DNA of 64,000 nt from Anaerolineae bacterium (GTDB lineage Bacteria > Chloroflexota > Anaerolineae > Aggregatilineales > Phototrophicaceae), in NCBI GenBank assembly GCA_022843745.1, contig JALHNB010000007.1, forward strand, positions 62,001-126,000, given 5' to 3'. Made by a program: the position numbers and the translations under genes. How positions within the stretch are numbered: the stretch's first letter is position 1; every line of letters starts with the position of its first letter. Positions 1-64,000 of the stretch are shown here, piece by piece. The notes beneath the pieces are model-generated. The model had not been told where the DNA came from, did not search any database, and saw nothing but the letters and a program-made list of their open reading frames with translations.

Positions 1-2
1 CA

Positions 3-1061
3 CATTTGCAGACGACCTATACGGGTCGTCCGACTCCGGTCACCTATGCCAAGCGTTTATCGGAACATCTTGGCGGCGCACAGATTTATCTCAAGCGCGA
101 GGATTTGGCGCACACGGGCGCACACAAAATCAATAACGCCATCGGGCAGGCTTTGCTGGCGAAACGTATGGGCAAGCATCGCATCGTGGCGGAAACCGGC
201 GCGGGGCAGCACGGGGTCGCCAGCGCGACGGTTTCGGCGCTGCTGGGGCTGGATTGTCACGTTTATATGGGCAGCGTCGATATGGCGCGACAAAAACCGA
301 ATGTGTTTCGCATGAAGCTGCTCGGCGCGGAAGTGATCCCGGTGGAAAGCGGCAGCAAAACGCTGAAGGATGCCATCAACGAGGCGATCCGCGATTGGGT
401 CACGAATGTGCGCACGACATTTTATCTGCTTGGCTCGGCGCTGGGGCCGCATCCCTACCCGATGATGGTACGCGATTTCCAGAGCGTAATCGGCACGGAA
501 GCCCGCGAGCAAATCGTAAAGGAGGCAGGACGGTTGCCAGATGTGTGTATCGCCTGTGTGGGCGGCGGCAGCAACGCGATTGGCCTGTTTCATGCTTTCC
601 GTGACGACAAAAATATTGAACTCATTGGAGTCGAAGCGGGCGGGCATGGCATCGCAAGTGGTGAACACGCGGCACGATTTGCCGATCCGAATATGGGGCG
701 ACCCGGCGTGCTGCAAGGGACACGCTCGTTCGTCCTGCAAAATGCGGATGGGCAGATTATGAACACACACAGCGTCTCGGCGGGGCTGGATTACGCCTCG
801 GTTGGGCCGGAACATGCTTATTTTCGCGAAAACGAGATCGCACACTATACCGTCGCCACCGATGATGAAGCCTTAGCCGCGTTCCAAACCCTATGCAAGC
901 TGGAAGGCATTATTCCCGCACTGGAAAGCTCACATGGCGTCGCCGAGGTCATCAAACGTGCGCCGACACTGCCGAAAGATGCCGTGATTCTGGTGAATCT
1001 CTCCGGGCGCGGCGACAAGGATTTGGATACAGTCATCAAGGAATTGGGCATGAATGTCTGA
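3..1061 (+). CDS. trpB: Tryptophan synthase beta chain, 5' partial
   Basis: PLP enzyme that condenses indole with L-serine to give tryptophan; works as a complex with TrpA. The window begins inside the gene: roughly the first 45-50 residues of the usual ~400 are missing, and the frame is open to the left edge. Visible are [12 protein letters not shown], the PLP lysine in AHKINN (codon at 126), the catalytic Glu in AETGAGQHG, the phosphate-binding loop GGGSNAIG and the C-terminal NLSGRGDKD. The stop overlaps the start of the next gene by 8 bp, so translation is probably coupled. trpA lies 1.8 kb downstream, separated by three unrelated genes. The TTG at position 6 is not the true start. Confidence 0.97.
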
Positions 1062-1488
1062 TGAAATTTTCTATCATGGCGTGAGCGCGATTCCGGTCAA
1101 TCCGCAGGGCAAGATTTTGCTGCAACAGCGCGATGATCGCCCGGATTTGATGTTTCCCGGCTACTGGACGACATTTGGCGGCGCGATGGAAGCGGGCGAA
1201 ACGCCGGATGAAGCCATACGGCGCGAACTGCTGGAAGAGATTGAACTCGAACTGCCGCTGAAACTCTGGAAAGTTTACGATGAAATTCTCGATTTAGGCG
1301 GTAATCGTGTTACGGTGAGAAGGTACATTTTCGTTGGGCCGATTGACCAGCCAGCGGAGACGATTGCACTGAACGAGGGGCAAGCGCTCGGCTATTTTGG
1401 GGTTGAAGACCTGGAAAATTTGAAAATCGGCTTCGGCTTTGAGCCGCTGTTTCGGGAGTTTTTCGCCGTCTACAAGGACTTGTTATGA
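1054..1488 (+). CDS. NUDIX hydrolase
   Basis: Hydrolyses a nucleoside diphosphate linked to another moiety; the substrate cannot be read from sequence. The Nudix box runs from G43 to L65: G43, E49, then R57-E58-L59-L60-E61-E62, with Glu in place of the usual final Gly. The protein has 144 residues, a normal single-domain length. It starts within trpB (8-bp overlap) and overlaps the next gene by 4 bp (ATGA-type), so it sits in the trp transcript. House-cleaning or a sugar-nucleotide role is possible; no function in tryptophan synthesis is evident. Confidence 0.88.
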
Positions 1489-2264
1489 GCGTCGTGCTGG
1501 CTACGACTTATCACCCACGCGGCGAAATCAATCGTTTGCGGCGTTTATATCCGCTGTTGCAGGCGATTTATACGGATATTGCGATCTCGATGCCGCCTCA
1601 CGCTCACTCTGAAGATGTTGAAGCGGTAAAAGCGCTGCCGAATGTACGAGCGTTTGTGAATACAGAATGGCCGCAGGGTCGCTATATGGCGCTCAAAAAG
1701 TCGCTCGAAACCGATGCCAGCCATGTGCATTACGCCGATATGGATCGGCTGCTGCGCTGGGTCGAGATTGCGCCGGATGAACTGCGGCAAACGGCGGAAC
1801 GGATCGAACAATCGGACTGTCTGGTGATCGGGCGCACGGAACAGGCGTGGGACACCCATCCACAGGCGCTGCGCCAAACGGAAAAAATATCAAACAGTGT
1901 TTTTTCAGCACTGCTGGGGCAAGAGTTGGACTTGAGTGCGGGATCAAAAGCTTTCAGCCGCCGTGCTGTCGAATTTTTGATGGTCAATAGCTTGCCAGCG
2001 CGGGCGATGGGCGCGGATTCGGAATGGATTGTCGTGCTGCACCGGGCGGGATTCAAGGTCGAGTCGCTGCTAGTGAACGGTCTGGATTGGGAGACGGCAG
2101 ATCGCTACTCCGATCAGGCCGCGGACGCGGAAACACAGCGTCGCGCGGCGGAAATTTACGATACCGACGCGCAGCATTGGGCGATGCGTGTGGGCGTGGC
2201 GCTGGAAATCGTACAATCCGGGCTGGATGCGATGCGGCGGGAGTTAAAAAGAACCCCTCCCTAA
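1485..2264 (+). CDS. Glycosyltransferase-A-like protein of unknown substrate
   Basis: A 259-residue protein without signal peptide or membrane segment. It begins with a short beta strand ([12 protein letters not shown]) and has a DxD-like motif, D85-M86-D87 in HYADMDRL, followed by an IGRTEQAW segment and a conserved-looking GADSEW motif. This layout is that of a GT-A nucleotide-sugar fold, but the family is not one I can name. It overlaps the NUDIX gene by 4 bp. The last codons (RTPP and the stop) come from a palindromic repeat that begins at about 2253, so the original C-terminus may have been longer or different. Confidence 0.5.
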   Translation: MSVVLATTYHPRGEINRLRRLYPLLQAIYTDIAISMPPHAHSEDVEAVKALPNVRAFVNTEWPQGRYMALKKSLETDASHVHYADMDRLLRWVEIAPDELRQTAERIEQSDCLVIGRTEQAWDTHPQALRQTEKISNSVFSALLGQELDLSAGSKAFSRRAVEFLMVNSLPARAMGADSEWIVVLHRAGFKVESLLVNGLDWETADRYSDQAADAETQRRAAEIYDTDAQHWAMRVGVALEIVQSGLDAMRRELKRTPP

Positions 2265-2301
2265 ATCCCTCCCCATTTCGCTTCGCTCATAGAGAGGGAC
2301 T
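2253..2301. repeat. Palindromic repeat, family A copy 1
   Basis: A C-rich arm (ACCCCTCCC, CCCTCCCC) and a G-rich arm (AGAGAGGGAC) flank TTTCGCTTCGCTCAT. The same layout recurs near 8277, 12405, 39987, 46370 and 46476. This copy overlaps the preceding coding region and supplies its stop codon. Confidence 0.75.
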
Positions 2302-2330
2302 TGAAAGACTCTACGGCAGTGATTCGTGAT

Positions 2331-2355
2331 GTAGGGGCGCATAGCCGTGCGCCCA
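2331..2355. repeat. Palindromic repeat, family B copy 1
   Basis: GGGCGCA and TGCGCCC are 7-bp arms around a 6-base loop, preceded by GTAG. Related GGGCGC palindromes occur at 10049, 25814, 41336 and 51286. It sits between two co-directional genes, just ahead of the ribosome binding site of the phosphatase gene. Confidence 0.7.
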
Positions 2356-2368
2356 AAGGAATGAAAAA

Positions 2369-2896
2369 ATGCGTTATTTAGAGGTACGGCGACACGCGGA
2401 ACGGTTTAAACCGGGCGATCATCTGAATCAGAACGGTGTCGATATGGCGCGGCGCGTGGGCCAGACGATGGGACATTTCGACCACGTGGGTGCAAGTACG
2501 ATTATTCGCGCTATCGAAACGGCGATTGCGATGGGATATGCGGTTGAAGTGGAATATCCTGAATTGGCGATGATTGAGCCGGGGGTTGAGGATGAAATCG
2601 CCTGGGATTCGGGTTTCGCGGCTTTTGCTGGAGGCGCACGTAAAGGTGGCGCGACGGCGCGATTTGTCGGGCGGATGGCAGTGTTCTGGCGTAGAGTTGC
2701 CAAAAATTTAGCCGATGGCGAATCGGCGCTGCTGATTACACATGGCGGGCTGATCGAAGCCGGGGCGGTTGGCGTTTTGCCGGATGCCGATCACGCGGCC
2801 TGGGGCGGCTTCTGCGGCTATTGTGAAGGTGTACGGGTCGCATTTGATGGCGAAAAGTTTGTGAGCGCTGAAATTTTACGAGTTCAAGAGGAATAA
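2369..2896 (+). CDS. Histidine phosphatase family protein
   Basis: A member of the phosphoglycerate mutase-like superfamily, which works through a phosphohistidine intermediate. H9 in VRRHAERF is the nucleophile of the RHG-type motif (Ala replaces Gly) and the second core His is in LLITHGG. The protein has 175 residues. The start at 2369 follows AAAGGA by 8 bases; an ATG at 2361 opens a frame that stops after six codons. The substrate is unknown: sugar phosphate, nucleotide or protein phosphatase activity are all possible. It lies 1 bp ahead of trpA. Confidence 0.8.
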   Translation: MRYLEVRRHAERFKPGDHLNQNGVDMARRVGQTMGHFDHVGASTIIRAIETAIAMGYAVEVEYPELAMIEPGVEDEIAWDSGFAAFAGGARKGGATARFVGRMAVFWRRVAKNLADGESALLITHGGLIEAGAVGVLPDADHAAWGGFCGYCEGVRVAFDGEKFVSAEILRVQEE

Positions 2897-3700
2897 ATGA
2901 TGACGAGCAAAATGACCGGTCTTGAGGCGATTGACGCGATGTTCGCCGATACCAAAGAACAGAACCGGGCAGCGTTCTTGCCTTATTTTCCAATCGGCTA
3001 TCCGAACTATGCCGAGTCGATTGAAGCGATTGTCGGCATGGCTGAGGTGGGAGTCGATGGTTTCGAAATCGGGATGCCGTTTAGCGACCCGTTGGCGGAC
3101 GGGCCAGTCGTCCAGGCGGCGACTCAGATCGCACTGGAAAATGGCACGACGGTGCGCGACTGTATCCGGGCGGTGCGGGAACTGCGTGCACGGGGAGTCC
3201 ACCAGCCGATGCTGCTGATGGGTTATCTGAATCCAATCCTGGCCTATGGAATCGAAAACTTTGTGCGTGACGCGAAAGCGGCGGGTACAAATGGCTTGAT
3301 CGTGCCGGATTTGCCGCCGGAAGAAGGCGTTCTTCTGGCTGAAGTCTGCCATCGTGAAGGGTTAGCGCTAGTGTTTTTCCTTGCGCCGACCAGTAGTAAT
3401 GAGCGCATGGAGTTGGTATCCAAGCAGGCCAGCGGCTTCATTTATGTTGTAGCGCTGACAGGCGTGACGGGTGTGCGGACTGAACTGCCGCCGGATTTGA
3501 CCGATTTTATCGAGCGACTGCGCAAACACACGGATAAAAAGCTGGTGATGGGATTTGGCATCAGCACGCCGGAGCAGGCACGTCGAGTCGGCAGCCTGCT
3601 GGATGGCTTTATCGTCGGCAGCGCACTCGTGAAGGCCGGAAAAGAAGGTGCGGCAAAAGCAATCGAGTTGGCGACGACGCTGCGACAGGCATTGGATTGA
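2897..3700 (+). CDS. trpA: Tryptophan synthase alpha chain
   Basis: Cleaves indole-3-glycerol phosphate to indole and glyceraldehyde 3-phosphate and channels indole to TrpB. It is a TIM barrel of 267 residues. The catalytic pair is E57 (in FEIGMPFSDP) and D68 (in LADGP); GLIVPDLPPEE, FFLAPTS, VALTGVTGVR and the phosphate-binding GFGIS and IVGSALV segments follow in order. Two adjacent ATGs are possible; the second (2900) is better spaced from GAGGAA at 2888. The gene ends the trp part of the cluster; a new promoter follows at 3772. Confidence 0.97.
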   Translation: MMTSKMTGLEAIDAMFADTKEQNRAAFLPYFPIGYPNYAESIEAIVGMAEVGVDGFEIGMPFSDPLADGPVVQAATQIALENGTTVRDCIRAVRELRARGVHQPMLLMGYLNPILAYGIENFVRDAKAAGTNGLIVPDLPPEEGVLLAEVCHREGLALVFFLAPTSSNERMELVSKQASGFIYVVALTGVTGVRTELPPDLTDFIERLRKHTDKKLVMGFGISTPEQARRVGSLLDGFIVGSALVKAGKEGAAKAIELATTLRQALD

Positions 3701-3771
3701 TCGCCTGTGCAAAATCGACAGGGATTTTTGTACAACATCAACGTAAATGTTAAATGTTGTGAGTAAAGATT

Positions 3772-3800
3772 TGACAGCCTCGATGAAACTTGATATGCTC
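3772..3800 (+). promoter_or_regulatory. Sigma-70-type promoter of the aroH operon
   Basis: TTGACA (3772-3777), a 17-base spacer and TATGCT (3795-3800). This is a near-consensus promoter. The start of transcription would be near 3807, leaving a leader of about 240 bases ahead of aroH. Confidence 0.8.
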
Positions 3801-3804
3801 TCTT

Positions 3805-4045
3805 TCGTTATCATAAACGACTAGGACGACCAGGACGATACCGTGCTTAACCCGCAAACTTTCAGCTATTATTATTACTTTAAGAGCGACATAGTAAAGG
3901 GTTGGGCGTTGCCACTTGGGCAAATGGGTCTGGTTCGTTAGTTTTTAAAAATCGAACGTCAAAGGCGCAGGGCATACGCTCCGCGCCTTTTTTATTGCAT
4001 ATCCCAAGTGGCACAAACAACATATACAAGCACAGGGAGGAAAGT
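3805..4045 (+). promoter_or_regulatory. Structured leader RNA with attenuator upstream of aroH
   Basis: This stretch has no gene. It holds a small local hairpin (TTGCC/GGCAA, 3909-3923), a GTTCG/CGAAC hairpin with an A/T-rich inner part near 3933-3957, and an intrinsic terminator at 3961-3993. The segments 3910-3920 (TGCCACTTGGG) and 4003-4013 (CCCAAGTGGCA) are perfect 11-base complements that would enclose the terminator, and the first also forms the competing local hairpin. Alternative folds of this kind suggest transcription attenuation. No T-box sequence or aromatic-rich leader peptide is visible, so the ligand is unknown. Confidence 0.6.
3961..3993 (+). terminator. Intrinsic terminator in the aroH leader
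   Basis: AAAGGCGC pairs with GCGCCTTT around a 14-base loop that can itself pair partly, and the stem runs directly into a T tract. It lies between the promoter at 3772 and aroH, so it would cut short the operon transcript unless overridden. Confidence 0.8.
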
Positions 4046-4444
4046 ATGAGCATGATGGTGCGCGGGGTGCGCGGCGCGACGACAGCCACCGAAGATACAC
4101 CGGAGGCGATCTGGCGTGCGACACAGGAGTTATTGGAGGCGGTGATCGAGGCGAACGGTATTGAAGAAGAATACGTCGCCAGCGCGATCTTTACGACAAC
4201 GCCTGATCTGACGGCGGCTTATCCGGCGAAGGCGGCGCGTGACCTGGGCTGGCACCAGACGGCGCTGATGGGATGCCAGGAAATCGCTGTGCCGAACGGG
4301 ATTCCGAGGTGTATCCGAGTGCTGATTCACTGGAATACGACGAAAAAACTCGGCGAACTGCGCCATATCTACATGCGCGGGGCGGAAAAATTACGACCTG
4401 ATTTTTATCCAGATAACAAAATTGTCTTAAACGGGAGAGACTAA
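4046..4444 (+). CDS. aroH: Chorismate mutase, AroH type
   Basis: Rearranges chorismate to prephenate, the first committed step to phenylalanine and tyrosine. It is a 132-residue monofunctional enzyme of the Bacillus AroH (trimeric) fold. [11 protein letters not shown] contains the active-site Arg, and [21 protein letters not shown], the CQEI Glu, RCIRVLIHW Arg and [14 protein letters not shown] Tyr follow the family order. The start is chosen at 4046 because GGGAGGAAAG precedes it by 2-7 bases; the frame is open further upstream through the terminator, but that part is leader. The DAHP synthase gene follows after 1 bp. Confidence 0.95.
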
Positions 4445-4445
4445 C

Positions 4446-5462
4446 ATGATCGTGGTGATGAAAGTGGATGCAAGTTCAGAGCAGATGGCGCGTGTGATTA
4501 CTCGGATTGAAAGCGATGGTTACAAATCCCACATTTCCGAAGGTGATGAGCGCACGATTATCGGGGTGGTGGGGGAAAGCCCAACGCCGCTGAAGGAAGA
4601 AAATTATGGTGCGATGGAAGGCGTCGATAAAGTCGTGCGAATTTCCGCGCCCTACAAACTCGCCAGCCGGACGTTCCACCCAGCCGATTCCCTTGTGCCG
4701 TTGAATGGCTCAAAAGTGGGCGGCAACAAGGTGGTGGTGATTGCTGGGCCGTGTTCGGTTGAGGGACGCACCGAGATTATTGAGGCGGCCTGCGCGGTCA
4801 AGGAAGCAGGTGCGACTGCTCTGCGGGGTGGCGCATTCAAGCCGCGCACTTCACCCTACAGCTTCCAGGGGCATGGCGAAAAGGGTTTGCAATGGTTGGC
4901 CGAAGCGCGTGAAATGACCGGGCTGCCAATTGTCACCGAAGTGATGGATCCGGCGCTCGTGCCGATGGTCTGCCAATATGCCGATGTGCTGCAAGTCGGC
5001 GCACGCAATATGCAGAATTTCACGCTGCTCAATGCTGTTGGTGAGAGCCAGCACACCGTTCTGCTCAAACGCGGGATGAGCTGCACGATTGAAGATATGC
5101 TGATGGCGGCGGAGTATATTCTGGCGCACGGCAATATGAAGCTGATCCTGTGCGAACGCGGAATCCGCACCTTCGAAAAAGCGACGCGTAATACGTTCGA
5201 TCTGAACGCGATTCCAGTTTTAAAACGGCTGACACATTTGCCCGTGATTGCTGATCCCAGCCATGCTGTCGGTTACTCGGAATATGTCGAACCTGTAGCA
5301 CGGGCGGCTGTCGCGGCGGGCGCGGATGGCCTGATTATCGAAGTTCATCCAAATCCGGCAGAAGCGCTTTCTGATGGGCGGCAGAGTTTGACACCGCAGC
5401 GTTTCGCGTCGATGATGGAGCAGGTACGCAGGATTGCCGAGGCAGTCGGGCGGACGGCTTAA
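4446..5462 (+). CDS. aroF: 3-deoxy-7-phosphoheptulonate (DAHP) synthase, class I-beta
   Basis: Condenses phosphoenolpyruvate with erythrose 4-phosphate, the entry step of the shikimate pathway. It has 338 residues: a ferredoxin-like regulatory domain (about 1-70, the feedback domain of the Thermotoga type) and a TIM barrel. Catalytic and metal motifs are [47 protein letters not shown] and EVHPNP. The ferredoxin-like domain suggests allosteric control by Phe or Tyr. It is paired with aroH, as in organisms where mutase and synthase cooperate. The symbol is generic for the reaction; subfamily names vary. Confidence 0.94.
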
Positions 5463-5467
5463 TATCA

Positions 5468-5947
5468 ATGAATATTCGCCCTGGAACTCTTGAAGATATT
5501 GACCTGCTGGTGGAATTGAACACCGATGTGCAGCGGCTTCATGCCAATGCGCTGCCGCATCTGTTCAAGCAGCCTGACAATCCAGCGGCTATAATTGCTG
5601 ATTTCCGGGAACGGATATTTGCGGATGTGGATGGTCGCGTCTATCTGGCTGAAATTGATGGTGAAGCAGCAGGTTATGTGTATGCGCGGGTGAACCATCG
5701 CCCTGATAATGCCTATACTTACGCTTTGGATACGATTCATATCGACCAGATTGGGGTCAAACCGGTCTATCAGGGACTAGGATGTGGTCGCGCATTGATC
5801 CACATTGTGATCGATTGGGCGCGTGCCGAAAAAATCAATCGGGTGACGCTGGATACGGCTGGGTTCAACACGGAAGCGCAGGCATTTTTCAAGAAGCAGG
5901 GATTTGAAGTTTCTACTTATCGGATGGGTGTCACCCTTAGCGGTTGA
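5468..5947 (+). CDS. GNAT-family N-acetyltransferase
   Basis: A single GNAT domain of 159 residues. The acetyl-CoA motif is in IGVKPVYQGLGCGRALI (Q/RxxGxG/A type) and the C-terminal AQAFFKKQGFEV motif follows. The substrate cannot be told. It lies between DAHP synthase and tyrA within the same transcript (5 bp after the former, about 14 bp before the latter), so it may be expressed with the aromatic genes without acting in the pathway. Confidence 0.85.
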   Translation: MNIRPGTLEDIDLLVELNTDVQRLHANALPHLFKQPDNPAAIIADFRERIFADVDGRVYLAEIDGEAAGYVYARVNHRPDNAYTYALDTIHIDQIGVKPVYQGLGCGRALIHIVIDWARAEKINRVTLDTAGFNTEAQAFFKKQGFEVSTYRMGVTLSG

Positions 5948-5961
5948 CTCATGAGGAAGAT

Positions 5962-6855
5962 ATGTCAGCGAGTGGCTTTAGCAGCCGACATTTAGCAATT
6001 GTAGGTTTGGGTTTGATGGGGGGATCGCTGGCGTTGGCGCTGCGCCAGTCGGCGGAGACGATCACGGGCGTAGACCCCAGCGCGGCGACGCGGGAGTATG
6101 CGCTAGCGCGTGGCATTGTCGATCATGCGACGGATGATTTGCGCGAAGGGGTATCACAGGCCGATCTGGTGATTCTGGCCGCGCCTGTGACACTCATTGC
6201 TGAGATGCTGCGGCGGCGCATTGGTTCGTATCTGCGCTCCAATACGCTGCTGCTGGACATCGGCAGTACGAAGCAGGATATATGCGATGCGATGGCAAAT
6301 TTGCCCGTCGGAATCCATGCCATTGGCGGGCATCCGATGACGGGCAAGGAAAACAGCGGTGTCACCGCCAGCGATGGGGCATTATATCAAGGTCGTCCGT
6401 TTGTGTTATGCCCGACGCGCCGGACAACGCCTGCCGCACGGCTGCGGGCCTTGTCGATGATCGAAGCGCTGGGCGCAGTGCCGATTGAAATGGAAGCCAA
6501 GCGGCACGATCAGGTTGTCGCGGCGATCAGTCACCTGCCATATTTGCTCAGTTCAGCGCTGGTGGCAACGGTTGCCAAGCAGGGCGAAACCGATGATGCG
6601 GTGTGGCAGCTTGCGGCGGGCGGCTTTCGTGATATGTCGCGGTTGGCAGGCCAGGATATTAAAATGATGAGCGATATTCTGAGCACAAATACCCAGGCTG
6701 TGGCAACCTTGCTGGCGCTATTCAGGGTACAGCTTGCACTTCTCGAAGCGATGTTGATCTCGCATGATGACCAGCACCTCGCCGAGTCGCTGAAGCCGAC
6801 GCGAGAGGCGCGGATAAAATGGTTTGAACGATACGAAAACGGGGTGAAAAAATAA
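5962..6855 (+). CDS. tyrA: Prephenate dehydrogenase
   Basis: Oxidatively decarboxylates prephenate to 4-hydroxyphenylpyruvate in tyrosine synthesis. An N-terminal Rossmann domain has VGLGLMGGSLA (GxGxxG) and the GHPMTGKENSG segment carries the catalytic His region; an alpha-helical dimerisation domain follows (AISHLPYLLSSAL). There is no ACT domain after it. The ATG at 5962 is preceded by GAGGAAG and gives 297 residues; a TTG at 5944 in the same frame lacks a site. The stop overlaps the aroA start by 1 bp. Confidence 0.93.
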   Translation: MSASGFSSRHLAIVGLGLMGGSLALALRQSAETITGVDPSAATREYALARGIVDHATDDLREGVSQADLVILAAPVTLIAEMLRRRIGSYLRSNTLLLDIGSTKQDICDAMANLPVGIHAIGGHPMTGKENSGVTASDGALYQGRPFVLCPTRRTTPAARLRALSMIEALGAVPIEMEAKRHDQVVAAISHLPYLLSSALVATVAKQGETDDAVWQLAAGGFRDMSRLAGQDIKMMSDILSTNTQAVATLLALFRVQLALLEAMLISHDDQHLAESLKPTREARIKWFERYENGVKK

Positions 6856-8168
6856 TGGCAACAGGGAGTTTTGTGGTGCGCCCCACTGATGGGCTGCACG
6901 GTGAGGCAACCGTTCCGGGCGATAAATCCATTTCACATCGGGCGGTGATGTTTGGTGCGCTGGCGCAGGGGACGACCCATGTACGTGGCTGGCTGGCGGC
7001 AGGCGATACCGAAGCCTCACTCAGTAGTATTCAGGGTTTAGGTGTACAGGTCATTCGACACAACGCCAACGATCTGACAATTTATGGTGGCGAACTGCAC
7101 CCACCGACGGAAACACTCAATCTGGTGAACGCGGGTACAGGAATCCGTCTGCTGGCGGGGATTATGGCAGGACAGCCTTTCGGAAGTGTGCTGGATGGCA
7201 CAGAACAGCTTCGCCGCCGTCCGATGAAGCGTATTATGGAACCGCTGCGTCTGATGGGGGCTGACATCACCGCCACCAATGACCGCGCACCGCTGACGAT
7301 TAAACCTGCGAATCTCAAGGGTATTCGCTACGAGATGCCGATGGCAAGCGCACAGGTGAAAAGCAGCATCCTTCTGGCGGGTTTGTTCGCGGATGGCGCG
7401 ACGACAGTGGTCGAACCCGGCCCGGCGCGTGACCATACCGAGCGCATGTTGAGTGCGATGGGTGTGAATCTGGCGGTTGAAGGCCACAGCGTGACGGTGA
7501 CACCGGGAAAAACACTCCAGGCGCAGGATTTTAGCGTACCGGGTGATTTTTCATCGGCAGCGTTTCTGATCGTCGCGGCCTGCATCACGCCGGACAGCGA
7601 CATCACCCTTACCGGAATCAACCTGAACGAGACTCGAACGGGCTTGCTGGATGTGCTGCTGGAAATGGGCGCGGACATCACCGTCAGCGACAAGGGACTC
7701 GAAGCAGGCGAACCAGCCGGGACATTGCAAATCCGGCACAGTGCGCTCAAGGCTGTCGAGATTGGCGGGGATACGGTTGTGCGGATGATCGACGAATTTC
7801 CAGTGTTTATGGTCGCGGCGCTGTGCGCGGAAGGCCGCACGGTTGTCCGTAATGCTGAAGAACTGCGCGTCAAAGAGACAGATCGTATCAAGGTGATGGC
7901 GGGGGAACTGAAAAAACTGGGTGCGGAAATTACGGAAACCGAAGATGGCTTCATTATTGATGGCCCACAAAAATTGATGGGCGCGATTGTCGATGGGCAT
8001 GACGATCATCGTGTGGCGATGAGCATGACCATCGCTGGGTTGATCGCCGACGAGCAGACGGTTGTCAATGACTCGAAATGCGCGGGCGATTCGTTCCCTG
8101 GTTTTGCCGAAACGTTGGCGCGGCTGGGTGGGCAGCTTGTTGAGCAGGATGCTTTAGAGGAAGCGTGA
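6855..8168 (+). CDS. aroA: 3-phosphoshikimate 1-carboxyvinyltransferase (EPSP synthase)
   Basis: Transfers enolpyruvyl from PEP to shikimate 3-phosphate. It has 437 residues, the usual length. GDKSISHRAVMFGAL at the N-terminus holds the substrate Lys and Ser; NAGTGIRLLAG, LRRRPMKRI, SAQVKSSILLAGL, IDEFPVFMVAALCAEG and the RVKETDRI and DHRVAMS motifs follow. The NAGTG loop is of the glyphosate-sensitive type apart from local variation, as far as sequence alone can say. It is coupled to tyrA and ends the first block; 250 bp of repeats separate it from aroE. Confidence 0.97.
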   Translation: MATGSFVVRPTDGLHGEATVPGDKSISHRAVMFGALAQGTTHVRGWLAAGDTEASLSSIQGLGVQVIRHNANDLTIYGGELHPPTETLNLVNAGTGIRLLAGIMAGQPFGSVLDGTEQLRRRPMKRIMEPLRLMGADITATNDRAPLTIKPANLKGIRYEMPMASAQVKSSILLAGLFADGATTVVEPGPARDHTERMLSAMGVNLAVEGHSVTVTPGKTLQAQDFSVPGDFSSAAFLIVAACITPDSDITLTGINLNETRTGLLDVLLEMGADITVSDKGLEAGEPAGTLQIRHSALKAVEIGGDTVVRMIDEFPVFMVAALCAEGRTVVRNAEELRVKETDRIKVMAGELKKLGAEITETEDGFIIDGPQKLMGAIVDGHDDHRVAMSMTIAGLIADEQTVVNDSKCAGDSFPGFAETLARLGGQLVEQDALEEA

Positions 8169-8417
8169 TTGGGCGTGAGCGTTTGAATAGCGGTCAGCTT
8201 TCAGCGGTCAGCAATCAGCCAAAATTCGAACGTTCTGAAGATGAGACTTTCACAATCTATGACTTTCTCATCAAAAACCCCTCCCCCGACCTTCCCTTCA
8301 GTCACCCATTTCGCTTCGCTTATGGAGAGGGGAGGAAAAGACAGTGTATGGGGAGAGACGTTCGATAATTAAATGCGAAAAATGAATGTCCGATAGCTTG
8401 CAGATACGGGATGAAAT
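8169..8417. repeat. Repeat-filled spacer between aroA and aroE
   Basis: No gene is seen. A 14-bp imperfect tandem (CGGTCAGCTTTCAG then CGGTCAGCAATCAG, 8191-8218) is followed by family A palindrome copy 2 at 8277-8334, with CCCCTCCC and GGAGAGGGGAGG arms around the TTTCGCTTCGCTTAT core shared with copy 1. A short open frame here is an artefact of the repeats. Confidence 0.7.
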
Positions 8418-9257
8418 ATGAGGGAATATCGAGTCGGTGTGATGGGCTGGCCTGTCGAACACAGCATCAGCCCGGCGATGCACAACGCGGCGTTTGCAGC
8501 TTTGGGGTTAAAAGATTGGCGTTACGATTTGCTACCAATTCAGCCGGACATCGTGCGGCAGAGCCTATCAATTTTGCGCGATGAGGGCGGTTATACGGGT
8601 GTCAACGTGACCGTTCCCCACAAGCAAGCCGTCATGCCCTACGTGAAGCCCGATGAAATCGCGCGGGCGTTGGGGGCGGCGAATACGATTGATTTTCGCA
8701 ATAACAGCGCCACCAATACCGATGTTGCCGGACTTGTTGATGACCTGACCGCAAACGGCGTGAAATTAAATGGCGAATCCGTGTTGATTATCGGTGCGGG
8801 TGGTGCGGCGCGGGCAGCCGTTTATGGGCTGGTTCATGCTGGTGCGAAAGTTAATATCACTAACCGAACCGCCGAACGCGCTCAGATTATGCTGGCTGAC
8901 CTGACTCTTTCCGCTGGTATCCGTTCGGCGCAGTTCAAACCGATGGCGGAAGCCGCGCAGGATGATTTTTCGCTCGTCATTAACTGCACACCTGTGGGCA
9001 TGTGGCCGAATGTCGAAAACTCGCCCTGGCCGGATGATCTGGATTTCCCGGCTGGCGTGACATTGTATGACATGATCTACAGGCCGGAACGTACACAGCT
9101 TATGGAAACCTGCGAATCTCGTGGTGGACGTGCGATAGGGGGATTGGGTATGCTGGTGCGGCAAGGGGCAGCAGCATTCAAAATCTGGACGGGTAAAGAT
9201 GCGCCCGTAGATGTGATGTTCGATGCAGCGCAGGCGGCATTATCCGCAAAAAAGTAA
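8418..9257 (+). CDS. aroE: Shikimate dehydrogenase
   Basis: Reduces 3-dehydroshikimate to shikimate with NADPH. It has 279 residues. The substrate site is in GWPVEHSISPAMHN and NVTVPHKQAV (catalytic Lys); the nucleotide domain has IIGAGGAARAAVYGL and NRTAERAQ, and NCTPVGMWPN and GMLVRQGAAAF close the protein. Although it follows 250 bp of repeats, it is in the same direction and pathway as its neighbours. Confidence 0.96.
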   Translation: MREYRVGVMGWPVEHSISPAMHNAAFAALGLKDWRYDLLPIQPDIVRQSLSILRDEGGYTGVNVTVPHKQAVMPYVKPDEIARALGAANTIDFRNNSATNTDVAGLVDDLTANGVKLNGESVLIIGAGGAARAAVYGLVHAGAKVNITNRTAERAQIMLADLTLSAGIRSAQFKPMAEAAQDDFSLVINCTPVGMWPNVENSPWPDDLDFPAGVTLYDMIYRPERTQLMETCESRGGRAIGGLGMLVRQGAAAFKIWTGKDAPVDVMFDAAQAALSAKK

Positions 9258-9274
9258 TTGATGTGAGGTCAAAA

Positions 9275-9967
9275 ATGGATATTGTTACCCAAATGATCGA
9301 GTTTAAGGCGAATGGCGGCATGGCTCCTGGTTATCTGGCGCAGCCGGAGAACGAGGGTCAATATCCCGGTGTGGTCGTGATTCAGGAATGGTGGGGACTG
9401 GACGATCATATCAAAGACCTCACTCGACGTTTCGCCGCTGAGGGATTTGTCGCCCTCGCGCCCGATCTGTATCGCGGCAAAGTCGCTGAAGAACCGGATG
9501 ATGCGCGTAAATTGGTGATGGAACTGGATCGTCCGCAGGCCAAGAAAGATATTCAGGGCGCGGTGAATTATCTGATCGCGCAGCCGTTCGTAATCCCCAA
9601 GAAAGCCGGAACAGTCGGCTTTTGCATGGGTGGCGCACTATCGTCGATGATGTCCTATTCCGGGGAGCATATCGGCGCGGTGATCGTCTTTTACGGTGGC
9701 GGTGCGGTTCTTTCGGATGAGGATGCCAGCAAAGTCTCAGCGCCCTATCTGGGGCTATACGGCGAACTGGATAAAGGTATTCCATTAGAGCAGGTACATG
9801 CGAACGAGGCAAAACTCAAAGCGAACGGCAAAACCTGTGAATTTGTCATTTACCCTGGCGCACCACACGCATTCTTTAATGATGAGCGCCCCTCTTTCCA
9901 GAAAGAGGCGGCTGATGATGCCTGGAAGCGCTCTTTAGGCTGGTTCCGGCAGTATTTGCACACGTAA
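9275..9967 (+). CDS. Dienelactone hydrolase family protein
   Basis: An alpha/beta hydrolase of the dienelactone hydrolase family with 230 residues. The triad is C117 (GFCMGG), D166 (YGELD) and H198 (PGAPHAF), with the family Glu in QEWWG near residue 38. The start at 9275 is placed after GTGAGG at 9263; a GTG there opens four codons earlier. In plants and some bacteria such enzymes act on lactones from aromatic breakdown, but here it is surrounded by biosynthetic genes and the natural substrate is unknown. Confidence 0.9.
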   Translation: MDIVTQMIEFKANGGMAPGYLAQPENEGQYPGVVVIQEWWGLDDHIKDLTRRFAAEGFVALAPDLYRGKVAEEPDDARKLVMELDRPQAKKDIQGAVNYLIAQPFVIPKKAGTVGFCMGGALSSMMSYSGEHIGAVIVFYGGGAVLSDEDASKVSAPYLGLYGELDKGIPLEQVHANEAKLKANGKTCEFVIYPGAPHAFFNDERPSFQKEAADDAWKRSLGWFRQYLHT

Positions 9968-10000
9968 AATCTGGGTATGGTTTGTCATTTCTCTACAGAA

Positions 10001-10128
10001 AGGGCATGATAATGGGCTTTCAGAAAATAAATCGGATGTTGTTTTCATAAGGGCGCAATATATTGCGCCCTTACCAACGCGACCCTCGAATATCCGATTT
10101 AAATCTCTAAAGACCATTATCATGCCCT
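10001..10128. repeat. MITE-like nested palindrome between the hydrolase gene and aroC
   Basis: The 20-base ends (10001-10020 and 10109-10128) are inverted repeats with one mismatch, AGGGCATGATAATGG outward. Inside them AAATCGGAT and ATCCGATTT are inverted, and the centre (10049-10072) is a perfect 24-bp palindrome built on AGGGCGCAATA. The whole 128 bp can fold into one long hairpin. It contains no gene. Hairpin elements of this size are usually non-autonomous transposable elements; no matching transposase is in the window. Confidence 0.75.
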
Positions 10129-10162
10129 ACATAAAATCCGCATGGTGTAGGATAAGTAAAAT

Positions 10163-11341
10163 ATGATACGTTTTCTAACTGCCGGGGAAAGTCACGGCCC
10201 GATGTTAACCGCTATTATCGAGGGCATACCCGCCGGGCTGCCACTCGTATCGGAGGATATTAACGGTGAACTGCGCCGCCGCCAGAAAGGTTACGGCGCG
10301 GGTGGGCGTATGAGTATTGAGGAAGATGAAGTACGCATCACGTCCGGTGTCATGAATGGGCTGACCACCGGAGGGCCGATTGCCTTACTGGTGGAAAATC
10401 GCGATTGGAAGAACTGGAAAGAAAAAGATATTAAGCCGATGACCACGCCGCGTCCCGGTCATGCCGACCTGACAGGTGCGATCAAATATGGCTATCGCGA
10501 ACTGCGGCTGTCGCTGGAACGTGCCAGCGCCCGCGAAACGACCATGCGCGTTGCTGCTGGCGCAATTTGCAAGCGTTTTCTGGCGCAATTCGGCATCGTC
10601 ATCGGCGGCTATGTTGTCCAGATTGGCGGCGTAAAAGTGCGCTGGACGGAGCGTTTTTCGCTGGATGACCGCATCGCCAATGCCGAAAATAATGATGTGC
10701 GCTGTCCTGATCCGCTGATTTCTGATGAGATGCACGAAGAAATTCGGCAGGCCATCATCGCGAAAGACACGCTCGGCGGCGTTTTCGAGGTGGTCGCGCT
10801 CAATGTGCCGCCAGGATTGGGGTCGCATGTCCATTATGACCGCAAGCTCGATGCGCGTATTGTCGGCGCGATGGTCAGTATTCATGCCATGAAGGGCGCG
10901 GAAATCGGGCCAGCATTTGAAAATGCAGGGAAGCGCGGCTCGGAAGTGCATGATGAAATTGCCCTCGATAAAGCTGGCGAAAACCTGACTCGCAAATCGA
11001 ACCGCGCCGGGGGTATTGAAGGCGGCATCTCGACGGGTGAGCCGATTATTGCGCGAGTCGCGATGAAGCCGATTTCGACTCTGCTGCAAGGGCTGAACTC
11101 GGTTGATCTGGCGACAGGCGAGACAGACCGAACCACCTATGAACGCAGCGATTTTTGTGCCATCCCACGTGCGGTGCCGATTGGCGAGGCGATGATGGCG
11201 CTGGTGATCGCTGATGAGCTGATCCAAAAAATTGGTGGTGACAGCCTGCAAGAGATGCAGCCACGATTCGAAGCGCTGCGACAGGCGCGTCTGAGCGACC
11301 TGCCGATGGATAATGCGGAGTGGCGATTTGGCTACGAATGA
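10163..11341 (+). CDS. aroC: Chorismate synthase
   Basis: Eliminates phosphate from EPSP to give chorismate, using reduced FMN. It has 392 residues. GESHGPMLTAIIEGIPAG holds the first conserved His; RRQKGYGAGGRM, ERASARETTMRVAAGA, GGIEGGISTGEPI and DFCAIPRAVPIGEAM follow as in the family. It overlaps aroK by 29 bp. It is the last step of the pathway whose other six enzymes flank it. Confidence 0.97.
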   Translation: MIRFLTAGESHGPMLTAIIEGIPAGLPLVSEDINGELRRRQKGYGAGGRMSIEEDEVRITSGVMNGLTTGGPIALLVENRDWKNWKEKDIKPMTTPRPGHADLTGAIKYGYRELRLSLERASARETTMRVAAGAICKRFLAQFGIVIGGYVVQIGGVKVRWTERFSLDDRIANAENNDVRCPDPLISDEMHEEIRQAIIAKDTLGGVFEVVALNVPPGLGSHVHYDRKLDARIVGAMVSIHAMKGAEIGPAFENAGKRGSEVHDEIALDKAGENLTRKSNRAGGIEGGISTGEPIIARVAMKPISTLLQGLNSVDLATGETDRTTYERSDFCAIPRAVPIGEAMMALVIADELIQKIGGDSLQEMQPRFEALRQARLSDLPMDNAEWRFGYE

Positions 11342-11837
11342 TCGCAATATTGTCATCACGGGCTTTATGGGTACAGGCAAAACGACGGTAGGTCGTGGTG
11401 TCGCGGCGGCGTTGCAGCGACAGTTTATCGACACTGACGAAAGAATCGTCGAGGTTGCTGGAAAACCAATTCCAGAGATTTTCGCTCAGGATGGCGAAGC
11501 GGCTTTCCGGCACATCGAACGGCGCGTCTGCCGTTTTTATGCGGGACAGCGCGGGTTGGTGATCGCGACGGGCGGCGGGATGCTGGTTGATGAATCTAAT
11601 TTGCGCGTGATGGTCGCATCAGGTTTTGTAGTTTGCCTGAATGCCTCACCGGATGAGATTCGCCAGCGGCTGACAGGGCAGACAGGCCGCCCACTTTTTT
11701 CCGGCGATTGGGAAAGCCTGCTCGAAAAACGCCGCGCGATTTACGCTAAAATTCCACATCAAATTGACACAACAGGCAAAACGCCGAACCAGATCACCCA
11801 GGAAGTTGTCGCATTATGGCAGAACGCATTCACGTAA
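11313..11837 (+). CDS. aroK: Shikimate kinase
   Basis: Phosphorylates shikimate at the 3-hydroxyl with ATP. It has 174 residues with a Walker A GFMGTGKTTVG, substrate motifs IDTDERIVE and FRHIERRV, GGGMLVD, and the LID Arg in QTGRPLF. The ATG at 11313 gives a long overlap with aroC; a TTG at 11328 in frame would also leave the P-loop intact. The 3' end overlaps aroB by 22 bp. Confidence 0.95.
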   Translation: MRSGDLATNDRNIVITGFMGTGKTTVGRGVAAALQRQFIDTDERIVEVAGKPIPEIFAQDGEAAFRHIERRVCRFYAGQRGLVIATGGGMLVDESNLRVMVASGFVVCLNASPDEIRQRLTGQTGRPLFSGDWESLLEKRRAIYAKIPHQIDTTGKTPNQITQEVVALWQNAFT

Positions 11838-12937
11838 CCGCACCCGGTGGCGATTACGATATTTTGATCGAGTCGGGGATTTTGAAAAATCTCGCGATAT
11901 ATGCTGGAGCGTGGGGGAAAAGTGTCGTTGTCACCAACACGACGATTGCGCCGCTGCATGGTGAATCACTCGCGGCCTCACTGCCGAAAGCGAAATTGGC
12001 GGTTGTTCCGGACGGCGAACAATACAAAACGCTCGAAACGATTGCCCAATTGTATGCTGATTTTATTGCCGCTGGCCTGGATCGTGGCAGCACGGTGATC
12101 GCGCTTGGCGGCGGTGTGGTAGGCGATATGGCGGGTTTTGCCGCCGCGACTTATATGCGGGGTGTTCGCTTTGTACAGATTCCCACAACGCTGCTGTCGA
12201 TGGTTGATTCGAGTGTTGGTGGCAAGGTTGGGGTTGATTTGCCGCAGGGGAAAAATCTCGTTGGTTCTTTTAAACAACCGGATATGGTGCTGATTGACCC
12301 TGATGTTTTGGATACGCTTCCCGCGCGGGAATGGCGCTGCGGCATGGCGGAAGTCATCAAGCATGGGTTTCTGGCGGACGAATCGATTCTGGACATGGTT
12401 AATAAGAACCCCTCACCCTCTTCAGAGACAGGTTTTTCAATACAACCTCACCCCCCAACCGCGTTCGCGTCTCCGCAAGCAGAGAGGGGGGGGCAGTCAG
12501 GTAAAGTTGAGCTAATTCGACGGGCGGTGCAGGTCAAGGTGGATGTGGTGCAGCGCGACCCGTTCGAAAAGGGCGAACGCGCCCATCTCAACCTCGGTCA
12601 CACATTTGGTCACGCCGTTGAGCAGGCAACTCATTACCAATGGCCGCACGGTGAGGCTGTCGGTGTTGGATTATTAGCGGCGGCGCGGCTTTCATCTGCG
12701 CTGAATTTGTGTGATTCAGACATTCCGGAGCGCATGGAAGATATTCTTGCCCATGTCGGCTTGCCACGCCGTTTGAATGGAATCGACCCGGAAGCGATTT
12801 ATGCGGCGATGGCGACGGACAAAAAATGGCTTGGCGGTCATTCGCGATTTGTGCTGCTGCGAGGTGTCGGTCAGCCAACTATTGTCGAAGATGTGCCGAA
12901 GGAAACGATTATTCAAATATTGAGCGATTTGCAATAA
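11816..12937 (+). CDS. aroB: 3-dehydroquinate synthase with an in-frame repeat insertion
   Basis: Converts DAHP to 3-dehydroquinate using NAD and a divalent metal. DGEQYKT, the [16 protein letters not shown] loop, [27 protein letters not shown] and [10 protein letters not shown] (metal-binding Glu and His) are all intact. At 373 residues it is about 15-20 longer than usual, because residues ~197-230 (12404-12505) are encoded by a palindromic repeat: a Pro/Ser/Gly-rich run beginning NPSPSSE and ending RGGQSG. It lies in a loop region between the MAEVIKHG helix and the metal-binding part, so activity may survive. A 36-bp tandem duplication copies its 3' end. Confidence 0.94.
12405..12500. repeat. 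Palindromic repeat, family A copy 3, inside aroB
   Basis: AACCCCTCACCCTC and CCTCACCCCCC on the left and AGAGAGGGGGGG on the right, around GCGTTCGCGTCTCCGC. The length keeps the aroB frame open. The same C-arm/G-arm plan occurs in the intergenic copies. Confidence 0.8.
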
Positions 12938-12969
12938 GAAACGATTATTCAATTATTGAGCGATTTAAC
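12902..12969. repeat. 36-bp tandem duplication at the aroB/aroQ junction
   Basis: The stretch 12902-12937, which holds the last eleven aroB codons and its stop, is repeated at 12938-12969 with few changes (GAAACGATTATTCAAATATT versus GAAACGATTATTCAATTATT). The second copy forms the aroQ leader. Confidence 0.85.
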
Positions 12970-13428
12970 ATGAGCAAAAAAATATTACTCCTTCATGGCC
13001 CGAATTTGAATTTGCTGGGGATGCGCGAACCGGGCATCTATGGCGCGATGACGTTGGAGCGAATCAATGCACTGGCAGCGGCACACGTCCATCAATATAA
13101 GGTTGAACTGCGGGCAGAGCAGTCCAATCATGAAGGTGCCCTGATCGACATTCTGCATGTCGCGCGTAATTGGGCAGACGGCGTGGTCTTTAATCCCGGC
13201 GCATACACACATACCTCCGTTGCCCTGCGCGATGCGATCAGTGCTGTTGCTCTGCCCGTTGTCGAAGTCCATTTGTCGAACGTCCACGCCCGCGAAGAAT
13301 TCCGGCATCGTTCGCTGCTTGCCCCGGTATGTGTTGGGCAAATCGCGGGTTTTGGCTGGCGCAGTTACATGCTGGGATTGGATGCGCTGATGGGACATCT
13401 CGGCCTGCTGCCAGAGCCGCCGTTGTGA
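12970..13428 (+). CDS. aroQ: 3-dehydroquinate dehydratase, type II
   Basis: Dehydrates 3-dehydroquinate to 3-dehydroshikimate. It has 152 residues, the normal length for the dodecameric type II enzyme. [19 protein letters not shown] holds the active-site Asn, Arg and Tyr; [25 protein letters not shown] and [18 protein letters not shown] follow. The start at 12970 gives the canonical N-terminus; the frame stays open upstream into aroB, but that part reads the duplicated sequence. Confidence 0.96.
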
Positions 13429-13575
13429 GGGGTAGACAATGGACGGCGCGGGTTTTTGGCGAAATGAGCCGTGCGTATGGGCGGGATATGCGGTAAGCTA
13501 GTTAACGTCTCAGCGTCTCAGTATTTTGGCTGATAAGCTGACTGGCTGACAAGCTGACAAGCTAAAGGCATATCT
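13429..13575. repeat. Low-complexity spacer before glnA
   Basis: Short direct repeats fill the second half: CGTCTCAG twice (13507-13521 region) and GCTGAC/AAGCTGAC several times up to 13563. No promoter stands out. The composition resembles the tandem runs near 8191 and 22430. Confidence 0.5.
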
Positions 13576-14910
13576 ATGACAACTCATGACACAATTTTAA
13601 CGGCGATCCATGAACAGCAGGTGAAATTTATCAACCTGTGGTTTACGGACATCACAGGTATGGTGAAAAGTATCGTTGTCCCCGTCGGCGATGCTGAACA
13701 TATTTTGCAGAACGGGTGCGCATTTGATGGATCATCTATAGAGGGATTCGCGCGGGCGGCAGAGAGCGATATGGTGCTTATGCCAGACCTGCAAACGTTC
13801 ACCATTCTCCCCTGGGATACCCCTGAGGAGCGTACAGCGCGGTTGATCTGTACGGTGTATACCCCGCAGGGAGAGCCATTTATCGGCGATCCACGCACGG
13901 CGCTTATCAACGTGATTAAGCAGGCCGAAAAAATGGGCTTTGCTTATAAAACGGGCATCGAACTCGAATTTTTCCTGTTTCATCGACATCTTGAGAACGC
14001 CATTTTGCCGCTGACCCCGCATGATGAAGTCAGTTATTTTGATCTCTCGACGAATTTTACGCAGTCGATCCGCCGCAAAATGGTTTCCACGCTGACATCA
14101 ATGGGCATTTGTGTCGATTCCGCGCATCATGAAATCGGGTTCGGGCAGCATGAGATTGATTTCAGCTATAACGACGCGCTGATCTCCGCCGATCAAATTC
14201 TGACGGCACGTATGGCGCTCAAGTCGGTGGCGCAGCATAACAATTTGCACTGCACCTTTATGCCGCGCCCGCGTATGGATTTGCCCGGTTCCGGGATGCA
14301 CACTCACCAGAGCTTGCATGATCTGAAAACTGGTGAGAATGTTTTCTCAAATCTGGATAATGAATACGGCCTTTCGGAAACAGCGCGTTATTTCCTGGCG
14401 GGGCAGCTTCGGCACGCGCGGGCGATGTGCGCGGTGCTGGCACCACTGGTCAATTCCTATAAGCGGCTGGGGACGAGTTTTGAAGCGCCCGTTTATGTCA
14501 CCTGGGCGCATATTAATCGGGGCGCTTTGATCCGTGTGCCGAGCAATATGCCCGGTAAAGAAGAACACACACGTCTGGAACTACGCTGCCCTGATCCGAG
14601 CAGCAATCCTTATCTGGCTGCTGCCGTAATGCTTCAGGCCGGGCTGGATGGGATTCGCCAACGTATCCCGCTGCCAGAGCCGCTGGAAGAAACGCTGCTG
14701 GGACAGGATAAAGTCCGTTTGCGACGTGCGGAAGTTTTGCCAACTTCACTCGGCGACGCGCTGGACGCATTGGCTGAAGATGATGTGATTCTATCGGCGC
14801 TGGGACCGCATATCAGTGATAGTTACCTCGCCGCTAAACAGCAGGAAGTCGATGAATACAATCGCCAGGTAACGGCCTGGGAGATTGAACGCTACATCAA
14901 TCGTTATTAG
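13576..14910 (+). CDS. glnA: Glutamine synthetase, type I (GSI-alpha-like)
   Basis: Makes glutamine from glutamate, ammonia and ATP; glutamine feeds amination steps in aromatic and other pathways. It has 444 residues, close to the Bacillus enzyme. FDGSSIEGFARAAESDM, IELEFFLF, HHEIGFGQHEIDF, GSGMHTHQSLHD, NSYKRL, NRGALIRVP and the C-terminal region are present. There is no adenylylation Tyr segment of the GSI-beta class, so control is more likely by feedback or regulator binding. It closes the plus-strand cluster and faces lysC. Confidence 0.93.
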   Translation: MTTHDTILTAIHEQQVKFINLWFTDITGMVKSIVVPVGDAEHILQNGCAFDGSSIEGFARAAESDMVLMPDLQTFTILPWDTPEERTARLICTVYTPQGEPFIGDPRTALINVIKQAEKMGFAYKTGIELEFFLFHRHLENAILPLTPHDEVSYFDLSTNFTQSIRRKMVSTLTSMGICVDSAHHEIGFGQHEIDFSYNDALISADQILTARMALKSVAQHNNLHCTFMPRPRMDLPGSGMHTHQSLHDLKTGENVFSNLDNEYGLSETARYFLAGQLRHARAMCAVLAPLVNSYKRLGTSFEAPVYVTWAHINRGALIRVPSNMPGKEEHTRLELRCPDPSSNPYLAAAVMLQAGLDGIRQRIPLPEPLEETLLGQDKVRLRRAEVLPTSLGDALDALAEDDVILSALGPHISDSYLAAKQQEVDEYNRQVTAWEIERYINRY

Positions 14911-14951
14911 TGTAGCAGAATGACCAATGCAGCATGGTTATTAAAACGACA

Positions 14952-16361
14952 TCAATCGTTATTGATAAGCATGTCGTGAATTTGGAATAGGGCGCGCTCG
15001 GTATCTTTGGGGTCAATAATTACTGACAAACTACATCGCGACGGCCCCTGCGCGATCCCTAAAATTCGAATACCACCTAAAGCCTGGAAAATCCCCGCGA
15101 TCAACCCTGTTAGCTCATCCAGATTTGCCCCGATGGTGGTCACAATCGTCACGAATTGAATTGTCCATAAGGTATCGCTGACTTCTGCCTGCAAGCGTTT
15201 TTCGAGGGCGGTGCGAGTCGCCCTCACTGCTTCAGGCCCGGCGCTGGTCGGTATGATGAAACTTACTAAACTGCGGGCAGAGGACTGTGCGGAGATCATC
15301 ACGTCGGCGTGACTGCCTGTTGCGGAAAACATTGCTTCGTCAATCATCGCGGAAATATGGGTCAGCGGCCCACTGTAGGGCGCACCCAACCCCAAGCCGG
15401 AAATTGACGTGACGGCCTTGAGGGTTTGCGCACCATCCAGATTAACATCCTGAATCAATGTGCCTGTTTCGCGCGGCTTGAAGACATTTTTAATCCACAA
15501 CGGAATATGATGTTCGCGCAGCGGGCCGATCATCCGGGCGTGGAGGATACGCGCACCGAAATAGGCGAGTTCAGCGACTTCGTCATAAGAGAGCAGGGGT
15601 ATGGTACGCGCTTCGGGAACTTCCTGGGGATCGGCGGTCATCATGCCGTCTACGTCCGCCCACATCCAAACCTCATCCGCGTTCGCCGAAACGGCCAGAA
15701 TTGAAGCTGTATAATCGCTGCCGCCGCGCCCAAGCGTTGTGGGTTGGCCTTCAGGCGTTGCGCCGATAAAGCCCGTAACAACGGGGATGATGCTGCGCGT
15801 GAGCATGGGCAGTAGATTTTGCGTGATGCGCTGCCGCGTGAGCGCCATATCCGGGGAAGCATTGCCAAATACTTTGTCGGTCACGATCAGATCAGTGGCA
15901 TCAATGGCAACCCCGCGCAGATTATTTTGCCGCAAAAGGGCAGCCACAATACGGGCTGCCAGCCGTTCGCCCACGCCGATAATTTTATCGAACATGGCTG
16001 GAATCGACGATCCGCCGGGTGTATCGGCCATCGTCTGGCATACATCGAGCATGTCAAAGAGCAAACGGTCAATATCCGCTTGCAGGGCATTACGTTCGCT
16101 GGTACCCAGCGGAAGCTGCTCAACCAGCGAGAGATGGCGTGTGCGGAGGGTGGCGACGATGCGTCGGTAGCCACGTCGATTGCTGAGATGCGCCAACTGT
16201 GCCGCTTCGATGAGCGCGTCAGTCACGCCGTCTAAGGCAGAAACGACCAATAGTAAATGATCCCAGCGCTCATGCTCCTGGAGCACGATGCTCAAGACCT
16301 GGGTAAGCGCTGTAGTTGTTCCGACGGATGCGCCGCCAAATTTCATGGTCAGGGTGCGCAT
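14952..16361 (-). CDS. lysC: Aspartate kinase with ACT domains
   Basis: Phosphorylates aspartate, the first step to lysine, threonine and methionine. The kinase domain starts MKFGGASVG (K7-FGG) and has VGERLAARI, GRGGSDYTASILA and DVDGMMTADP; two ACT domains follow at about 310-469 and normally bind the feedback amino acid. No homoserine dehydrogenase is fused. The start at 16361 follows GAGGAC and gives 469 residues; an upstream frame of 24 codons lacks homology. The last codons read the reverse strand of a sequence duplicated from the glnA 3' end. Confidence 0.94.
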   Translation of the reverse strand: MRTLTMKFGGASVGTTTALTQVLSIVLQEHERWDHLLLVVSALDGVTDALIEAAQLAHLSNRRGYRRIVATLRTRHLSLVEQLPLGTSERNALQADIDRLLFDMLDVCQTMADTPGGSSIPAMFDKIIGVGERLAARIVAALLRQNNLRGVAIDATDLIVTDKVFGNASPDMALTRQRITQNLLPMLTRSIIPVVTGFIGATPEGQPTTLGRGGSDYTASILAVSANADEVWMWADVDGMMTADPQEVPEARTIPLLSYDEVAELAYFGARILHARMIGPLREHHIPLWIKNVFKPRETGTLIQDVNLDGAQTLKAVTSISGLGLGAPYSGPLTHISAMIDEAMFSATGSHADVMISAQSSARSLVSFIIPTSAGPEAVRATRTALEKRLQAEVSDTLWTIQFVTIVTTIGANLDELTGLIAGIFQALGGIRILGIAQGPSRCSLSVIIDPKDTERALFQIHDMLINND

Positions 16362-16543
16362 AGTGTCCTCAATGATTATGAATCGCGAAAGTCTGCCCGC
16401 GCTTTTATCAACGCTTAAAGGTAGAATATACAATATATTCGGATGCTATGAAACGGGCAAATGTTTCAGGCTTTGCAGGATTGACGTTCTCGGCCTATCA
16501 TTAAACAGAGTGACATTAACTTTATTATCTGACGAGAAGTGTT
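16362..16543. promoter_or_regulatory. Divergent control region between lysC and ricT
   Basis: Both genes start outward from this 182-bp A/T-rich spacer, so it must hold both promoters. An inverted repeat GAATATA/TATATTC lies near 16425-16441 in the middle. I see no clear -35/-10 pair and no lysine riboswitch. Confidence 0.4.
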
Positions 16544-17494
16544 ATGACCGATATTCCACAGGTTGATGAACGCAAGCTTCTAGCAGGCGTGCGATTTTCA
16601 AAGGTAGGCAAGCTGTATCATTTTGATTACACCGCCTATCCTGATCTAAAGGTGAACGATTTTGTCATTGTCGAAACGGCTCGTGGCCGTCAGATGGGGC
16701 AGATTATGGGCTTTATCGCGCCTGATGAAACCGAGCGCGAACACCGTCCGATCCTGCGGCCAGCGACCTCGCGCGATCTGAGCTTAAAACAGCACTGGGA
16801 GATGCAGCAGCCCGAAGCGCTGACAATCTGCCAGCAAAAAGCCACCAAAATGGGTGGTTTTGATGGGGTTAAATTCGTTGCTGCCCAGTATAATTATGAC
16901 GGTTCGGCGCTGGTTTTTATTTTCACCGCCGATGACAAAGTCAATACAGGCAGATTGTGGACGGAGTTGAGCCGCACATTTCCCGCGCAGGTGGAAATGC
17001 GGCAGGTCGGCCCACGCGATGTTGCCAAGCTATTGGGGGGGTATGGCGCGTGCGGTGAACTGCGCTGTTGCAGCACGTTCCTGACGGATTTTAGCCCTAT
17101 TTCGATCAAAATGGCGAAAGTACAGGGTATTTCGCTCAATCCATCGGAAATTACCGGGATGTGCGGGCGTTTGCGCTGCTGTCTGGTTTATGAATACGAG
17201 CAGTATGTGCAGGCGCGGCAGCAGCTTCCCAAGCGGAATAAAAAAGTTGGAACGCCGTTTGGCGAGGCCAAAGTGCTGGATATTCACCCGCTTCAGGATG
17301 CCGTGACGGTTATCATGGAAGACGGTGTGCGCCAGTTGGTCAAACGTGAAGAATTGATCCCACTGGATGAGCTACGCGCTTTGGAAAAAAAGGCGAAAGA
17401 ACCCTGCACCAAACATGGCGAAGGTGAAGCCTGCGAATGCGGCGAGAAGCCTGGCAACCGTGCGCAGGACAAGCAGGACAAAAAGAAAGAATAG
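16544..17494 (+). CDS. ricT: PSP1-domain protein RicT (YaaT)
   Basis: In Bacillus RicT forms the Ric complex that binds iron-sulfur clusters and modulates RNase Y processing. This 316-residue protein has the PSP1 core and the diagnostic cysteines CGELRCC and MCGRLRCC, which ligate [4Fe-4S] clusters. The C-terminal tail is charged and contains two further Cys (EACEC) and a short CAGGACAA repeat encoding QDKQDKK. A phosphodeacetylase-like gene follows at 10 bp. Regulatory targets in this organism are unknown. Confidence 0.9.
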   Translation: MTDIPQVDERKLLAGVRFSKVGKLYHFDYTAYPDLKVNDFVIVETARGRQMGQIMGFIAPDETEREHRPILRPATSRDLSLKQHWEMQQPEALTICQQKATKMGGFDGVKFVAAQYNYDGSALVFIFTADDKVNTGRLWTELSRTFPAQVEMRQVGPRDVAKLLGGYGACGELRCCSTFLTDFSPISIKMAKVQGISLNPSEITGMCGRLRCCLVYEYEQYVQARQQLPKRNKKVGTPFGEAKVLDIHPLQDAVTVIMEDGVRQLVKREELIPLDELRALEKKAKEPCTKHGEGEACECGEKPGNRAQDKQDKKKE

Positions 17495-17504
17495 GTGAAC
17501 GATC

Positions 17505-18218
17505 TTGAGTGAGCAAGTGAAGCGGGTCATGGCCGTTTTTGCCCATCCTGATGACCCGGAATTTTTCGCGGGGGCAACCTTTGCGCGTTGGGCTGCTGAA
17601 GGTGCGGAAATCACGTTCGTTCTGGCGACGAGTGGTGATAAGGGCAGTGACGACCCCGAAATGACGCATGAACGGTTGATCGTCATTCGGGAAGAAGAAG
17701 AACGCAACGCGGCGGCGGCACTGGGCGTGAAGGATGTCGTATTTTTGCGCTATCCCGACGGCGAATTGATGCCAACGCTCGAACTGCGGCGCGATATTGC
17801 CCGGATGATTCGGCTGCGAAAGCCGGATATTGTCGTGACGTGTGATCCAACCGTTTTCTGGTTTGGCGATGGCTACGTTAATCATCCCGATCATCGGGCG
17901 ATTGGACAGGCGACATTCGATGCCGTGTTCCCCACAGCGGGTAATCGACTCTATTTTATCGAAATGGAGCGCGATGAGGGACTGAAAGCGCATAAAGTAC
18001 GTCAGCTTTATATTTCTGGCACGGTTAGCCCCAACAAAAAAATTGACGTGGCGGGGTATATCGACGCTCAAATAGCGGCGCTGCGCCAGCATAAAAGCCA
18101 GATCAAAAATATGGACGAGATGGCCGAATGGATGCGGAAAGGCTCACGCGATCCTGAGTCGCCGGATGATGCGCCGCGCTATATCGAGTCCTTCCGAGTG
18201 ATGACGTTCGAGGCATAA
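17505..18218 (+). CDS. PIG-L family deacetylase (LmbE-like)
   Basis: A zinc-dependent N-deacetylase of 237 residues. AHPDDPEFFAG gives the catalytic Asp and zinc ligands and NHPDHRAIG the third zinc His. Relatives remove acetyl from GlcNAc-inositol or from bacillithiol and mycothiol precursors; the substrate here is not determined. The start is TTG at 17505 after AGGTGAAC; GTG at 17517 is an alternative. Confidence 0.9.
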   Translation: MSEQVKRVMAVFAHPDDPEFFAGATFARWAAEGAEITFVLATSGDKGSDDPEMTHERLIVIREEEERNAAAALGVKDVVFLRYPDGELMPTLELRRDIARMIRLRKPDIVVTCDPTVFWFGDGYVNHPDHRAIGQATFDAVFPTAGNRLYFIEMERDEGLKAHKVRQLYISGTVSPNKKIDVAGYIDAQIAALRQHKSQIKNMDEMAEWMRKGSRDPESPDDAPRYIESFRVMTFEA

Positions 18219-18224
18219 TCAAGC

Positions 18225-18872
18225 ATGGCGAGTAACGCAATTCTGCGCTGGATGGATGGGCGCGGATGGTTGATTTTATCGGCATCCGGGGATGATGAAG
18301 TTCGGGCGATGGTGCTGTCACGCGCGTCTGCGGATGGCGGTGTGGCATACATCTCGATGGGTGGTGTAGAGGCTGAAAAGACTCTCGCCGATATGGAAGA
18401 CCTGGGCGCATCATCGGGCTATCTGGTGGACGTGATGGCGGAAGATGACGCTACGATTCGCCAAAAACTGTCTGAGGCCGGAATCATCGTTATTTCTGCC
18501 GAGGTGGATACTCTGGACGCGCGTGATGGTCTGATGGGTTCGGCGATTTCGGGAATTCAAGATGCTTTTGCCAACGGTGCTGTTGTGCTGGCGGAGGGTG
18601 AAAGCGCGTCAGTATTTGGCACATGGGTCATGCTGGATTCGAGTAACATCATATCCGGCCTGGATTGGCTGGAAAGCGCCCTGGTGCTGACGGGCGTGAC
18701 CAGTGTCAGCGAATCGTATGAGGCTCAAACGGTTTTGAGCGCTCAACCGGCTGCAATTGCAGTGGGTATCGGGTTTGGATCGGCGCTGGCTCTGGGGCCA
18801 GATGGCGAAGTCGAAACGTGGGGAAACAAACAAGTGACTGTTGCGCTGGGGCGAGACTACAGCGCTGGATAA
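18225..18872 (+). CDS. Cyanophycinase-like (peptidase S51 fold) protein
   Basis: A 215-residue protein with the look of an S51/cyanophycinase fold: GRGWLILSASG at the N-terminus, LAEGESASVFG where cyanophycinase has its nucleophile elbow, and a closing beta segment FGSALALGPDGEVETWGNKQVTVALG like that of S51 peptidases. The usual GTSAG elbow is replaced by GESAS, so activity is uncertain. It lies 6 bp after the deacetylase gene and 19 bp before purA. Identification rests on pattern only. Confidence 0.5.
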   Translation: MASNAILRWMDGRGWLILSASGDDEVRAMVLSRASADGGVAYISMGGVEAEKTLADMEDLGASSGYLVDVMAEDDATIRQKLSEAGIIVISAEVDTLDARDGLMGSAISGIQDAFANGAVVLAEGESASVFGTWVMLDSSNIISGLDWLESALVLTGVTSVSESYEAQTVLSAQPAAIAVGIGFGSALALGPDGEVETWGNKQVTVALGRDYSAG

Positions 18873-18891
18873 ATACAGAAAGACGAGATAA

Positions 18892-20181
18892 ATGCCTGCA
18901 ACGATTCTTGTAGGAGCACATTGGGGTGATGAAGGCAAAGGGCGTGTTGTTGACGAATTCGCGGCAAAGGCCGATGTCGTCGCGCGTTTTGGCGGAGGCG
19001 ATAACGCCGGGCATACGGTGTATGCGGACGGCAAGGTGTTTAAATTTCATCTCTTGCCATCGGGCGTGCTGCACGAGCAGACCGCCTGTGTATTGGGCAA
19101 TGGGATGGTGATTAACCCGGTTAACCTGCTGAAGGAAATTGACTCATTGGCTTCAACGGGGGTCGATATTTCACCCAAGAGACTGCTCATCAGCACACGC
19201 GCACACATCATTAGCCCGGCGCATATCGCGTTGGACAAGGCGGCTGAGAAGGCGCGTGGCGACAAAGCCATTGGCACGACACTGCGGGGAATCGGCCCTG
19301 CTTATCTGGATAAAGCGGCTCGGCAGGGGATTCGCGCCGGATTAATGAGCGATACCGAAGAATTTGCTGAGGCGCTGCATGATGCCGTCGAACGTGCCAA
19401 TCACGTTCTCTCACAGCAAAATATGGAGCTTCTGGACGCGCACGAAAGCGCAGTCACCTATATCGAAGCAGCGGAACGTTTAAAGCCCTATCTGTGCGAA
19501 ACCAGCGTCTATATCAACCAGAGACTCCGCGAAGGCGCACGGGTGCTGTGTGAAGGCGCACAGGGGACGATGCTGGATGTCGATCATGGTGATTATCCCT
19601 ATGTGACCAGTTCATCATCCATTGCAGGTGGCGCACTGACCGGGTTGGGCTTTGGGCCATTGTATGTTGATCGCGTGATTGGGATCGCAAAGGCTTTTAG
19701 CTCACGTGTGGGTGCTGGGCCGATGCCGACTGAACTCAATGATGAAATTGGGGATCGGCTGCGGGGAACAGGCGAAAATTTCTGGGATGAATTTGGCACA
19801 ACCACTGGTCGCCGCCGCCGCTGCGGTTGGCTGGACGGGGTTATTTTGCATTATGCAGCCCAGTTAAACGGCTTTAGCGAGTTGTATCTGACAAAGCTCG
19901 ATGTTTTGAGTGGTTTGAAGGAAGTTAAAATCGCTGTCGCCTATGAGATTGATGGAAAGCGTTATGATTTCCCGCCGACGATGATCTCTGATCTGGAACG
20001 TGCGAAGCCGATTCTTGAAACGCTGCCAGGTTGGGAAGAAGATGTGAGTGGCATACGCCATGAGGCTGATTTGCCCGCAGCGGCACGTACCTATATTCAA
20101 CGTATTGCTGATTTATGCGAGACTCCCGTGCGAACCGTAAGTGTCGGCCCGGCACGTAACCAGGTCGTTGCCCTGGCGTAA
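18892..20181 (+). CDS. purA: Adenylosuccinate synthetase
   Basis: Joins IMP and aspartate with GTP in AMP synthesis. It has 429 residues, the usual length. GAHWGDEGKGRVVD has the GDEGKG GTP loop; GGDNAGHTVY, GTTLRGIGPAYLDK, CEGAQGTMLDVDHGDYPYVTSS, TTGRRRRCGWLD, SGLKEVKIAVAYE and VSVGPARNQ follow in family order. It is probably co-transcribed with the genes from 16544 onward. Confidence 0.97.
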   Translation: MPATILVGAHWGDEGKGRVVDEFAAKADVVARFGGGDNAGHTVYADGKVFKFHLLPSGVLHEQTACVLGNGMVINPVNLLKEIDSLASTGVDISPKRLLISTRAHIISPAHIALDKAAEKARGDKAIGTTLRGIGPAYLDKAARQGIRAGLMSDTEEFAEALHDAVERANHVLSQQNMELLDAHESAVTYIEAAERLKPYLCETSVYINQRLREGARVLCEGAQGTMLDVDHGDYPYVTSSSSIAGGALTGLGFGPLYVDRVIGIAKAFSSRVGAGPMPTELNDEIGDRLRGTGENFWDEFGTTTGRRRRCGWLDGVILHYAAQLNGFSELYLTKLDVLSGLKEVKIAVAYEIDGKRYDFPPTMISDLERAKPILETLPGWEEDVSGIRHEADLPAAARTYIQRIADLCETPVRTVSVGPARNQVVALA

Positions 20182-20206
20182 AACATTTGTGTGGCTAGGG
20201 GGAATT

Positions 20207-21091
20207 ATGAGCGATCAAACCCATATTTACACGATGGACGCGCCAGTTTCGCACCCGCCCAAGCGTGTGGTATCGCTTGTTCCCAGCGTAACTGAATCAC
20301 TCTTTGATCTGAGCCTGGGTGATCGCCTGATTGCTATTACCGATTATTGTATTCATCCGGTTGCGGGTGTAGCAGGCCTGCCTCGCATCGGCGGGACAAA
20401 AAATCCTGATGTGGCACGTATCATCGCGCTTAAGCCCGATCTGGTGATCGCGAATCAAGAGGAAAATCGCAAAGAAGATGTGATGGCGCTGCAAGCGGCG
20501 CGGATTCCGGTATGGGTAACATTTCCGAAAACCGTGAGCGATGCCATCAATCTGCTCTGGAATATCATGCACGTTTTCGACGAACCCGTGATGGTGCCGC
20601 GTATTCGGTTGATTGAGCAGACGATGGATTGGGTGCAGGGGATTACCAAAGCCCACGAAGAAATTGTGGTTCGCGTCTTTGCTCCGATCTGGCTCGACCC
20701 GTTGATGACCTTTAACGCTGATACTTATATTCACGATCTGCTGCGCGTGTGTGGTGGAACGAATGTTTTTGCCGAACGAGATCGTGTTTATCCTTTAAAA
20801 GCTGATCTGGGACAAGCTGCGCCCTATGCGGCAGATGACCCACGCGCAGAGGGGCGAGATACCCGTTATCCACGTGTGATGATGGACGAGGTGATTCAAG
20901 CACAGCCGGATGTGATCCTGCTGCCGAGCGAACCGTTTGAATTTAATGAATCGCATATATCGCTGTTTGCCAATCTCGATATTCCGGCGGCGCACAAAAA
21001 TCGGATACATCTGGTTGATGGATCGCTGCTAACGTGGCATGGGACACGGCTGGCTTATGCCTTAAATACCTTTCCCACTTTATTTTCGTGA
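20207..21091 (+). CDS. Helical-backbone (BtuF-like) metal/cobalamin-binding protein without signal peptide
   Basis: A 294-residue protein of the periplasmic-binding family used for vitamin B12 and siderophores: RVVSLVPSVTESLFDLSLGDRLIAITDYC, IGGTKNPDVARIIALKPDLVIANQEEN, and LLPSEPFEF near the end. The start at 20207 follows AGGGGGAAT and gives no signal peptide or lipobox. The open frame extends upstream but only into purA sequence. A binding protein that stays in the cytosol would have to act as a sensor or chaperone rather than in uptake; no permease gene is adjacent. Confidence 0.8.
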   Translation: MSDQTHIYTMDAPVSHPPKRVVSLVPSVTESLFDLSLGDRLIAITDYCIHPVAGVAGLPRIGGTKNPDVARIIALKPDLVIANQEENRKEDVMALQAARIPVWVTFPKTVSDAINLLWNIMHVFDEPVMVPRIRLIEQTMDWVQGITKAHEEIVVRVFAPIWLDPLMTFNADTYIHDLLRVCGGTNVFAERDRVYPLKADLGQAAPYAADDPRAEGRDTRYPRVMMDEVIQAQPDVILLPSEPFEFNESHISLFANLDIPAAHKNRIHLVDGSLLTWHGTRLAYALNTFPTLFS

Positions 21092-21100
21092 GCCTTTAAC

Positions 21101-21964
21101 ATGACAAATGATGATCTTCCTTTCGACTTACTGCGTGTGGTTGCCCATGAGATGAAAACACCCCTCAACGCTATTCAGGGGTTCATCGAATTGATTGAGA
21201 TGGGTGGCCCGCTTACCGAACGCCAGAAACATTTTTGTGATCGTGCGCTGGTCGGCCTGGATCGAATGGATCATCTCATTTCTGCGCTGCTGGATATGGC
21301 AAAGCTTGAAGGCGACCTCACCTTGAATTTTGCGGACTGTGATTTGCGCTCGCTCATTCAGATAACGATTGATCTGGTCGAAAATCTTGCTGCCCGCCGA
21401 GGTGTCCGCATTTATGTGGATGTTGCGCCCGATGTGGAATGGGTGAGTGGCGATCCGCAATGGCTGGGGCAGGTCATCAGCAATTTGTTGAGCAATGCCA
21501 TCAAATATAACCGCGATGACGGCGAAGTGTGGATCACCGTCGTCAATGACCCGGATTTTATCAGCATCAGTGTGCGCGATACAGGATACGGCATATCGCC
21601 GGATGAACAAGAGCGCGTTTTTAACTGGTTTTTCCGTTCCCGCACTGTCGATAAATCCAAGATCGAAGGCACAGGGTTGGGGCTGGCGATCACCAAGTCG
21701 ATTGTCCAGAAGCATCACGGGCATATCTGGCTGGAAAGTACCCTCGATGTGGGCAGTACGTTTACGTTTACACTGCCGCGCCGTCGCCGAATGACGGAAG
21801 GCTATCAGCGGGAGTTCGAAACTGCTGGGTCTGCGGGCGAAGGGGCTGATGGGGAACGAATCTCCATGCCGGAAATCTCGATTGAAGAATCTGATGCTAT
21901 TGATGATAACCTGCAAGAGGCTTCGGATGCCGCAGAAGCCGATTCCAGCGATGATGTTGTGTGA
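21101..21964 (+). CDS. Soluble histidine kinase lacking a sensor domain
   Basis: A 287-residue kinase that begins almost directly at the HisKA domain: H16 in VVAHEMKTPLNAI. The ATPase domain has NLLSNAIKYN, DTGYGISPDEQ and GTGLGLAITKSIV. No membrane segment or sensor domain precedes it, and a 60-residue acidic tail (rich in Glu, Asp and Ser) follows. Input must come from a partner; the binding-protein-like gene 9 bp upstream is a candidate. No response regulator is adjacent. Confidence 0.9.
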   Translation: MTNDDLPFDLLRVVAHEMKTPLNAIQGFIELIEMGGPLTERQKHFCDRALVGLDRMDHLISALLDMAKLEGDLTLNFADCDLRSLIQITIDLVENLAARRGVRIYVDVAPDVEWVSGDPQWLGQVISNLLSNAIKYNRDDGEVWITVVNDPDFISISVRDTGYGISPDEQERVFNWFFRSRTVDKSKIEGTGLGLAITKSIVQKHHGHIWLESTLDVGSTFTFTLPRRRRMTEGYQREFETAGSAGEGADGERISMPEISIEESDAIDDNLQEASDAAEADSSDDVV

Positions 21965-22033
21965 TTGGGCTATTGCCGTAGGTTGTGAGAAATAGTACAA
22001 TCTATCTGTGGCTGCAATTCCGGTGTGGCAAGT

Positions 22034-22039
22034 TATAAT
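22034..22039 (+). promoter_or_regulatory. -10 element upstream of the small membrane protein
   Basis: A consensus TATAAT 29 bases before the GTG at 22069. The -35 region is weak. Confidence 0.45.
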
Positions 22040-22068
22040 AGCGGCATTTCTAGTGTGAGGAGCGTGCG

Positions 22069-22422
22069 GTGAAGCGTTTGACAACTCTTATTGTCATCAT
22101 GGTGATTCTCATCCTTGCTGGCGGCCTGACCGCGCAATTGACGACGAACCGTGATGCAGCGGATTTCTTCCCTGTGCTGCGGCAGGTTGGCAGCCCGGAT
22201 GGCTCGACTCTGGCGGTTGTCCCCTGGAAAGCCGAGCAACTCGTTCTGCTGGTCGGCTTTGTTCTGTTTAATCTGATCGGTATTGCTGCGACCCTGGCAT
22301 TAGTCATGTGGCTGCTGCACCGCTTCGTAAAACAAGCCAAAGAGAGCGAAAACCAACCACGCGGCGCTATGAGTGTGGAAGGAACAAGAGCCGGACGCGC
22401 GGAAGCAGCACAAAAAACGTAA
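22069..22422 (+). CDS. Small two-helix membrane protein
   Basis: A 117-residue protein with hydrophobic segments at about 4-22 and 60-87, joined by an extracytoplasmic loop and ending in a charged cytoplasmic tail. No family is recognised. Its position directly ahead of ctaA, ctaB and a cytochrome c suggests a role near terminal oxidase assembly; that is inference. The start is GTG after GTGAGGAGCG. Confidence 0.65.
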   Translation: MKRLTTLIVIMVILILAGGLTAQLTTNRDAADFFPVLRQVGSPDGSTLAVVPWKAEQLVLLVGFVLFNLIGIAATLALVMWLLHRFVKQAKESENQPRGAMSVEGTRAGRAEAAQKT

Positions 22423-22429
22423 ATTTAGC

Positions 22430-22505
22430 TGTTAGTCGTTAGCTATTAGCCATAAATTAATCGCAATAGACGACTTTATGATTTTAGCTAAAAGCCAACC
22501 GCTTC
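22430..22505. repeat. Low-complexity hairpin repeat before ctaA
   Basis: TTAGCT and GTTAGTCGTTAGCTATTAGCC on the left are partly mirrored by CGACTTTATGATTTTAGCTAA on the right, giving a weak hairpin. Nothing coding is seen. Confidence 0.45.
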
Positions 22506-22529
22506 CAGGAATTTTATTGGAGATTTTTA

Positions 22530-23501
22530 ATGCAGCAGGCTAAAGTTTCGCGCGAGACTGTGGCGAATCCGTCACGTTTGTTCTCGTCGCTGGCGTTGGC
22601 AACGGCACTTTTGACAATTGGCTTGATCGTATTTGGTGCTGTTGTACGTGTGACCGATTCCGGCTTGGGCTGCGGTGATAGCTGGCCGACCTGTAACGGA
22701 ACCATTTTTCCACCTCTGGACAATCTGACGGCCTGGATTGAGTGGCTGCATCGACTGTTCGCGGCGCTTATCGGCGTGATGGGGCTGGCGACACTGGTGG
22801 TCGGTTGGCGGAAATATCGAGCGAATCGGCTGGCTTTCGGTGCGGTAGTGTTAGCTACATTTCTGTTCTTTTTGCAAAGTGCGCTCGGTGCGATTGTTGT
22901 CATCCTGGAACTGCCGCCGACGATGGTCGCGCTGCATCTGGGTACGGCTATGCTGCTGCTGGCATCGCTGCTGGTGGCGGTGGTCGCGGCGCGTTATAAA
23001 CCTTCCGAACGTTATGAACGCGATCATATAACGACCCTTACCTATTTAACAACTGGCCTGTCGCTGGTGATTATCCTCACCGGGGCATTGGTGCGCGGCA
23101 GCGGTGCGACATTAGCGTGTATCGACTGGCCGCTGTGCAACGGCGATATTTTCCCGTTTAGCCAGGGTCAACTGGCGGTGATCCACATGATTCACCGATT
23201 TGCAGTAGCGGCGCTGGGCATCACATTGCTGCTGCTGCTCTGGCAAGCTCTACAAAGCCGGGGAGCAGCGGTGCGACGTTTCGCTGTACTGGCGCTGGTC
23301 GCCTATCTCGCGCAAGCAGGTGTTGGCGCGATGTTTGTTCTCAGCAGCGCGGGGCCATTCTGGGGCGCGGCACACGTTGGCCTGGCAGCGGCGACATGGG
23401 CGTGCCTGATCGTTTTGAGCGTCATCGAATATTTAAACAGCGCCGATAGTGCGCGTGAACAGGTAGCATGGAAACCACAATCCGACACGATATCCCACTA
23501 A
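22530..23501 (+). CDS. ctaA: Heme A synthase
   Basis: Oxidises heme O to heme A for aa3-type oxidases. It is a 323-residue membrane protein with about eight helices in two homologous halves. Each half carries a CNG signature (DSWPTCNGTIFPP and IDWPLCNGDIFPF) and two heme-ligand His: WLHRLFAAL, ALHLGTAML, VIHMIHRFA, AAHVGLAA. It overlaps the ctaB reading frame. Confidence 0.94.
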   Translation: MQQAKVSRETVANPSRLFSSLALATALLTIGLIVFGAVVRVTDSGLGCGDSWPTCNGTIFPPLDNLTAWIEWLHRLFAALIGVMGLATLVVGWRKYRANRLAFGAVVLATFLFFLQSALGAIVVILELPPTMVALHLGTAMLLLASLLVAVVAARYKPSERYERDHITTLTYLTTGLSLVIILTGALVRGSGATLACIDWPLCNGDIFPFSQGQLAVIHMIHRFAVAALGITLLLLLWQALQSRGAAVRRFAVLALVAYLAQAGVGAMFVLSSAGPFWGAAHVGLAAATWACLIVLSVIEYLNSADSAREQVAWKPQSDTISH

Positions 23502-24358
23502 TGAAGGTGATCCGCACGTACCTTGAACTCACAAAACTGCGGATTGTTTTGCTGCTGTTGTTCACCACTGTAACGGCGATGGTGATTGCGGCCAAAGGTG
23601 TTCCCGAACTGGTTATTTTAATCCCGACGCTTATTGGCGGGGCGCTGGCTCCGGCAGGTGCAGGCGCGATTAACCAGTATATTGACCGCGATATGGACGC
23701 GAAAATGACACGTACCGCCCGCCGCCCGATTCCATCGGGACGGGTTACGCCGATGAACGCGCTGTTATTTGGTATCGCGTTGGTACTGCTGTCCGTTTTG
23801 ATTTTGGGTGTCTGGGTTAATTGGCTTACGGCGGGGCTGGCCTTCGCAGGCGCGATCTATTATGTCGTCATTTATACGATGATGCTGAAGCGCAACACCA
23901 GTGTCAATATCGTCATTGGCGGCGGCGCAGGCGCGATGCCTGTTCTGGTCGGTTGGGCGGCTGTCACTGGAACCGTTTCAATCGAAGCGCTGCTGTTATT
24001 TGCGATTGTTTTCTACTGGACTCCACCGCATAGCTGGGCGCTGGCGCTGCTGGTGAATGTCGATTATGCCCGCGCGGGTGTGCCGATGATGCCTGTCGCA
24101 CGTGGCGAACGGTCAACCCGCTATCAGATTTTGATCTACTCGATTTTGCTGTTCATCATCACGCTCATTCCAGGGCCGATTAATATGCTGGGTTGGGTTT
24201 ATATGGTGTCCGCAGCGATTTTGGGAATCGGGCTGCTCTGGATGGCGATTAAGCTGATTCGAGTCGCCGATAAAGCCATTGCTCGCAGCCTCTATAAATA
24301 TACGACTTCATATCTCGCTTTCCTCTTTCTGGCGATGATGATTGATCGACTACTGTAA
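23468..24358 (+). CDS. ctaB: Protoheme IX farnesyltransferase (heme O synthase)
   Basis: Adds farnesyl to heme B to give heme O, the substrate of CtaA. It is a UbiA-family membrane protein of 296 residues with the prenyl-diphosphate motif NQYIDRDMDAKMTRTARRP and eight to nine helices; the second motif is near DYARAGVPMMP. The start may be ATG 23468 or the ATG at 23501 that overlaps the ctaA stop (TAATG). Its last 11 bases are repeated 25 bp downstream. Confidence 0.94.
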   Translation: METTIRHDIPLMKVIRTYLELTKLRIVLLLLFTTVTAMVIAAKGVPELVILIPTLIGGALAPAGAGAINQYIDRDMDAKMTRTARRPIPSGRVTPMNALLFGIALVLLSVLILGVWVNWLTAGLAFAGAIYYVVIYTMMLKRNTSVNIVIGGGAGAMPVLVGWAAVTGTVSIEALLLFAIVFYWTPPHSWALALLVNVDYARAGVPMMPVARGERSTRYQILIYSILLFIITLIPGPINMLGWVYMVSAAILGIGLLWMAIKLIRVADKAIARSLYKYTTSYLAFLFLAMMIDRLL

Positions 24359-24383
24359 GAAGATAATCTACAGACTACTGTAA
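24348..24383. repeat. Short direct repeat at the ctaB stop
   Basis: GACTACTGTAA, which includes the ctaB stop codon, occurs at 24348-24358 and again at 24373-24383. Confidence 0.6.
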
Positions 24384-24397
24384 CAACAGGGATTTCC

Positions 24398-24868
24398 GTG
24401 AAAAAATCATCAGCCGCACGATGGCCGGTCTACGTGGCGCTGTTTTTGCTGGTCGCGTTTGCCGTCATTTTTGTCGTCGAGTTTATCGGCGCGAGTGAGA
24501 ATCCTGTTCGCAGCGAACCCGCCGCAAACCTGAGCGCCGACACCTATTTGGACATTGTAACGCCGCTTCTGGTGGATGCTGACGCGCAAAATGGCGAAAC
24601 ACTGCTCACGACCTATGAGTGTGTGGCTTGCCACCGCGCCGGAGCGGAAAATGGAATCGCGCCCGCGTTTGTGGGCATTGCCGAACGTGCTGCCACCCGA
24701 CGACCACCCCTGACCGCTGCCGCCTATATTTATGAATCCATTTTGCACCCCACCGCCTACATCGTCGAAGATTTCTCCGGCGCGATGCCCCAAAATTACC
24801 CAGAGCGCTTGTCTGATCGTGAATTGGGCGATATTATCGCCTATTTACTGACACCAGACGCGCATTAG
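24398..24868 (+). CDS. Membrane-anchored monoheme cytochrome c
   Basis: A 156-residue protein with an N-terminal membrane anchor (about 9-31) and one heme site, C75-V-A-C78-H79. The distal Met is probably in SGAMPQNYP. A typical class I domain follows the heme motif. Next to ctaA and ctaB, it probably carries electrons to a cytochrome oxidase, although no oxidase subunit is in the window. The start is GTG. Confidence 0.9.
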   Translation: MKKSSAARWPVYVALFLLVAFAVIFVVEFIGASENPVRSEPAANLSADTYLDIVTPLLVDADAQNGETLLTTYECVACHRAGAENGIAPAFVGIAERAATRRPPLTAAAYIYESILHPTAYIVEDFSGAMPQNYPERLSDRELGDIIAYLLTPDAH

Positions 24869-24978
24869 AATGAAAAACTGAAAGTGCCGAGTACAAAGCC
24901 TGAACGCTAAAACTTTGATCTCCGCACTTCTCACTATTTACTTTCAACTTACAACTATCAAAAAATAAAGGATTTTAT

Positions 24979-25791
24979 ATGGGACTTGGCAAAAAGATTC
25001 GCCTTAATCGGATATTCTCGCATCCTAGTGGACGGTTATGCTCGGTAGCCATTGACCATTATGTGATTTACGAGCAAGGTATCCCGCCTGGATTGCGACA
25101 TCTGCGCCAGACTCTCGCGCAGATTTTCGAGGGTAAGCCGGACGCAGTGACGATGCACAAAGGGATTGCGACCTCACTGTGGGAACCCTATGCCGGAAAA
25201 ATTCCGATGATTCTCCAGAGCAGCGTCGTTCGCCCGGATGACAGCGCTCAGGAACAGGTCGTGACTGTCGAGGAGGCGCTGCATATGGGGGCGGACGCTC
25301 TGGCGGTGGTCTCGTTTGTTCGTGGCGCGACAGAGGCACATTACTTAAAAAATGTTTCCGATTATGTGCGAGAGGGCGCGAAGTTTGAACTGCCGATTAT
25401 CGCGCATGTTTATCCGCGTGATGTCCAGAACGGCTTGCAAATTATTTATCGTCCAGAAGACATCGCCTGGGCGGTGCGCTGCATGGTCGAGGTGGGCGTA
25501 GATGTGGTGAAAGTGCCGTACTGTGGTGATCCGATTGCCCACGCGCAGATCGTCGCGGATTGTCCCGTTCCGTTGGTGGCGGCGGGAGGGCCGAAAGCGC
25601 CTACGCTTCTCGATGGGTTACAAATGATGTCCGATGCGATTCACTGTGGTGTCCAAGGCGCGACGATTGGGCGCAATATCTGGGGTGTCGAAAATGTCAC
25701 CGGGGCAGTAAAGGCGTTCAAAGCGGTCATCCATGATAAAGCGGATGCGCGTGATGCCCATGCTGCTATTTCGCAAGCAGCGACGGCCTAG
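24979..25791 (+). CDS. Class I aldolase of the FbaB/LacD/DhnA type
   Basis: A 270-residue TIM-barrel aldolase. SVAIDHYVIYEQG at the N-terminus, the Schiff-base Lys in DVVKVPYCGD, and the phosphate loop VAAGGPK and GATIGRNIWG match the DeoC/LacD class. Substrates in this group include fructose 1,6-bisphosphate, tagatose 1,6-bisphosphate, sulfofructose 1-phosphate and AI-2 phosphate. The PfkB-type kinase 95 bp downstream is the likely partner. Confidence 0.82.
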   Translation: MGLGKKIRLNRIFSHPSGRLCSVAIDHYVIYEQGIPPGLRHLRQTLAQIFEGKPDAVTMHKGIATSLWEPYAGKIPMILQSSVVRPDDSAQEQVVTVEEALHMGADALAVVSFVRGATEAHYLKNVSDYVREGAKFELPIIAHVYPRDVQNGLQIIYRPEDIAWAVRCMVEVGVDVVKVPYCGDPIAHAQIVADCPVPLVAAGGPKAPTLLDGLQMMSDAIHCGVQGATIGRNIWGVENVTGAVKAFKAVIHDKADARDAHAAISQAATA

Positions 25792-25813
25792 ACACAACCT
25801 GAATATAGGTATC

Positions 25814-25836
25814 AGGGCGCAGCACGCTGCGCCCCT
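25814..25836. repeat. Palindromic repeat, family B copy
   Basis: GGGCGCAG and CTGCGCCC form 8-bp arms around CACG, followed by CCTAC. It could end transcription of the aldolase gene weakly, but no T tract follows. Confidence 0.7.
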
Positions 25837-25885
25837 ACAGCCCACAAAAATTATTGTTTTTAATTATTAATCGGATATACAGCTC

Positions 25886-26797
25886 ATGAATCAGCAGTGG
25901 GATATTCTCGGCCTGGGTGTGGCGACGGTGGACGATTTGCTCTACGTGTCGTCATTTCCCGTGCCGGATACCAAGATGCAGGTTTTGCATACCGAACGTC
26001 ATGGTGGCGGACTGACTGCAACGGCACTGGTTGCGGCGGCTCGGTTGGGTGCGCACTGCGGTTATGCAGGCGTGATGGGACATGACGAAATCTCGACATT
26101 TGTCGAGCAGGATTTGGCGCACGAGGGCATTGATACCTCGCTGATTGTGCGCCGGGATGATGCTCAACCCCTTCACGCGATTATCATTGTTGATCGGACA
26201 GCGCACACACGCACGATTCTTTTTTCAGCAAATGGACGTGCCGGGGCGGACGACACGCTGCCGCCAGCGGATGTGATTCGATCATCAGGCTTGCTGTTTA
26301 TGGATGATTATGGCGCTGTGGGTAATCTTCGTGCTGCGCGGATTGCTCGTGAAGCCGGAATCCCGGTAGTAGCTGATTTCGAACGCCCTGAATGGCCGGG
26401 GTTCGATGATGTTTTTCCGCTGGTCAACCACCTGATTTTGTCGTCGCGGGTGGCGACGAAAATAACAGGCGAGTCGAACCCAGAGCAAGCCGCCCTCAAA
26501 TTGTGGACACCGGATCGTGAAATCGTGGCGGTGACATGCGGCGTGGACGGATGCTGGTATCTGGATGCCGATCAAATCCCGCGCCATCAGAAAGCATTTT
26601 CGGTGGATGTGGTGGACACAACAGGCTGTGGTGATGTCTTTCACGGCGCTTATTCGTGGGCGCTGGTGCAGGGGATGCCGCTGCCGGAGCGAATCCGAAT
26701 TGCATCTGCGACTGCTGCGCTGAAGGCGACCCAACCGGGCGGGCGACGTGGTATCCCTACGTGGGAGATGCTCAGGCAATTTCTTCAAATGCAATAA
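25886..26797 (+). CDS. PfkB-family sugar kinase
   Basis: A ribokinase-fold kinase of 303 residues. LGLGVATVDDLLYV, GGGLTATALVAAARLG and the catalytic DTTGCGDVFHGAYSWAL (Asp is the base) are clear, and KATQPGGRRGIP closes the protein. The C-terminal part resembles sulfofructose kinase YihV more than fructokinase, and it is paired with an FbaB-like aldolase. Sugar specificity cannot be decided from sequence. Its 3' end touches the remnant of another gene. Confidence 0.87.
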   Translation: MNQQWDILGLGVATVDDLLYVSSFPVPDTKMQVLHTERHGGGLTATALVAAARLGAHCGYAGVMGHDEISTFVEQDLAHEGIDTSLIVRRDDAQPLHAIIIVDRTAHTRTILFSANGRAGADDTLPPADVIRSSGLLFMDDYGAVGNLRAARIAREAGIPVVADFERPEWPGFDDVFPLVNHLILSSRVATKITGESNPEQAALKLWTPDREIVAVTCGVDGCWYLDADQIPRHQKAFSVDVVDTTGCGDVFHGAYSWALVQGMPLPERIRIASATAALKATQPGGRRGIPTWEMLRQFLQMQ

Positions 26798-26799
26798 CT

Positions 26800-26901
26800 G
26801 TTTCACCCTCAATCCACATACATCGCATCGAAAATGGTAGAATTGTGGAATTGTGGGAAGAAATTAACCTGTTAGGGTTGATTCAACAGTTAAAGTCATA
26901 A
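26800..26901 (+). pseudogene. Remnant of a SnoaL-like gene
   Basis: About 30 codons read IHIHRIENGRIVELWEEINL then LGLIQQLKS and a stop. This is the C-terminal signature of SnoaL-like/ester-cyclase proteins (HxFRxxDGKIxExWxxxDxxGLxQQLG). The first three quarters of such a gene are absent; the segment lies directly against the pfkB-type gene, so a deletion probably removed the rest. Confidence 0.7.
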
Positions 26902-26925
26902 CAATACACCTGTTAAAGTCATAAC
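26889..26925. repeat. Direct repeat GTTAAAGTCATAAC
   Basis: Two exact 14-bp copies at 26889-26902 and 26912-26925. The first contains the last codons of the SnoaL-like remnant; the second lies just before the rqcH start. Confidence 0.75.
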
Positions 26926-26927
26926 CT

Positions 26928-28643
26928 ATGTATCTTGATGCTTTTACAATTTCATCGCTGGTGGACGAATTTATGGATACGCTCGTCGGCGGGCGCATTC
27001 AGGACTCGATTGATGTCGATCAAACGGGAATCGGGCTGGAAATTTATGCCCGTCAGCGTCGCCAATATCTCTATATGAGCGCGGATCATCATACACCGCG
27101 TGTTCACATCGTCGCGGAAAAGCTGCGGCGTGGCGTGACCACACCCAAGCAGATCGGTCTGTTATTTCGGCGGTATGTCGAAGGTGGTATTGTTACGCAT
27201 GTCAGCCAGCCTGCATGGGAGCGTATCATCCATATTGACGCGCAGGGGCCGGAAGGCGAAGTCACGATTATCGTCGAACCGATGGAGCGACGCAGCAATA
27301 TTTTGCTGGTGCAGGCGGGTGTGATTATTGATTGTATGCGGCGTGTTGGGCCGGAAGATAACCGTTATCGCCTGAGTTTGCCTGGACATCAATATGTTCC
27401 GCCGCCGCCGCAAACGGGGAAAATCGACCCAACACGGCTGACTCTGGATGATCTTGAAAATATGATTGCGCAAAACGATGACCCCAAACGCAAAACAACG
27501 CAGCTTTTGGCTTCGCATATTCTGGGTATGAGTCCGCTGCTGGCAAAAGAGATCGTCTACCGTGCGGGCAGCCCAATCAATGAGAAAGCTGCCGATGCTG
27601 ATGCCGATAAACTGTTTGAAATCATTCGTGTAGTCATTGAGCCTTTAGCAAACCGTGAATGGCAACCGGGAATTGTCGAGACGGAAGATGGCATCGAGGC
27701 CTTTAGCGTCTATCCGCTGGCGAGTATGCCAGGCTGGCATCGTGTGGATTCGACCAGTGAGGCGATGGCGGCTTATTTCGGTGCGATTGTTGGCGAGGAT
27801 GCTTATAATGCTGCCAAAGTTCCGGTTCATGCCGCCATCAAAGAAGCGCTGACCAGACTCGGCGGGAAATTGGCGTCGCTGCAAAGCTCCCTGAAGGACG
27901 AAAGTGAGCGCTACCTACTGCGACAAAGCGGTGAGTTGATTCTGGCGTATCAATACACGCTGCAAAAAGGCCAGACTGAACTCAAGGCGCAGTATGACCC
28001 CGATCAACCTGAACTCACTATCACGCTTGATCCGACGGTCACACCGCTGGAAAATGCGCAGCGCTATTTTTCGCGCTACGACAAGGCCAAGCGCGCGCTT
28101 GAAGATGTACCACGCCTCGTCGCAGAAACGAAAAATGAAATCGGGTTTCTCCAACAGTTAGATATGGATTTGGAATTGGCGAACAACTGGCCGGAGATTG
28201 ACGAGGTGCAGCAAGTGCTTCAATCGAAAGGCTATTGGAAGGGTAAACGCGCCGGGCGTATGGGCGGTGGCAAAAGTGCGCCGATCAAAGTCGTTACGAG
28301 TGACGGTTTCGTGATCTGGGTTGGACGCAACAGCCGCCAGAATGAGATGGTTACGTTTGAGAAGGGCAGCAGCGAAGATTTGTGGCTGCATGCGCGTGAT
28401 GTCCCCGGCGCTCACGTCATTGTCAAATTTGATGGGCGGCAGATTCCAGAGTCGGCTATTGAGCGTGCGGCGGAGATCGCGGCTTATTACAGCACAAAAC
28501 GCAGCGAAGCAAAGGCGATAGTGGACGTGACACAGCGCAAATACGTCAAGAAAATTAAAAGTGCTGGCCCCGGCATGGTGTCTTATCGCAACGAAACCAC
28601 GCGCACAGTCACACCGCAGGCTGAATCCCAAACGGAAAATTAG
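26928..28643 (+). CDS. rqcH: RqcH (NFACT) ribosome quality-control protein
   Basis: Binds stalled 50S subunits and directs addition of a C-terminal alanine tail for degradation. It has 571 residues: an NFACT-N domain (TISSLVDEFMDTLVGGRIQ, PMERRSNILLV), a helix-hairpin-helix region, a coiled coil (about 310-420) and the NFACT-R domain (WVGRNSRQNEMVTFEKGSSEDLW... then PGAHVIVK and QRKYVKK). Older annotations call it fibronectin-binding protein. The start overlaps no other gene. Confidence 0.93.
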   Translation: MYLDAFTISSLVDEFMDTLVGGRIQDSIDVDQTGIGLEIYARQRRQYLYMSADHHTPRVHIVAEKLRRGVTTPKQIGLLFRRYVEGGIVTHVSQPAWERIIHIDAQGPEGEVTIIVEPMERRSNILLVQAGVIIDCMRRVGPEDNRYRLSLPGHQYVPPPPQTGKIDPTRLTLDDLENMIAQNDDPKRKTTQLLASHILGMSPLLAKEIVYRAGSPINEKAADADADKLFEIIRVVIEPLANREWQPGIVETEDGIEAFSVYPLASMPGWHRVDSTSEAMAAYFGAIVGEDAYNAAKVPVHAAIKEALTRLGGKLASLQSSLKDESERYLLRQSGELILAYQYTLQKGQTELKAQYDPDQPELTITLDPTVTPLENAQRYFSRYDKAKRALEDVPRLVAETKNEIGFLQQLDMDLELANNWPEIDEVQQVLQSKGYWKGKRAGRMGGGKSAPIKVVTSDGFVIWVGRNSRQNEMVTFEKGSSEDLWLHARDVPGAHVIVKFDGRQIPESAIERAAEIAAYYSTKRSEAKAIVDVTQRKYVKKIKSAGPGMVSYRNETTRTVTPQAESQTEN

Positions 28644-28655
28644 AAGCTGAGGTCT

Positions 28656-29546
28656 ATGGAAGTCGTACCCTACCACGATGGATTATTGCCCCAACTGACG
28701 CAATTGGTGAACGATCACATGCGCCTTGTGCCGCCGGGATGGACACTGACGCAAGAGCAGGTCGCTTATGTTGTCAGCAAGCCGAATGCCGCTTGGACGG
28801 TGCATTACCCTGAAGATGGCGATGTTTTCTCGTCACACACCCGTTGTATGATAGACGATGGGCGTATAGTTGCAGCAGCAAATTGGTTTTTTCCGCAGCC
28901 TGTCGAAAATCAAGCGCTGAGTGGAGTCCTGTCGTGGTTATTCAGTGCGCCGGATCAACCAGGCGTACTGGATGCGCTGCTGGGTGCTTTCATAGGTCAG
29001 TCGATTGCGCGGGGATGCTCAAGTGTGTATTTTTGCCCACGCTTCGGCTTTGGTGTGGGCTGGTTCGGGATTCCCGATGTATGGCCGCATATCATCCGGG
29101 ATGTGCAAAAGTTCGGTTTTGAAGTCGATGGCAAATGGGTCATCATGACCGGGCAGGTAAACCTGGAAAATGATGATTTGCCTTTAAGCGATTTTAGTTT
29201 CGTGTGGCAGATTGACGAGGCGCGGCTACAATGGGAACTGGAAGCCCGATCAGGCGAAGCGGTGGCTGGCGAGTGTCAGGCGTGGGGTGTCCCGGCACAT
29301 TTTCGCGGTTGTTCCGGTTTTGACGAGTGGATCACCGTTGAGTGGCTGAGTGTTGAAGAACCTTATCGCCGGAAGCATCTCGGAAGCCGCTTAATGCAGG
29401 AGCAGATGCGGTTTCAGGCACGGCGCGGGATCAAAAATATGATCGTGTGGACGGAAACTAGTAATATAGCCGCGCGTAAATTGAACGAGTCGTTGGGTTT
29501 TACTTATGGCCCGGAATGTTGGATATTTGAAAAAAGCATCTCATAG
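28656..29546 (+). CDS. GNAT acetyltransferase, probably tandem-domain
   Basis: A 296-residue protein. The C-terminal half is a clear GNAT domain: VEWLSVEEPYRRKHLGSRLM and ARKLNESLGF. The N-terminal half has a similar size and a GQSIARG segment and may be a degenerate GNAT copy. The substrate is unknown. It is 12 bp downstream of rqcH. Confidence 0.8.
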   Translation: MEVVPYHDGLLPQLTQLVNDHMRLVPPGWTLTQEQVAYVVSKPNAAWTVHYPEDGDVFSSHTRCMIDDGRIVAAANWFFPQPVENQALSGVLSWLFSAPDQPGVLDALLGAFIGQSIARGCSSVYFCPRFGFGVGWFGIPDVWPHIIRDVQKFGFEVDGKWVIMTGQVNLENDDLPLSDFSFVWQIDEARLQWELEARSGEAVAGECQAWGVPAHFRGCSGFDEWITVEWLSVEEPYRRKHLGSRLMQEQMRFQARRGIKNMIVWTETSNIAARKLNESLGFTYGPECWIFEKSIS

Positions 29547-29568
29547 AAAATCAGAAAGCGCTCACATC

Positions 29569-30372
29569 ATGAAAAATCACCTTGTTCCCAAATCCGGCAG
29601 CAAAGTCAAATTGCAGGACTACGATCCAGATTTTCGCGGCGATTATGACAAAGCAAAAGCTGTGGCGGAAACCGATCAGTTACAGGATAAGCTCGAAAAT
29701 CTTCAAGAGCGTCTGTACGCAGAGAATAAGCAGTCCCTATTGATTGTGTTTCAGGCGATGGATGCGGGAGGCAAAGATGGCACGATTGGAAAGGTTTTTG
29801 AAGGAATTAACCCGATGGGAGTGCGTGTAGCCAGCTTTAAAGTGCCTTCAGCCGAAGAACTCGCGCATGATTTTTTGTGGCGCATTCATCAGCAGGTGCC
29901 GCCAAAAGGTTATATCGGCATTTTTAACCGCAGCCACTATGAGCAGGTATTGGTCGTTCGCGTGAATGCGCTAGAGCCGAAGGAGGTCTGGAAACGACAT
30001 TACGATCAGATCAACGAATTTGAGCGCTTGCTGGCGGACAGCGGGACGCGCGTGATGAAGTTTTTCCTGCATATCAGCAAAGATGAGCAGAAAAAACGAT
30101 TTGAAGATCGGCTGAAAGACCCTGAAAAACATTGGAAATTTTCGATGGGTGATCTGCCTGTGCGAGAGCGTTGGAATGATTATATGAAAGCCTATGAGGA
30201 TGCTATAAGCCGCTGTAATACGGATTACGCCCCCTGGCATATTGTCCCGGCGAACACTAAATGGTATCGCGACCTCGTGGTAACAAAAGCGATAGTTCAG
30301 ACGCTTGAGGATATGAACCCGGCTTATCCAGCGCCAGAGCCGGATTTAGATAAAGTGGTTATTCCGGACTAG
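29569..30372 (+). CDS. ppk2: Polyphosphate kinase 2
   Basis: Transfers phosphate between polyphosphate and nucleotides (class I usually makes ADP or GDP derivatives into triphosphates). It has 267 residues and a single domain: Walker A-like FQAMDAGGKDGTIG, the FNRSHYEQVLVVRV lid region and a basic SKDEQKKRF segment. The start at 29569 gives MKNHLVPKSG; the frame is open farther up only within the GNAT gene. It overlaps the convergent hypothetical gene by 14 bp. Confidence 0.94.
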   Translation: MKNHLVPKSGSKVKLQDYDPDFRGDYDKAKAVAETDQLQDKLENLQERLYAENKQSLLIVFQAMDAGGKDGTIGKVFEGINPMGVRVASFKVPSAEELAHDFLWRIHQQVPPKGYIGIFNRSHYEQVLVVRVNALEPKEVWKRHYDQINEFERLLADSGTRVMKFFLHISKDEQKKRFEDRLKDPEKHWKFSMGDLPVRERWNDYMKAYEDAISRCNTDYAPWHIVPANTKWYRDLVVTKAIVQTLEDMNPAYPAPEPDLDKVVIPD

Positions 30373-30658
30373 GGCTATCTCCATCTTTTACTCGCAGGAA
30401 TAAGCGAACCTGCTTCTCAATGCCGTTTTCAAGAAACTTGGCGATGTCTTTTACGGCTGTGGTCTGTTCAGGGGGGATCGTACCCAGGCTGTAGAGCATC
30501 CCGGTGTGGTCGTTTCGGGTATTCTTGTCGGTAATATAAATCTGTATTTCGTCCCGCACACGATCTGCAAAAAATTTGATGACGACAGAGGGGTATTTGT
30601 TTTGAACGTCTTTGGCTACCAGATTACCGATTGATTGGATGATTTTGGGGTCAATCAT
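30359..30658 (-). CDS. Conserved-looking small protein of unknown function
   Basis: A 99-residue soluble protein (starts MIDPKIIQSIGNLVAKDV). No motif is recognised. It has a mixed alpha/beta pattern and its ATG is preceded by AAGGAACAAATC on the minus strand, a plausible site. The last 14 bp overlap the end of ppk2 on the other strand. It could be a partner of ppk2, but nothing shows it. Confidence 0.6.
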   Translation of the reverse strand: MIDPKIIQSIGNLVAKDVQNKYPSVVIKFFADRVRDEIQIYITDKNTRNDHTGMLYSLGTIPPEQTTAVKDIAKFLENGIEKQVRLFLRVKDGDSPSPE

Positions 30659-30742
30659 GATTTGTTCCTTCTGCGTCGATTATATCTCATAATTCTATCG
30701 CATTATTATTTGCTTTTTCAAACCCAATTGTAATCCATTTCA

Positions 30743-31939
30743 TCAATGTGAGCTGGCTGCGCGGCGGGCTGCATCTAGCACCTGTGCCAGACTGATTTCA
30801 CGCACACAGGGATGATTTTCAGGATCATCGTCGGCCCAGTCGATGACGCGGCAGGGTCGGCAGCCGATATTGGAAGTCAGAACCATATGTTTTTGTGGTG
30901 ATCCCCAGGGGCCAAATTCTACGGGGTCAGCCGGGCCAAAGAGCGTCACGGTTGGTGTGCCGACTGCGGCGGCGAGATGGAGTGGGCCACTATCCGGCCC
31001 TAGCACGACACGCGCCCGCGAAAAAAGTGCGCCGAGCTGACCAACATGCGTTTCACCCGCGATCACACAGTACATTTGCTTCATGTTCGCGGTGATGCGC
31101 TTGATAAGCTGGAGTTCGTGATCGCCGCCGGTAAAAACAATCGCCGCGTCAAGCTGCTCGGCGAGCGTATCCGCCACGACTGCCCATTTGTCTTCGGCCC
31201 AATGTTTAACCCATGTGCCAGAGCCGGGATGGATGCAGATCACAGGTCGATCAGGGCTTATTCCCCATTCCTGCAAATAACCATCAACATAACTGCGGTC
31301 AACGTGGTCAATTGGAAAACGATAAAAAGCATTTTCCGGTGTGATCGTACCTGTCCATGCTTCGACCAGCCGCAAGCTTTGCGTAACCGCATGATCGTGC
31401 TGATGGGGAATAGCTTTTGTGAGAAAGGGCGCGGTGTCCGGCAGGTCGTAGCCGATTCGTTCCGGGATGCCAGCCAGATACGCGACCATTGCGCCCCACC
31501 AGTGATCGGGCCGAAAAATAATCGCGCTGCCGTAGCCGATGCGCCGGAGATTACGCGCTGCGCTCAATGCCAGTTGATAGGGTGAGCGCCAACTATCTTT
31601 GGGGAGACGGCTGAAACCCGGAAAGGGGAGTGTCAACACCTGGTCGATTTCCGGGTAGCTGGCAAGCGGGGCGGCTGACCAGTGTCCAACCAGCGCGTGA
31701 AGTTCGGCTTTGGGATGGGCAGCACGGAGCGCATGAATGGCCGGGGTCGTGAGCAGCACATCGCCGAGATGATCGGGGCGAATCAACAAAATTCGATTGG
31801 CGGGTCGCGGCTTGATCGGGAAAACAGGCATTCCGGCAATGAAATGAAGCATCGCACGGCGGACATAGTGCTTGAGCGGCATCGCGTGGAAGGCCGTTGC
31901 CATACTGCTATTGCGGAGTACGAGCGCTTCTCTATCCAA
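30743..31939 (-). CDS. Glycosyltransferase family 9 (heptosyltransferase-like)
   Basis: A 398-residue GT-B enzyme. RILLIRPDHLGDVLLTTPAIHALRAAHP is the heptosyltransferase N-terminus, and GPDSGPLHLAAAVGTPTVTLFGPADP the nucleotide-sugar site. Chloroflexota generally lack LPS, so the acceptor may be a cell-surface polysaccharide rather than lipid A. Alternative starts lie at codons 13 and 20. It overlaps the next upstream glycosyltransferase by 8 bp, in a three-gene run. Confidence 0.9.
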   Translation of the reverse strand: MDREALVLRNSSMATAFHAMPLKHYVRRAMLHFIAGMPVFPIKPRPANRILLIRPDHLGDVLLTTPAIHALRAAHPKAELHALVGHWSAAPLASYPEIDQVLTLPFPGFSRLPKDSWRSPYQLALSAARNLRRIGYGSAIIFRPDHWWGAMVAYLAGIPERIGYDLPDTAPFLTKAIPHQHDHAVTQSLRLVEAWTGTITPENAFYRFPIDHVDRSYVDGYLQEWGISPDRPVICIHPGSGTWVKHWAEDKWAVVADTLAEQLDAAIVFTGGDHELQLIKRITANMKQMYCVIAGETHVGQLGALFSRARVVLGPDSGPLHLAAAVGTPTVTLFGPADPVEFGPWGSPQKHMVLTSNIGCRPCRVIDWADDDPENHPCVREISLAQVLDAARRAASSH

Positions 31940-33143
31940 GTCCGATTTCCTTATAGCTAGTGAGCAACCGGGGGATCAGCAGTGACCAGTCATAATACTG
32001 CCTGATCGCGATCTGCGCACCCTCACCCAACATTTTGCGGCGGGTGTCATCCTGCAAGAGTGTAACAATGGCTTCGGTCATATCGGCCTCGTTATCGGCG
32101 ATCACCATCGTGTCTTTTACAGGCTGCGGCAGCCCGGCAGCAGCAAGAGTCGTCGCGATGACAGCGCACCCCGCAGCCATTGCTTCTAAAATTTTGAGGC
32201 GTGTACCGCTTCCCATTCGCAATGGGGCGACATAGACGCTGGTCGCGTGGAGGAAGGGGCGGATTTCCGGCACCCAGCCCGTTAGCTCGATATTCGGCTT
32301 CTCGCGCAGTGATTCCAGGCGGGTGTGTGGTTTCTGACCGACAATGTAAAGGCGCACATCCGGGATACGCTTTTGCACCTGCGGAAAAATCGACCCCGTG
32401 AACCAAAGCATGGCATCGACATTTGGGCGATAGTCCATTTTTCCGGTAAATGTTAAAACGTGTTGACCCAGGTCAAGATATTCACCGGATTGGGTGTAGT
32501 CATCCGCAAAAATGCCGTTAGGGATCACCGATACAGCCGCGTCTGGGCATAACTGGCGCAGGGCGTTGGCATCCTCATCGGAGACAGCGATGACACGATT
32601 GACCTGCTGGCAGACCTCTCGCTCGAAATGCGCGATACGATTGGACTGAATGAGCGAATAGGCTGCGCTCGGCCAACGAAATGGGCTGCTGAGATCCACC
32701 TCAAAAATCACTCTTTGGAGGGCAAATTCGGCATTATGAGCATCATAGCAGAGTTTTGCGCCGCTGTTTTGGGTCAATGGCAGATAGGCAGCCATTTCCA
32801 GTCCCTCAAATTGGATAAGATCAAATTGTGTTTCCGTTAGCAGTGATTCTAACCGATAGCTGAATTCGTCGCTTCGCAGGCGGTTTGCCAAGTCCGGCTT
32901 CGAGGATAACAGGAGTTCGCGAAAGCGCTGATTTGTCGCGCGATGCGGGAATGGCACTGTTTCGATTCGGCTGCACAGTTTGACAAGTGGTGTTGAATCG
33001 ACGGTAGGGCTGTCACCGTGAAAACTCATCAGCGTAATGTCGTGTCCGGCAGCATGTAAGCCGTAAATAATTCCATAATTACGAATTGCGCCGCCTTGAT
33101 GGGGAGGGTAAGGCAGGCTGGGTGTGAGCATAAGCAGACGCAT
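31932..33143 (-). CDS. GT4-type glycosyltransferase
   Basis: A 403-residue GT-B enzyme. The acceptor domain starts MRLLMLTPSLPYPPHQGGAIRN, and the donor site has the GT4-type Glu in RLKILEAMAAGCAVIAT. The sugar is unknown. It overlaps the downstream GT9 gene and lies 6 bp from the GT4 gene before it, so the three form one transcript that runs to the left. Confidence 0.9.
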   Translation of the reverse strand: MRLLMLTPSLPYPPHQGGAIRNYGIIYGLHAAGHDITLMSFHGDSPTVDSTPLVKLCSRIETVPFPHRATNQRFRELLLSSKPDLANRLRSDEFSYRLESLLTETQFDLIQFEGLEMAAYLPLTQNSGAKLCYDAHNAEFALQRVIFEVDLSSPFRWPSAAYSLIQSNRIAHFEREVCQQVNRVIAVSDEDANALRQLCPDAAVSVIPNGIFADDYTQSGEYLDLGQHVLTFTGKMDYRPNVDAMLWFTGSIFPQVQKRIPDVRLYIVGQKPHTRLESLREKPNIELTGWVPEIRPFLHATSVYVAPLRMGSGTRLKILEAMAAGCAVIATTLAAAGLPQPVKDTMVIADNEADMTEAIVTLLQDDTRRKMLGEGAQIAIRQYYDWSLLIPRLLTSYKEIGLG

Positions 33144-33149
33144 GAATCC

Positions 33150-34244
33150 TCATATCCGATACACCGACAGCGCGATTCTGGCGGTGTGTTCCCAGGTAAA
33201 AGTCGCGGCACGGGCAAGGCCAGCCTGACGCATGGTTTCGCGCCACGCTGAATCCGTCAGGACATGATACAGAGCATCGCTCAAGGCTGAAGCATCATCG
33301 GGGTCGATTTGCAGGCCGACCTCGCCAACAACCTCCGGCAGCGATGAGCGATTGCTGACAATCGGCACAGTTCCACAGGCCATCGCCTCCAACGCCGGAA
33401 ATCCGAATCCTTCATAAAACGAAGGTGTGACCAGCGCCGTCGCCATATTGTAAAGCGCGGGCAGTGCTTCCTGCGAGACATTTTCTCGCCAATGGATATA
33501 CCAGCCCAGGTTCATCTGGTCAATTTTTGCCATCGTTTCGTCAAAGAGCCAACCGCGATTGCCAGCTAGTACCAGCGCGGGTGCATCCGGCAGTCGATCA
33601 CGCAGCAGGCGGTAGGCTTCCAACAGGCCGATGATATTTTTGCGCGGTTCAAAAGTTCCCACAAACAAAAAATAGGAGTCGGGCAAATTTAGCTGCTGGC
33701 GGTAATGGGCTAATGTTGCTGGCGGCAGAGGCTTGAACTGCTCGTCTACGCCCAGCATGTGAACGGTGATTTTTTCCGGCGGCACTGCTAACATGCTGAC
33801 CAGATCGGTTTTCGTGGCTTCGCTGTCCGCCAGAATATGATCCGCTTGTCGTACAGCCCCTTCAATCTGGTCATTATAATAACGACGGCTCTCGGTAGTC
33901 AGAAATTGCGGATAATGCAGGAAATTCAGGTCGTGTACGGTAATGATATGCTTCCGCGCACTGCGCAAAGGGGGGATAAAATCCGGGCTGTGCAGCACGT
34001 CCAGGCGAAAACGCACTAGTTCGACGGACAACGCGATCCGTTCCAGACGGTGATGGCATGGTGTCCAAAGCGAAGCACGCCGGAATCGTTTTACTAGAGA
34101 TTCCTGCGCTTTGCGGCTGTGAAAAACCGTATATTGATTTTCCATATCCAACATTTCGAGCGCATGAATTAAACGCCGAATGTAGGTGCTAATGCCGCCG
34201 ATTCGATAATAGGTTAAGCGTGCGTCGATACCGATGTGTTGCAT
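33150..34244 (-). CDS. GT4-type glycosyltransferase
   Basis: A 364-residue GT-B enzyme and the first gene of the run. IGIDARLTYYRIGGISTYIRR starts the acceptor domain; FVGTFEPRKNIIGLLEAY and SFYEGFGFPALEAMACGTVPI form the donor site with the two family Glu residues. Such enzymes commonly use GDP-mannose or UDP-sugars; specificity is not shown. The 5' spacer holds a 32-bp tandem repeat. Confidence 0.9.
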   Translation of the reverse strand: MQHIGIDARLTYYRIGGISTYIRRLIHALEMLDMENQYTVFHSRKAQESLVKRFRRASLWTPCHHRLERIALSVELVRFRLDVLHSPDFIPPLRSARKHIITVHDLNFLHYPQFLTTESRRYYNDQIEGAVRQADHILADSEATKTDLVSMLAVPPEKITVHMLGVDEQFKPLPPATLAHYRQQLNLPDSYFLFVGTFEPRKNIIGLLEAYRLLRDRLPDAPALVLAGNRGWLFDETMAKIDQMNLGWYIHWRENVSQEALPALYNMATALVTPSFYEGFGFPALEAMACGTVPIVSNRSSLPEVVGEVGLQIDPDDASALSDALYHVLTDSAWRETMRQAGLARAATFTWEHTARIALSVYRI

Positions 34245-34267
34245 GGTTGCCAGTATAGCGGCTGGAT

Positions 34268-34351
34268 GATGAAGTATCCAGACTATGTGTTAGCCCGTAG
34301 ATGAAGTATCCAGACTATGTGTTAGCCCGTAGATGAAGTATCCAGACTATG
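34268..34351. repeat. 32-bp tandem repeat, 2.6 copies
   Basis: Copies at 34268-34299 and 34300-34331 are identical and a third is broken off at 34351. Each begins GATGAAGTATCCAGACTATG. It lies between the divergent glycosyltransferase and parA genes. Confidence 0.92.
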
Positions 34352-34418
34352 ATTAACCGATATAAGTTCGTAAATTGATATGCAAAAGTAACATTAAAAC
34401 GAGCAGAATTTTTAGCGC

Positions 34419-34424
34419 TATAAT
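34419..34424 (+). promoter_or_regulatory. -10 element before parA
   Basis: TATAAT 35 bases before the ATG at 34459. There is no good -35 box at the usual distance. Confidence 0.45.
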
Positions 34425-34458
34425 GGATAGAATTCTCAAACACACTATCGGTTATTTC

Positions 34459-35220
34459 ATGACTCGAATCCTGGCTATTGCAAATCAAAAAGGCGGCGTG
34501 GGTAAGACAACGACGGCCTTAAACCTGGGCATGGCGTTGTCGCAGATGCAGCGTCGTGTTTTGATGGTCGATCTTGATCCACAAGGCGGCTTAACGGTTT
34601 TTATGGGACTTGATCCGTATCATACCGAGCGCAGCAGCTATTCACTGCTCATGTATGATGGCATGACGGTCACGCGGGCGATGAGGCCGTTTAGCACGGG
34701 GTTAGCGCTCATTCCAGGCAGCATAGACCTGGCAACAGCAGCGGTAAAAATTATCCAGGAGCAGCAGCCGTTGGATCGTTTGCGCGAAGTTTTGCGCAGC
34801 AGCCGCATCAATTTTGATTATATTCTCATTGATACGCCGCCCAGCCTGGACGTGATGACCGCGATCAGCCTTGTCGCTGCGGACGAAGTGATTATCCCGG
34901 CTCAGTGTCATTATCTGGCGATGCTGGGTATTCGCGCGATCAAAGATACGATTGATCGCGTGCGTGATGGGATGCGCAACCCTGCTTTGAAACTGCGCGG
35001 TGTGCTGCCGACGATGTACGATTCGCAAGCCGATTATGCGCAGACGGTTGTCGATGAACTGAGGGCGGTGCTGCCGGGTCAGGTTTTCCAGACGGTGATT
35101 CCCTATGATGTGCGTGTTCTCGATGCCCCGCATCGCGGCAGAGCCGTGATCGAAGATGCGCCGAACAGTCCAGCGGCGCTGGCCTATCGTGCGTTGGCCG
35201 AGGAATTACTGGCGGATTAA
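34459..35220 (+). CDS. ParA-family ATPase
   Basis: A deviant-Walker ATPase of 253 residues: NQKGGVGKTTTALNLG with the signature Lys, VDLDPQGGLT, and YILIDTPPSLDVMTAISLVAADEVIIP. This is the Soj/ParA type used for chromosome or cargo positioning. No parB or parS-like site is next to it, so it is either an orphan or its partner is elsewhere. ATG 34459 gives the standard N-terminus; ATGs at 34423 and 34375 would add residues with no homology. Confidence 0.9.
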   Translation: MTRILAIANQKGGVGKTTTALNLGMALSQMQRRVLMVDLDPQGGLTVFMGLDPYHTERSSYSLLMYDGMTVTRAMRPFSTGLALIPGSIDLATAAVKIIQEQQPLDRLREVLRSSRINFDYILIDTPPSLDVMTAISLVAADEVIIPAQCHYLAMLGIRAIKDTIDRVRDGMRNPALKLRGVLPTMYDSQADYAQTVVDELRAVLPGQVFQTVIPYDVRVLDAPHRGRAVIEDAPNSPAALAYRALAEELLAD

Positions 35221-35579
35221 GGCACAAACACGCTGCAATCGGGTGTCCAGGGCGGCGCACAAATGGCTAGAAAAACGAGATTCTCCGTCGCGTCATTGAA
35301 AATCTGGTGGACAACATTCACTGGAATCGCAATTGCGTCCCCGGCGGATACAATACGCGATTCACCGTCCAGAACGACACGCCCCTCACCTGACAGAATA
35401 TAATAGCTTTCTTCGGCTACCGGATGATAATGTTTAAGTGCTGCTTTTCCCGGTGGCAGGACAATCTGCGCGAGGCTGTGCTGCGCCGCGCCGCCCGCTG
35501 CTTTCCCCATAAATTCGTAGACAACTTCGCCGTGTGCGCTTTCAAAGGGTGAGATTTGTGCAGTATTTTTGATGTGCAT
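35217..35579 (-). CDS. Single-domain cupin
   Basis: A 120-residue beta-barrel protein. The metal motif HYHPVAEESYYILSGEG (His, His, Glu) and the later PVNVVHQIFN His are present. Cupins of this size may be isomerases, dioxygenases or regulators; no hint here. It overlaps the end of parA by 4 bp on the other strand. Confidence 0.88.
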   Translation of the reverse strand: MHIKNTAQISPFESAHGEVVYEFMGKAAGGAAQHSLAQIVLPPGKAALKHYHPVAEESYYILSGEGRVVLDGESRIVSAGDAIAIPVNVVHQIFNDATENLVFLAICAPPWTPDCSVFVP

Positions 35580-35586
35580 TGGTTTT

Positions 35587-36393
35587 CTACAGCCACTTTT
35601 TTAGGATGCTTTCTAGTGTACCATTATCGGACAGCGCTTGCAGGGCGAGGCTGACCCGCTCCCAGGTATTCCAGCGGTTAATGCGCAGTGCAATCGCATA
35701 AGGGACACTGGTAACATAATTCATTTGCACAAGCCAATTGCGATGGTCGCGCAGGTAGAGGCGTGCGCTGGGCGCGTCCACCAGAGCGGCATCGGCATGG
35801 CCCAGACGCACTGCATCGAGCGCATATTCCGGCAGTTCGTAGGGCTGCGTTTCGAATGCTTGAATGCGTCGCAGCCATAAACGCGCGGCGCTGTCCGCAT
35901 CCGAGCCAAATTCGTAGGACAGCGTGTGACCGGATAAATCCGACATAGCGGTAATCGGACTATTTAACGGGCTGACCAGCACCATTCCAGCGTCAAAATA
36001 GGGCTGGGTATAGCGTACATCGTTGGTGCGTAACGGATCCATTGTCAGTGTCGAAATTACCATATCGACCTGATCGGCGCGGATTGAGTCGTAGAGGCCG
36101 TCATAGCCCATATTGATGAAGCGTACCGGAACGCCGATTTCTTCTGCCAGCGCATGTCCTAAGTCGATTTCCAGTCCAAAAAGATCGTCAGCCGTCGCGA
36201 CGGCAAACGGCGGGTTGCTGGCATCAACACCGATACGCATTTCACCATAGGGGAATAATTCGCGGACGGGCGGGCCGGGACGTTCAACGGCGTTCCAGCG
36301 AATCAAAAATAAAATACCCGCCAACGCCCATATCCAAACGGTAAGCGCGAAAATCAAACTGATAATCGCTAGTCGCCAGGGGCGGGCAGCCAT
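35587..36393 (-). CDS. Membrane-anchored family 3 solute-binding protein
   Basis: A 268-residue protein with an uncleaved-looking N-terminal anchor (about 8-29) and a PBP2 domain of the polar amino acid type: MRIGVDASNPPFAVA, GLEIDLGHALAEEIGVPVRF, DMVISTLTMDPLRTNDVRYTQPYF. No permease or ATPase is next to it. It overlaps the 3' end of the glycoside hydrolase-like gene by 25 bp, so the two are co-transcribed and may act on the same surface substrate. Confidence 0.87.
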   Translation of the reverse strand: MAARPWRLAIISLIFALTVWIWALAGILFLIRWNAVERPGPPVRELFPYGEMRIGVDASNPPFAVATADDLFGLEIDLGHALAEEIGVPVRFINMGYDGLYDSIRADQVDMVISTLTMDPLRTNDVRYTQPYFDAGMVLVSPLNSPITAMSDLSGHTLSYEFGSDADSAARLWLRRIQAFETQPYELPEYALDAVRLGHADAALVDAPSARLYLRDHRNWLVQMNYVTSVPYAIALRINRWNTWERVSLALQALSDNGTLESILKKWL

Positions 36394-37553
36394 AGATTCT
36401 CACTCGTTTCCCAACCACGCGCGTAATTCTGCACCGCATAATAAATCGGCTTAAGCTGAAAATCGGACGTCACAAACGTAAAATAATCGGGATAGCTAAA
36501 AGTTGGCGCAGGATAACGAAATACCCAGACACATAATTTGTCGAGCCAGTCCCAATTTTGCTCGGCATATTCAAAAGCGTTGATCGTATATTGGATGCGC
36601 AGGGCAGGGCGAACTGCTTTCGTCCAGCGCGGGCTGTCGTTCCAGCCGCTTTCGGTGATCGAGATGGGCTTTTGCGGGTTATCGTAGCGCTGCATGATGT
36701 CGTGCAGCAGTTCAGCGCGTCGAAAATTCAGTTGATCCGCACCGGGTTCGGCTTCCGGCGGCTCGGTAAAGCCATAGGTATGAACGGCCAGAACATCGAA
36801 ATAATCCGCTGCGCCCTCCTGATACAGCGCTTCGAGATAAAGCAGGTCATTCAGACCATTCGGACTGCCTTGTGGCTCTAAGGTCGGTGCGAGTGGCGCG
36901 GCGAGGATGAGGACGTTCGGATTGGCGGCGTGTGCCGGGGCATAAACTGCTTGCAGGAGACGTGCATACCCAGCCGGATCAACCCCGCGATAACCCCACT
37001 CAAAGGACAAATTTGGCTCATTCCAGATGATGATCTGGTCGATTTCACCCGCATAGCGTTCCGCGAACGCTGCCACAAAGGTCGCAAAATCGTCAAATGA
37101 CTCTTCGGGCAGATAATTCAGAGTCGTAAAGCCTTCTTCAAGGTCTGCCCGCGCCCAGGCAGGGACTAAACCCATACGCGCGATAATTTTAATGCCCTGG
37201 TTACGGGCGTGCCGCGCGATGACATCGGCTGATGCCCAATCGTAATGACCTTTTTCACGTTCGATATAGGCCCAGGGGAAAAATTCGACAATTGTATCCG
37301 CACCCATTTCACGGATAAGCTTTAATGAACGCTGGATTTTCCATTCGTATACCTCGTCGATCAGCCGTGTATGGACGCAAACCTGCGGCTTGACAGTTTC
37401 AACTGTTTGCGGCGCTCCTAATGGCGCACGGGGGCCAACCGGGGCGAGGCTGGTCAAAATTATCCCTGCAAGAAGTGCGCGATAATACCAGATCCACCAG
37501 CGAGGGATGAGATTGGTGAAATTTCGAAATTTGGCAAACATGCGGTTCATCAT
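36369..37553 (-). CDS. Membrane-anchored clan A glycoside hydrolase-like protein
   Basis: A 394-residue protein with an N-terminal anchor (about 20-36) and a TIM-barrel hydrolase domain. The acid/base Glu is in IIIWNEPNLSFEWGYRG and the nucleophile in PISITESGWNDS, as in GH39/GH5-like enzymes. The start at 37553 is chosen (MMNRMFAKF); farther upstream the frame reads a 24-bp tandem duplication. Substrate unknown. Confidence 0.82.
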   Translation of the reverse strand: MMNRMFAKFRNFTNLIPRWWIWYYRALLAGIILTSLAPVGPRAPLGAPQTVETVKPQVCVHTRLIDEVYEWKIQRSLKLIREMGADTIVEFFPWAYIEREKGHYDWASADVIARHARNQGIKIIARMGLVPAWARADLEEGFTTLNYLPEESFDDFATFVAAFAERYAGEIDQIIIWNEPNLSFEWGYRGVDPAGYARLLQAVYAPAHAANPNVLILAAPLAPTLEPQGSPNGLNDLLYLEALYQEGAADYFDVLAVHTYGFTEPPEAEPGADQLNFRRAELLHDIMQRYDNPQKPISITESGWNDSPRWTKAVRPALRIQYTINAFEYAEQNWDWLDKLCVWVFRYPAPTFSYPDYFTFVTSDFQLKPIYYAVQNYARGWETSENLWLPAPGD

Positions 37554-37554
37554 A

Positions 37555-37602
37555 ACGCAGCGCCAGCGAGTTTGCCTGACGCAGCGCCAACGATGTTGCA
37601 AT
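37555..37602. repeat. 24-bp tandem duplication upstream of the hydrolase gene
   Basis: Two copies, 37555-37578 and 37579-37602, beginning ACGCAGCGCCAGCGAGTTTG and ACGCAGCGCCAACGATGTTG. They lie directly before the start codon on the minus strand. Confidence 0.8.
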
Positions 37603-37687
37603 AACCTGGGTTCATGTGATTACAAATGAATTGCTTTGGGCGCGTTTTTGCGCTATTTTACTGAGATAAAATTGGAGCAATGCTTTG

Positions 37688-39970
37688 ATGAATTTACGGC
37701 CTATCCGCTGCCTCGCAATCGTACTCATGCTGGGAATGATTATATCTTTTGTTTATGCTCAGGAAACAATCACCCTGACCGTTGATTTAGACAGCGGGAC
37801 AATCAACACGGGTGATCCCTGCCCGGCGGAGCGCGATGTCCCGACTTATTTGACCCTCCAGGCGGCGGTGAACTGCGCTCAGGCGGGTGATCTGATCGCT
37901 ATCGGCGCAGGTACTTTTTTTGAAAATGTTTTGGTCGATAAAAATTTAACTTTTCAAGGGATCGGAACCGCGAACACTATTATTGATGGGGGTATGGCGG
38001 GGCGGGTATTTACGGTCAATGATGACACGACAGCGACCTTTGTTGATCTGACTGTCACGGGAGGGCAGTTCGACTCCGGCGCGGGAATTTACACCTATGG
38101 CGGCAGCCTGATTCTCCAAGGCAGTATCATCGCTGGCAACACGGCAGTTAGCGCGGGCGGTGGGATTTATGTTCACACAGGCAGCGTGACAATCACCGAT
38201 AGCACAATTTCGAATAACCAGGTATCGGTTTTTAGCGATAGCGATGCGCTCGCAGATGCCAGCGGCGGCGGGTTATATATTTATTCAGGTACAGCCACAC
38301 TTCGTAACAGCATTATCACTGGAAACCTTGCTGCGTCGGATACGTGTGGCACGACACCCGCCAATGCCTATGGCGGTGGCATCTATACGCACACGGGTTC
38401 TGTAACGATCAGTGACACGACGATTTCGGGCAACGTCGTGGAGGCAACCAGTTGCAGCGCAGAAGTCGCGGCGACAGCGCTCGGTCTGGGTATTTACAGC
38501 TTCGGGGGAAGCGTTGTTGTGAGCAGCGGCACGATTGATGATGAAATGGCGACTGGCGAAAGTGGCCGCATCACCAGTGGGGAAGCCATCATTATCGGAG
38601 AGACTGTCACCGAAGCGCCAATCGCAATTGCTATAACCGTGACACCTCTATCCCCAACACTTGTACCCCCAACAACTGCGCCTGCGACCAGTGAACTGAC
38701 CACTCCAACACTTACCCCCGAAATCCTTAATCCCGCGCCGACCACCGTGCCTGAGATCGTAAATGATGAGGCGCAAATCGCAGTGCGTTGGATGCAGCGT
38801 TTGATTGAGAGCGTTCGTGACGAACAGTTGTCACCTCCGGTTGCCGCGCGTATTTATGCTTATGCTGGCATCACGCTGTACGAGGCTGTTTTGCCATCCA
38901 TGCCGCAAAATCGCTCGTTGAGTGGTCAACTCCACGCCATGCCGCACATGCCCAGGCCGGATGCAAGTATTAATTATGACTGGCCTCTGGTTGCCAACAG
39001 CGCACTCGCAGTTGTCGCGTCAGGACTGCTTCAAAATACGTCGGAAACGGAGCTTGAACGATTCGCGGCACTGAGACAGGCAGTGGAGTTTGAACGCGGC
39101 GAAATCGTGCCGGTGAATGTGTTCAACCGTTCGAAGGATCATGGTGAATTAGTGGGTCAGTTGATTCTCCAATGGGCTGCGGCGGATAATTATGCCGTGA
39201 CGCGCGAACTTTCGTATACGCTGCCGACGGGTGATCCAGCGTTTTGGGTACCGCTGGATGGTCAACGCCCGATGGAGCCGTATTGGGGCAGCCTGCGCAC
39301 GTTCGCGCTGCCGCTGGCATCTTCCTGCGATATACCGCTGAATATCGAATTTAGCACCGATCCGGCATCCGAATTTTATGCTCAGGCTGAGGAAGTACGC
39401 GCAGCAGGCGCAAATTTAACGCCGGAACAGGAAGCTATCGCTCTGTTCTGGGCAGATTACAGTGGGGAAACAGGCACACCACCAGGGCATTGGGTATCCA
39501 TTGAAAATCTATTGGTCGAACAGCTTGGCTTGTCGCTGGGACGGGCAGCCGAGATGTATGCGCTGACCGGAATTGCGCTGGCGGATTCATTCATTTCTAC
39601 CTGGGGAGTGAAATATCGGGTTCAATTGATTCGCCCCATCACCTATATCGACACCTATATTGATCCCAATTGGAAACCGATGATTAATACGCCGCCATTT
39701 CCTGAATACCCGTCCGGGCATTCAGTCGTATCGAGTGCCGCAGCCGTTGTGCTGTCGCATTTATTGGGCGAGGTGACATTCAGCGATGTCACGCATTTAA
39801 ACCGGATGCTCCCGCCGCGTTCGTTTATATCATTCCAGCAAGCGGCACAAGAGGCAGCTCTCTCGCGCTTATATGCTGGCATTCACTACCGCATCAGTAT
39901 CGAAAATGGGCTTGCTCAGGGACGATGTGTCGGGCAGAATACGATTGATCGTATTCAATTGGGCAGCTAG
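37688..39970 (+). CDS. Secreted beta-helix plus vanadium haloperoxidase/PAP2 fusion protein
   Basis: A 760-residue exported protein. A signal peptide (about 1-24, ending VYAQ) is followed by a right-handed beta-helix with recurrent GGGIYxHTGSVTIxDSTIS turns (about 50-290), a Thr/Pro linker (about 310-355) and a C-terminal domain with all three PAP2/vanadium-haloperoxidase motifs: K642-x6-RP, P675-S-G-H678 and S726-R-x5-H733. The last Asp/Glu after the His is Ser here. It could oxidise halide with bound vanadate or act as a phosphatase. The ATG at 37688 is preferred to the TTG three bases before. Confidence 0.85.
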   Translation: MNLRPIRCLAIVLMLGMIISFVYAQETITLTVDLDSGTINTGDPCPAERDVPTYLTLQAAVNCAQAGDLIAIGAGTFFENVLVDKNLTFQGIGTANTIIDGGMAGRVFTVNDDTTATFVDLTVTGGQFDSGAGIYTYGGSLILQGSIIAGNTAVSAGGGIYVHTGSVTITDSTISNNQVSVFSDSDALADASGGGLYIYSGTATLRNSIITGNLAASDTCGTTPANAYGGGIYTHTGSVTISDTTISGNVVEATSCSAEVAATALGLGIYSFGGSVVVSSGTIDDEMATGESGRITSGEAIIIGETVTEAPIAIAITVTPLSPTLVPPTTAPATSELTTPTLTPEILNPAPTTVPEIVNDEAQIAVRWMQRLIESVRDEQLSPPVAARIYAYAGITLYEAVLPSMPQNRSLSGQLHAMPHMPRPDASINYDWPLVANSALAVVASGLLQNTSETELERFAALRQAVEFERGEIVPVNVFNRSKDHGELVGQLILQWAAADNYAVTRELSYTLPTGDPAFWVPLDGQRPMEPYWGSLRTFALPLASSCDIPLNIEFSTDPASEFYAQAEEVRAAGANLTPEQEAIALFWADYSGETGTPPGHWVSIENLLVEQLGLSLGRAAEMYALTGIALADSFISTWGVKYRVQLIRPITYIDTYIDPNWKPMINTPPFPEYPSGHSVVSSAAAVVLSHLLGEVTFSDVTHLNRMLPPRSFISFQQAAQEAALSRLYAGIHYRISIENGLAQGRCVGQNTIDRIQLGS

Positions 39971-40034
39971 GGGCGCACGATAGCGCAACCTCACCCCAAA
40001 CCCCTCTCCAATGCTTTGGAGAGGGGCTTTCCAG
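39971..40034. repeat. Palindromic repeats after the fusion gene
   Basis: A short GGGCGCACGATAGCGC family B remnant is followed by family A copy 4 (39987-40033): CCTCACCCC and CCCCTCTCC arms, ATGCTTT core and GGAGAGGGG. The latter may act as a terminator, without a T tract. Confidence 0.7.
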
Positions 40035-40162
40035 ACCTGTTGCGAGCTTTCGTGAACCGTCTACAAAACCGTAACAGGGTTAGAAAATCGTTACCACGTT
40101 ATCATGTGGAGCTACCCTAGACGCGCGGTGATGGCTAGTAGCACATAGCTGGATGGTCTCTC

Positions 40163-41332
40163 ATGCTGGATTGGCTGATTATTGGTGGTGGTGTTCACGG
40201 CACCGCGATTTCACATGCGCTGACGGTGCGGGCAGGTGTGCCACGTGATCGTCTGCGTGTTCTCGATCCGTATCATAAGCCTCTGGCACGTTGGACAGCC
40301 CTGGCGGTCAACACGGGCATGGAATTTCTGCGCTCACCGCTGGCGCATCAACTTCATTTCGACCCTTTTTCACTACGATTTTTCGCTCAGATTCAGCAGG
40401 GCAAATCTCTGGCGCGGTTTATTCCTCAGTACAGCCGTCCGTCATTTGATTTTTTCCAGGCACACTGCGCGTGGCTGATCGAACATTATCATCTGGATAC
40501 GCTGCGGATCACCGGACGCGCCGAGCGATTAGATCGGATTCATAATGGTTGGCGTGTCGAAACGGCTGACGGCAGCCTTGAGGCGCGGCGGGTAGTGCTG
40601 GCGATGGGCGCTACCGAACAACCCTACTGGCCGACCTGGGCAATTAATCTGCGAAATGCCGGGGCGCGTATCCACCATATTTTTGATATGGACTTTGTGC
40701 GCGAAAATTTATTATCCTGGTCACAGGCAACTATCATTGGCGGGGGAATCACAGCCGCGCAAACTGCCTTAGCAATGACCGATCAGCAGCCGGGAACGGT
40801 TAAGCTGCTCATGCGTCACCCCGTTCGGATCGCGCATTTCGACAGCGACCCCTGTTGGGTCACGTCGATTTGCCTCACGCAATTTCATCAGGATCGCGAT
40901 TTTGACCGCCGCCGCGCCATTATTAAACAGGTGCGCAATCGCGGCTCGATGCCGCCGGATGTTGCTGCGCACCTGGAGAAAGCTGTGCAAAGTGGATTTT
41001 TGTATCAGCAGAGTGGCGAAGTGGAAAACGGATTCGTGGATGAACAAGGACAGATTCAGCTTCATTTGCTCAATGGTGAGGTGCTGAAAACGGATCTCGT
41101 GATTCTGGCGACGGGTTTTGAGTCTATGCGCCCCGGCGGTGCTTTCATTGATGATGCCATCAACGAATATGACTTGCCGCTTGCTGCTTGCGGCTATCCC
41201 ATTGTGGATGAATTATTGTGCTGGTCGCCGGGGATTTATGTCAGTGGGCCGCTGGCGGAATTGGAAATCGGGCCGGTATCGCGCAATATTATCGGTTCAC
41301 GATTGGCGGCGGAACGGCTGCGATCCGCATAA
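40163..41332 (+). CDS. FAD/NAD(P)-binding oxidoreductase, SidA/lysine-hydroxylase-like
   Basis: A 389-residue flavoprotein. The FAD loop is LIIGGGVHGTAIS; a second Rossmann loop (NADPH) is in ATIIGGGITAAQTALAM; and DLVILATGFESM is the C-terminal ATG motif. The arrangement is that of ornithine/lysine N-monooxygenases and related enzymes, but the substrate motif cannot be identified. It stands alone with no siderophore genes nearby. Confidence 0.82.
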   Translation: MLDWLIIGGGVHGTAISHALTVRAGVPRDRLRVLDPYHKPLARWTALAVNTGMEFLRSPLAHQLHFDPFSLRFFAQIQQGKSLARFIPQYSRPSFDFFQAHCAWLIEHYHLDTLRITGRAERLDRIHNGWRVETADGSLEARRVVLAMGATEQPYWPTWAINLRNAGARIHHIFDMDFVRENLLSWSQATIIGGGITAAQTALAMTDQQPGTVKLLMRHPVRIAHFDSDPCWVTSICLTQFHQDRDFDRRRAIIKQVRNRGSMPPDVAAHLEKAVQSGFLYQQSGEVENGFVDEQGQIQLHLLNGEVLKTDLVILATGFESMRPGGAFIDDAINEYDLPLAACGYPIVDELLCWSPGIYVSGPLAELEIGPVSRNIIGSRLAAERLRSA

Positions 41333-41335
41333 AAA

Positions 41336-41362
41336 ATCAGGGCGCAAACGCTGCGCCCTGAT
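41336..41362. repeat. Palindrome between convergent genes, family B
   Basis: ATCAGGGCGCA and TGCGCCCTGAT are perfect 11-bp arms around a 5-base loop, 4 bases past the FAD oxidoreductase gene and just before the end of the small minus-strand gene. It may terminate both, but T tracts are missing. Confidence 0.75.
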
Positions 41363-41365
41363 AGG

Positions 41366-41713
41366 TTACTTCTTGCTTCTGCCGAAGCTGCCTCGGCTTT
41401 GAACTTTCGGGCTGTCATTGCGTTGGCTCGTGCTGCTACTACTTCTACTTCCGCTGCTACTGGTATCGTTTCCGCGTGATCGCCCAAACGTGCCTCGACT
41501 TTGGACATCCGGCGAGTCGTGGGTGGAGTTCTGTCCACCCGATGGTCGCCCAAATGAACCACCGCTGTTGATATTGGGATCGTCATGTTCAGGACGATTA
41601 TCCCCTTGCTGGCTGTAGTTCTGTCCGCCGAAAGCGCGCAGGAGGCGAGGGATCAGTATCAAACCAACGATGACCAGCACACCCACTAAACAGAGTGTAA
41701 CAATGTTATCCAT
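41366..41713 (-). CDS. Small membrane-anchored protein with SRGxFGRS repeats
   Basis: A 115-residue protein. One N-terminal helix (about 4-24, ends IPRLL) is followed by a disordered Ser/Gly/Arg/Asn tail holding three copies of a 12-13-residue motif: DPNINSGGSFGR (45-56), SPDVQSRGTFGRS (67-79) and SPKVQSRGSFGRS (101-113). I know no family for it. The next gene upstream has a similar anchor. The tail faces in or out of the cell according to the anchor orientation, which is not certain. Confidence 0.65.
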   Translation of the reverse strand: MDNIVTLCLVGVLVIVGLILIPRLLRAFGGQNYSQQGDNRPEHDDPNINSGGSFGRPSGGQNSTHDSPDVQSRGTFGRSRGNDTSSSGSRSSSSTSQRNDSPKVQSRGSFGRSKK

Positions 41714-41724
41714 TACAGACCTTT

Positions 41725-42219
41725 CTACCGGACTTCAAAGTTTACGGTGTCAGCAGAATTGCCGTTTATGATGAACTCCGCCTGGTAATCACCCGCATCA
41801 AATTCCTGTCCCGATGTGGGTTCAAAAATGAAGTTGATGCACGAATTGGTGTAGTCACGATCCGCCTGGATTTCCGGTGCATCTTCCAGTGCCGCACCTT
41901 CATGATAAAGGCGCACGAATACGCTGGTGCCAGCCGGGAAGTCGCTGTTTTCGGCGACGACATAGACCTGCTCACCCGGTTCAAAATCGGCGCGGGAATC
42001 AGTCGGGCAGCCGTTCATATCTACGGCGGATGTCGTCACGACATTCCCGATTTCGATATTGTCATCTGTGTCAAAGTCAGTGTTGCCGGAATTCTGATCG
42101 GTTGGAAGATCAACTTGCGTATTGTCGGTATTGAATAGACGCGGCACTATGAGGAAGATAGCGGCGATAATCACAACGCCGATAATGATCGTTCGACTGT
42201 CTAATTTAAAATTTCCCAT
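41725..42219 (-). CDS. Membrane-anchored protein of unknown function
   Basis: A 164-residue protein with an N-terminal helix (about 8-25, SRTIIIGVVIIAAIFLIVPRLF) and a soluble beta-rich domain that has SAVDMNGCPTDSRADFEPGEQVYVVAE and GTSVFVRLYHEG. That domain looks like a small Ig-like fold. The ATG at 42219 is chosen over an earlier TTG. The helix ends in PRLF, like the PRLL of the downstream gene, 11 bp away, so they form a pair with related anchors. Confidence 0.6.
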   Translation of the reverse strand: MGNFKLDSRTIIIGVVIIAAIFLIVPRLFNTDNTQVDLPTDQNSGNTDFDTDDNIEIGNVVTTSAVDMNGCPTDSRADFEPGEQVYVVAENSDFPAGTSVFVRLYHEGAALEDAPEIQADRDYTNSCINFIFEPTSGQEFDAGDYQAEFIINGNSADTVNFEVR

Positions 42220-42328
42220 CTCAGTAAACCTCAATTGTTAAAACACTACCCTTTAGCGTAATTCGAAATATCTTTTGTAAGATGGCACAGGCGAGGGGTT
42301 TATCAATAGGATAAGGAGGTAGTTTTTT

Positions 42329-42388
42329 ATGAGCCAAGTGTTGTTATTTGACCGGGAGGAATATCCCAAGTTAAAATCAACTCCATAA
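42329..42388 (+). CDS. 19-residue small ORF with a perfect Shine-Dalgarno sequence
   Basis: ATAAGGAGGTAG precedes the ATG by 6 bases, the best ribosome site in the region. The frame encodes MSQVLLFDREEYPKLKSTP and a stop. It ends 25 bp before the next gene, so it could be a leader peptide or a small protein. Expression is not shown. Confidence 0.45.
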   Translation: MSQVLLFDREEYPKLKSTP

Positions 42389-42412
42389 AGGAAGCCTCAG
42401 AAACGAAAACAC

Positions 42413-42814
42413 ATGTCGGATGAATCTGTCGGTTGGGCGGTGGAACTAACCCTCCTGGAAAATGGTATTTATCAGTTTGTATTTAAAGAAGCGACGACAC
42501 GCGCGGTGGACGAGTGGATCGCGCAGGCCGAAACGGTGATTGAGAACACGCCATCGGGTGAAACCATTCGAGCGCTTTATGACAATACGAAAACTGGAAT
42601 GCTGCCCATGAATTACGCTTTACGTCGGGCGAATGAAACGATGCGGAAATATCCAAATCGTCCACCGACGCGGGTTGCATTTCTCTATATGCGAGGGTTT
42701 TTGCTGTCGCTGGCTGAGGCGTTTGTGGGTATGTTACGCTCTCGCGATACGGTGCGTTTTTTTCGTGCTGACCGTCGCGATGAGGCGATTGCCTGGTTAT
42801 TGAAAGACCGTTGA
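42413..42814 (+). CDS. Small soluble protein, STAS/SpoIIAA-like by pattern
   Basis: A 133-residue protein. The pattern (VELTLLENGIYQFVFKEATTRAVDEW, RALYDNTKTG, then a long amphipathic helix near LRRANETMRKYP) is like that of Chloroflexota SpoIIAA/STAS-type proteins. No catalytic motif is visible. Identification is weak. Confidence 0.45.
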   Translation: MSDESVGWAVELTLLENGIYQFVFKEATTRAVDEWIAQAETVIENTPSGETIRALYDNTKTGMLPMNYALRRANETMRKYPNRPPTRVAFLYMRGFLLSLAEAFVGMLRSRDTVRFFRADRRDEAIAWLLKDR

Positions 42815-42842
42815 ACGATCTGCTTTCGACGCGAAACCGAAT

Positions 42843-42897
42843 TTATTGATGATAGCTATTCTGAATCAGAAAGAGACTTATTGATGACACCTATTCG
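42843..42897. repeat. Tandem duplication at a gene start
   Basis: TTATTGATGATAGCTATTC (42843-42861) recurs as TTATTGATGACACCTATTC (42879-42897), a 36-bp period. The second copy holds the ATG at 42884 of the next gene. Confidence 0.75.
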
Positions 42898-44011
42898 CGT
42901 TGCGATCATTGGAACCAGTAAACGTTCGGATTATTTTTATGGCCCGCTGTTACGCGCACTACCCGGTGTGGAGTTGGTTTCGGTGTGGGGGCGCAGCACG
43001 GACTCGGCTCGAAAGCTGGGTGAGAGCCTCGGCGTTCTCTGGTACACCAATCTCGATCAATTGACCCGCGAGACCGCGCCCCAGATCGGCATCGTTTCGG
43101 TGACTTATGGTGCGAATGGTGAAGTCGGGTTGATGGCTGCTGAACAAGGCTTACACCTGCTCCTTGAAACGCCGATTGCCCATAAAATGAGCGAGGCGGA
43201 TGCGATTATCGCGGCGGCGCAAGAACGTAACCTCAAAATTGAGATCGCCGAGCAGTTTCATCGCCGTCCGCTGGAACAGATCAAGCTGGCGCTGATTGCG
43301 TCTGGATTGTTTGGGCGTGTCCATACATCATTCAGCGATTTTGCCGGACATGGTTATCACGGAATCAGCGTCATGCGCAGCTATCTGGGGTTTGATGCGG
43401 AACCTGTGCGGGTGACGGGTTCGGTTCACGAATACCCGCTGACCGATTACTATTCCCGGTTGGCGGATAACACTGTTCCGCGCAATGAAACGCAGGAACA
43501 CGGCATGATCGAATTTGAGGATGGTCGTCTGGGTGTTTTTCACTGGACGAGCGTCGGTTATGACTCGCCGCTGCGCTGGTGGCGCAGCAGCCGATTCCTG
43601 GCAGAAAAGGGTATGGGAATCACGGTTGGTGTGGGGCTGGATGTGCAGGAACGGCTGTCACTGCTTGCGCCGGGTGGTGAAGCACCGCGTTTTATTACGC
43701 TGGAACGCCGTTGGGAGCGTGTGGATGGTGGTGCATTGGTCGCATTGGTCGCTCACACGGGCGACCCTGATATGCCAATTGTGCGCTGGGAAAATCCGTT
43801 TTTGTTATCGCATCAGGGACACGGCCCGCAGTGGCATGACGATGAAATCGGTGTGGCGGGCTGCATTATGAGTCTGGTTGATGCCGTGCGTGATAATACC
43901 GAGCCGACTTATGGCCCGCTACAAGGTCGTTTGGATCAGGAATTGATTCTGGCGATTCGGCAATCGGCGGCTGAAGGTGGGAGTCCAGTCGATCTGCCGC
44001 TGGCGAGATGA
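42884..44011 (+). CDS. Gfo/Idh/MocA-family oxidoreductase
   Basis: An NAD(P)-dependent sugar dehydrogenase-like protein with 375 residues. The Rossmann start is MTPIRVAIIGTSKRSDYFYG; LLLETPIAHKMSEADAII corresponds to the EKP catalytic region, but here ETP (Lys replaced). The C-terminal domain has GHGYHGISVMRSYLGF. Loss of the EKP Lys makes redox activity uncertain; some family members act without it. Confidence 0.83.
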   Translation: MTPIRVAIIGTSKRSDYFYGPLLRALPGVELVSVWGRSTDSARKLGESLGVLWYTNLDQLTRETAPQIGIVSVTYGANGEVGLMAAEQGLHLLLETPIAHKMSEADAIIAAAQERNLKIEIAEQFHRRPLEQIKLALIASGLFGRVHTSFSDFAGHGYHGISVMRSYLGFDAEPVRVTGSVHEYPLTDYYSRLADNTVPRNETQEHGMIEFEDGRLGVFHWTSVGYDSPLRWWRSSRFLAEKGMGITVGVGLDVQERLSLLAPGGEAPRFITLERRWERVDGGALVALVAHTGDPDMPIVRWENPFLLSHQGHGPQWHDDEIGVAGCIMSLVDAVRDNTEPTYGPLQGRLDQELILAIRQSAAEGGSPVDLPLAR

Positions 44012-44020
44012 TTTTATTCA

Positions 44021-44058
44021 CTCAAATAATTTGAGAATCAATACCTGTAGGCTATACT
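44021..44058 (+). promoter_or_regulatory. Promoter with overlapping palindromic operator
   Basis: TTGAGA (44031-44036), 16 bases, TATACT (44053-44058). CTCAAATAATTTGAG (44021-44035) is a perfect 15-base palindrome that overlaps the -35 box, a typical place for a repressor. The controlled gene is the molybdenum hydroxylase at 44096. Confidence 0.72.
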
Positions 44059-44095
44059 CCTGATTGAAAAATTACATTTGGGGAAGGGACGCGAG

Positions 44096-46369
44096 ATGTC
44101 GGAATTTAGCTCAATTGGAAAACCAACACCGATGGTGGATGGTCGTGCAAAAGTTACAGGAACAGCGCGCTATGCCGGTGATTTAACTGTGCCGGGTATG
44201 CTTCACGCCAGATTTGTGCCGAGTTCGTATGCCCATGCACGGCTGATTAACATTGATAAAACAAACGCACTGGCGGTTCCGGGTGTGGTCGCCGTCGTGA
44301 CTGCCGAGGATTTGCCTAAAATTGTACCGTCATCCCGCTATCGGCTGATGTTAGCCCGTGACCGCGTGATGTTCGTGGGGCAGCCGGTGGCGCTCGTCGT
44401 GGCGACCAGCGAAGCAGCGGCATCGGATGGGCTTGAGCAGGTTTATGTCGAATATGATCCGCTTCCCGTCGCCATGACGATTGACGAGGCGATGGCAGAA
44501 GGTGCGCCTTTGGTATGGCCGAATGGCGTACCGACAGGATCGAGCGAAGCCGGAGCGCACGGGGCAGACGTGAGCAGCGACGACGATGAAGATGAGCAGG
44601 ACGGAAATATCGCCAGCCGGAAGTCATGGATTCAAGGCAATATCGAGGCGGGTTTCGCTCAGGCCGATATGATCGTTGAACGAACATTTAACACGCCGAT
44701 GGTGCATCAAAGCTCGATTGAAACGCACGGCATTATCGCGCAACCTGATCTGGTGACAGGTGGGTGTACCGTATGGACAAGCACACAGGCGGCGTTTTAT
44801 GCGCGTCAGGAAGTGGCTGAGTCGCTTGGCGTTCCGGACTCCGATGTGCGCGTGATCGCGATGACGATTGGCGGCGGTTTCGGCGGCAAGAATGCGCTGT
44901 ATGAGCCATTAGTGGCGTTGGCTGCACGGGCAGTTGGTCGCCCGGTGCGGTTGATTTTGACCCGTATGGAAGAACTGGTTTCGACGAATCCCGCGCCGCC
45001 CGTCCGAATCCACGCAAAATTGGGCGCGAAACGCGATGGCACATTAACCGCGCTTCAGGCCGAAGTTTACAGCGATTCCGGCTGCTATCCGATGGGGCTG
45101 GCCTCGTTTCTTGGATTTATGCTGGCTAGTTTCTACCGGATTCCTAATTATCAGGTTGATACGATTGATGTTCTGACCTTCAAGCAATCGGCAGGAGCCT
45201 ATCGTGCGCCCGGTGCGCCTTCGACTATTTTTGCAATTGATAGCCTTATTGATGAATTAGCACATCAATTTGGTCTCGATCCGCTGGAAATGCGGCTGAA
45301 AAGCGCTGCCCGTGCTGGCGACCCACAGCCGGATAATAAAACCTGGCCGAGCATTGGAATGCAAGAAGTTCTGACGGCGCTGCGCGATCATCCTGCATGG
45401 CAGAATCGCGAACAAGCGCGGGCAGCCGGACGCGGCGTGGGAATCGCGGTTGGCGGTTGGCCGGGGGGCATTGAACCCGCAGCGGCGATTTGTCAGCTTA
45501 ACCGCGATGGCTTGCTGCAAATTAATGTCGGTTCAGTCGATGTAAGCGGTACGACGACCAGCTTTATGATGCTGGCAGCGGAGGCATTCGGCGTGACGGC
45601 GGATAAAGTGCGCGTCGTTTTTAACGATACGCAGACCGCCCCCTACGCCGGGATGAGCGCGGGCAGCAAAGTGACCTACACAACGGGCGCGGCTGTCGTG
45701 CTGGCAGCGAAGGAAGCCCGTCAACAAGCGCTGGCGATTGCCGCCGAAGAATTTGAAGCGGCTGTCGAAGACCTGGAAATCGTGGATGGCAAAATTCAGG
45801 TCAAAGGTGTGCCGAATAAGGCGATTGCGCTCAACAAAATTGCCGAAGAAACAATGAAATTTGACGGCAAATATCCACCTGTCTTTGCGCATGGTCGCAA
45901 CGCGATCACCACACAAGCGCCAGGATTCAGCGCACAATTAGCCGAAGTGAGTGTCGATCAGGAAACAGGCGAGGTCAAACTTCATCGTCTGGTGGTCGTG
46001 CAGGATGCAGGCCGCGCGATCAACCCGCTGGCGGTGCAGGGGCAGATGATGGGCGGATCGACTCAAGGTGTCGGCTGGGGGCTGTACGAAAAGATGACCT
46101 ATGACGAAAGCGGGCAGCTTTTAAGCGGCTCGTGGATGGATTACGCCGTGCCGGACATCACGCAGGCCGCGCCGATTATCGAAACGGTGATTGTCGAAGT
46201 GCCGTCCGATTTTGGACCGTTTGGTGCGCGTGGGGTGGGTGAGCCGCCCGTTGTGCCGACAGCCGCCGCGATTGCCAACGCGATTGCGGATGCCACGGGC
46301 GCACGGTTGACCGAACTGCCGATGACATCACGAGTGGTGCTACAGGGCATTGAAGCGTTAAAAGGCTAA
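44096..46369 (+). CDS. Xanthine dehydrogenase-family molybdenum-binding subunit
   Basis: A large (757-residue) subunit that binds Mo-MCD. SIGKPTPMVDGRAKVTGTA begins the first domain; GGGFGGKNALYEPL, GAYRAPGAPSTIF, and the catalytic Glu in GARGVGEPPVVPTAAAIA follow. An acidic insert (about 155-170) is unusual. No FAD or 2Fe-2S subunit is next to it on this strand, so it must borrow those from the convergent operon or from elsewhere, or be a monomeric type. It has its own promoter. Confidence 0.88.
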   Translation: MSEFSSIGKPTPMVDGRAKVTGTARYAGDLTVPGMLHARFVPSSYAHARLINIDKTNALAVPGVVAVVTAEDLPKIVPSSRYRLMLARDRVMFVGQPVALVVATSEAAASDGLEQVYVEYDPLPVAMTIDEAMAEGAPLVWPNGVPTGSSEAGAHGADVSSDDDEDEQDGNIASRKSWIQGNIEAGFAQADMIVERTFNTPMVHQSSIETHGIIAQPDLVTGGCTVWTSTQAAFYARQEVAESLGVPDSDVRVIAMTIGGGFGGKNALYEPLVALAARAVGRPVRLILTRMEELVSTNPAPPVRIHAKLGAKRDGTLTALQAEVYSDSGCYPMGLASFLGFMLASFYRIPNYQVDTIDVLTFKQSAGAYRAPGAPSTIFAIDSLIDELAHQFGLDPLEMRLKSAARAGDPQPDNKTWPSIGMQEVLTALRDHPAWQNREQARAAGRGVGIAVGGWPGGIEPAAAICQLNRDGLLQINVGSVDVSGTTTSFMMLAAEAFGVTADKVRVVFNDTQTAPYAGMSAGSKVTYTTGAAVVLAAKEARQQALAIAAEEFEAAVEDLEIVDGKIQVKGVPNKAIALNKIAEETMKFDGKYPPVFAHGRNAITTQAPGFSAQLAEVSVDQETGEVKLHRLVVVQDAGRAINPLAVQGQMMGGSTQGVGWGLYEKMTYDESGQLLSGSWMDYAVPDITQAAPIIETVIVEVPSDFGPFGARGVGEPPVVPTAAAIANAIADATGARLTELPMTSRVVLQGIEALKG

Positions 46370-46657
46370 AAATCCCTCAATCTCACCCCTAACCGCTGCG
46401 CGTCTCCAATGCGTTGGAGAGGGGAATAGGAAGCTGCTTTATTAGGTGAAGTTGATAAGAACCTGTTTGGAAATTCATCCCCTATCCCCCGGCCCCTTTC
46501 CCCATTGCATGGAGAAAGGGGAGAAATTCAAACTCAGCAGGGGAAATGCAAGCCATAAAAGCGTTGCAAATCGAATTGTCAAACAGGTTCTAAATGCATT
46601 TCATGCAGACAGTTTGCCAAAAACGATGAGGAGTGCGAGGGTTTGCGCTCCTTATAA
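46370..46657. repeat. Convergent-gene spacer filled with palindromic repeats
   Basis: No gene is seen. Family A copy 5 lies at 46370-46428 (TCACCCCTAAC arm, TCCAATGCGTTGGA core, GAGGGGAATAGG). A MITE-like element at 46458-46591 has 12-bp perfect terminal inverted repeats (AGAACCTGTTTG) and encloses family A copy 6 at 46476-46527. Either may end transcription of the flanking genes. Confidence 0.72.
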
Positions 46658-47119
46658 CTACATTAACGCGAGAATAGCCTGAATTTTCGTGGCGATGTCA
46701 TTCATGGTGTTTTCGCTTACCCGTTCCTCGGCGGGTACGCCCAGGTAGCGGAAAATATTCACGCTTTTGTGGTCTTCCGGCTGGTCAGCCATGCGCGGCA
46801 CAATATGGAAATGCACATGCGGGTGATCGGCTGCCTCAGCGAATTGGATCACGTAAGTTTTAAGGCAGCCTGTGACCTCTTTCAAAGCTATCGAAATCTG
46901 ACGGATTAGCTTTCCCATTTCCGACGCTTCTTCTTCTGTCATTTCGTCGATAGCGGTCATATGCCGCCGCGCAATTAAGACCATCCATCCCGGCAAGGAC
47001 GTGTTATAGCTGTGTACGACATCCCAATATGGCGTCCGATAGATGGAATCCCAAAGTGGGGATGTACCATCGTCTCGTTTTTGGATTAATTCGCAGGTAT
47101 AGCAAGTGCTTGATGTCAT
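46658..47119 (-). CDS. HIT-family protein with zinc motif
   Basis: A nucleotide hydrolase/transferase of 153 residues. The histidine triad is HVHFHIVPR; an N-terminal CYTCELI pair is a zinc site as in several bacterial HIT proteins. It overlaps the start of the molybdopterin-binding gene (ATGA overlap, 47116-47119) and ends the molybdenum operon. It may only share the transcript. Confidence 0.9.
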   Translation of the reverse strand: MTSSTCYTCELIQKRDDGTSPLWDSIYRTPYWDVVHSYNTSLPGWMVLIARRHMTAIDEMTEEEASEMGKLIRQISIALKEVTGCLKTYVIQFAEAADHPHVHFHIVPRMADQPEDHKSVNIFRYLGVPAEERVSENTMNDIATKIQAILALM

Positions 47120-48138
47120 TCTAGCAATCCTTCTCCTCTGGGCATTGGGCGTTCGCTGATGTCATCCAGCAGGCCGCCGTGTCCCATCGCCACGAAATCA
47201 GCGCGCGTGAGCCGTTCACCAGCCAGCAAACGCGGCAAAATCCAGTCGATGATGTTGGTTTTCAGCGATTTGATGCACCCCGGTGCGCCAATAACGGGGA
47301 TGTGGTCAATGTAGCCAAGCATGAGCAAGCTGCCGGGGTCAACGGGTGCGCCAAAATGGGCGACGCTTCCACCTGCTATACACAACGCTGTCGGCACAAC
47401 ATCCTCGCGGTCAATAATCGCCGAAATCCCCGCGACCAGAATCAATTCGCGCCCCGCTGCGCACTGTTCACGCAGTGCCGTCGCAATCGATTCGGCAGAA
47501 TGCGCCACATAGACCATCGTGTCCAAATGGCTGTTGAGATTTTCGACTCGCTGGCGCACGGGGTTATGAAACGATGCGATCAAACGTTCACGCGCGTTTT
47601 CTGGCCCAGTGAGAATTAAGCCAACGGAACGTGTGAGGAGTGGGCGAATTGAGATAATAGGCGCAGCTTCGTGTGCGATGGATTCGACATCGACCACCCG
47701 TGCTGTCGGTACGCCGAACGGGATAATTTTGACGAGTGTCAATAATTCGCCGGGGCGCACCAGCGTGTGTTCGCGCAGCGTGGCGATGGTGATGCCCTCG
47801 TCAATATTATTCAAGTGGTCGAGTGCCGGGACGTTGATTCGCAGCGGGCCAAATATTTCGGCGATCAGATTTGCGCGTCCAACTCCCGGCGTAACCACGC
47901 GCACACCGTCGCCTGCAATCGCTGTCGCGACACGCCGTGCGGCTTCATTTTCGCCTAAATCGGTTGATTCAAGTTCAGCGACGACAACCGTTTGCAAATT
48001 GAGTTTTCGCAAAGTGAGCAAATCAGCATCGGTTAGGAGATGGCCTTTGCTCAGAATTTTGTGACCACTTTCGCCGACGAGATTGTGCGCCAGAATTTTC
48101 CCGGCGGCCTCATCGACGGCTACAGCGCCGAACTTCAT
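47116..48138 (-). CDS. Molybdopterin-binding (MoCF-like) protein
   Basis: A 340-residue protein in the position of a maturation factor in cox-type clusters. The MoCF-like domain lies at about 160-310 and contains ILVAGISAIIDREDVVPTAL and PVIGAPGCIKSLKTNIIDW. The start at 48138 is chosen because it gives MKFGAVAVDEAAG, the family N-terminus. It overlaps xdhC by 4 bp. Likely role: handling of molybdopterin cytosine dinucleotide or its precursor for the large subunit. Confidence 0.82.
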   Translation of the reverse strand: MKFGAVAVDEAAGKILAHNLVGESGHKILSKGHLLTDADLLTLRKLNLQTVVVAELESTDLGENEAARRVATAIAGDGVRVVTPGVGRANLIAEIFGPLRINVPALDHLNNIDEGITIATLREHTLVRPGELLTLVKIIPFGVPTARVVDVESIAHEAAPIISIRPLLTRSVGLILTGPENARERLIASFHNPVRQRVENLNSHLDTMVYVAHSAESIATALREQCAAGRELILVAGISAIIDREDVVPTALCIAGGSVAHFGAPVDPGSLLMLGYIDHIPVIGAPGCIKSLKTNIIDWILPRLLAGERLTRADFVAMGHGGLLDDISERPMPRGEGLLE

Positions 48139-49148
48139 GCGCGTACCTGATTGCGAACGGCGACGATTTCCGCCATGATGCACAGCGCGATTTCTTCGGG
48201 CGTTTTAGCGCCGATGTCAATGCCGATGGGCGTGTGAATCCGCGCGAGATGTTCCGGCGATAACCCGGCCTCGGTGAGCCGTTTGATACGCTCCTCGTTG
48301 GTGCGCTTGCTGCTGAGGACACCGACATAGGGCGCTGGACTCGGCAGGGCGGTTCGCAGCGCAGGGTCGTCAATTTTAGGGTCATGGGTCAGCACAGCGA
48401 CATAAGTATCCTCATCTAATCCTAGTTGATTGAGTGCTTTATCGGGGTAGCTGTGCAAAATCGTGCTGACATCGGAAAAGCGTTCTTTGGTGGCGAATGC
48501 CTGGCGCGGATCAACCAATGAGACGCGAAAGCCCAATTGACGGGCGAAATTTTGAAGTGGCATGGCGATGTGAACGCCGCCGATCAAAATGAGGTGGGGA
48601 CGCGGACGATAAATATCAATCATCACATCGAGGTCGCCAATTGTTGTGCGCCCTGCTTGCTGTCTGGCCTGCGTGAGGGTGGTTTGCTGTTCACCACTCA
48701 GGGCGGCGCTGGCGTAATGGATTCCACCTGTTTTGTCGATCAGAATTTTGCCGCCAGCCGAGTCGCCGCTTAAAATCGTGATCGTTGAAGCACTGCGATC
48801 CTGCGAGATAAATTCGGTCACGCAGCGCCACCATGTGCTGTCGAGCGGCTCGACAAAGACGCCGATTTTGCCGCCGCAGGTCAGGCCAACATCCCAGGCG
48901 GTGTCGTCGCTGATGCCAAAATTGAGCAGGCGTGGCTTTTTTGACGTTAAAATTTCGGAAGCTTCTTCGATCACGGCGGTTTCGACGCAGCCGCCGCTGA
49001 CCGAGCCGATCATCGCCAAATCGCTGGTGACGGCCATCTTTGAGCCGATCTGTCGCGGAGCAGACCCCCAGGTCGAGACGACGGTTGCCAGAGCGATGTT
49101 GCGCCCCTGTTTAAGCCAATTTTCGACGGTTTCTAAAATATCTAACAT
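48135..49148 (-). CDS. XdhC/CoxF-family maturation protein
   Basis: A 337-residue protein. The N-terminal XdhC/CoxI domain is GRNIALATVVSTWGSAPRQIGSKM and GSVSGGCVE with its conserved Cys; the C-terminal Rossmann domain has LILIGGVHIAMPLQ. XdhC proteins load the sulfurated cofactor into molybdenum hydroxylases. It overlaps the gene after it by 4 bp and is 17 bp after coxE. Confidence 0.9.
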   Translation of the reverse strand: MLDILETVENWLKQGRNIALATVVSTWGSAPRQIGSKMAVTSDLAMIGSVSGGCVETAVIEEASEILTSKKPRLLNFGISDDTAWDVGLTCGGKIGVFVEPLDSTWWRCVTEFISQDRSASTITILSGDSAGGKILIDKTGGIHYASAALSGEQQTTLTQARQQAGRTTIGDLDVMIDIYRPRPHLILIGGVHIAMPLQNFARQLGFRVSLVDPRQAFATKERFSDVSTILHSYPDKALNQLGLDEDTYVAVLTHDPKIDDPALRTALPSPAPYVGVLSSKRTNEERIKRLTEAGLSPEHLARIHTPIGIDIGAKTPEEIALCIMAEIVAVRNQVRA

Positions 49149-49165
49149 GATTTATTTCCCACAAA

Positions 49166-50347
49166 TCAACTCAATTTTTGCAATTCGCGCACGAGTATTT
49201 CCAGATTCGCCAGATTGCGGACAGGCAGAAAATCATCGACATGCGGCAGCATGGCCTGTGCGCCGCGCGTCAGCGGTTCGTATTGTGGCGCGCCGAGCAG
49301 CGGATTCAGCCAGATCAGGCGATGACAACTGCGCTGCAAACGCTCGATTTCGTGTTTGAGCAATTCCGGGTCGCCGCGATCCCAGCCGTCCGTTATGAGC
49401 ATCACAATCGCGCCGCGCCCCAAAACACGCCGACTCCAATGGTAATTAAAATCCTGCAACGCTTCGCCTGTTTTTGTGCCTGCGCCCCAGGTATTGACTC
49501 GCTTGCCGACTTCGTGGAGTGCGCGGTCAACCGATTTGTGGCGTACATGATGGGTGATGCGCGTCAGGCGTGTGCTGAACAGAAACGACTCGACCTGGTA
49601 CATGCTGATGGCGAAAGTATGAATGAAGTGTAGAAAAATGCGGGTGTAGCGCTCCATACTGCCGCTGATGTCGCAGATCAGCACCAGCGGACGGGGTTTG
49701 AGCCGCCGGGTGCGTGTCGGCAACTTGAAAATTTCGCCTTCGTAGCGCATGTTCGCGCGGAACGTCCGGCGCAAATCCAACTGCTGGCCTTTGCCCGCGC
49801 GGAATCGACGTGTTTCGCGGTAGCCGAGTGAAGCGGGCAGGCGGGCGATAATCTGCCGCGCCATCGAAAGTTCCGCGCCTGTCATCTCGCCAAAATCCTT
49901 ATGCCGCAGAGTTTCTTGCTGGCTGAAGGTTGGGATGATCGCCAGCAGTGTGGAATCAGGCAAGGGTGTGCCGGTTGAAGAATCATCAGGTTGGGCAGTT
50001 GGCGGGAGCAGCGAGGGCGTTTTTCGCCGTTTTCGGGGTTCGCCGACGGCCTTCAAATTGAGTGCTGTTCCGTATTCCGACGGCGTTTGCCAGAATATTT
50101 CAAAAGCTTCATCAAAAAGCTCAATATCGCGCTGGTGCGTGACCATCAAAGCGCGTAGGGCATAATAAAAATCTGATTTTTTGCCCAGGCTGATAAATTC
50201 CAGCGCATGGGCGACTTCGATCATGCCATCCGGCGTAACCTTCATACCCAGCATTTTGCAGACGCGCCCGAAAAGCAGAAGATTATGAAGGAGCTGACCG
50301 CCCTGAAAACTGAGATCAATATCGCTACGCAGGTAAAGGTCAGCCAT
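49166..50347 (-). CDS. CoxE-like protein with von Willebrand A domain
   Basis: A 393-residue protein. The VWA MIDAS is VLICDISGSMERY and TDGWDRGDPE, typical of CoxE. In CO dehydrogenase clusters CoxE works with the MoxR ATPase CoxD to assemble the active site. It follows the ATPase gene by 2 bp. The presence of a MIDAS shows metal binding; the substrate protein is probably the large subunit upstream. Confidence 0.9.
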   Translation of the reverse strand: MADLYLRSDIDLSFQGGQLLHNLLLFGRVCKMLGMKVTPDGMIEVAHALEFISLGKKSDFYYALRALMVTHQRDIELFDEAFEIFWQTPSEYGTALNLKAVGEPRKRRKTPSLLPPTAQPDDSSTGTPLPDSTLLAIIPTFSQQETLRHKDFGEMTGAELSMARQIIARLPASLGYRETRRFRAGKGQQLDLRRTFRANMRYEGEIFKLPTRTRRLKPRPLVLICDISGSMERYTRIFLHFIHTFAISMYQVESFLFSTRLTRITHHVRHKSVDRALHEVGKRVNTWGAGTKTGEALQDFNYHWSRRVLGRGAIVMLITDGWDRGDPELLKHEIERLQRSCHRLIWLNPLLGAPQYEPLTRGAQAMLPHVDDFLPVRNLANLEILVRELQKLS

Positions 50348-50349
50348 GA

Positions 50350-51261
50350 TTAACCGTTGGATAACTGCGCTTGTATTGAGGCGCGTTCAAAGACCGATTG
50401 CAGCACTTCGCGATTCAGGCTTTCGATATCGTCCTGATATTTCAAAATAACGCCGACGGTATCTGCGATGACTTCGAGCGACAGCGCACGTTGATCGAGG
50501 GCGACGATAGCGGCTGTCCAATCGAGCGTTTCCGCCACACCGGGCGCTTTGAACAATTCCAGCCGCCGCAGTTCCTGAATAAAGGCCGTGATTTGTTTCG
50601 CCAGCATGGGTGCTACGTCCGGCGCTTTGGCACGCACGATTTCGAGTTCTTTTTCGAACGAGGGATAGTCAATCCAATAGTAGAGGCAGCGGCGTTTGAG
50701 CGCGTCGTGAACCTCGCGTGTGCGGTTTGACGTGACGACAACAACAGGCGGATGTTTGGCCGCGATTGTCCCTAATTCGGGAATCGTGACTTGAAAATCG
50801 GACAGAATCTCCAGCAAAAACGCCTCAAATTCTTCGTCAGCACGGTCTATTTCGTCGATCAGCAAAATGGGTGCGACACCATTTTCGGCGCTGTATTCGA
50901 CGGCCTGGAGCAGGGGACGTGGCTGTAAGAACTGGCGACTGAATAATTCGGCCTGCATCTCGTTACGTGTTGATCCGCTGGCTTCCATCAGACGCAGGTG
51001 AAGCATTTGCTGGGCATAATTCCATTCATAGAGTGCGCTGCTGGCATCCAGACCTTCATAGCACTGCAAGCGAATCAGCCGGGTATTGAGAATGCGCGAG
51101 AGAACTTTGGCGATTTCGGTCTTGCCGACTCCAGCTTCGCCTTCCAGAAAGAGTGGCTTGCCGAGTTTTATTGAAAGATAGATGCTGGTCGCCAATCCGC
51201 GTTCTGCGACGTAATGTTGTGCTGCGAGTGCCTGCTGGACAGAGTCAACGCTGTTGAACAT
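50350..51261 (-). CDS. MoxR/CoxD-type AAA+ ATPase
   Basis: A 303-residue ATPase. Walker A GEAGVGKTEIAK, Walker B LLIDEIDRADEEFE and the sensor VVVTSNRTREVHDALKRR are clear. CoxD is needed to place copper and sulfur in the cofactor of CO dehydrogenase. The start at 51261 is chosen over an in-frame site 12 codons earlier, which would start within the palindromic spacer. Confidence 0.9.
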   Translation of the reverse strand: MFNSVDSVQQALAAQHYVAERGLATSIYLSIKLGKPLFLEGEAGVGKTEIAKVLSRILNTRLIRLQCYEGLDASSALYEWNYAQQMLHLRLMEASGSTRNEMQAELFSRQFLQPRPLLQAVEYSAENGVAPILLIDEIDRADEEFEAFLLEILSDFQVTIPELGTIAAKHPPVVVVTSNRTREVHDALKRRCLYYWIDYPSFEKELEIVRAKAPDVAPMLAKQITAFIQELRRLELFKAPGVAETLDWTAAIVALDQRALSLEVIADTVGVILKYQDDIESLNREVLQSVFERASIQAQLSNG

Positions 51262-51285
51262 GAAATTGTGCCTTTTTGTTTGGAC

Positions 51286-51458
51286 GTAGGAGCGCAATAA
51301 TGTGGTTTTACAAATGAATACGGATAACCGTGTTCGTAGGGGTTTGATGAATCAACCCCTTTTCAGCGTTTTGCCTGGGCACGATACATCGTGCCCCTAC
51401 GAAGACGTGGTTGTGCTATCCGTATTTAATTGTTAATTTACATTAATTGCGCCCCTAC
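51286..51458. repeat. Nested palindromic element between the FAD and CoxD genes
   Basis: The outer arms are GTAGGAGCGCAATAATGT (51286-51303) and ACATTAATTGCGCCCCTAC (51440-51458). Within them AATACGGATA (51317-51326) pairs with TATCCGTATT (51417-51426), and inside these lie CGTAGGGG/CCCCTACG and GGGCACGAT/ATCGTGCCC. It is one palindrome inside another. It separates the structural from the maturation genes and could set their ratio. Confidence 0.75.
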
Positions 51459-51466
51459 AATATATT

Positions 51467-52324
51467 TTATGAACCGAGTGCGGCGTGAACCGCCCGCTTG
51501 AGATAGACCCCAGCCATTGCCTGACGGTAGTCTTCGGGATAACTCATGTCGCCGATCAAAAATTCCTCAATATCGGATTTGACGGCTGCTGCTGCGGCAT
51601 TCAGCGCACTATCATCCAGCGATGAGCCAGTCAGGACGCTTTCCGCGCCGGGTGAACGCACGGCTTTCATGGTCGCGCCACCGACTGCGACACGAGCGCT
51701 AGTGCAGGTTGAGCCATTCATTTCCAGCACCGCACACACGCCCACAACCGCATAGCGCGAGGCCGGGTGCGACAGCTTGACATAGGCGCTTTTGGCACTT
51801 GATGAATTGGACAGTTCGATCCGGGTGATGATCTCGCCGGGTTCGAGCGCTGTCGCGAAAAGATCGACAAAGAAATCCTGCGCATTAACCGAGCGTGATC
51901 CAGATTGGCCTTGAATATGGATGACTCCATCATAAGCCAGCACGACGGTTGGCGGGTCAGATGCGGGGTCGGCGTGGGCGAGATTACCGCCAATCGTCCC
52001 CCAATTGCGCACCTGCTGGTCGCCGACAATGCCTGCGGCACTGGCAAGAGCCGGGGCATAGGACTGCACATCCGCAGAAGCAGCAATCTGAGCATGGGTC
52101 GCCAGTGCGCCGATGCTTATTTTGTCGCCACTTACAAAAATGGACTTCAATTCTTCCAGATGGCTGATGTCGATCAACAGGCCGGGTTGAGCAAGCCGCA
52201 GCTTCATGGCGGGGATCAGGCTATGCCCGCCCGCCAGCAATTTTGCGTCGTCGTTCTGGCTCAAAAGCTCGATAGCCTCCGCGATGGAACTGGCGCGATG
52301 ATAATCAATCTCAGTAGGATACAT
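51467..52324 (-). CDS. FAD-binding subunit, CoxM-like
   Basis: The medium subunit of a molybdenum hydroxylase with 285 residues. AGGHSLIPAMKLR and GTIGGNLAHADPASDPP are the two FAD-contact motifs. It accepts electrons from the 2Fe-2S subunit. It lies 3 bp after the large subunit gene. A C-terminal domain of about 100 residues follows the FAD fold as usual. Confidence 0.93.
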   Translation of the reverse strand: MYPTEIDYHRASSIAEAIELLSQNDDAKLLAGGHSLIPAMKLRLAQPGLLIDISHLEELKSIFVSGDKISIGALATHAQIAASADVQSYAPALASAAGIVGDQQVRNWGTIGGNLAHADPASDPPTVVLAYDGVIHIQGQSGSRSVNAQDFFVDLFATALEPGEIITRIELSNSSSAKSAYVKLSHPASRYAVVGVCAVLEMNGSTCTSARVAVGGATMKAVRSPGAESVLTGSSLDDSALNAAAAAVKSDIEEFLIGDMSYPEDYRQAMAGVYLKRAVHAALGS

Positions 52325-52327
52325 AGC

Positions 52328-54697
52328 CTAGACTCCGTTCGTATGTTCTTGGATAACCCGCCAAATTTTGTCCGCACCGAGTGGCATATCGAGATGCTTT
52401 ATACCCAGCGGTGACAAGGCATCGACAACCGCGTTTACGACAGCGGGAGTTGCGGCAATTGTGCCTGTTTCGCCCGCGCCTTTAACGCCAAGCGGGTTTA
52501 CGGGCGTGGGCGTTTCGGTGCGATCCAACTCGAATGGCGGGAAAAAGTCTGCGCGTGGCAGGGCGTAATCCATCAGTGAGCCGGTAATCAGTTGACCATT
52601 TTCGTCGTAGACTGCGGCTTCCCAAAGCGCCTGGGCGACACCTTGCGCGATGCCACCGTGTACCTGTCCTTCGACAATCATGGGATTAATGACGTTGCCG
52701 ACATCATCGACAGCGATATAGCGTTTGATTTCGATGCTGCCTGTGCTGGGATCAACCTCGACCACGCAGATGTGCGTGCCGAATGGATAGGTGCAGTTGG
52801 GCGGGTCGTAGTAGGTGGTATCGTCCAAAAATGGCTCCATACCTTGTGGCAGGCTGTAGGCCAGCGCCGCAGCGCCAGCGATTTCCTGAATCGTTTTGGC
52901 TCTGTCCGGCGCACCTTTGACGTGAACTTTGCCGTCCTGAAACACCACATCTTCGACTGCCGCTTCGAGCATGTGCGCACCTAGCGCTTTCGCTTTTTCC
53001 TTGATTTTTTGCAGGCTGTTGTAGACGGCGACTGTGCCAACTGCTGTGCTGCGGCTGCCATAAGTGCCGTAGCCGAAAGGTGTGCCGAGCGTGTCGCTGT
53101 GCTGGACGGTCACGTCCTCAACCGCGATTCCGAGTTCACCCGCCACAACTTGCGAGACACTGGTTTCGTGTCCTTGTCCGTGCGTCTGTGACCCGGTGGT
53201 GACAACGACTTTGCCCGTCAGATGGACACGGACATTGGCGCTTTCCCAGAGAGCCGCACCCCAACCTTCTCCTGGCAGCCCGATCCAGGCCGACGGCGCA
53301 ACGCCACAAATTTCGATATAGGTCGAAAAGCCGACACCCAGGTAACGCCCCTGCTGACGCGCTTCGGCCTGTTCTTTGCGGAAATTTGCGTAATCCAGCA
53401 TTTCCAGTGCGCGATCCAGGGCTTTGTCATAATCGCCGCTGTCATATTTCAGCCCGCGCAGAATGATCGGGTCGTAGGGGAAATCCTCCGGCTGGATGAA
53501 GTTTTTGCGTCGCACCTCAACGGGATCCATGTTCAGCTCCCGCGCGACGAGATCAACAGCACGCTCGACCACATAGGTGGCTTCCGGGCGGCCTGCGCCG
53601 CGATAGGCATCGACCATACCCGTGTTGGTGTAAACACCGAAAACACGACAGAAAATATTCGGAATCTTGTACGCGCCGGAGAGCATACGCCCGTAGAGGG
53701 TGGTGGGGATGCCGGGGGCGATGGTCGAGAGAACGCCACCCAGGTTAGCATAGGTGTTGACCTTCAGCGACGTGATTGTGCCATCGCGTTTTGCGCCGAC
53801 TTCGATGTCGGTGATGTGGTCGCGTCCGTGTGTGGTGGAGATGTAATTTTCGGAGCGTGTTTCCATCCAGCGCACTGGGCGTCCGAGCTTTTTCGACAGT
53901 GCTGGCATAAGGCAATATTCTGGATATAAAAATATTTTTGCACCGAAGCCGCCGCCAATCTGGGGTGAGATCACGCGCACTTTGGTTTCGGGGATGCCAA
54001 AAACAAAGGCGGTTATCAACAGGCGCATAACGTGCGGCGCTTGCGAAGTCATCCAGATGGTGTATTCGCCCGTCGCTGCCAGATATTGTGCAATACACCC
54101 ACGTGGTTCCATCGGCGTTGGAATAAGGCGCTGGTTGAGGATATGCTGCTTGACCACGATGTCCGCTGAATGAAGCGCCTGGTCAACGGCAGATTGGTCG
54201 CCAACCGTCCATTCCATGCAGACATTATTGGGTGCGTTTTCATGGAGTTGTGGCGCTCCAGGCTGTGTCGCTTTGTAAGCGTCCACGACGACAGGCAGCG
54301 GCTCCCAATCGACTTCGATAAGTTCCAGTGCGTCCTCGGCGGTGTAGCGATCTTCGGCTACTACGACAGCTACGCCTGCGCCCGTAAAGGTCACTTTGTC
54401 GATTTCCAGAATGCGGGGCGTATTCGCGTTGTTTTGGACACCACCTGCCTGCCATGCGCAGGGAAGGGGATTCACATCGGCAAAATCTTTTCCAGTAAAA
54501 ACGCCCAAAACGCCCGGAAGCGCTTTGGCTTTGTCGATATTGATACTTTTAATATTGGCATGAGCGTAAGGGCTGCGAAGGATTGCTGCGTAAGCCAGGC
54601 CGGGGAGTTTGATGTCCTCCAGATACTTCGCCTCGCCTGTGATCAGGCGGGGGTCCTCACGGCGTTTGATGCGCGATCCAACAACTGCGGTAGCCAT
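52328..54697 (-). CDS. Molybdenum-binding large subunit, form II CoxL-like
   Basis: The Mo-MCD subunit with 789 residues. GGGFGAKIFLYPEY and the catalytic Glu in GVKGAGETGTIAATPA are present. The active-site loop is A364-Y-R-G-A-G-R370, the form II motif, not the AYxCSFR of true CO dehydrogenase, which supplies the Cys that binds copper. So CO is unlikely to be the main substrate; other hydroxylation substrates (aldehydes, purines, aromatics) are possible. It is 3 bp from both neighbours. Confidence 0.93.
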   Translation of the reverse strand: MATAVVGSRIKRREDPRLITGEAKYLEDIKLPGLAYAAILRSPYAHANIKSINIDKAKALPGVLGVFTGKDFADVNPLPCAWQAGGVQNNANTPRILEIDKVTFTGAGVAVVVAEDRYTAEDALELIEVDWEPLPVVVDAYKATQPGAPQLHENAPNNVCMEWTVGDQSAVDQALHSADIVVKQHILNQRLIPTPMEPRGCIAQYLAATGEYTIWMTSQAPHVMRLLITAFVFGIPETKVRVISPQIGGGFGAKIFLYPEYCLMPALSKKLGRPVRWMETRSENYISTTHGRDHITDIEVGAKRDGTITSLKVNTYANLGGVLSTIAPGIPTTLYGRMLSGAYKIPNIFCRVFGVYTNTGMVDAYRGAGRPEATYVVERAVDLVARELNMDPVEVRRKNFIQPEDFPYDPIILRGLKYDSGDYDKALDRALEMLDYANFRKEQAEARQQGRYLGVGFSTYIEICGVAPSAWIGLPGEGWGAALWESANVRVHLTGKVVVTTGSQTHGQGHETSVSQVVAGELGIAVEDVTVQHSDTLGTPFGYGTYGSRSTAVGTVAVYNSLQKIKEKAKALGAHMLEAAVEDVVFQDGKVHVKGAPDRAKTIQEIAGAAALAYSLPQGMEPFLDDTTYYDPPNCTYPFGTHICVVEVDPSTGSIEIKRYIAVDDVGNVINPMIVEGQVHGGIAQGVAQALWEAAVYDENGQLITGSLMDYALPRADFFPPFELDRTETPTPVNPLGVKGAGETGTIAATPAVVNAVVDALSPLGIKHLDMPLGADKIWRVIQEHTNGV

Positions 54698-54700
54698 CGC

Positions 54701-55165
54701 TCATCCTCCCATCTTTTCGGAGGCGTTTTTGACCGCCGCGACGATATTCTGGTAGCCTGTACAGCGGCACAGGTTGCCTTCCAAACCGTGACGGATTTCT
54801 TCGTCGCTGGGATGGGGATTATTTTCCAGCAGTGCAATGGATGCCATAATCATGCCCGGCGTGCAGTAACCACATTGCAAACCATGTTTTTCCCAGAAAC
54901 TTTCCTGCATGGGGTGGAGTGGGCCGTCTTGCGCAAGGCTCTCAATCGTCTGCACATCGCTCCCATCAGCTTGCACTGCCAACATGGTGCAGGATTTGAG
55001 CGCTTTGCCATCCAGATGCACAGTGCATGACCCACATTGGCTGGTGTCACAGCCGATTTTCGTGCCTGTCAGCGCCAAGTCTTCACGCAGGAAATGCACC
55101 AACAGCGTCCTCGGCGTGACATCCCGTTCGTGAAGCGTTCCGTTGACTGTTATTTTTACTTGCAT
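54701..55165 (-). CDS. 2Fe-2S subunit, CoxS-like
   Basis: The small electron-transfer subunit with 154 residues. The plant-type cluster uses C39, C44, C47 and C59 ([13 protein letters not shown]); the second uses C98, C101, C133 and C135 (CGYC, CRC). It starts the operon, behind a perfect AGGAGG site (55173-55178) 7 bases from the ATG. Leader DNA follows on its 5' side. Confidence 0.95.
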
Positions 55166-55479
55166 GAATATTCCTCCTAAAAAGTGATCTCCAGTCTTTA
55201 CCTTTTTGACTCTACTTGCAGGGCTGTGATCTCCTTTCGTGACATGCGCATGGATTATGAGGAAATTATTTACTATTTTATGCGCTGCAAATTATAGCAT
55301 GTGGATTTGATCCTGCTACCTTGTTAAAAACTAAATCATTTCCTCCTCATGAGGCGTCTCAATTGAAATTTTTAGATAGTTTTCAGCGATATGTTAATAA
55401 GGAATCTGCAAGTTTCAACAAGATATACTTCATATTATAACGATGGAAGTCTTGAAAAGCTGGAGTTGGGTTAACGGAT
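55166..55479. promoter_or_regulatory. Divergent control region of the cox-like operon and the wbp-like genes
   Basis: 314 bp, A/T-rich, no gene. On the minus strand an extended -10 (TGCTATAAT, complement of 55291-55299) would start the cox-like operon with a ~120-base leader. GTGATCTCC occurs twice in that leader (55184-55192 and 55226-55234). CCTCATGAGG (55345-55354) is a perfect palindrome between the two transcription units. No -35 box is clear on either strand. Confidence 0.5.
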
Positions 55480-56049
55480 ATGGTTACAGTCAATAATGAA
55501 TCCGACATCTACATTCACCCTACGGCACTGGTCGAAACCGGGGCGATTATCAGCGCTCGGACAAAAATATGGCATCTTTGCCATATCCGCCGGGACGCTC
55601 AGATTGGCGAGGAATGTGTATTAGGGAGAGGCGTTTTTGTCGATTCAGGTGTTCAGATTGGCAGCCGGGTAAAAATTCAGAATTATGTCTCTGTTTTTCA
55701 TGGTGTCACGATAGAAGACGGCGTTTTTGTTGGCCCCCATGTCTGTTTCACCAATGATCTGATGCCCCGCGCCGTTAACCCGGATATGTCGCTCAAGAGC
55801 CTGGATGATTGGACAGTGAGCGAGACACGGGTGCAGCAGGGGGCGGCTATAGGCGCAAACAGTACCATTCGTTGTGGCATTACGATTGGTCGTTGGGCGA
55901 TGATCGGCGCGGGCAGCGTGGTCACGCGCGACGTGCCGGATTATGCGCTGGTCGTAGGTAACCCTGCTCGGTTGATCGGCTATGTTTGCGCTTGCGGGAA
56001 TCGCCAGACGACGCTTGAAGCCGCCCGCGATTGTGAGTGCCAAAAATAA
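55480..56049 (+). CDS. Left-handed beta-helix N-acetyltransferase, WbpD/WlbB-like
   Basis: A 189-residue hexapeptide-repeat protein. IHPTALVETGAIISARTKIWHLCHI is the N-terminus of WbpD-type enzymes, with the catalytic His in SVFHGVTIEDG or nearby, and WAMIGAGSVVTRDVPDYALVVGNPARLIG at the end. WbpD acetylates the 3-amino group of UDP-GlcNAc(3NH2)A. The next three genes are the other steps of the same pathway. Confidence 0.87.
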   Translation: MVTVNNESDIYIHPTALVETGAIISARTKIWHLCHIRRDAQIGEECVLGRGVFVDSGVQIGSRVKIQNYVSVFHGVTIEDGVFVGPHVCFTNDLMPRAVNPDMSLKSLDDWTVSETRVQQGAAIGANSTIRCGITIGRWAMIGAGSVVTRDVPDYALVVGNPARLIGYVCACGNRQTTLEAARDCECQK

Positions 56050-56063
56050 TAAGTATCTCGTGT

Positions 56064-56092
56064 AAAGGTGACCCGCCGGGTCGCCCCTACGA
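56064..56092. repeat. Short palindromic repeat, family B-like
   Basis: GACCCGCCGGGTC (56070-56082) followed by GCCCCTACGA. It sits in the 86-bp spacer before the aminotransferase gene. Confidence 0.55.
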
Positions 56093-56135
56093 AAATGACC
56101 AGCGAACTGACTATAAATTGATAGGAACAAAACTC

Positions 56136-57236
56136 ATGATACAAGAAAAAACGATGCAGATTGCAATTGCCAGGCCGCAGATTGGCGAGGAAGAAAAAGA
56201 AGCTGTGGTCGCTATTCTCAGCAGCGGTGAACTGGTTCAAGGCAAAAAAGTGGCTGAATTCGAGGGGCTTTTTGCCGCTTATCATGGCGCGAAACACGGT
56301 ATTGCCATGAACAATGGCACGACGGCGCTGATGGCTGCCATGATGGCGCATGGGATTGGGCTGGGCGATGAGGTCATTATTCCGGCCTTCAGCTTTTTCG
56401 CGACGGCCTCTTGTATCATGAGCGTTGGCGCACATCCAGTTTTTGCCGATATTGACCCGGACACATTCAACCTGTCGCCGGAAAGCGCCGAGGCCGTTAT
56501 CACCGAAAAAACAAAAGCGATCATGCCTGTTCACCTCTATGGATACCCGGCGGATATGCCGCGTTTTGAAGCGTTGTGCCAAAAGTACAATCTTGTTCTG
56601 CTGGAAGATGCCGCGCAAGCACATGGGGCAGCCATTCATGATCGCTATGTCGGCACATGGGGAACGGCGAGTTTCAGTTTTTACCCCACTAAAAATATGA
56701 CGACAGGCGAGGGTGGCATGGTGCTGACCGATGACGATGAAATCGCCCGCCGACTGCGCATGATCCGCAACCAGGGGATGAACACGCAGTATTACCACGA
56801 GACGTTGGGTTATAACTTCCGCATGACCAATATGTCGGCAGCTATCGGCATTCCGCAGTTGAAACACCTGCCAGACTGGACGCAAAGCCGTATTGCCAAC
56901 GCCGAATATTTCAACAAAAACATGCAGGGTGTTAAAACGCCTGTGCCGCAGTCAGGCTTTAAGCATGTTTATCACCAATATACCGTTCGCGTCCCTGAAG
57001 GGGTCAGCCGCGATGCCGTAACCAAGCGCCTGAACGAACGCGGCATCGGCGTGCGTGTCTATTATCCACTGCCAATTTACAAGCAGCCTGTTCTGTTACA
57101 GACCGGAAGATATGACAATATAACGCTTCCTGAAACCGATAAGGCGACTCTGGAAGTATTCAGCCTGCCTGTTCACCCCGGTCTGAATGATGAAGAACGG
57201 GCTTATATCGTTGATGAGGTAAACAAGTTATGTTAA
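56136..57236 (+). CDS. DegT/DnrJ/EryC1 aminotransferase, WbpE/WlbC-like
   Basis: A PLP sugar aminotransferase with 366 residues. IAMNNGTTALMAAMMAHG, EDAAQAHGA (Asp binds the pyridine N) and SFYPTKNMTTGEGG (Schiff-base Lys) are the family motifs. WbpE aminates the 3-keto sugar made by WbpB. ATG 56136 follows ATAGGAAC; ATG 56154 would also work. It overlaps the dehydrogenase gene by 7 bp. Confidence 0.9.
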   Translation: MIQEKTMQIAIARPQIGEEEKEAVVAILSSGELVQGKKVAEFEGLFAAYHGAKHGIAMNNGTTALMAAMMAHGIGLGDEVIIPAFSFFATASCIMSVGAHPVFADIDPDTFNLSPESAEAVITEKTKAIMPVHLYGYPADMPRFEALCQKYNLVLLEDAAQAHGAAIHDRYVGTWGTASFSFYPTKNMTTGEGGMVLTDDDEIARRLRMIRNQGMNTQYYHETLGYNFRMTNMSAAIGIPQLKHLPDWTQSRIANAEYFNKNMQGVKTPVPQSGFKHVYHQYTVRVPEGVSRDAVTKRLNERGIGVRVYYPLPIYKQPVLLQTGRYDNITLPETDKATLEVFSLPVHPGLNDEERAYIVDEVNKLC

Positions 57237-58237
57237 AAGCCGCCGTTATTGGTGTTGGCAGCATGGGGCGCAACCACGCCCGTGTTTATCGCGAGATGGA
57301 AGGCGTTGAACTGGTGGGTATTGGCGACCAGAACGCACAAACGGCAGCTAAAGTTGGGGCGAGTTTTGTCGTTCCCTACTACACCGACTATCTGAAGCTG
57401 ATCGACGAATGCAAGCCTGATCTGGTGTCGTTGGCAGTGCCGACCAGCCTGCATTTTAAAATTGGATGTGAGCTAATCGAACGTGGTGTTCACGTTTTGA
57501 TCGAGAAACCTATCGCCAGTACCGTTGAAGAAGCTGAAAAACTCATCGAGTTGGCGCGTCAAAAAGGCGTTACGCTGGCGGTGGGTCATATCGAGCGTTT
57601 TAACCCGGCTGTCATGGAACTGCGCCGCCGGGTGCGGGAAGGCATGGCCGGACGTATCTATAAGATTCACACGCAGCGCCTTAGCCCCTATCCGCCGCGT
57701 ATTCAGGATGCAGGTGTCGTTCTTGATCTGGCTTCCCATGATATTGACCTGATGCGCTACCTGATGGAGCGACCTGTTCTCCGGCTGTATGCTGAGACGC
57801 TGCAAACGATCCATTCCGGGCGTGAGGATATGTTCAATGGGATTATGCGTTTCCAGGGCGGCGCGATTGGGATATTGGACGTGAACTGGATTACCCCAAC
57901 GAAGATTCGTCGTCTGACCATTACGGGCGCACGAGGCATGTTCACGTGCGATCTGCTGTCACAGGAATTATTCTTCTACGAGAACGAAAACGCCCCCAGC
58001 CAATGGGATACGCTGAGTATCCTGCGCGGCGTGAGTGAGGGTAATGTGCTGGGTATTCGGATTGCGCGTCACGAACCGCTGGCAGCAGAACTGGCTGATT
58101 TTGTCGGCGCTGTCGAGCGCGGCATCAGCCCAACTGTAACTGGCTATGATGGTCTGGAAACTCTACGAATCGCCCTGGATTTTATGCGATCTGGCGAGGT
58201 TTCGGAGATTATCAACGAGGAAAAGGTTGCGCTTTGA
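57230..58237 (+). CDS. UDP-GlcNAcA 3-dehydrogenase-like Gfo/Idh protein, WbpB/WlbA-like
   Basis: An NAD-dependent dehydrogenase with 335 residues. VIGVGSMGRNHARVYREM is the Rossmann loop; LIEKPIASTVEEAEKLI gives the EKP Lys, and LDLASHDIDLMRYL holds the conserved His. WbpB oxidises the 3-OH of UDP-GlcNAcA, and its partner WbpE uses the product, which explains the tight overlap. It also overlaps the epimerase gene by 4 bp. Confidence 0.9.
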   Translation: MLKAAVIGVGSMGRNHARVYREMEGVELVGIGDQNAQTAAKVGASFVVPYYTDYLKLIDECKPDLVSLAVPTSLHFKIGCELIERGVHVLIEKPIASTVEEAEKLIELARQKGVTLAVGHIERFNPAVMELRRRVREGMAGRIYKIHTQRLSPYPPRIQDAGVVLDLASHDIDLMRYLMERPVLRLYAETLQTIHSGREDMFNGIMRFQGGAIGILDVNWITPTKIRRLTITGARGMFTCDLLSQELFFYENENAPSQWDTLSILRGVSEGNVLGIRIARHEPLAAELADFVGAVERGISPTVTGYDGLETLRIALDFMRSGEVSEIINEEKVAL

Positions 58238-59328
58238 TGAAGATTATGACGGTTGTTGGGACGCGCCCGGAGTTTGTTCAAACGTCCCCTGTGAGCAAAG
58301 CGATTCGCAGGCAGCACACCGAGATACTTGTCCACACAGGTCAGCATTACGATGATAAGATGTCGAATGTTTTCTTTGAGGAGTTGAATCTGCCTGTGCC
58401 GGAATTGAACCTGGGGGTTGGCAGCGGCAGTCATGGACAGCAGACCGGGCAAATCCTGGCGAAGATCGAAGAAGCCATGCTGGCGACACAGCCGGATTGG
58501 GTCGTGGTTTTTGGCGATACCAATTCGACAGTCGCCGGGGCGATGGCAGCCGCCAAGTTGGGTATTCCTATTGCGCACATCGAAGCCGGACTTCGCAGTT
58601 ATGATCGCGCGATGCCGGAAGAAATCAACCGCGTGATTACCGATCACATCAGCACGATTTTGTTCGCGCCGACACAGGTCGCTGTCGATAACCTCGCAAA
58701 AGAGGGGATTACCCAAAATGTTCAGCTCATCGGCGATGTCCGCATTGATCTGATTTTGGGATTGGTGGAACGTGCGCGTCAACGGCAACCCGCACTTCTG
58801 AAACAGATTGGGCTAGAAGACGGTCAAGACGGTCAAGACCGTCAGGGGTTCGCTGTGACCACGATTCATCGCGCTTCGAATACCGATGATCCTGAACGCC
58901 TTCGCGCCATTATCGAATCATTGAATCGGATGGATTTGGCAGTCGTCCTGCCGATGCACCCGCGTTTAATCAAGATGGTAGAAGCAGTTGGCCTGAAATT
59001 TGCCGATCATGTCCATACGATTGAACCCGTTGGCCTGCTGGATATGGTCGCGCTGCTGGATGCCTGCAAAATTGTTGTTACGGACAGCGGCGGCCTCCAG
59101 AAAGAGGCTTACATGCTGCGCCGTCCGACGGTTACTGTGCGTAACACCACAGAATGGACGGAGACTGTTTTCTCAGGCTGGAATCGGCTGTGTGAACCGG
59201 ACTGGGAGCATTTTAGCGCTGCGATCAACGAAGCTCGTGGCCCTGTGCCTGCTGAGCATCCCGATTTTTATGGCAAATTGGGCGTGAGCGAACGGATCGT
59301 CGCCGCGCTTGCAACCTTTAATCGCTAA
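58234..59328 (+). CDS. UDP-N-acetylglucosamine 2-epimerase-type enzyme, WbpI-like
   Basis: A non-hydrolysing 2-epimerase with 364 residues. VVGTRPEFVQTSPV (catalytic region), HTGQHYDDKMS, GDTNSTVAGA, HIEAGLRSYDRAMPEEINRVITDH, and DSGGLQKEA with RPTVTVRNTTEW follow the family. In this context the substrate is probably UDP-GlcNAc3NAcA (WbpI), giving UDP-ManNAc3NAcA, rather than UDP-GlcNAc (WecB). A 9-bp repeat (GGTCAAGAC) near 58818-58848 encodes an EDGQDGQDRQG insert in a surface loop. Confidence 0.9.
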   Translation: MMKIMTVVGTRPEFVQTSPVSKAIRRQHTEILVHTGQHYDDKMSNVFFEELNLPVPELNLGVGSGSHGQQTGQILAKIEEAMLATQPDWVVVFGDTNSTVAGAMAAAKLGIPIAHIEAGLRSYDRAMPEEINRVITDHISTILFAPTQVAVDNLAKEGITQNVQLIGDVRIDLILGLVERARQRQPALLKQIGLEDGQDGQDRQGFAVTTIHRASNTDDPERLRAIIESLNRMDLAVVLPMHPRLIKMVEAVGLKFADHVHTIEPVGLLDMVALLDACKIVVTDSGGLQKEAYMLRRPTVTVRNTTEWTETVFSGWNRLCEPDWEHFSAAINEARGPVPAEHPDFYGKLGVSERIVAALATFNR

Positions 59329-59361
59329 AATCCATTCCTGAAAAATACAAATCGCATTACA

Positions 59362-59394
59362 ACGTGCCGGGAAAATTCTTCCTGGTACGTTTTT
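59362..59394 (+). terminator. Intrinsic terminator after the epimerase gene
   Basis: A 12-bp stem, ACGTGCCGGGAA with TTCCTGGTACGT (two G-T pairs), a 5-base loop and a run of T. It closes the wbp-like transcript, 34 bases after the stop codon. Confidence 0.9.
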
Positions 59395-59441
59395 GTTTGA
59401 TAGAATAGGAGCAATCGGATGAAATAGACGAGGTGAGGCTT

Positions 59442-61358
59442 ATGTCCGTCAATCTCACGCGCCAGTTGACGGTTATCATGGGGGTATTTATTTTCCTGAC
59501 TGCATCGGCGGCTATTATCCCCGCTTATTTGCTGATTCGTAGTGAACTTGAGCAGCAGGTGATTAGCCGCGTTGAAGATGCGCGTCAGCACAGCTCGTTG
59601 ATTCTTGATTTTGAGCAGATACAACTCGAAAGCCTGGTTACACTGGCGTCGGAACGTCCAACGCTCAAAAGCCTGGTCGAGCAGCGCGACTGGGTGGCTC
59701 TGGATGATTACCTGGAAGATTTTAAACGAAATACACCCCTCGATTATCTCTATGTCCTCGAAGAAAATAACAATATTGTTGGCGGAAGCGCCCCAACAGA
59801 TACGGAACTGGCTTTAACGAACACGCATAGCGTCGAAAACTTTGGTTTGATTACAGGGGCTATCCGGTTAGATGATGAATTTGCAAATCGGCTGAGTCAG
59901 CAAACAGGTTTCATGTATCATTTTTTACCTGAAACTGACGTGACAGGCAGTTTCCAACGAACAATTGATGGGATTCGTTATTACGGGCATATTCGCTCAC
60001 TCGAAGGATTCGCAAACACGCCTTCTGCGGCGTTAGAAATTTTGCTGCCGCTGCAAGGCTTGCTGGCTGTAGAAGGCAGGGTCGTGGGATTACTGTTGTT
60101 GACGACTTTGGCTGTTACGATCATTGCATCATTTGCAGGCGGCTTCTATATTCGCACACGCCTTCACCCACTGCGGCAGCTCACATCGGCGGCGCAGCGC
60201 ATCGGGCAGGGCGATTTATCGACTCCGATTCAGGCGGCATCGAAAACAACTGAAGTACGCGCATTGGCGGATGTATTGGAAAAAAGCCGCTTACATCTGT
60301 CGCGAACCCTGAGCGAACTCCTGGCAGCTAAAGAATGGTCAGAATCGCTGATTCGTTCGATTGTCGAAGGTATTATTACGTTTGACGACAATGGCATCGT
60401 CACATTTTTCAGCGAAGGGGCAACGCGGATCACGCAGATTCCAGAAATGGAGGCGGTTGGGCAAAAATTAAACGCCACAATTCCGTTACTCAGCGAGACC
60501 GAAGGCACATTCAGCGATTACATCCCGCCGCAGGAAGCCCGCCGAACCGTCAAAATCAGCCTGCGTGATGGTCAGGTGATTACCGTAGCCGTGACCCGTG
60601 CTCGTGAACGTGCCGATGGACAGACGACGATTGTGCTGCGTGATGTCACCGAAGATATTCAACGCCGAAGCTTGCAGGCATATTTTCTGGCGAATGTCTC
60701 GCATGAGTTTCGTACACCTTTGGCTGGGATGAAAGTTTCGATTGAACTGCTGCTGGAAAATGTTCGTTATCTCTCTGTCGCGGAGATCAATGAACTGTTG
60801 AATTCGCTGCACTTAAGCGTATCGAGCCTGCAAAGCCTGATTGATAACCTGCTGGAAAGCAGCAAGATCGAGGCCAATCATTTCACGCTGCGTCGCCGAC
60901 CTGCGGAATTGAATCATCTTTTGGGGGAGGCCGTGCGGCTGGTGCAGCCATTTTTGAACCGTCGCCAACAAACGCTGACGCTCGATGAACCGCTGTCAAT
61001 GCCTGTGTTGAAACTCGACCCGACACGGCTGACTCAAGTGCTGGTGAATCTGCTTTCGAACGCCAGTAAATACAGCGCGATGGCAACGCCCATTGACATT
61101 CAGGTTGAAATGCGTGAACAATCGTTATATATCGCCGTCCTGGATCGTGGACAGGGGATACCCGAATCTCAGCGCGAAGTTATTTTTAAGCAGTTTGTCC
61201 GGCTGGGCGCGGAGTCCAATGCCGATTATGGCTCCGGTTTAGGTTTAGCCGTCGTGAAAGCGATTATCGAAGCGCACAGTGGACAGGTCGGTGTGGACGT
61301 GCGCGAAGGTGGCGGCTCAATATTCTGGTTCACGCTTCCGGTAGAGGAAATGGTATGA
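59442..61358 (+). CDS. Membrane sensor histidine kinase, PhoR-like
   Basis: A 638-residue kinase. A membrane helix at about 8-33, an extracytoplasmic sensor domain (about 35-200), a second helix (about 207-232), HAMP, a PAS-like domain (about 300-400), HisKA with H421 in ANVSHEFRTPLAG, and an ATPase domain with NLLSNASKYS, DRGQGIPES and GSGLGLAVVKAI. The ATG at 59442 follows GAGGTGAGG. The regulator gene follows after 28 bp. The ligand is unknown; downstream genes suggest an oxyanion. Confidence 0.93.
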   Translation: MSVNLTRQLTVIMGVFIFLTASAAIIPAYLLIRSELEQQVISRVEDARQHSSLILDFEQIQLESLVTLASERPTLKSLVEQRDWVALDDYLEDFKRNTPLDYLYVLEENNNIVGGSAPTDTELALTNTHSVENFGLITGAIRLDDEFANRLSQQTGFMYHFLPETDVTGSFQRTIDGIRYYGHIRSLEGFANTPSAALEILLPLQGLLAVEGRVVGLLLLTTLAVTIIASFAGGFYIRTRLHPLRQLTSAAQRIGQGDLSTPIQAASKTTEVRALADVLEKSRLHLSRTLSELLAAKEWSESLIRSIVEGIITFDDNGIVTFFSEGATRITQIPEMEAVGQKLNATIPLLSETEGTFSDYIPPQEARRTVKISLRDGQVITVAVTRARERADGQTTIVLRDVTEDIQRRSLQAYFLANVSHEFRTPLAGMKVSIELLLENVRYLSVAEINELLNSLHLSVSSLQSLIDNLLESSKIEANHFTLRRRPAELNHLLGEAVRLVQPFLNRRQQTLTLDEPLSMPVLKLDPTRLTQVLVNLLSNASKYSAMATPIDIQVEMREQSLYIAVLDRGQGIPESQREVIFKQFVRLGAESNADYGSGLGLAVVKAIIEAHSGQVGVDVREGGGSIFWFTLPVEEMV

Positions 61359-61399
61359 AAGCCTTCACTCCAGTAGAGGAAATAACATGAAAGCCCTCG
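61341..61399. repeat. 32-bp tandem duplication at the kinase/regulator junction
   Basis: GTAGAGGAAATGGTATGAAA (61341-) and GTAGAGGAAATAACATGAAA (61373-) start two copies of a 32-bp unit. The first holds the kinase stop codon, the second the regulator start. Confidence 0.85.
61355..61390 (+). CDS. 11-codon mini-ORF created by the duplication
   Basis: ATG at 61355 overlaps the kinase stop, encodes MKAFTPVEEIT and stops at 61390, overlapping the regulator ATG as ATGA. It is a damaged copy of the regulator start with its own GAGG site and could couple translation from kinase to regulator. No product function is suggested. Confidence 0.4.
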   Translation: MKAFTPVEEIT

Positions 61400-62070
61400 T
61401 TGTTGATGATGATCTGGTATTGGCCGACGTAGTATCATTTACGCTGCGTCGTGCGGGTTTTGACGTGCTGTTGGCGCACGATGGCGTGACGGCATTAGAG
61501 CGATTTTATGCGGAATCGCCAGGAATTGTGATTTTGGATTTGCAGCTTCCGAGCAAAGACGGCCTGGAAGTCTGCCGGGAAATTCGAACAAAATCGGATA
61601 CGCCGATTGTGATGCTCTCGGTACGCGATAGTGATGACGATGTTGTCAAAGGTCTGGCGTTGGGCGCGGATGATTACATCACCAAGCCGTTCAGTCCGGC
61701 GCAGTTGGTGGCGCGGGCGCAGGCGGTTTTGCGTCGTGCTGGCAAAAACCCGCTGCCAGGGAAGCTCACATTTGTCGGCATTACGCTTAACCCGGATCGA
61801 CACACGTTTGAGCGCCCTGATGAGCCGCCGATTCAGCTTACACAGCTTGAATTCAAGTTGATGGAAACGTTGATGCTCAACCACGAGCAGGTGCTATCCG
61901 TCAACACTTTGATTGACCGTGTTTGGGGGCCAAACGGCGCTGACCGTGCGATGCTCAAGCAGTTAGTCTATCGCCTTCGTCGCAAAATCGAGCCAGAAGA
62001 TACCGATAACACCGTCTATATCGAGGCTGTCCCCGGCATTGGTTATGCCCTGATGCGCCGTAATCAATAG
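61387..62070 (+). CDS. OmpR/PhoB-family response regulator
   Basis: A 227-residue regulator. The receiver has D7-D8-D9, the phosphoacceptor D51 in VILDLQLPSKDG, and Lys in DDYITKPFSPAQL; the winged helix follows from about 130 with LTQLEFKLMETLM and DRVWGPNGADRAMLKQLVYRLRRKIE. It is the partner of the kinase just upstream. Its family binds 11-bp direct repeats, and such repeats lie 25 bp after its stop. Confidence 0.95.
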   Translation: MKALVVDDDLVLADVVSFTLRRAGFDVLLAHDGVTALERFYAESPGIVILDLQLPSKDGLEVCREIRTKSDTPIVMLSVRDSDDDVVKGLALGADDYITKPFSPAQLVARAQAVLRRAGKNPLPGKLTFVGITLNPDRHTFERPDEPPIQLTQLEFKLMETLMLNHEQVLSVNTLIDRVWGPNGADRAMLKQLVYRLRRKIEPEDTDNTVYIEAVPGIGYALMRRNQ

Positions 62071-62094
62071 AAATAAAGTGTATAAAGGTCGATT

Positions 62095-62127
62095 TTGTGA
62101 CCGTCTTGTGACCACATCGTAACTCCC
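62095..62127 (+). promoter_or_regulatory. Pho-box-like 11-bp direct repeats
   Basis: TTGTGACCGTC, TTGTGACCACA and the weaker TCGTAACTCCC are three consecutive 11-base units. The -10 box TATACT (62146-62151) follows 18 bases later. This is the spacing of PhoB-class sites that replace the -35 box. The neighbouring regulator is the natural candidate to bind. Confidence 0.7.
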
Positions 62128-62188
62128 CCTATCACCGCCCATCGCTATACTGCGCTCCTATGTAGAGTCATTAACAGGAGCAAATATA

Positions 62189-63244
62189 ATGAAGAAATTT
62201 AAATTATCGTCGGTTTTCTTGCTGCTGATCCTGCTTTCGAGCTTCGGATTTGTCCAGGCGCAGGAAGGCCCGATCATTCTGACACTGGCGGGTTACGCTG
62301 TCCCGCGTGAAGCATATGGCAAAATTATCCCACTATTTCAGGCATATTGGGCAGACCAGCATGACGGCCAGCAGGTGATTTTTCAGGAATCGTATCTGGC
62401 TTCAGGCGCACAGTCCCGTGCAGTTGCGGGTGGTTTTGAGGCCGATATTGTGGCGCTTTCCCAGGAACAGCATGTCACCCGTATTGCTGATGCCGGGTTG
62501 ATTACTCATGATTGGCAAGCCAATGGTTACAACGGCATGGTTTCAACCTCTCTGGCGGTGATTGTCGTGCGTCCTGGTAATCCAAAGGCGATCAATAACT
62601 GGATTGATCTGGCGAAACCCGGTGTGGAAGTGATTACGCCTGACCCCGCGACCAGCGGCGGTGCACAGTGGAACGTGATGGGTGCCTACGGTGCGGCCTA
62701 TCGCGGTCATGTTGAAGGTTATGAGGCTGGGGCAGAGGGCGCTCTACAATTTATCACTGACGTATTCACCAATGTCAGCGTGATGGATGCGGATGGTCGC
62801 GAAAGTTTCCTCACCTTTGAACGTGGTATTGGCGACGCAGCAATTACCTATGAAAACGAATATTATGCTGGGTTATCAGCAGGTGGCGAGTTCGAGGTTG
62901 TTTATCCAACATCAACCATTCTGATCGAAAATCCGATTGCACTGGTCGATGTTTATGTCGATAAACACGGTACCCGTGAAGCAGCAGAAGCATTCCTTGA
63001 GTTTGTCTATACACCAGAAGCGCAGGCCGCTTTTGCCGAAAGTGGTTTCCGTCCGCCTGTAGAGACTGCCGTCGAAGGCGCCGAAGCGACACCCGAACCT
63101 GCCGTTCTGGACGAGACACGCTACCCGACGATTGAAGATCAATTCACCATCGCCGATTTTGGTGGTTGGGCAGAAGTCGTCCCCAGTATTTTCGGTGAAG
63201 AAGGTGTGTTCACCAAAATGATTGCCGAGGTAAAAGGACAGTAA
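62189..63244 (+). CDS. Sulfate/thiosulfate ABC transporter substrate-binding protein
   Basis: A 351-residue exported protein. A signal peptide of about 24 residues (MKKFKLSS... FGFVQAQ) precedes a PBP2 domain of the Sbp/CysP class: LAGYAVPREAYGKIIPLFQ, GFEADIVALSQEQHV, PDPATSGGAQWNVMGAYGA, ALVDVYVDKHGTREAAEAFLEFVY. It has a long C-terminal extension (TPEPAVLDETRYPTIED). The upstream Pho-box-like repeats and two-component system suggest oxyanion-responsive expression. RBS AGGAGCAAAT. Confidence 0.9.
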   Translation: MKKFKLSSVFLLLILLSSFGFVQAQEGPIILTLAGYAVPREAYGKIIPLFQAYWADQHDGQQVIFQESYLASGAQSRAVAGGFEADIVALSQEQHVTRIADAGLITHDWQANGYNGMVSTSLAVIVVRPGNPKAINNWIDLAKPGVEVITPDPATSGGAQWNVMGAYGAAYRGHVEGYEAGAEGALQFITDVFTNVSVMDADGRESFLTFERGIGDAAITYENEYYAGLSAGGEFEVVYPTSTILIENPIALVDVYVDKHGTREAAEAFLEFVYTPEAQAAFAESGFRPPVETAVEGAEATPEPAVLDETRYPTIEDQFTIADFGGWAEVVPSIFGEEGVFTKMIAEVKGQ

Positions 63245-63248
63245 GATT

Positions 63249-64000
63249 ATGCAACTGGCTTTTCCCGCAAAAGCCGCTGCCCGCCCTCATTTGCCATTTG
63301 GTGAATGGGGGCTGCGTGCTGCGGCGATAACGTATCTGATTGTGCTGATTGCGATCCCGGTGATCGTCATCAATATCGAAGGGCTGCGCGGCGGCCTTGA
63401 TCTTTTTTGGACGGATATTACCCGTCCGGCGGCTTTGAGCGCGTTGTGGTTAAGCATCTGGACAGCCGGGGTGATGGCTGTCGTCAATACGATCATGGGT
63501 ACACTGACAGCTTATGTGCTGGTGTTTTATAAATTCCCTGGCAAGCGGCTGCTGGACTCGGTGATTGACCTTCCATTTGCCATTCCGACGCTGGTTACAG
63601 GCGTTATGTTGGTGCTGCTCTATGGTCCACAGACACTTATAGGTGGATTTCTTGACCAACAATTGGGAATTCGCGTTTTGTTCGCGCCGCCGGGAATCAT
63701 CCTGGCGCTGCTGTTTCTGGGCTACCCCTTTGTGATTCGCGCGGTGCAGCCTGTTCTGGCAGGGTTGGATGCGAATCAGCAGGAAGCGGCATTTACGCTC
63801 GGTGCGTCGAGTTGGGTGACATTTCGGCGGGTGGTACTGCCAGCGATTTTTCCGGCGATGATTACGGGTGGACTGCTGGGTTTTGCCCGTGCGCTGGGTG
63901 AATTTGGCTCGATTGTGATCGTCTCCGGCAATATCCCCATGCGCTCACAAACGGCTGCCGTCTACATTTTCGGACAGGTGGAAGGTGGCAATATGGCCGC
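63249..64000 (+). CDS. cysT: Sulfate ABC transporter permease CysT-like, 3' partial
   Basis: The first 250 codons of a membrane permease; the gene runs off the right edge. Starts MQLAFPAKAAARPHLPF; membrane helices at about 24-42, 65-95, 105-125 and on; the EAA loop is EAAFTLGASSWVTFRR and the ALGEFGSIVIVSGNIPMRSQT segment is diagnostic of CysT. It follows the binding-protein gene by 4 bp. A second permease and an ATPase are expected to the right. Confidence 0.92.
   Translation, partial: MQLAFPAKAAARPHLPFGEWGLRAAAITYLIVLIAIPVIVINIEGLRGGLDLFWTDITRPAALSALWLSIWTAGVMAVVNTIMGTLTAYVLVFYKFPGKRLLDSVIDLPFAIPTLVTGVMLVLLYGPQTLIGGFLDQQLGIRVLFAPPGIILALLFLGYPFVIRAVQPVLAGLDANQQEAAFTLGASSWVTFRRVVLPAIFPAMITGGLLGFARALGEFGSIVIVSGNIPMRSQTAAVYIFGQVEGGNMA

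Follow-up and report, generated by a model that had tools for sequence, protein, structure and literature searches.

The leader of the aroH operon in the 64-kb window (the whole stretch of DNA analysed here, 64,000 nucleotides of a 7.96-Mb genome, G000, in 117 contigs) very probably acts as an attenuator of the classical, ribosome-mediated type, predicted to sense charged tRNA-Tyr (and tRNA-Phe) by way of a leader peptide. The initial annotation had proposed that an attenuator controls this operon, and the leader peptide, terminator and antiterminator evidence described below supports that proposal. The element occupies the interval between the end of trpA (3700) and the start of aroH (4046), which holds a good promoter followed by a 240-base leader; all window features lie on the plus strand. 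A consensus scan placed the promoter, of the sigma-70 type, at 3771-3799 (TTGACA-17-TATGCT with a TG before the -10 element, 10/12), so that the near-consensus promoter previously assigned to 3772-3800 is present and promoter-like, with the earlier coordinates one base off.

Translation of the leader revealed a 32-codon ORF that runs from a GTG at 3843 to a TAG at 3941, encodes VLNPQTFSYYYYFKSDIVKGWALPLGQMGLVR and follows a Shine-Dalgarno-like AGGA (3832-3835) located 7 nt 5' of the start. Within this ORF lie the putative control codons TTC AGC TAT TAT TAT TAC TTT (3861-3881), which specify FSYYYYF. The stretch that the initial annotation had described as 240 non-coding bases with no aromatic leader peptide thus contains both an ORF and an aromatic codon run. 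The leader codons match the product of the operon, since the downstream genes encode a type I chorismate mutase (aroH, 4046-4444, PF07736, Pfam E 1.6e-44, with the ribosome-binding site GGGAGG at 4035-4040), a DAHP synthase (aroF, 4446-5462, PF00793 with PF18152, Pfam E 1.9e-81), a prephenate dehydrogenase (tyrA, 5944-6855, PF02153 and PF20463) and an EPSP synthase (aroA, 6855-8168, PF00275), genes that by their Pfam assignments serve Tyr/Phe synthesis. Two hallmarks of leader-peptide attenuators are found here: a small reading frame in which codons for the product of the pathway abound, and a terminator between this ORF and the first gene. The dominance of Tyr extends to the relatives: in the best seven-codon windows of 97 non-redundant leaders, 337 of 679 residues are Tyr and 189 are Phe. 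A Shine-Dalgarno match of at least 4 bases was found in only 34/80 leaders, and most leader starts of the relatives are thus not confidently assignable. A function for the conserved C-terminal part of the leader peptide was considered and rejected, because within one genus a one-base difference shifts both frame and stop (TCTGGGTGA versus TCTGGGGTGATTCGCGCTG) and leaves the RNA nearly unchanged.

The terminator (segments 3:4) lies at 3961-3993 (AAAGGCGC..GCGCCTTTTTT). A simple scan of the window for consensus promoter and terminator patterns did not pick it up, and the support for the intrinsic terminator that had been read at these coordinates comes from compensatory changes in a structural alignment (A1) of 46 leaders out of the 90 family loci. 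In this alignment 98% of the pair cells are kept and 7 of the 11 pairs have changed on both sides (0/500 shuffles). The predicted antiterminator pairs segment 2 (3904-3913) with segment 3 (3971-3981), the latter inside the terminator, and is distinct from an 11-base complement in the same leader that is discussed below. Evidence for segment 2 is its pairing with 3971-3981 in the minimum-energy fold of an RNA that ends at 3982 and has its Tyr codons held by a ribosome; evidence for segment 3 comes from comparing the binding of segment 2 to its own and to swapped terminators. For this swapped-partner comparison, 147 loci, distant ones included, were reduced to 97 non-redundant loci, which were also used for the codon, hairpin and ACAUA counts. 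Segment 2 bound its own terminator with an average of -26.7 kcal/mol versus -23.0 kcal/mol for swapped partners, a difference reached in 0/20000 permutations of loci that are not independent by descent, and the own terminator ranked in the best 10% of partners in only 39/97 of these not fully independent loci. In the family alignment, the antiterminator, in which segment 2 joins the terminator's loop and inner arms, is paired in 79% of cells versus 31-56% when slid. Its column-wise covariation in the 46-leader alignment was not above that of shuffles, 184/500 of which reached its score, and the advantage of segment 2 over its own dinucleotide shuffles was modest (80 loci of the family with a median p of 0.11, 35% of them at p ≤0.05; p 0.14 for the window). 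Five loci (L042, L046, L051, L053 and L073) were left out of the 85 family leaders to give the 80 used for these shuffles, for the counts of the 11-base complement and for those of start codons.

Predicted folds of the window leader are consistent with mutual exclusion of antiterminator and terminator, as is the partner-swap result, and with release of the antiterminator by a ribosome that occupies these codons of the leader. For an RNA that stops at 3982 and has a ribosome over its Tyr codons, the fold with the antiterminator forced was the minimum-energy fold (-23.0 kcal/mol), whereas with no ribosome the antiterminator was 4.7 kcal/mol worse than the minimum. Once complete, the terminator beats the antiterminator by 2 kcal/mol in the predicted folds even with the stalled ribosome included, and the switch must therefore be kinetic. 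Kinetic switching is usual in known attenuators, and stalling of the ribosome on a leader peptide is the textbook mechanism of attenuation. By this mechanism, transcription would start near 3806 and a ribosome would then translate the leader. If Tyr or Phe were scarce, the ribosome would stall on the YYYYF codons, segment 2 would pair with segment 3, no terminator would form and the operon would be transcribed; if both were plentiful, the ribosome would cover segment 2, the terminator would form and transcription would stop. In a free leader that is not translated, the terminator would be favoured as well. The attenuator would control aroH-aroF-tyrA and probably also the shikimate genes further 3'. 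The ORF, its codons, the terminator, the antiterminator complementarity and their conservation were computed directly; from them we infer the stalling, the tRNA of most relevance, the use of the promoter, the extent of the operon and the fold change in expression.

The arrangement is conserved throughout the family of the window's genome. AroH is present in 91/98 genomes of the family, and upstream DNA was retrieved for 90 of the 91 aroH loci. A Tyr/Phe-rich frame, with no start codon demanded, lies at the equivalent site before aroH in 85 of these 90 loci at a score of at least 5 and in 72 at a score of at least 7. Among the 90 loci scored, no leader was found in L006, L027, L054 and L060, and the fifth exception, L056, has an upstream sequence that is too short. 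A second set comprised the best 80 of 584 named aroH matches, of which 15 repeat earlier loci, 14 of them from the family; the closest of these relatives carry titles such as Anaerolineae or Chloroflexi. A score of at least 7 together with an in-frame start was reached in 49 of these best 80 of 584 loci, versus 0.5% of 400 dinucleotide shuffles and 1/80 antisense stretches scoring at least 7. Within the same best 80 of 584, leader plus terminator were found in 49/59 loci with Chloroflexota titles (36/45 once the 14 family repeats are removed) and in 0/21 titled as other phyla, and the titles with both parts include Roseiflexus, Oscillochloris, Thermoflexus and Aggregatilineales. One record titled Pleurocapsa (L176) was tallied under Chloroflexota. 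This record (contig JAHHHY010000001.1), titled Pleurocapsa minor, a cyanobacterium, matches a contig of the family genome G030, and its title is therefore probably a mislabel. Six of the ten Chloroflexota loci scored as missing (L193, L196, L209, L221, L223 and L241) are Chloroflexales-like and do have a leader, followed by a terminator-like hairpin and then a pyrimidine tract (such as CCCTCTCTGT or CCCTTTCTGT) with no long T-run. Tracts of this type (for example CCCTCTCTGT, CCCTTTCTGT) stand in place of a plain T-run in the Chloroflexales-like loci L193, L206, L209, L221, L223 and L241.

A covariance model (R1) built from 46 leaders of the family extends this distribution. At a cut-off of E ≤0.01 per genome, which should yield about 3 matches by chance in 298 genomes, R1 matches 84/98 family genomes (the 46 model-building leaders included) and 59/298 genomes of the class, 13 of these being family members. 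We inspected 27 matches outside the family and found an aromatic-rich frame in 26 (for example FGFYYYYYP in L135 and GYYYYYYYA in L145), with only three consecutive Tyr in L159; a start motif of the AroH type (RGVRGA, RGIRGA or a close variant) is present in 26/27, either in the ORF shown or at another site of the locus, and L129 precedes a DAHP-synthase-like ORF. On the strength of these sequence comparisons, the attenuator appears to be widespread in Chloroflexota. A second copy of the element, with the leader TYCSYYF, was seen before another DAHP-synthase-like ORF (L148, G059:C37:145596-145728).

Just 3' of the control codons lies a further conserved hairpin, P1 (3887-3904), in which 3887-3890 pair with 3901-3904 and ACATAG (3889-3894) occupies part of the 5' strand and the loop. 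P1 is paired in 82% of cells of the 46-leader alignment and its covariation score was matched by 0/500 shuffles; its second pair is CG in 17 leaders, GC in 8, UG in 4, UA in 2, AU in 1 and GU in 1, and is unpaired in 8. The leader peptides read H..G, D..R or Y..R at this site because the P1 pairing changes jointly. A hairpin after the control codons is also discernible by eye in Chloroflexales sequences, and across the 97 loci the 45 bases past the codon run held no general excess of hairpins over shuffles. P1 probably acts as a pause or protector hairpin. A covariance search had been suggested in the initial annotation; the terminator and P1 have compensatory changes, the column-wise covariation of the antiterminator does not rise above shuffles and the 11-base complement is private to the window's genome.

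The motif ACAUA, located in the P1 loop or next to it, occurs past the control codons in 22/42 family segments (0.54 expected) and in 6/10 Chloroflexales segments (0.12 expected). An Ile codon follows the run in 69/85 family leaders and is AUA in 66 of these 69, the other 16/85 leaders being without Ile, whereas AUA accounts for 11/200 Ile codons in ten genes of the window. Relative to the leader frame, the motif is read as CAC ATA or GAC ATA in the family and, for example, as CCA CAT ACG in Chloroflexales (L195). Since the Chloroflexales copies lie in another reading frame, ACAUA must be kept as RNA and not as codons, and a rare-codon role of the conserved AUA was rejected on the same ground. 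A hairpin, CCAGCC-CACAUAC-GGCUGG, was observed 3' of the control codons in the Chloroflexales-related L195.

These observations bear on a broader reading, in which the attenuator is accompanied by a second function of P1 and ACAUA, such as an RNA polymerase pause, a factor site or a contact with the stalled ribosome, that would serve timing or a second signal. We regard this as possible, with the balance tipping against it: the covariation of P1 and the preservation of ACAUA as RNA across differing frames speak for it, but the motif is present in only 3/51 loci elsewhere (0.62 expected), one of which (L148) comes from a family genome, a partner sequence was not seen by eye, and ACAUA may simply be a favoured loop. 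Our guess is that the motif makes RNA polymerase pause or binds a factor. Somewhat more speculative still is the combined proposition that an ancient, phylum-wide, Tyr-dominated attenuator carries P1/ACAUA as an extra part (a pause or factor-binding signal) absent from described attenuators and that its chassis has been recoded, for instance to Thr/Met before aspartokinase.

The 11-base complement between 3910-3920 and 4003-4013, on which the initial annotation had based its switch, is indeed perfect, is equalled in only 1/2000 shuffles of the downstream stretch and forms part of the lowest-energy fold computed for the whole leader. The left strand can also form the small hairpin of its own that had been noted, TTGCC-ACTTG-GGCAA (3909-3923; 3909-3913 with 3919-3923), as read from the sequence. 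The regulatory role assigned to the complement found no support. It cannot be the usual antiterminator, because its right arm (4003-4013) is transcribed only after the terminator, and in 79 relatives such a match never exceeds 6 bases. It would seem highly improbable that the complement works as a switch in another way, for example by enclosing the terminator or by masking the leader in transcripts that read through: against its perfection, its rarity by chance and its place in the full-leader fold stand its absence from the relatives, the late synthesis of the right arm and the spacing between terminator and aroH, which is below 40 bases in 63/80 loci. The complement may have arisen by accident or be an addition peculiar to this genome.

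Equally little, and if anything slightly less, can be said for an undescribed riboswitch-like RNA that takes an aromatic amino acid, chorismate or some other small molecule directly as its ligand and in which the ORF is incidental. The enrichment of ACAUA in family and Chloroflexales segments and the near-uniform use of AUA for the Ile codon after the run point to some conservation as RNA past the control codons, but the aromatic codon run is retained in widely diverged aroH loci, and P1, segment 2 and the terminator largely account for the conserved pieces. Moreover, Rfam gave no match in the 64-kb window at gathering score, the described amino acid leader families among them, and only five matches on the leader, all below gathering score and none a riboswitch or T-box. 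The described families include those of Gammaproteobacteria. A riboswitch was rejected accordingly for want of an aptamer match in window and leader, in agreement with the earlier statement that neither a known riboswitch core nor a T-box is visible. The initial annotation had further suggested an undescribed class responding to an aromatic amino acid, chorismate or tRNA; we retain from this the response to an aromatic amino acid, which the codons imply, and discard the riboswitch-like class, since a Tyr/Phe leader peptide explains the sensing through ribosome stalling. A T-box reading uncharged tRNA directly, although available to the lineage, was rejected as next to impossible, as RF00230 matches neither the window at gathering score nor the leader, even with E allowed up to 5, and yet is found (117 bits) before trpE of the same genome (L248:1083-1337, G000:C7), about 7.5 kb 5' of the window. 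This genome thus seems to rely on separate kinds of RNA sensor for its trp and Tyr/Phe branches.

The attenuators of E. coli pheL-pheA, pheST and trpL offer a well-described anatomy for comparison with the Tyr/Phe leader-peptide attenuator proposed here, which would operate in the manner of trpL, pheL and the aroR attenuator of C. glutamicum. With pheL-pheA and pheST, the window leader shares a leader peptide, alternative hairpins and an aromatic target, the aromatic pathway or the tRNA-Phe synthetase (available text of PMC11802643), but these systems use Phe codons, and no relation in sequence emerged, the window having no Rfam match that reaches the gathering score. With trpL it shares the order of its predicted parts, namely control codons, a hairpin directly after them, an overlapping antiterminator strand and a terminator (same text), whereas trpL has Trp codons and governs the trp operon, and trpE of the window's genome has a T-box. 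A further close system is aroR-aroF of Corynebacterium glutamicum (Neshat et al. 2014), where, according to the available text of PMC11802643, an aromatic leader peptide with Phe-Tyr-Phe precedes a DAHP synthase operon and stalling enhances transcription, Phe limitation doing so and Tyr having no effect. Unlike in aroR, Tyr leads the run in the window leader (4 Tyr, 2 Phe), the operon starts with a gene for chorismate mutase of type I, and the organism belongs to another phylum.

As far as the accessible parts of these sources go, the authors of an attenuation survey from 2010 were aware of no leader peptide system beyond Proteobacteria and Actinobacteria except for the Firmicutes case that they presented themselves and for ermC, whose leader is atypical (PMC2965389), His leader peptides have been described in Firmicutes (PMC9413887), conserved upstream RNA regulatory structures were not found for Phe/Tyr operons of Actinobacteria (PMC1262725), and Chloroflexi were counted among the groups with genomes too few or too related to judge (PMC4833913). 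The trpE T-box of the window's genome agrees with the trp-gene T-boxes reported, in the part of PMC2494555 available, from two Dehalococcoides genomes. Our search of the open literature, with subscription journals mostly beyond its reach, found no report of an aroH leader attenuator in Chloroflexota. The attenuator class is known, the spread in Chloroflexota and the emphasis on Tyr seem new, and priority is uncertain. The findings place a predicted leader-peptide system ahead of the first gene of the aromatic pathway in a large part of the Chloroflexota, beyond the phyla named in the accessible text of PMC2965389. Tyr predominates among its control codons, and the window's genome has in addition a T-box in its trp branch. 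They also provide R1, a covariance model with which the element can be annotated, and a large set of natural variants in which to follow the co-evolution of control codons, hairpins and terminators.

R1 also matches leaders with Thr/Met runs (such as TTPTTMMTMMP and TTTTMMTMP) and a terminator before aspartate kinase genes (L149-L154, from the family genomes G051, G056, G084, G091, G073 and G062), which, from their sequences, are probably Thr/Met attenuators of similar build. A candidate antiterminator strand is seen in 6/6 of them, weakly in L150, and a further weak R1 match lies at G075:C16:1210414. The window's own genome has a frame FSMKSGAVFSTSTMGTGTSHKIMRGDFRLP with a terminator before an aspartokinase gene (L246; G000:C24, upstream of 28061), possibly a Thr/Met attenuator of the same kind.
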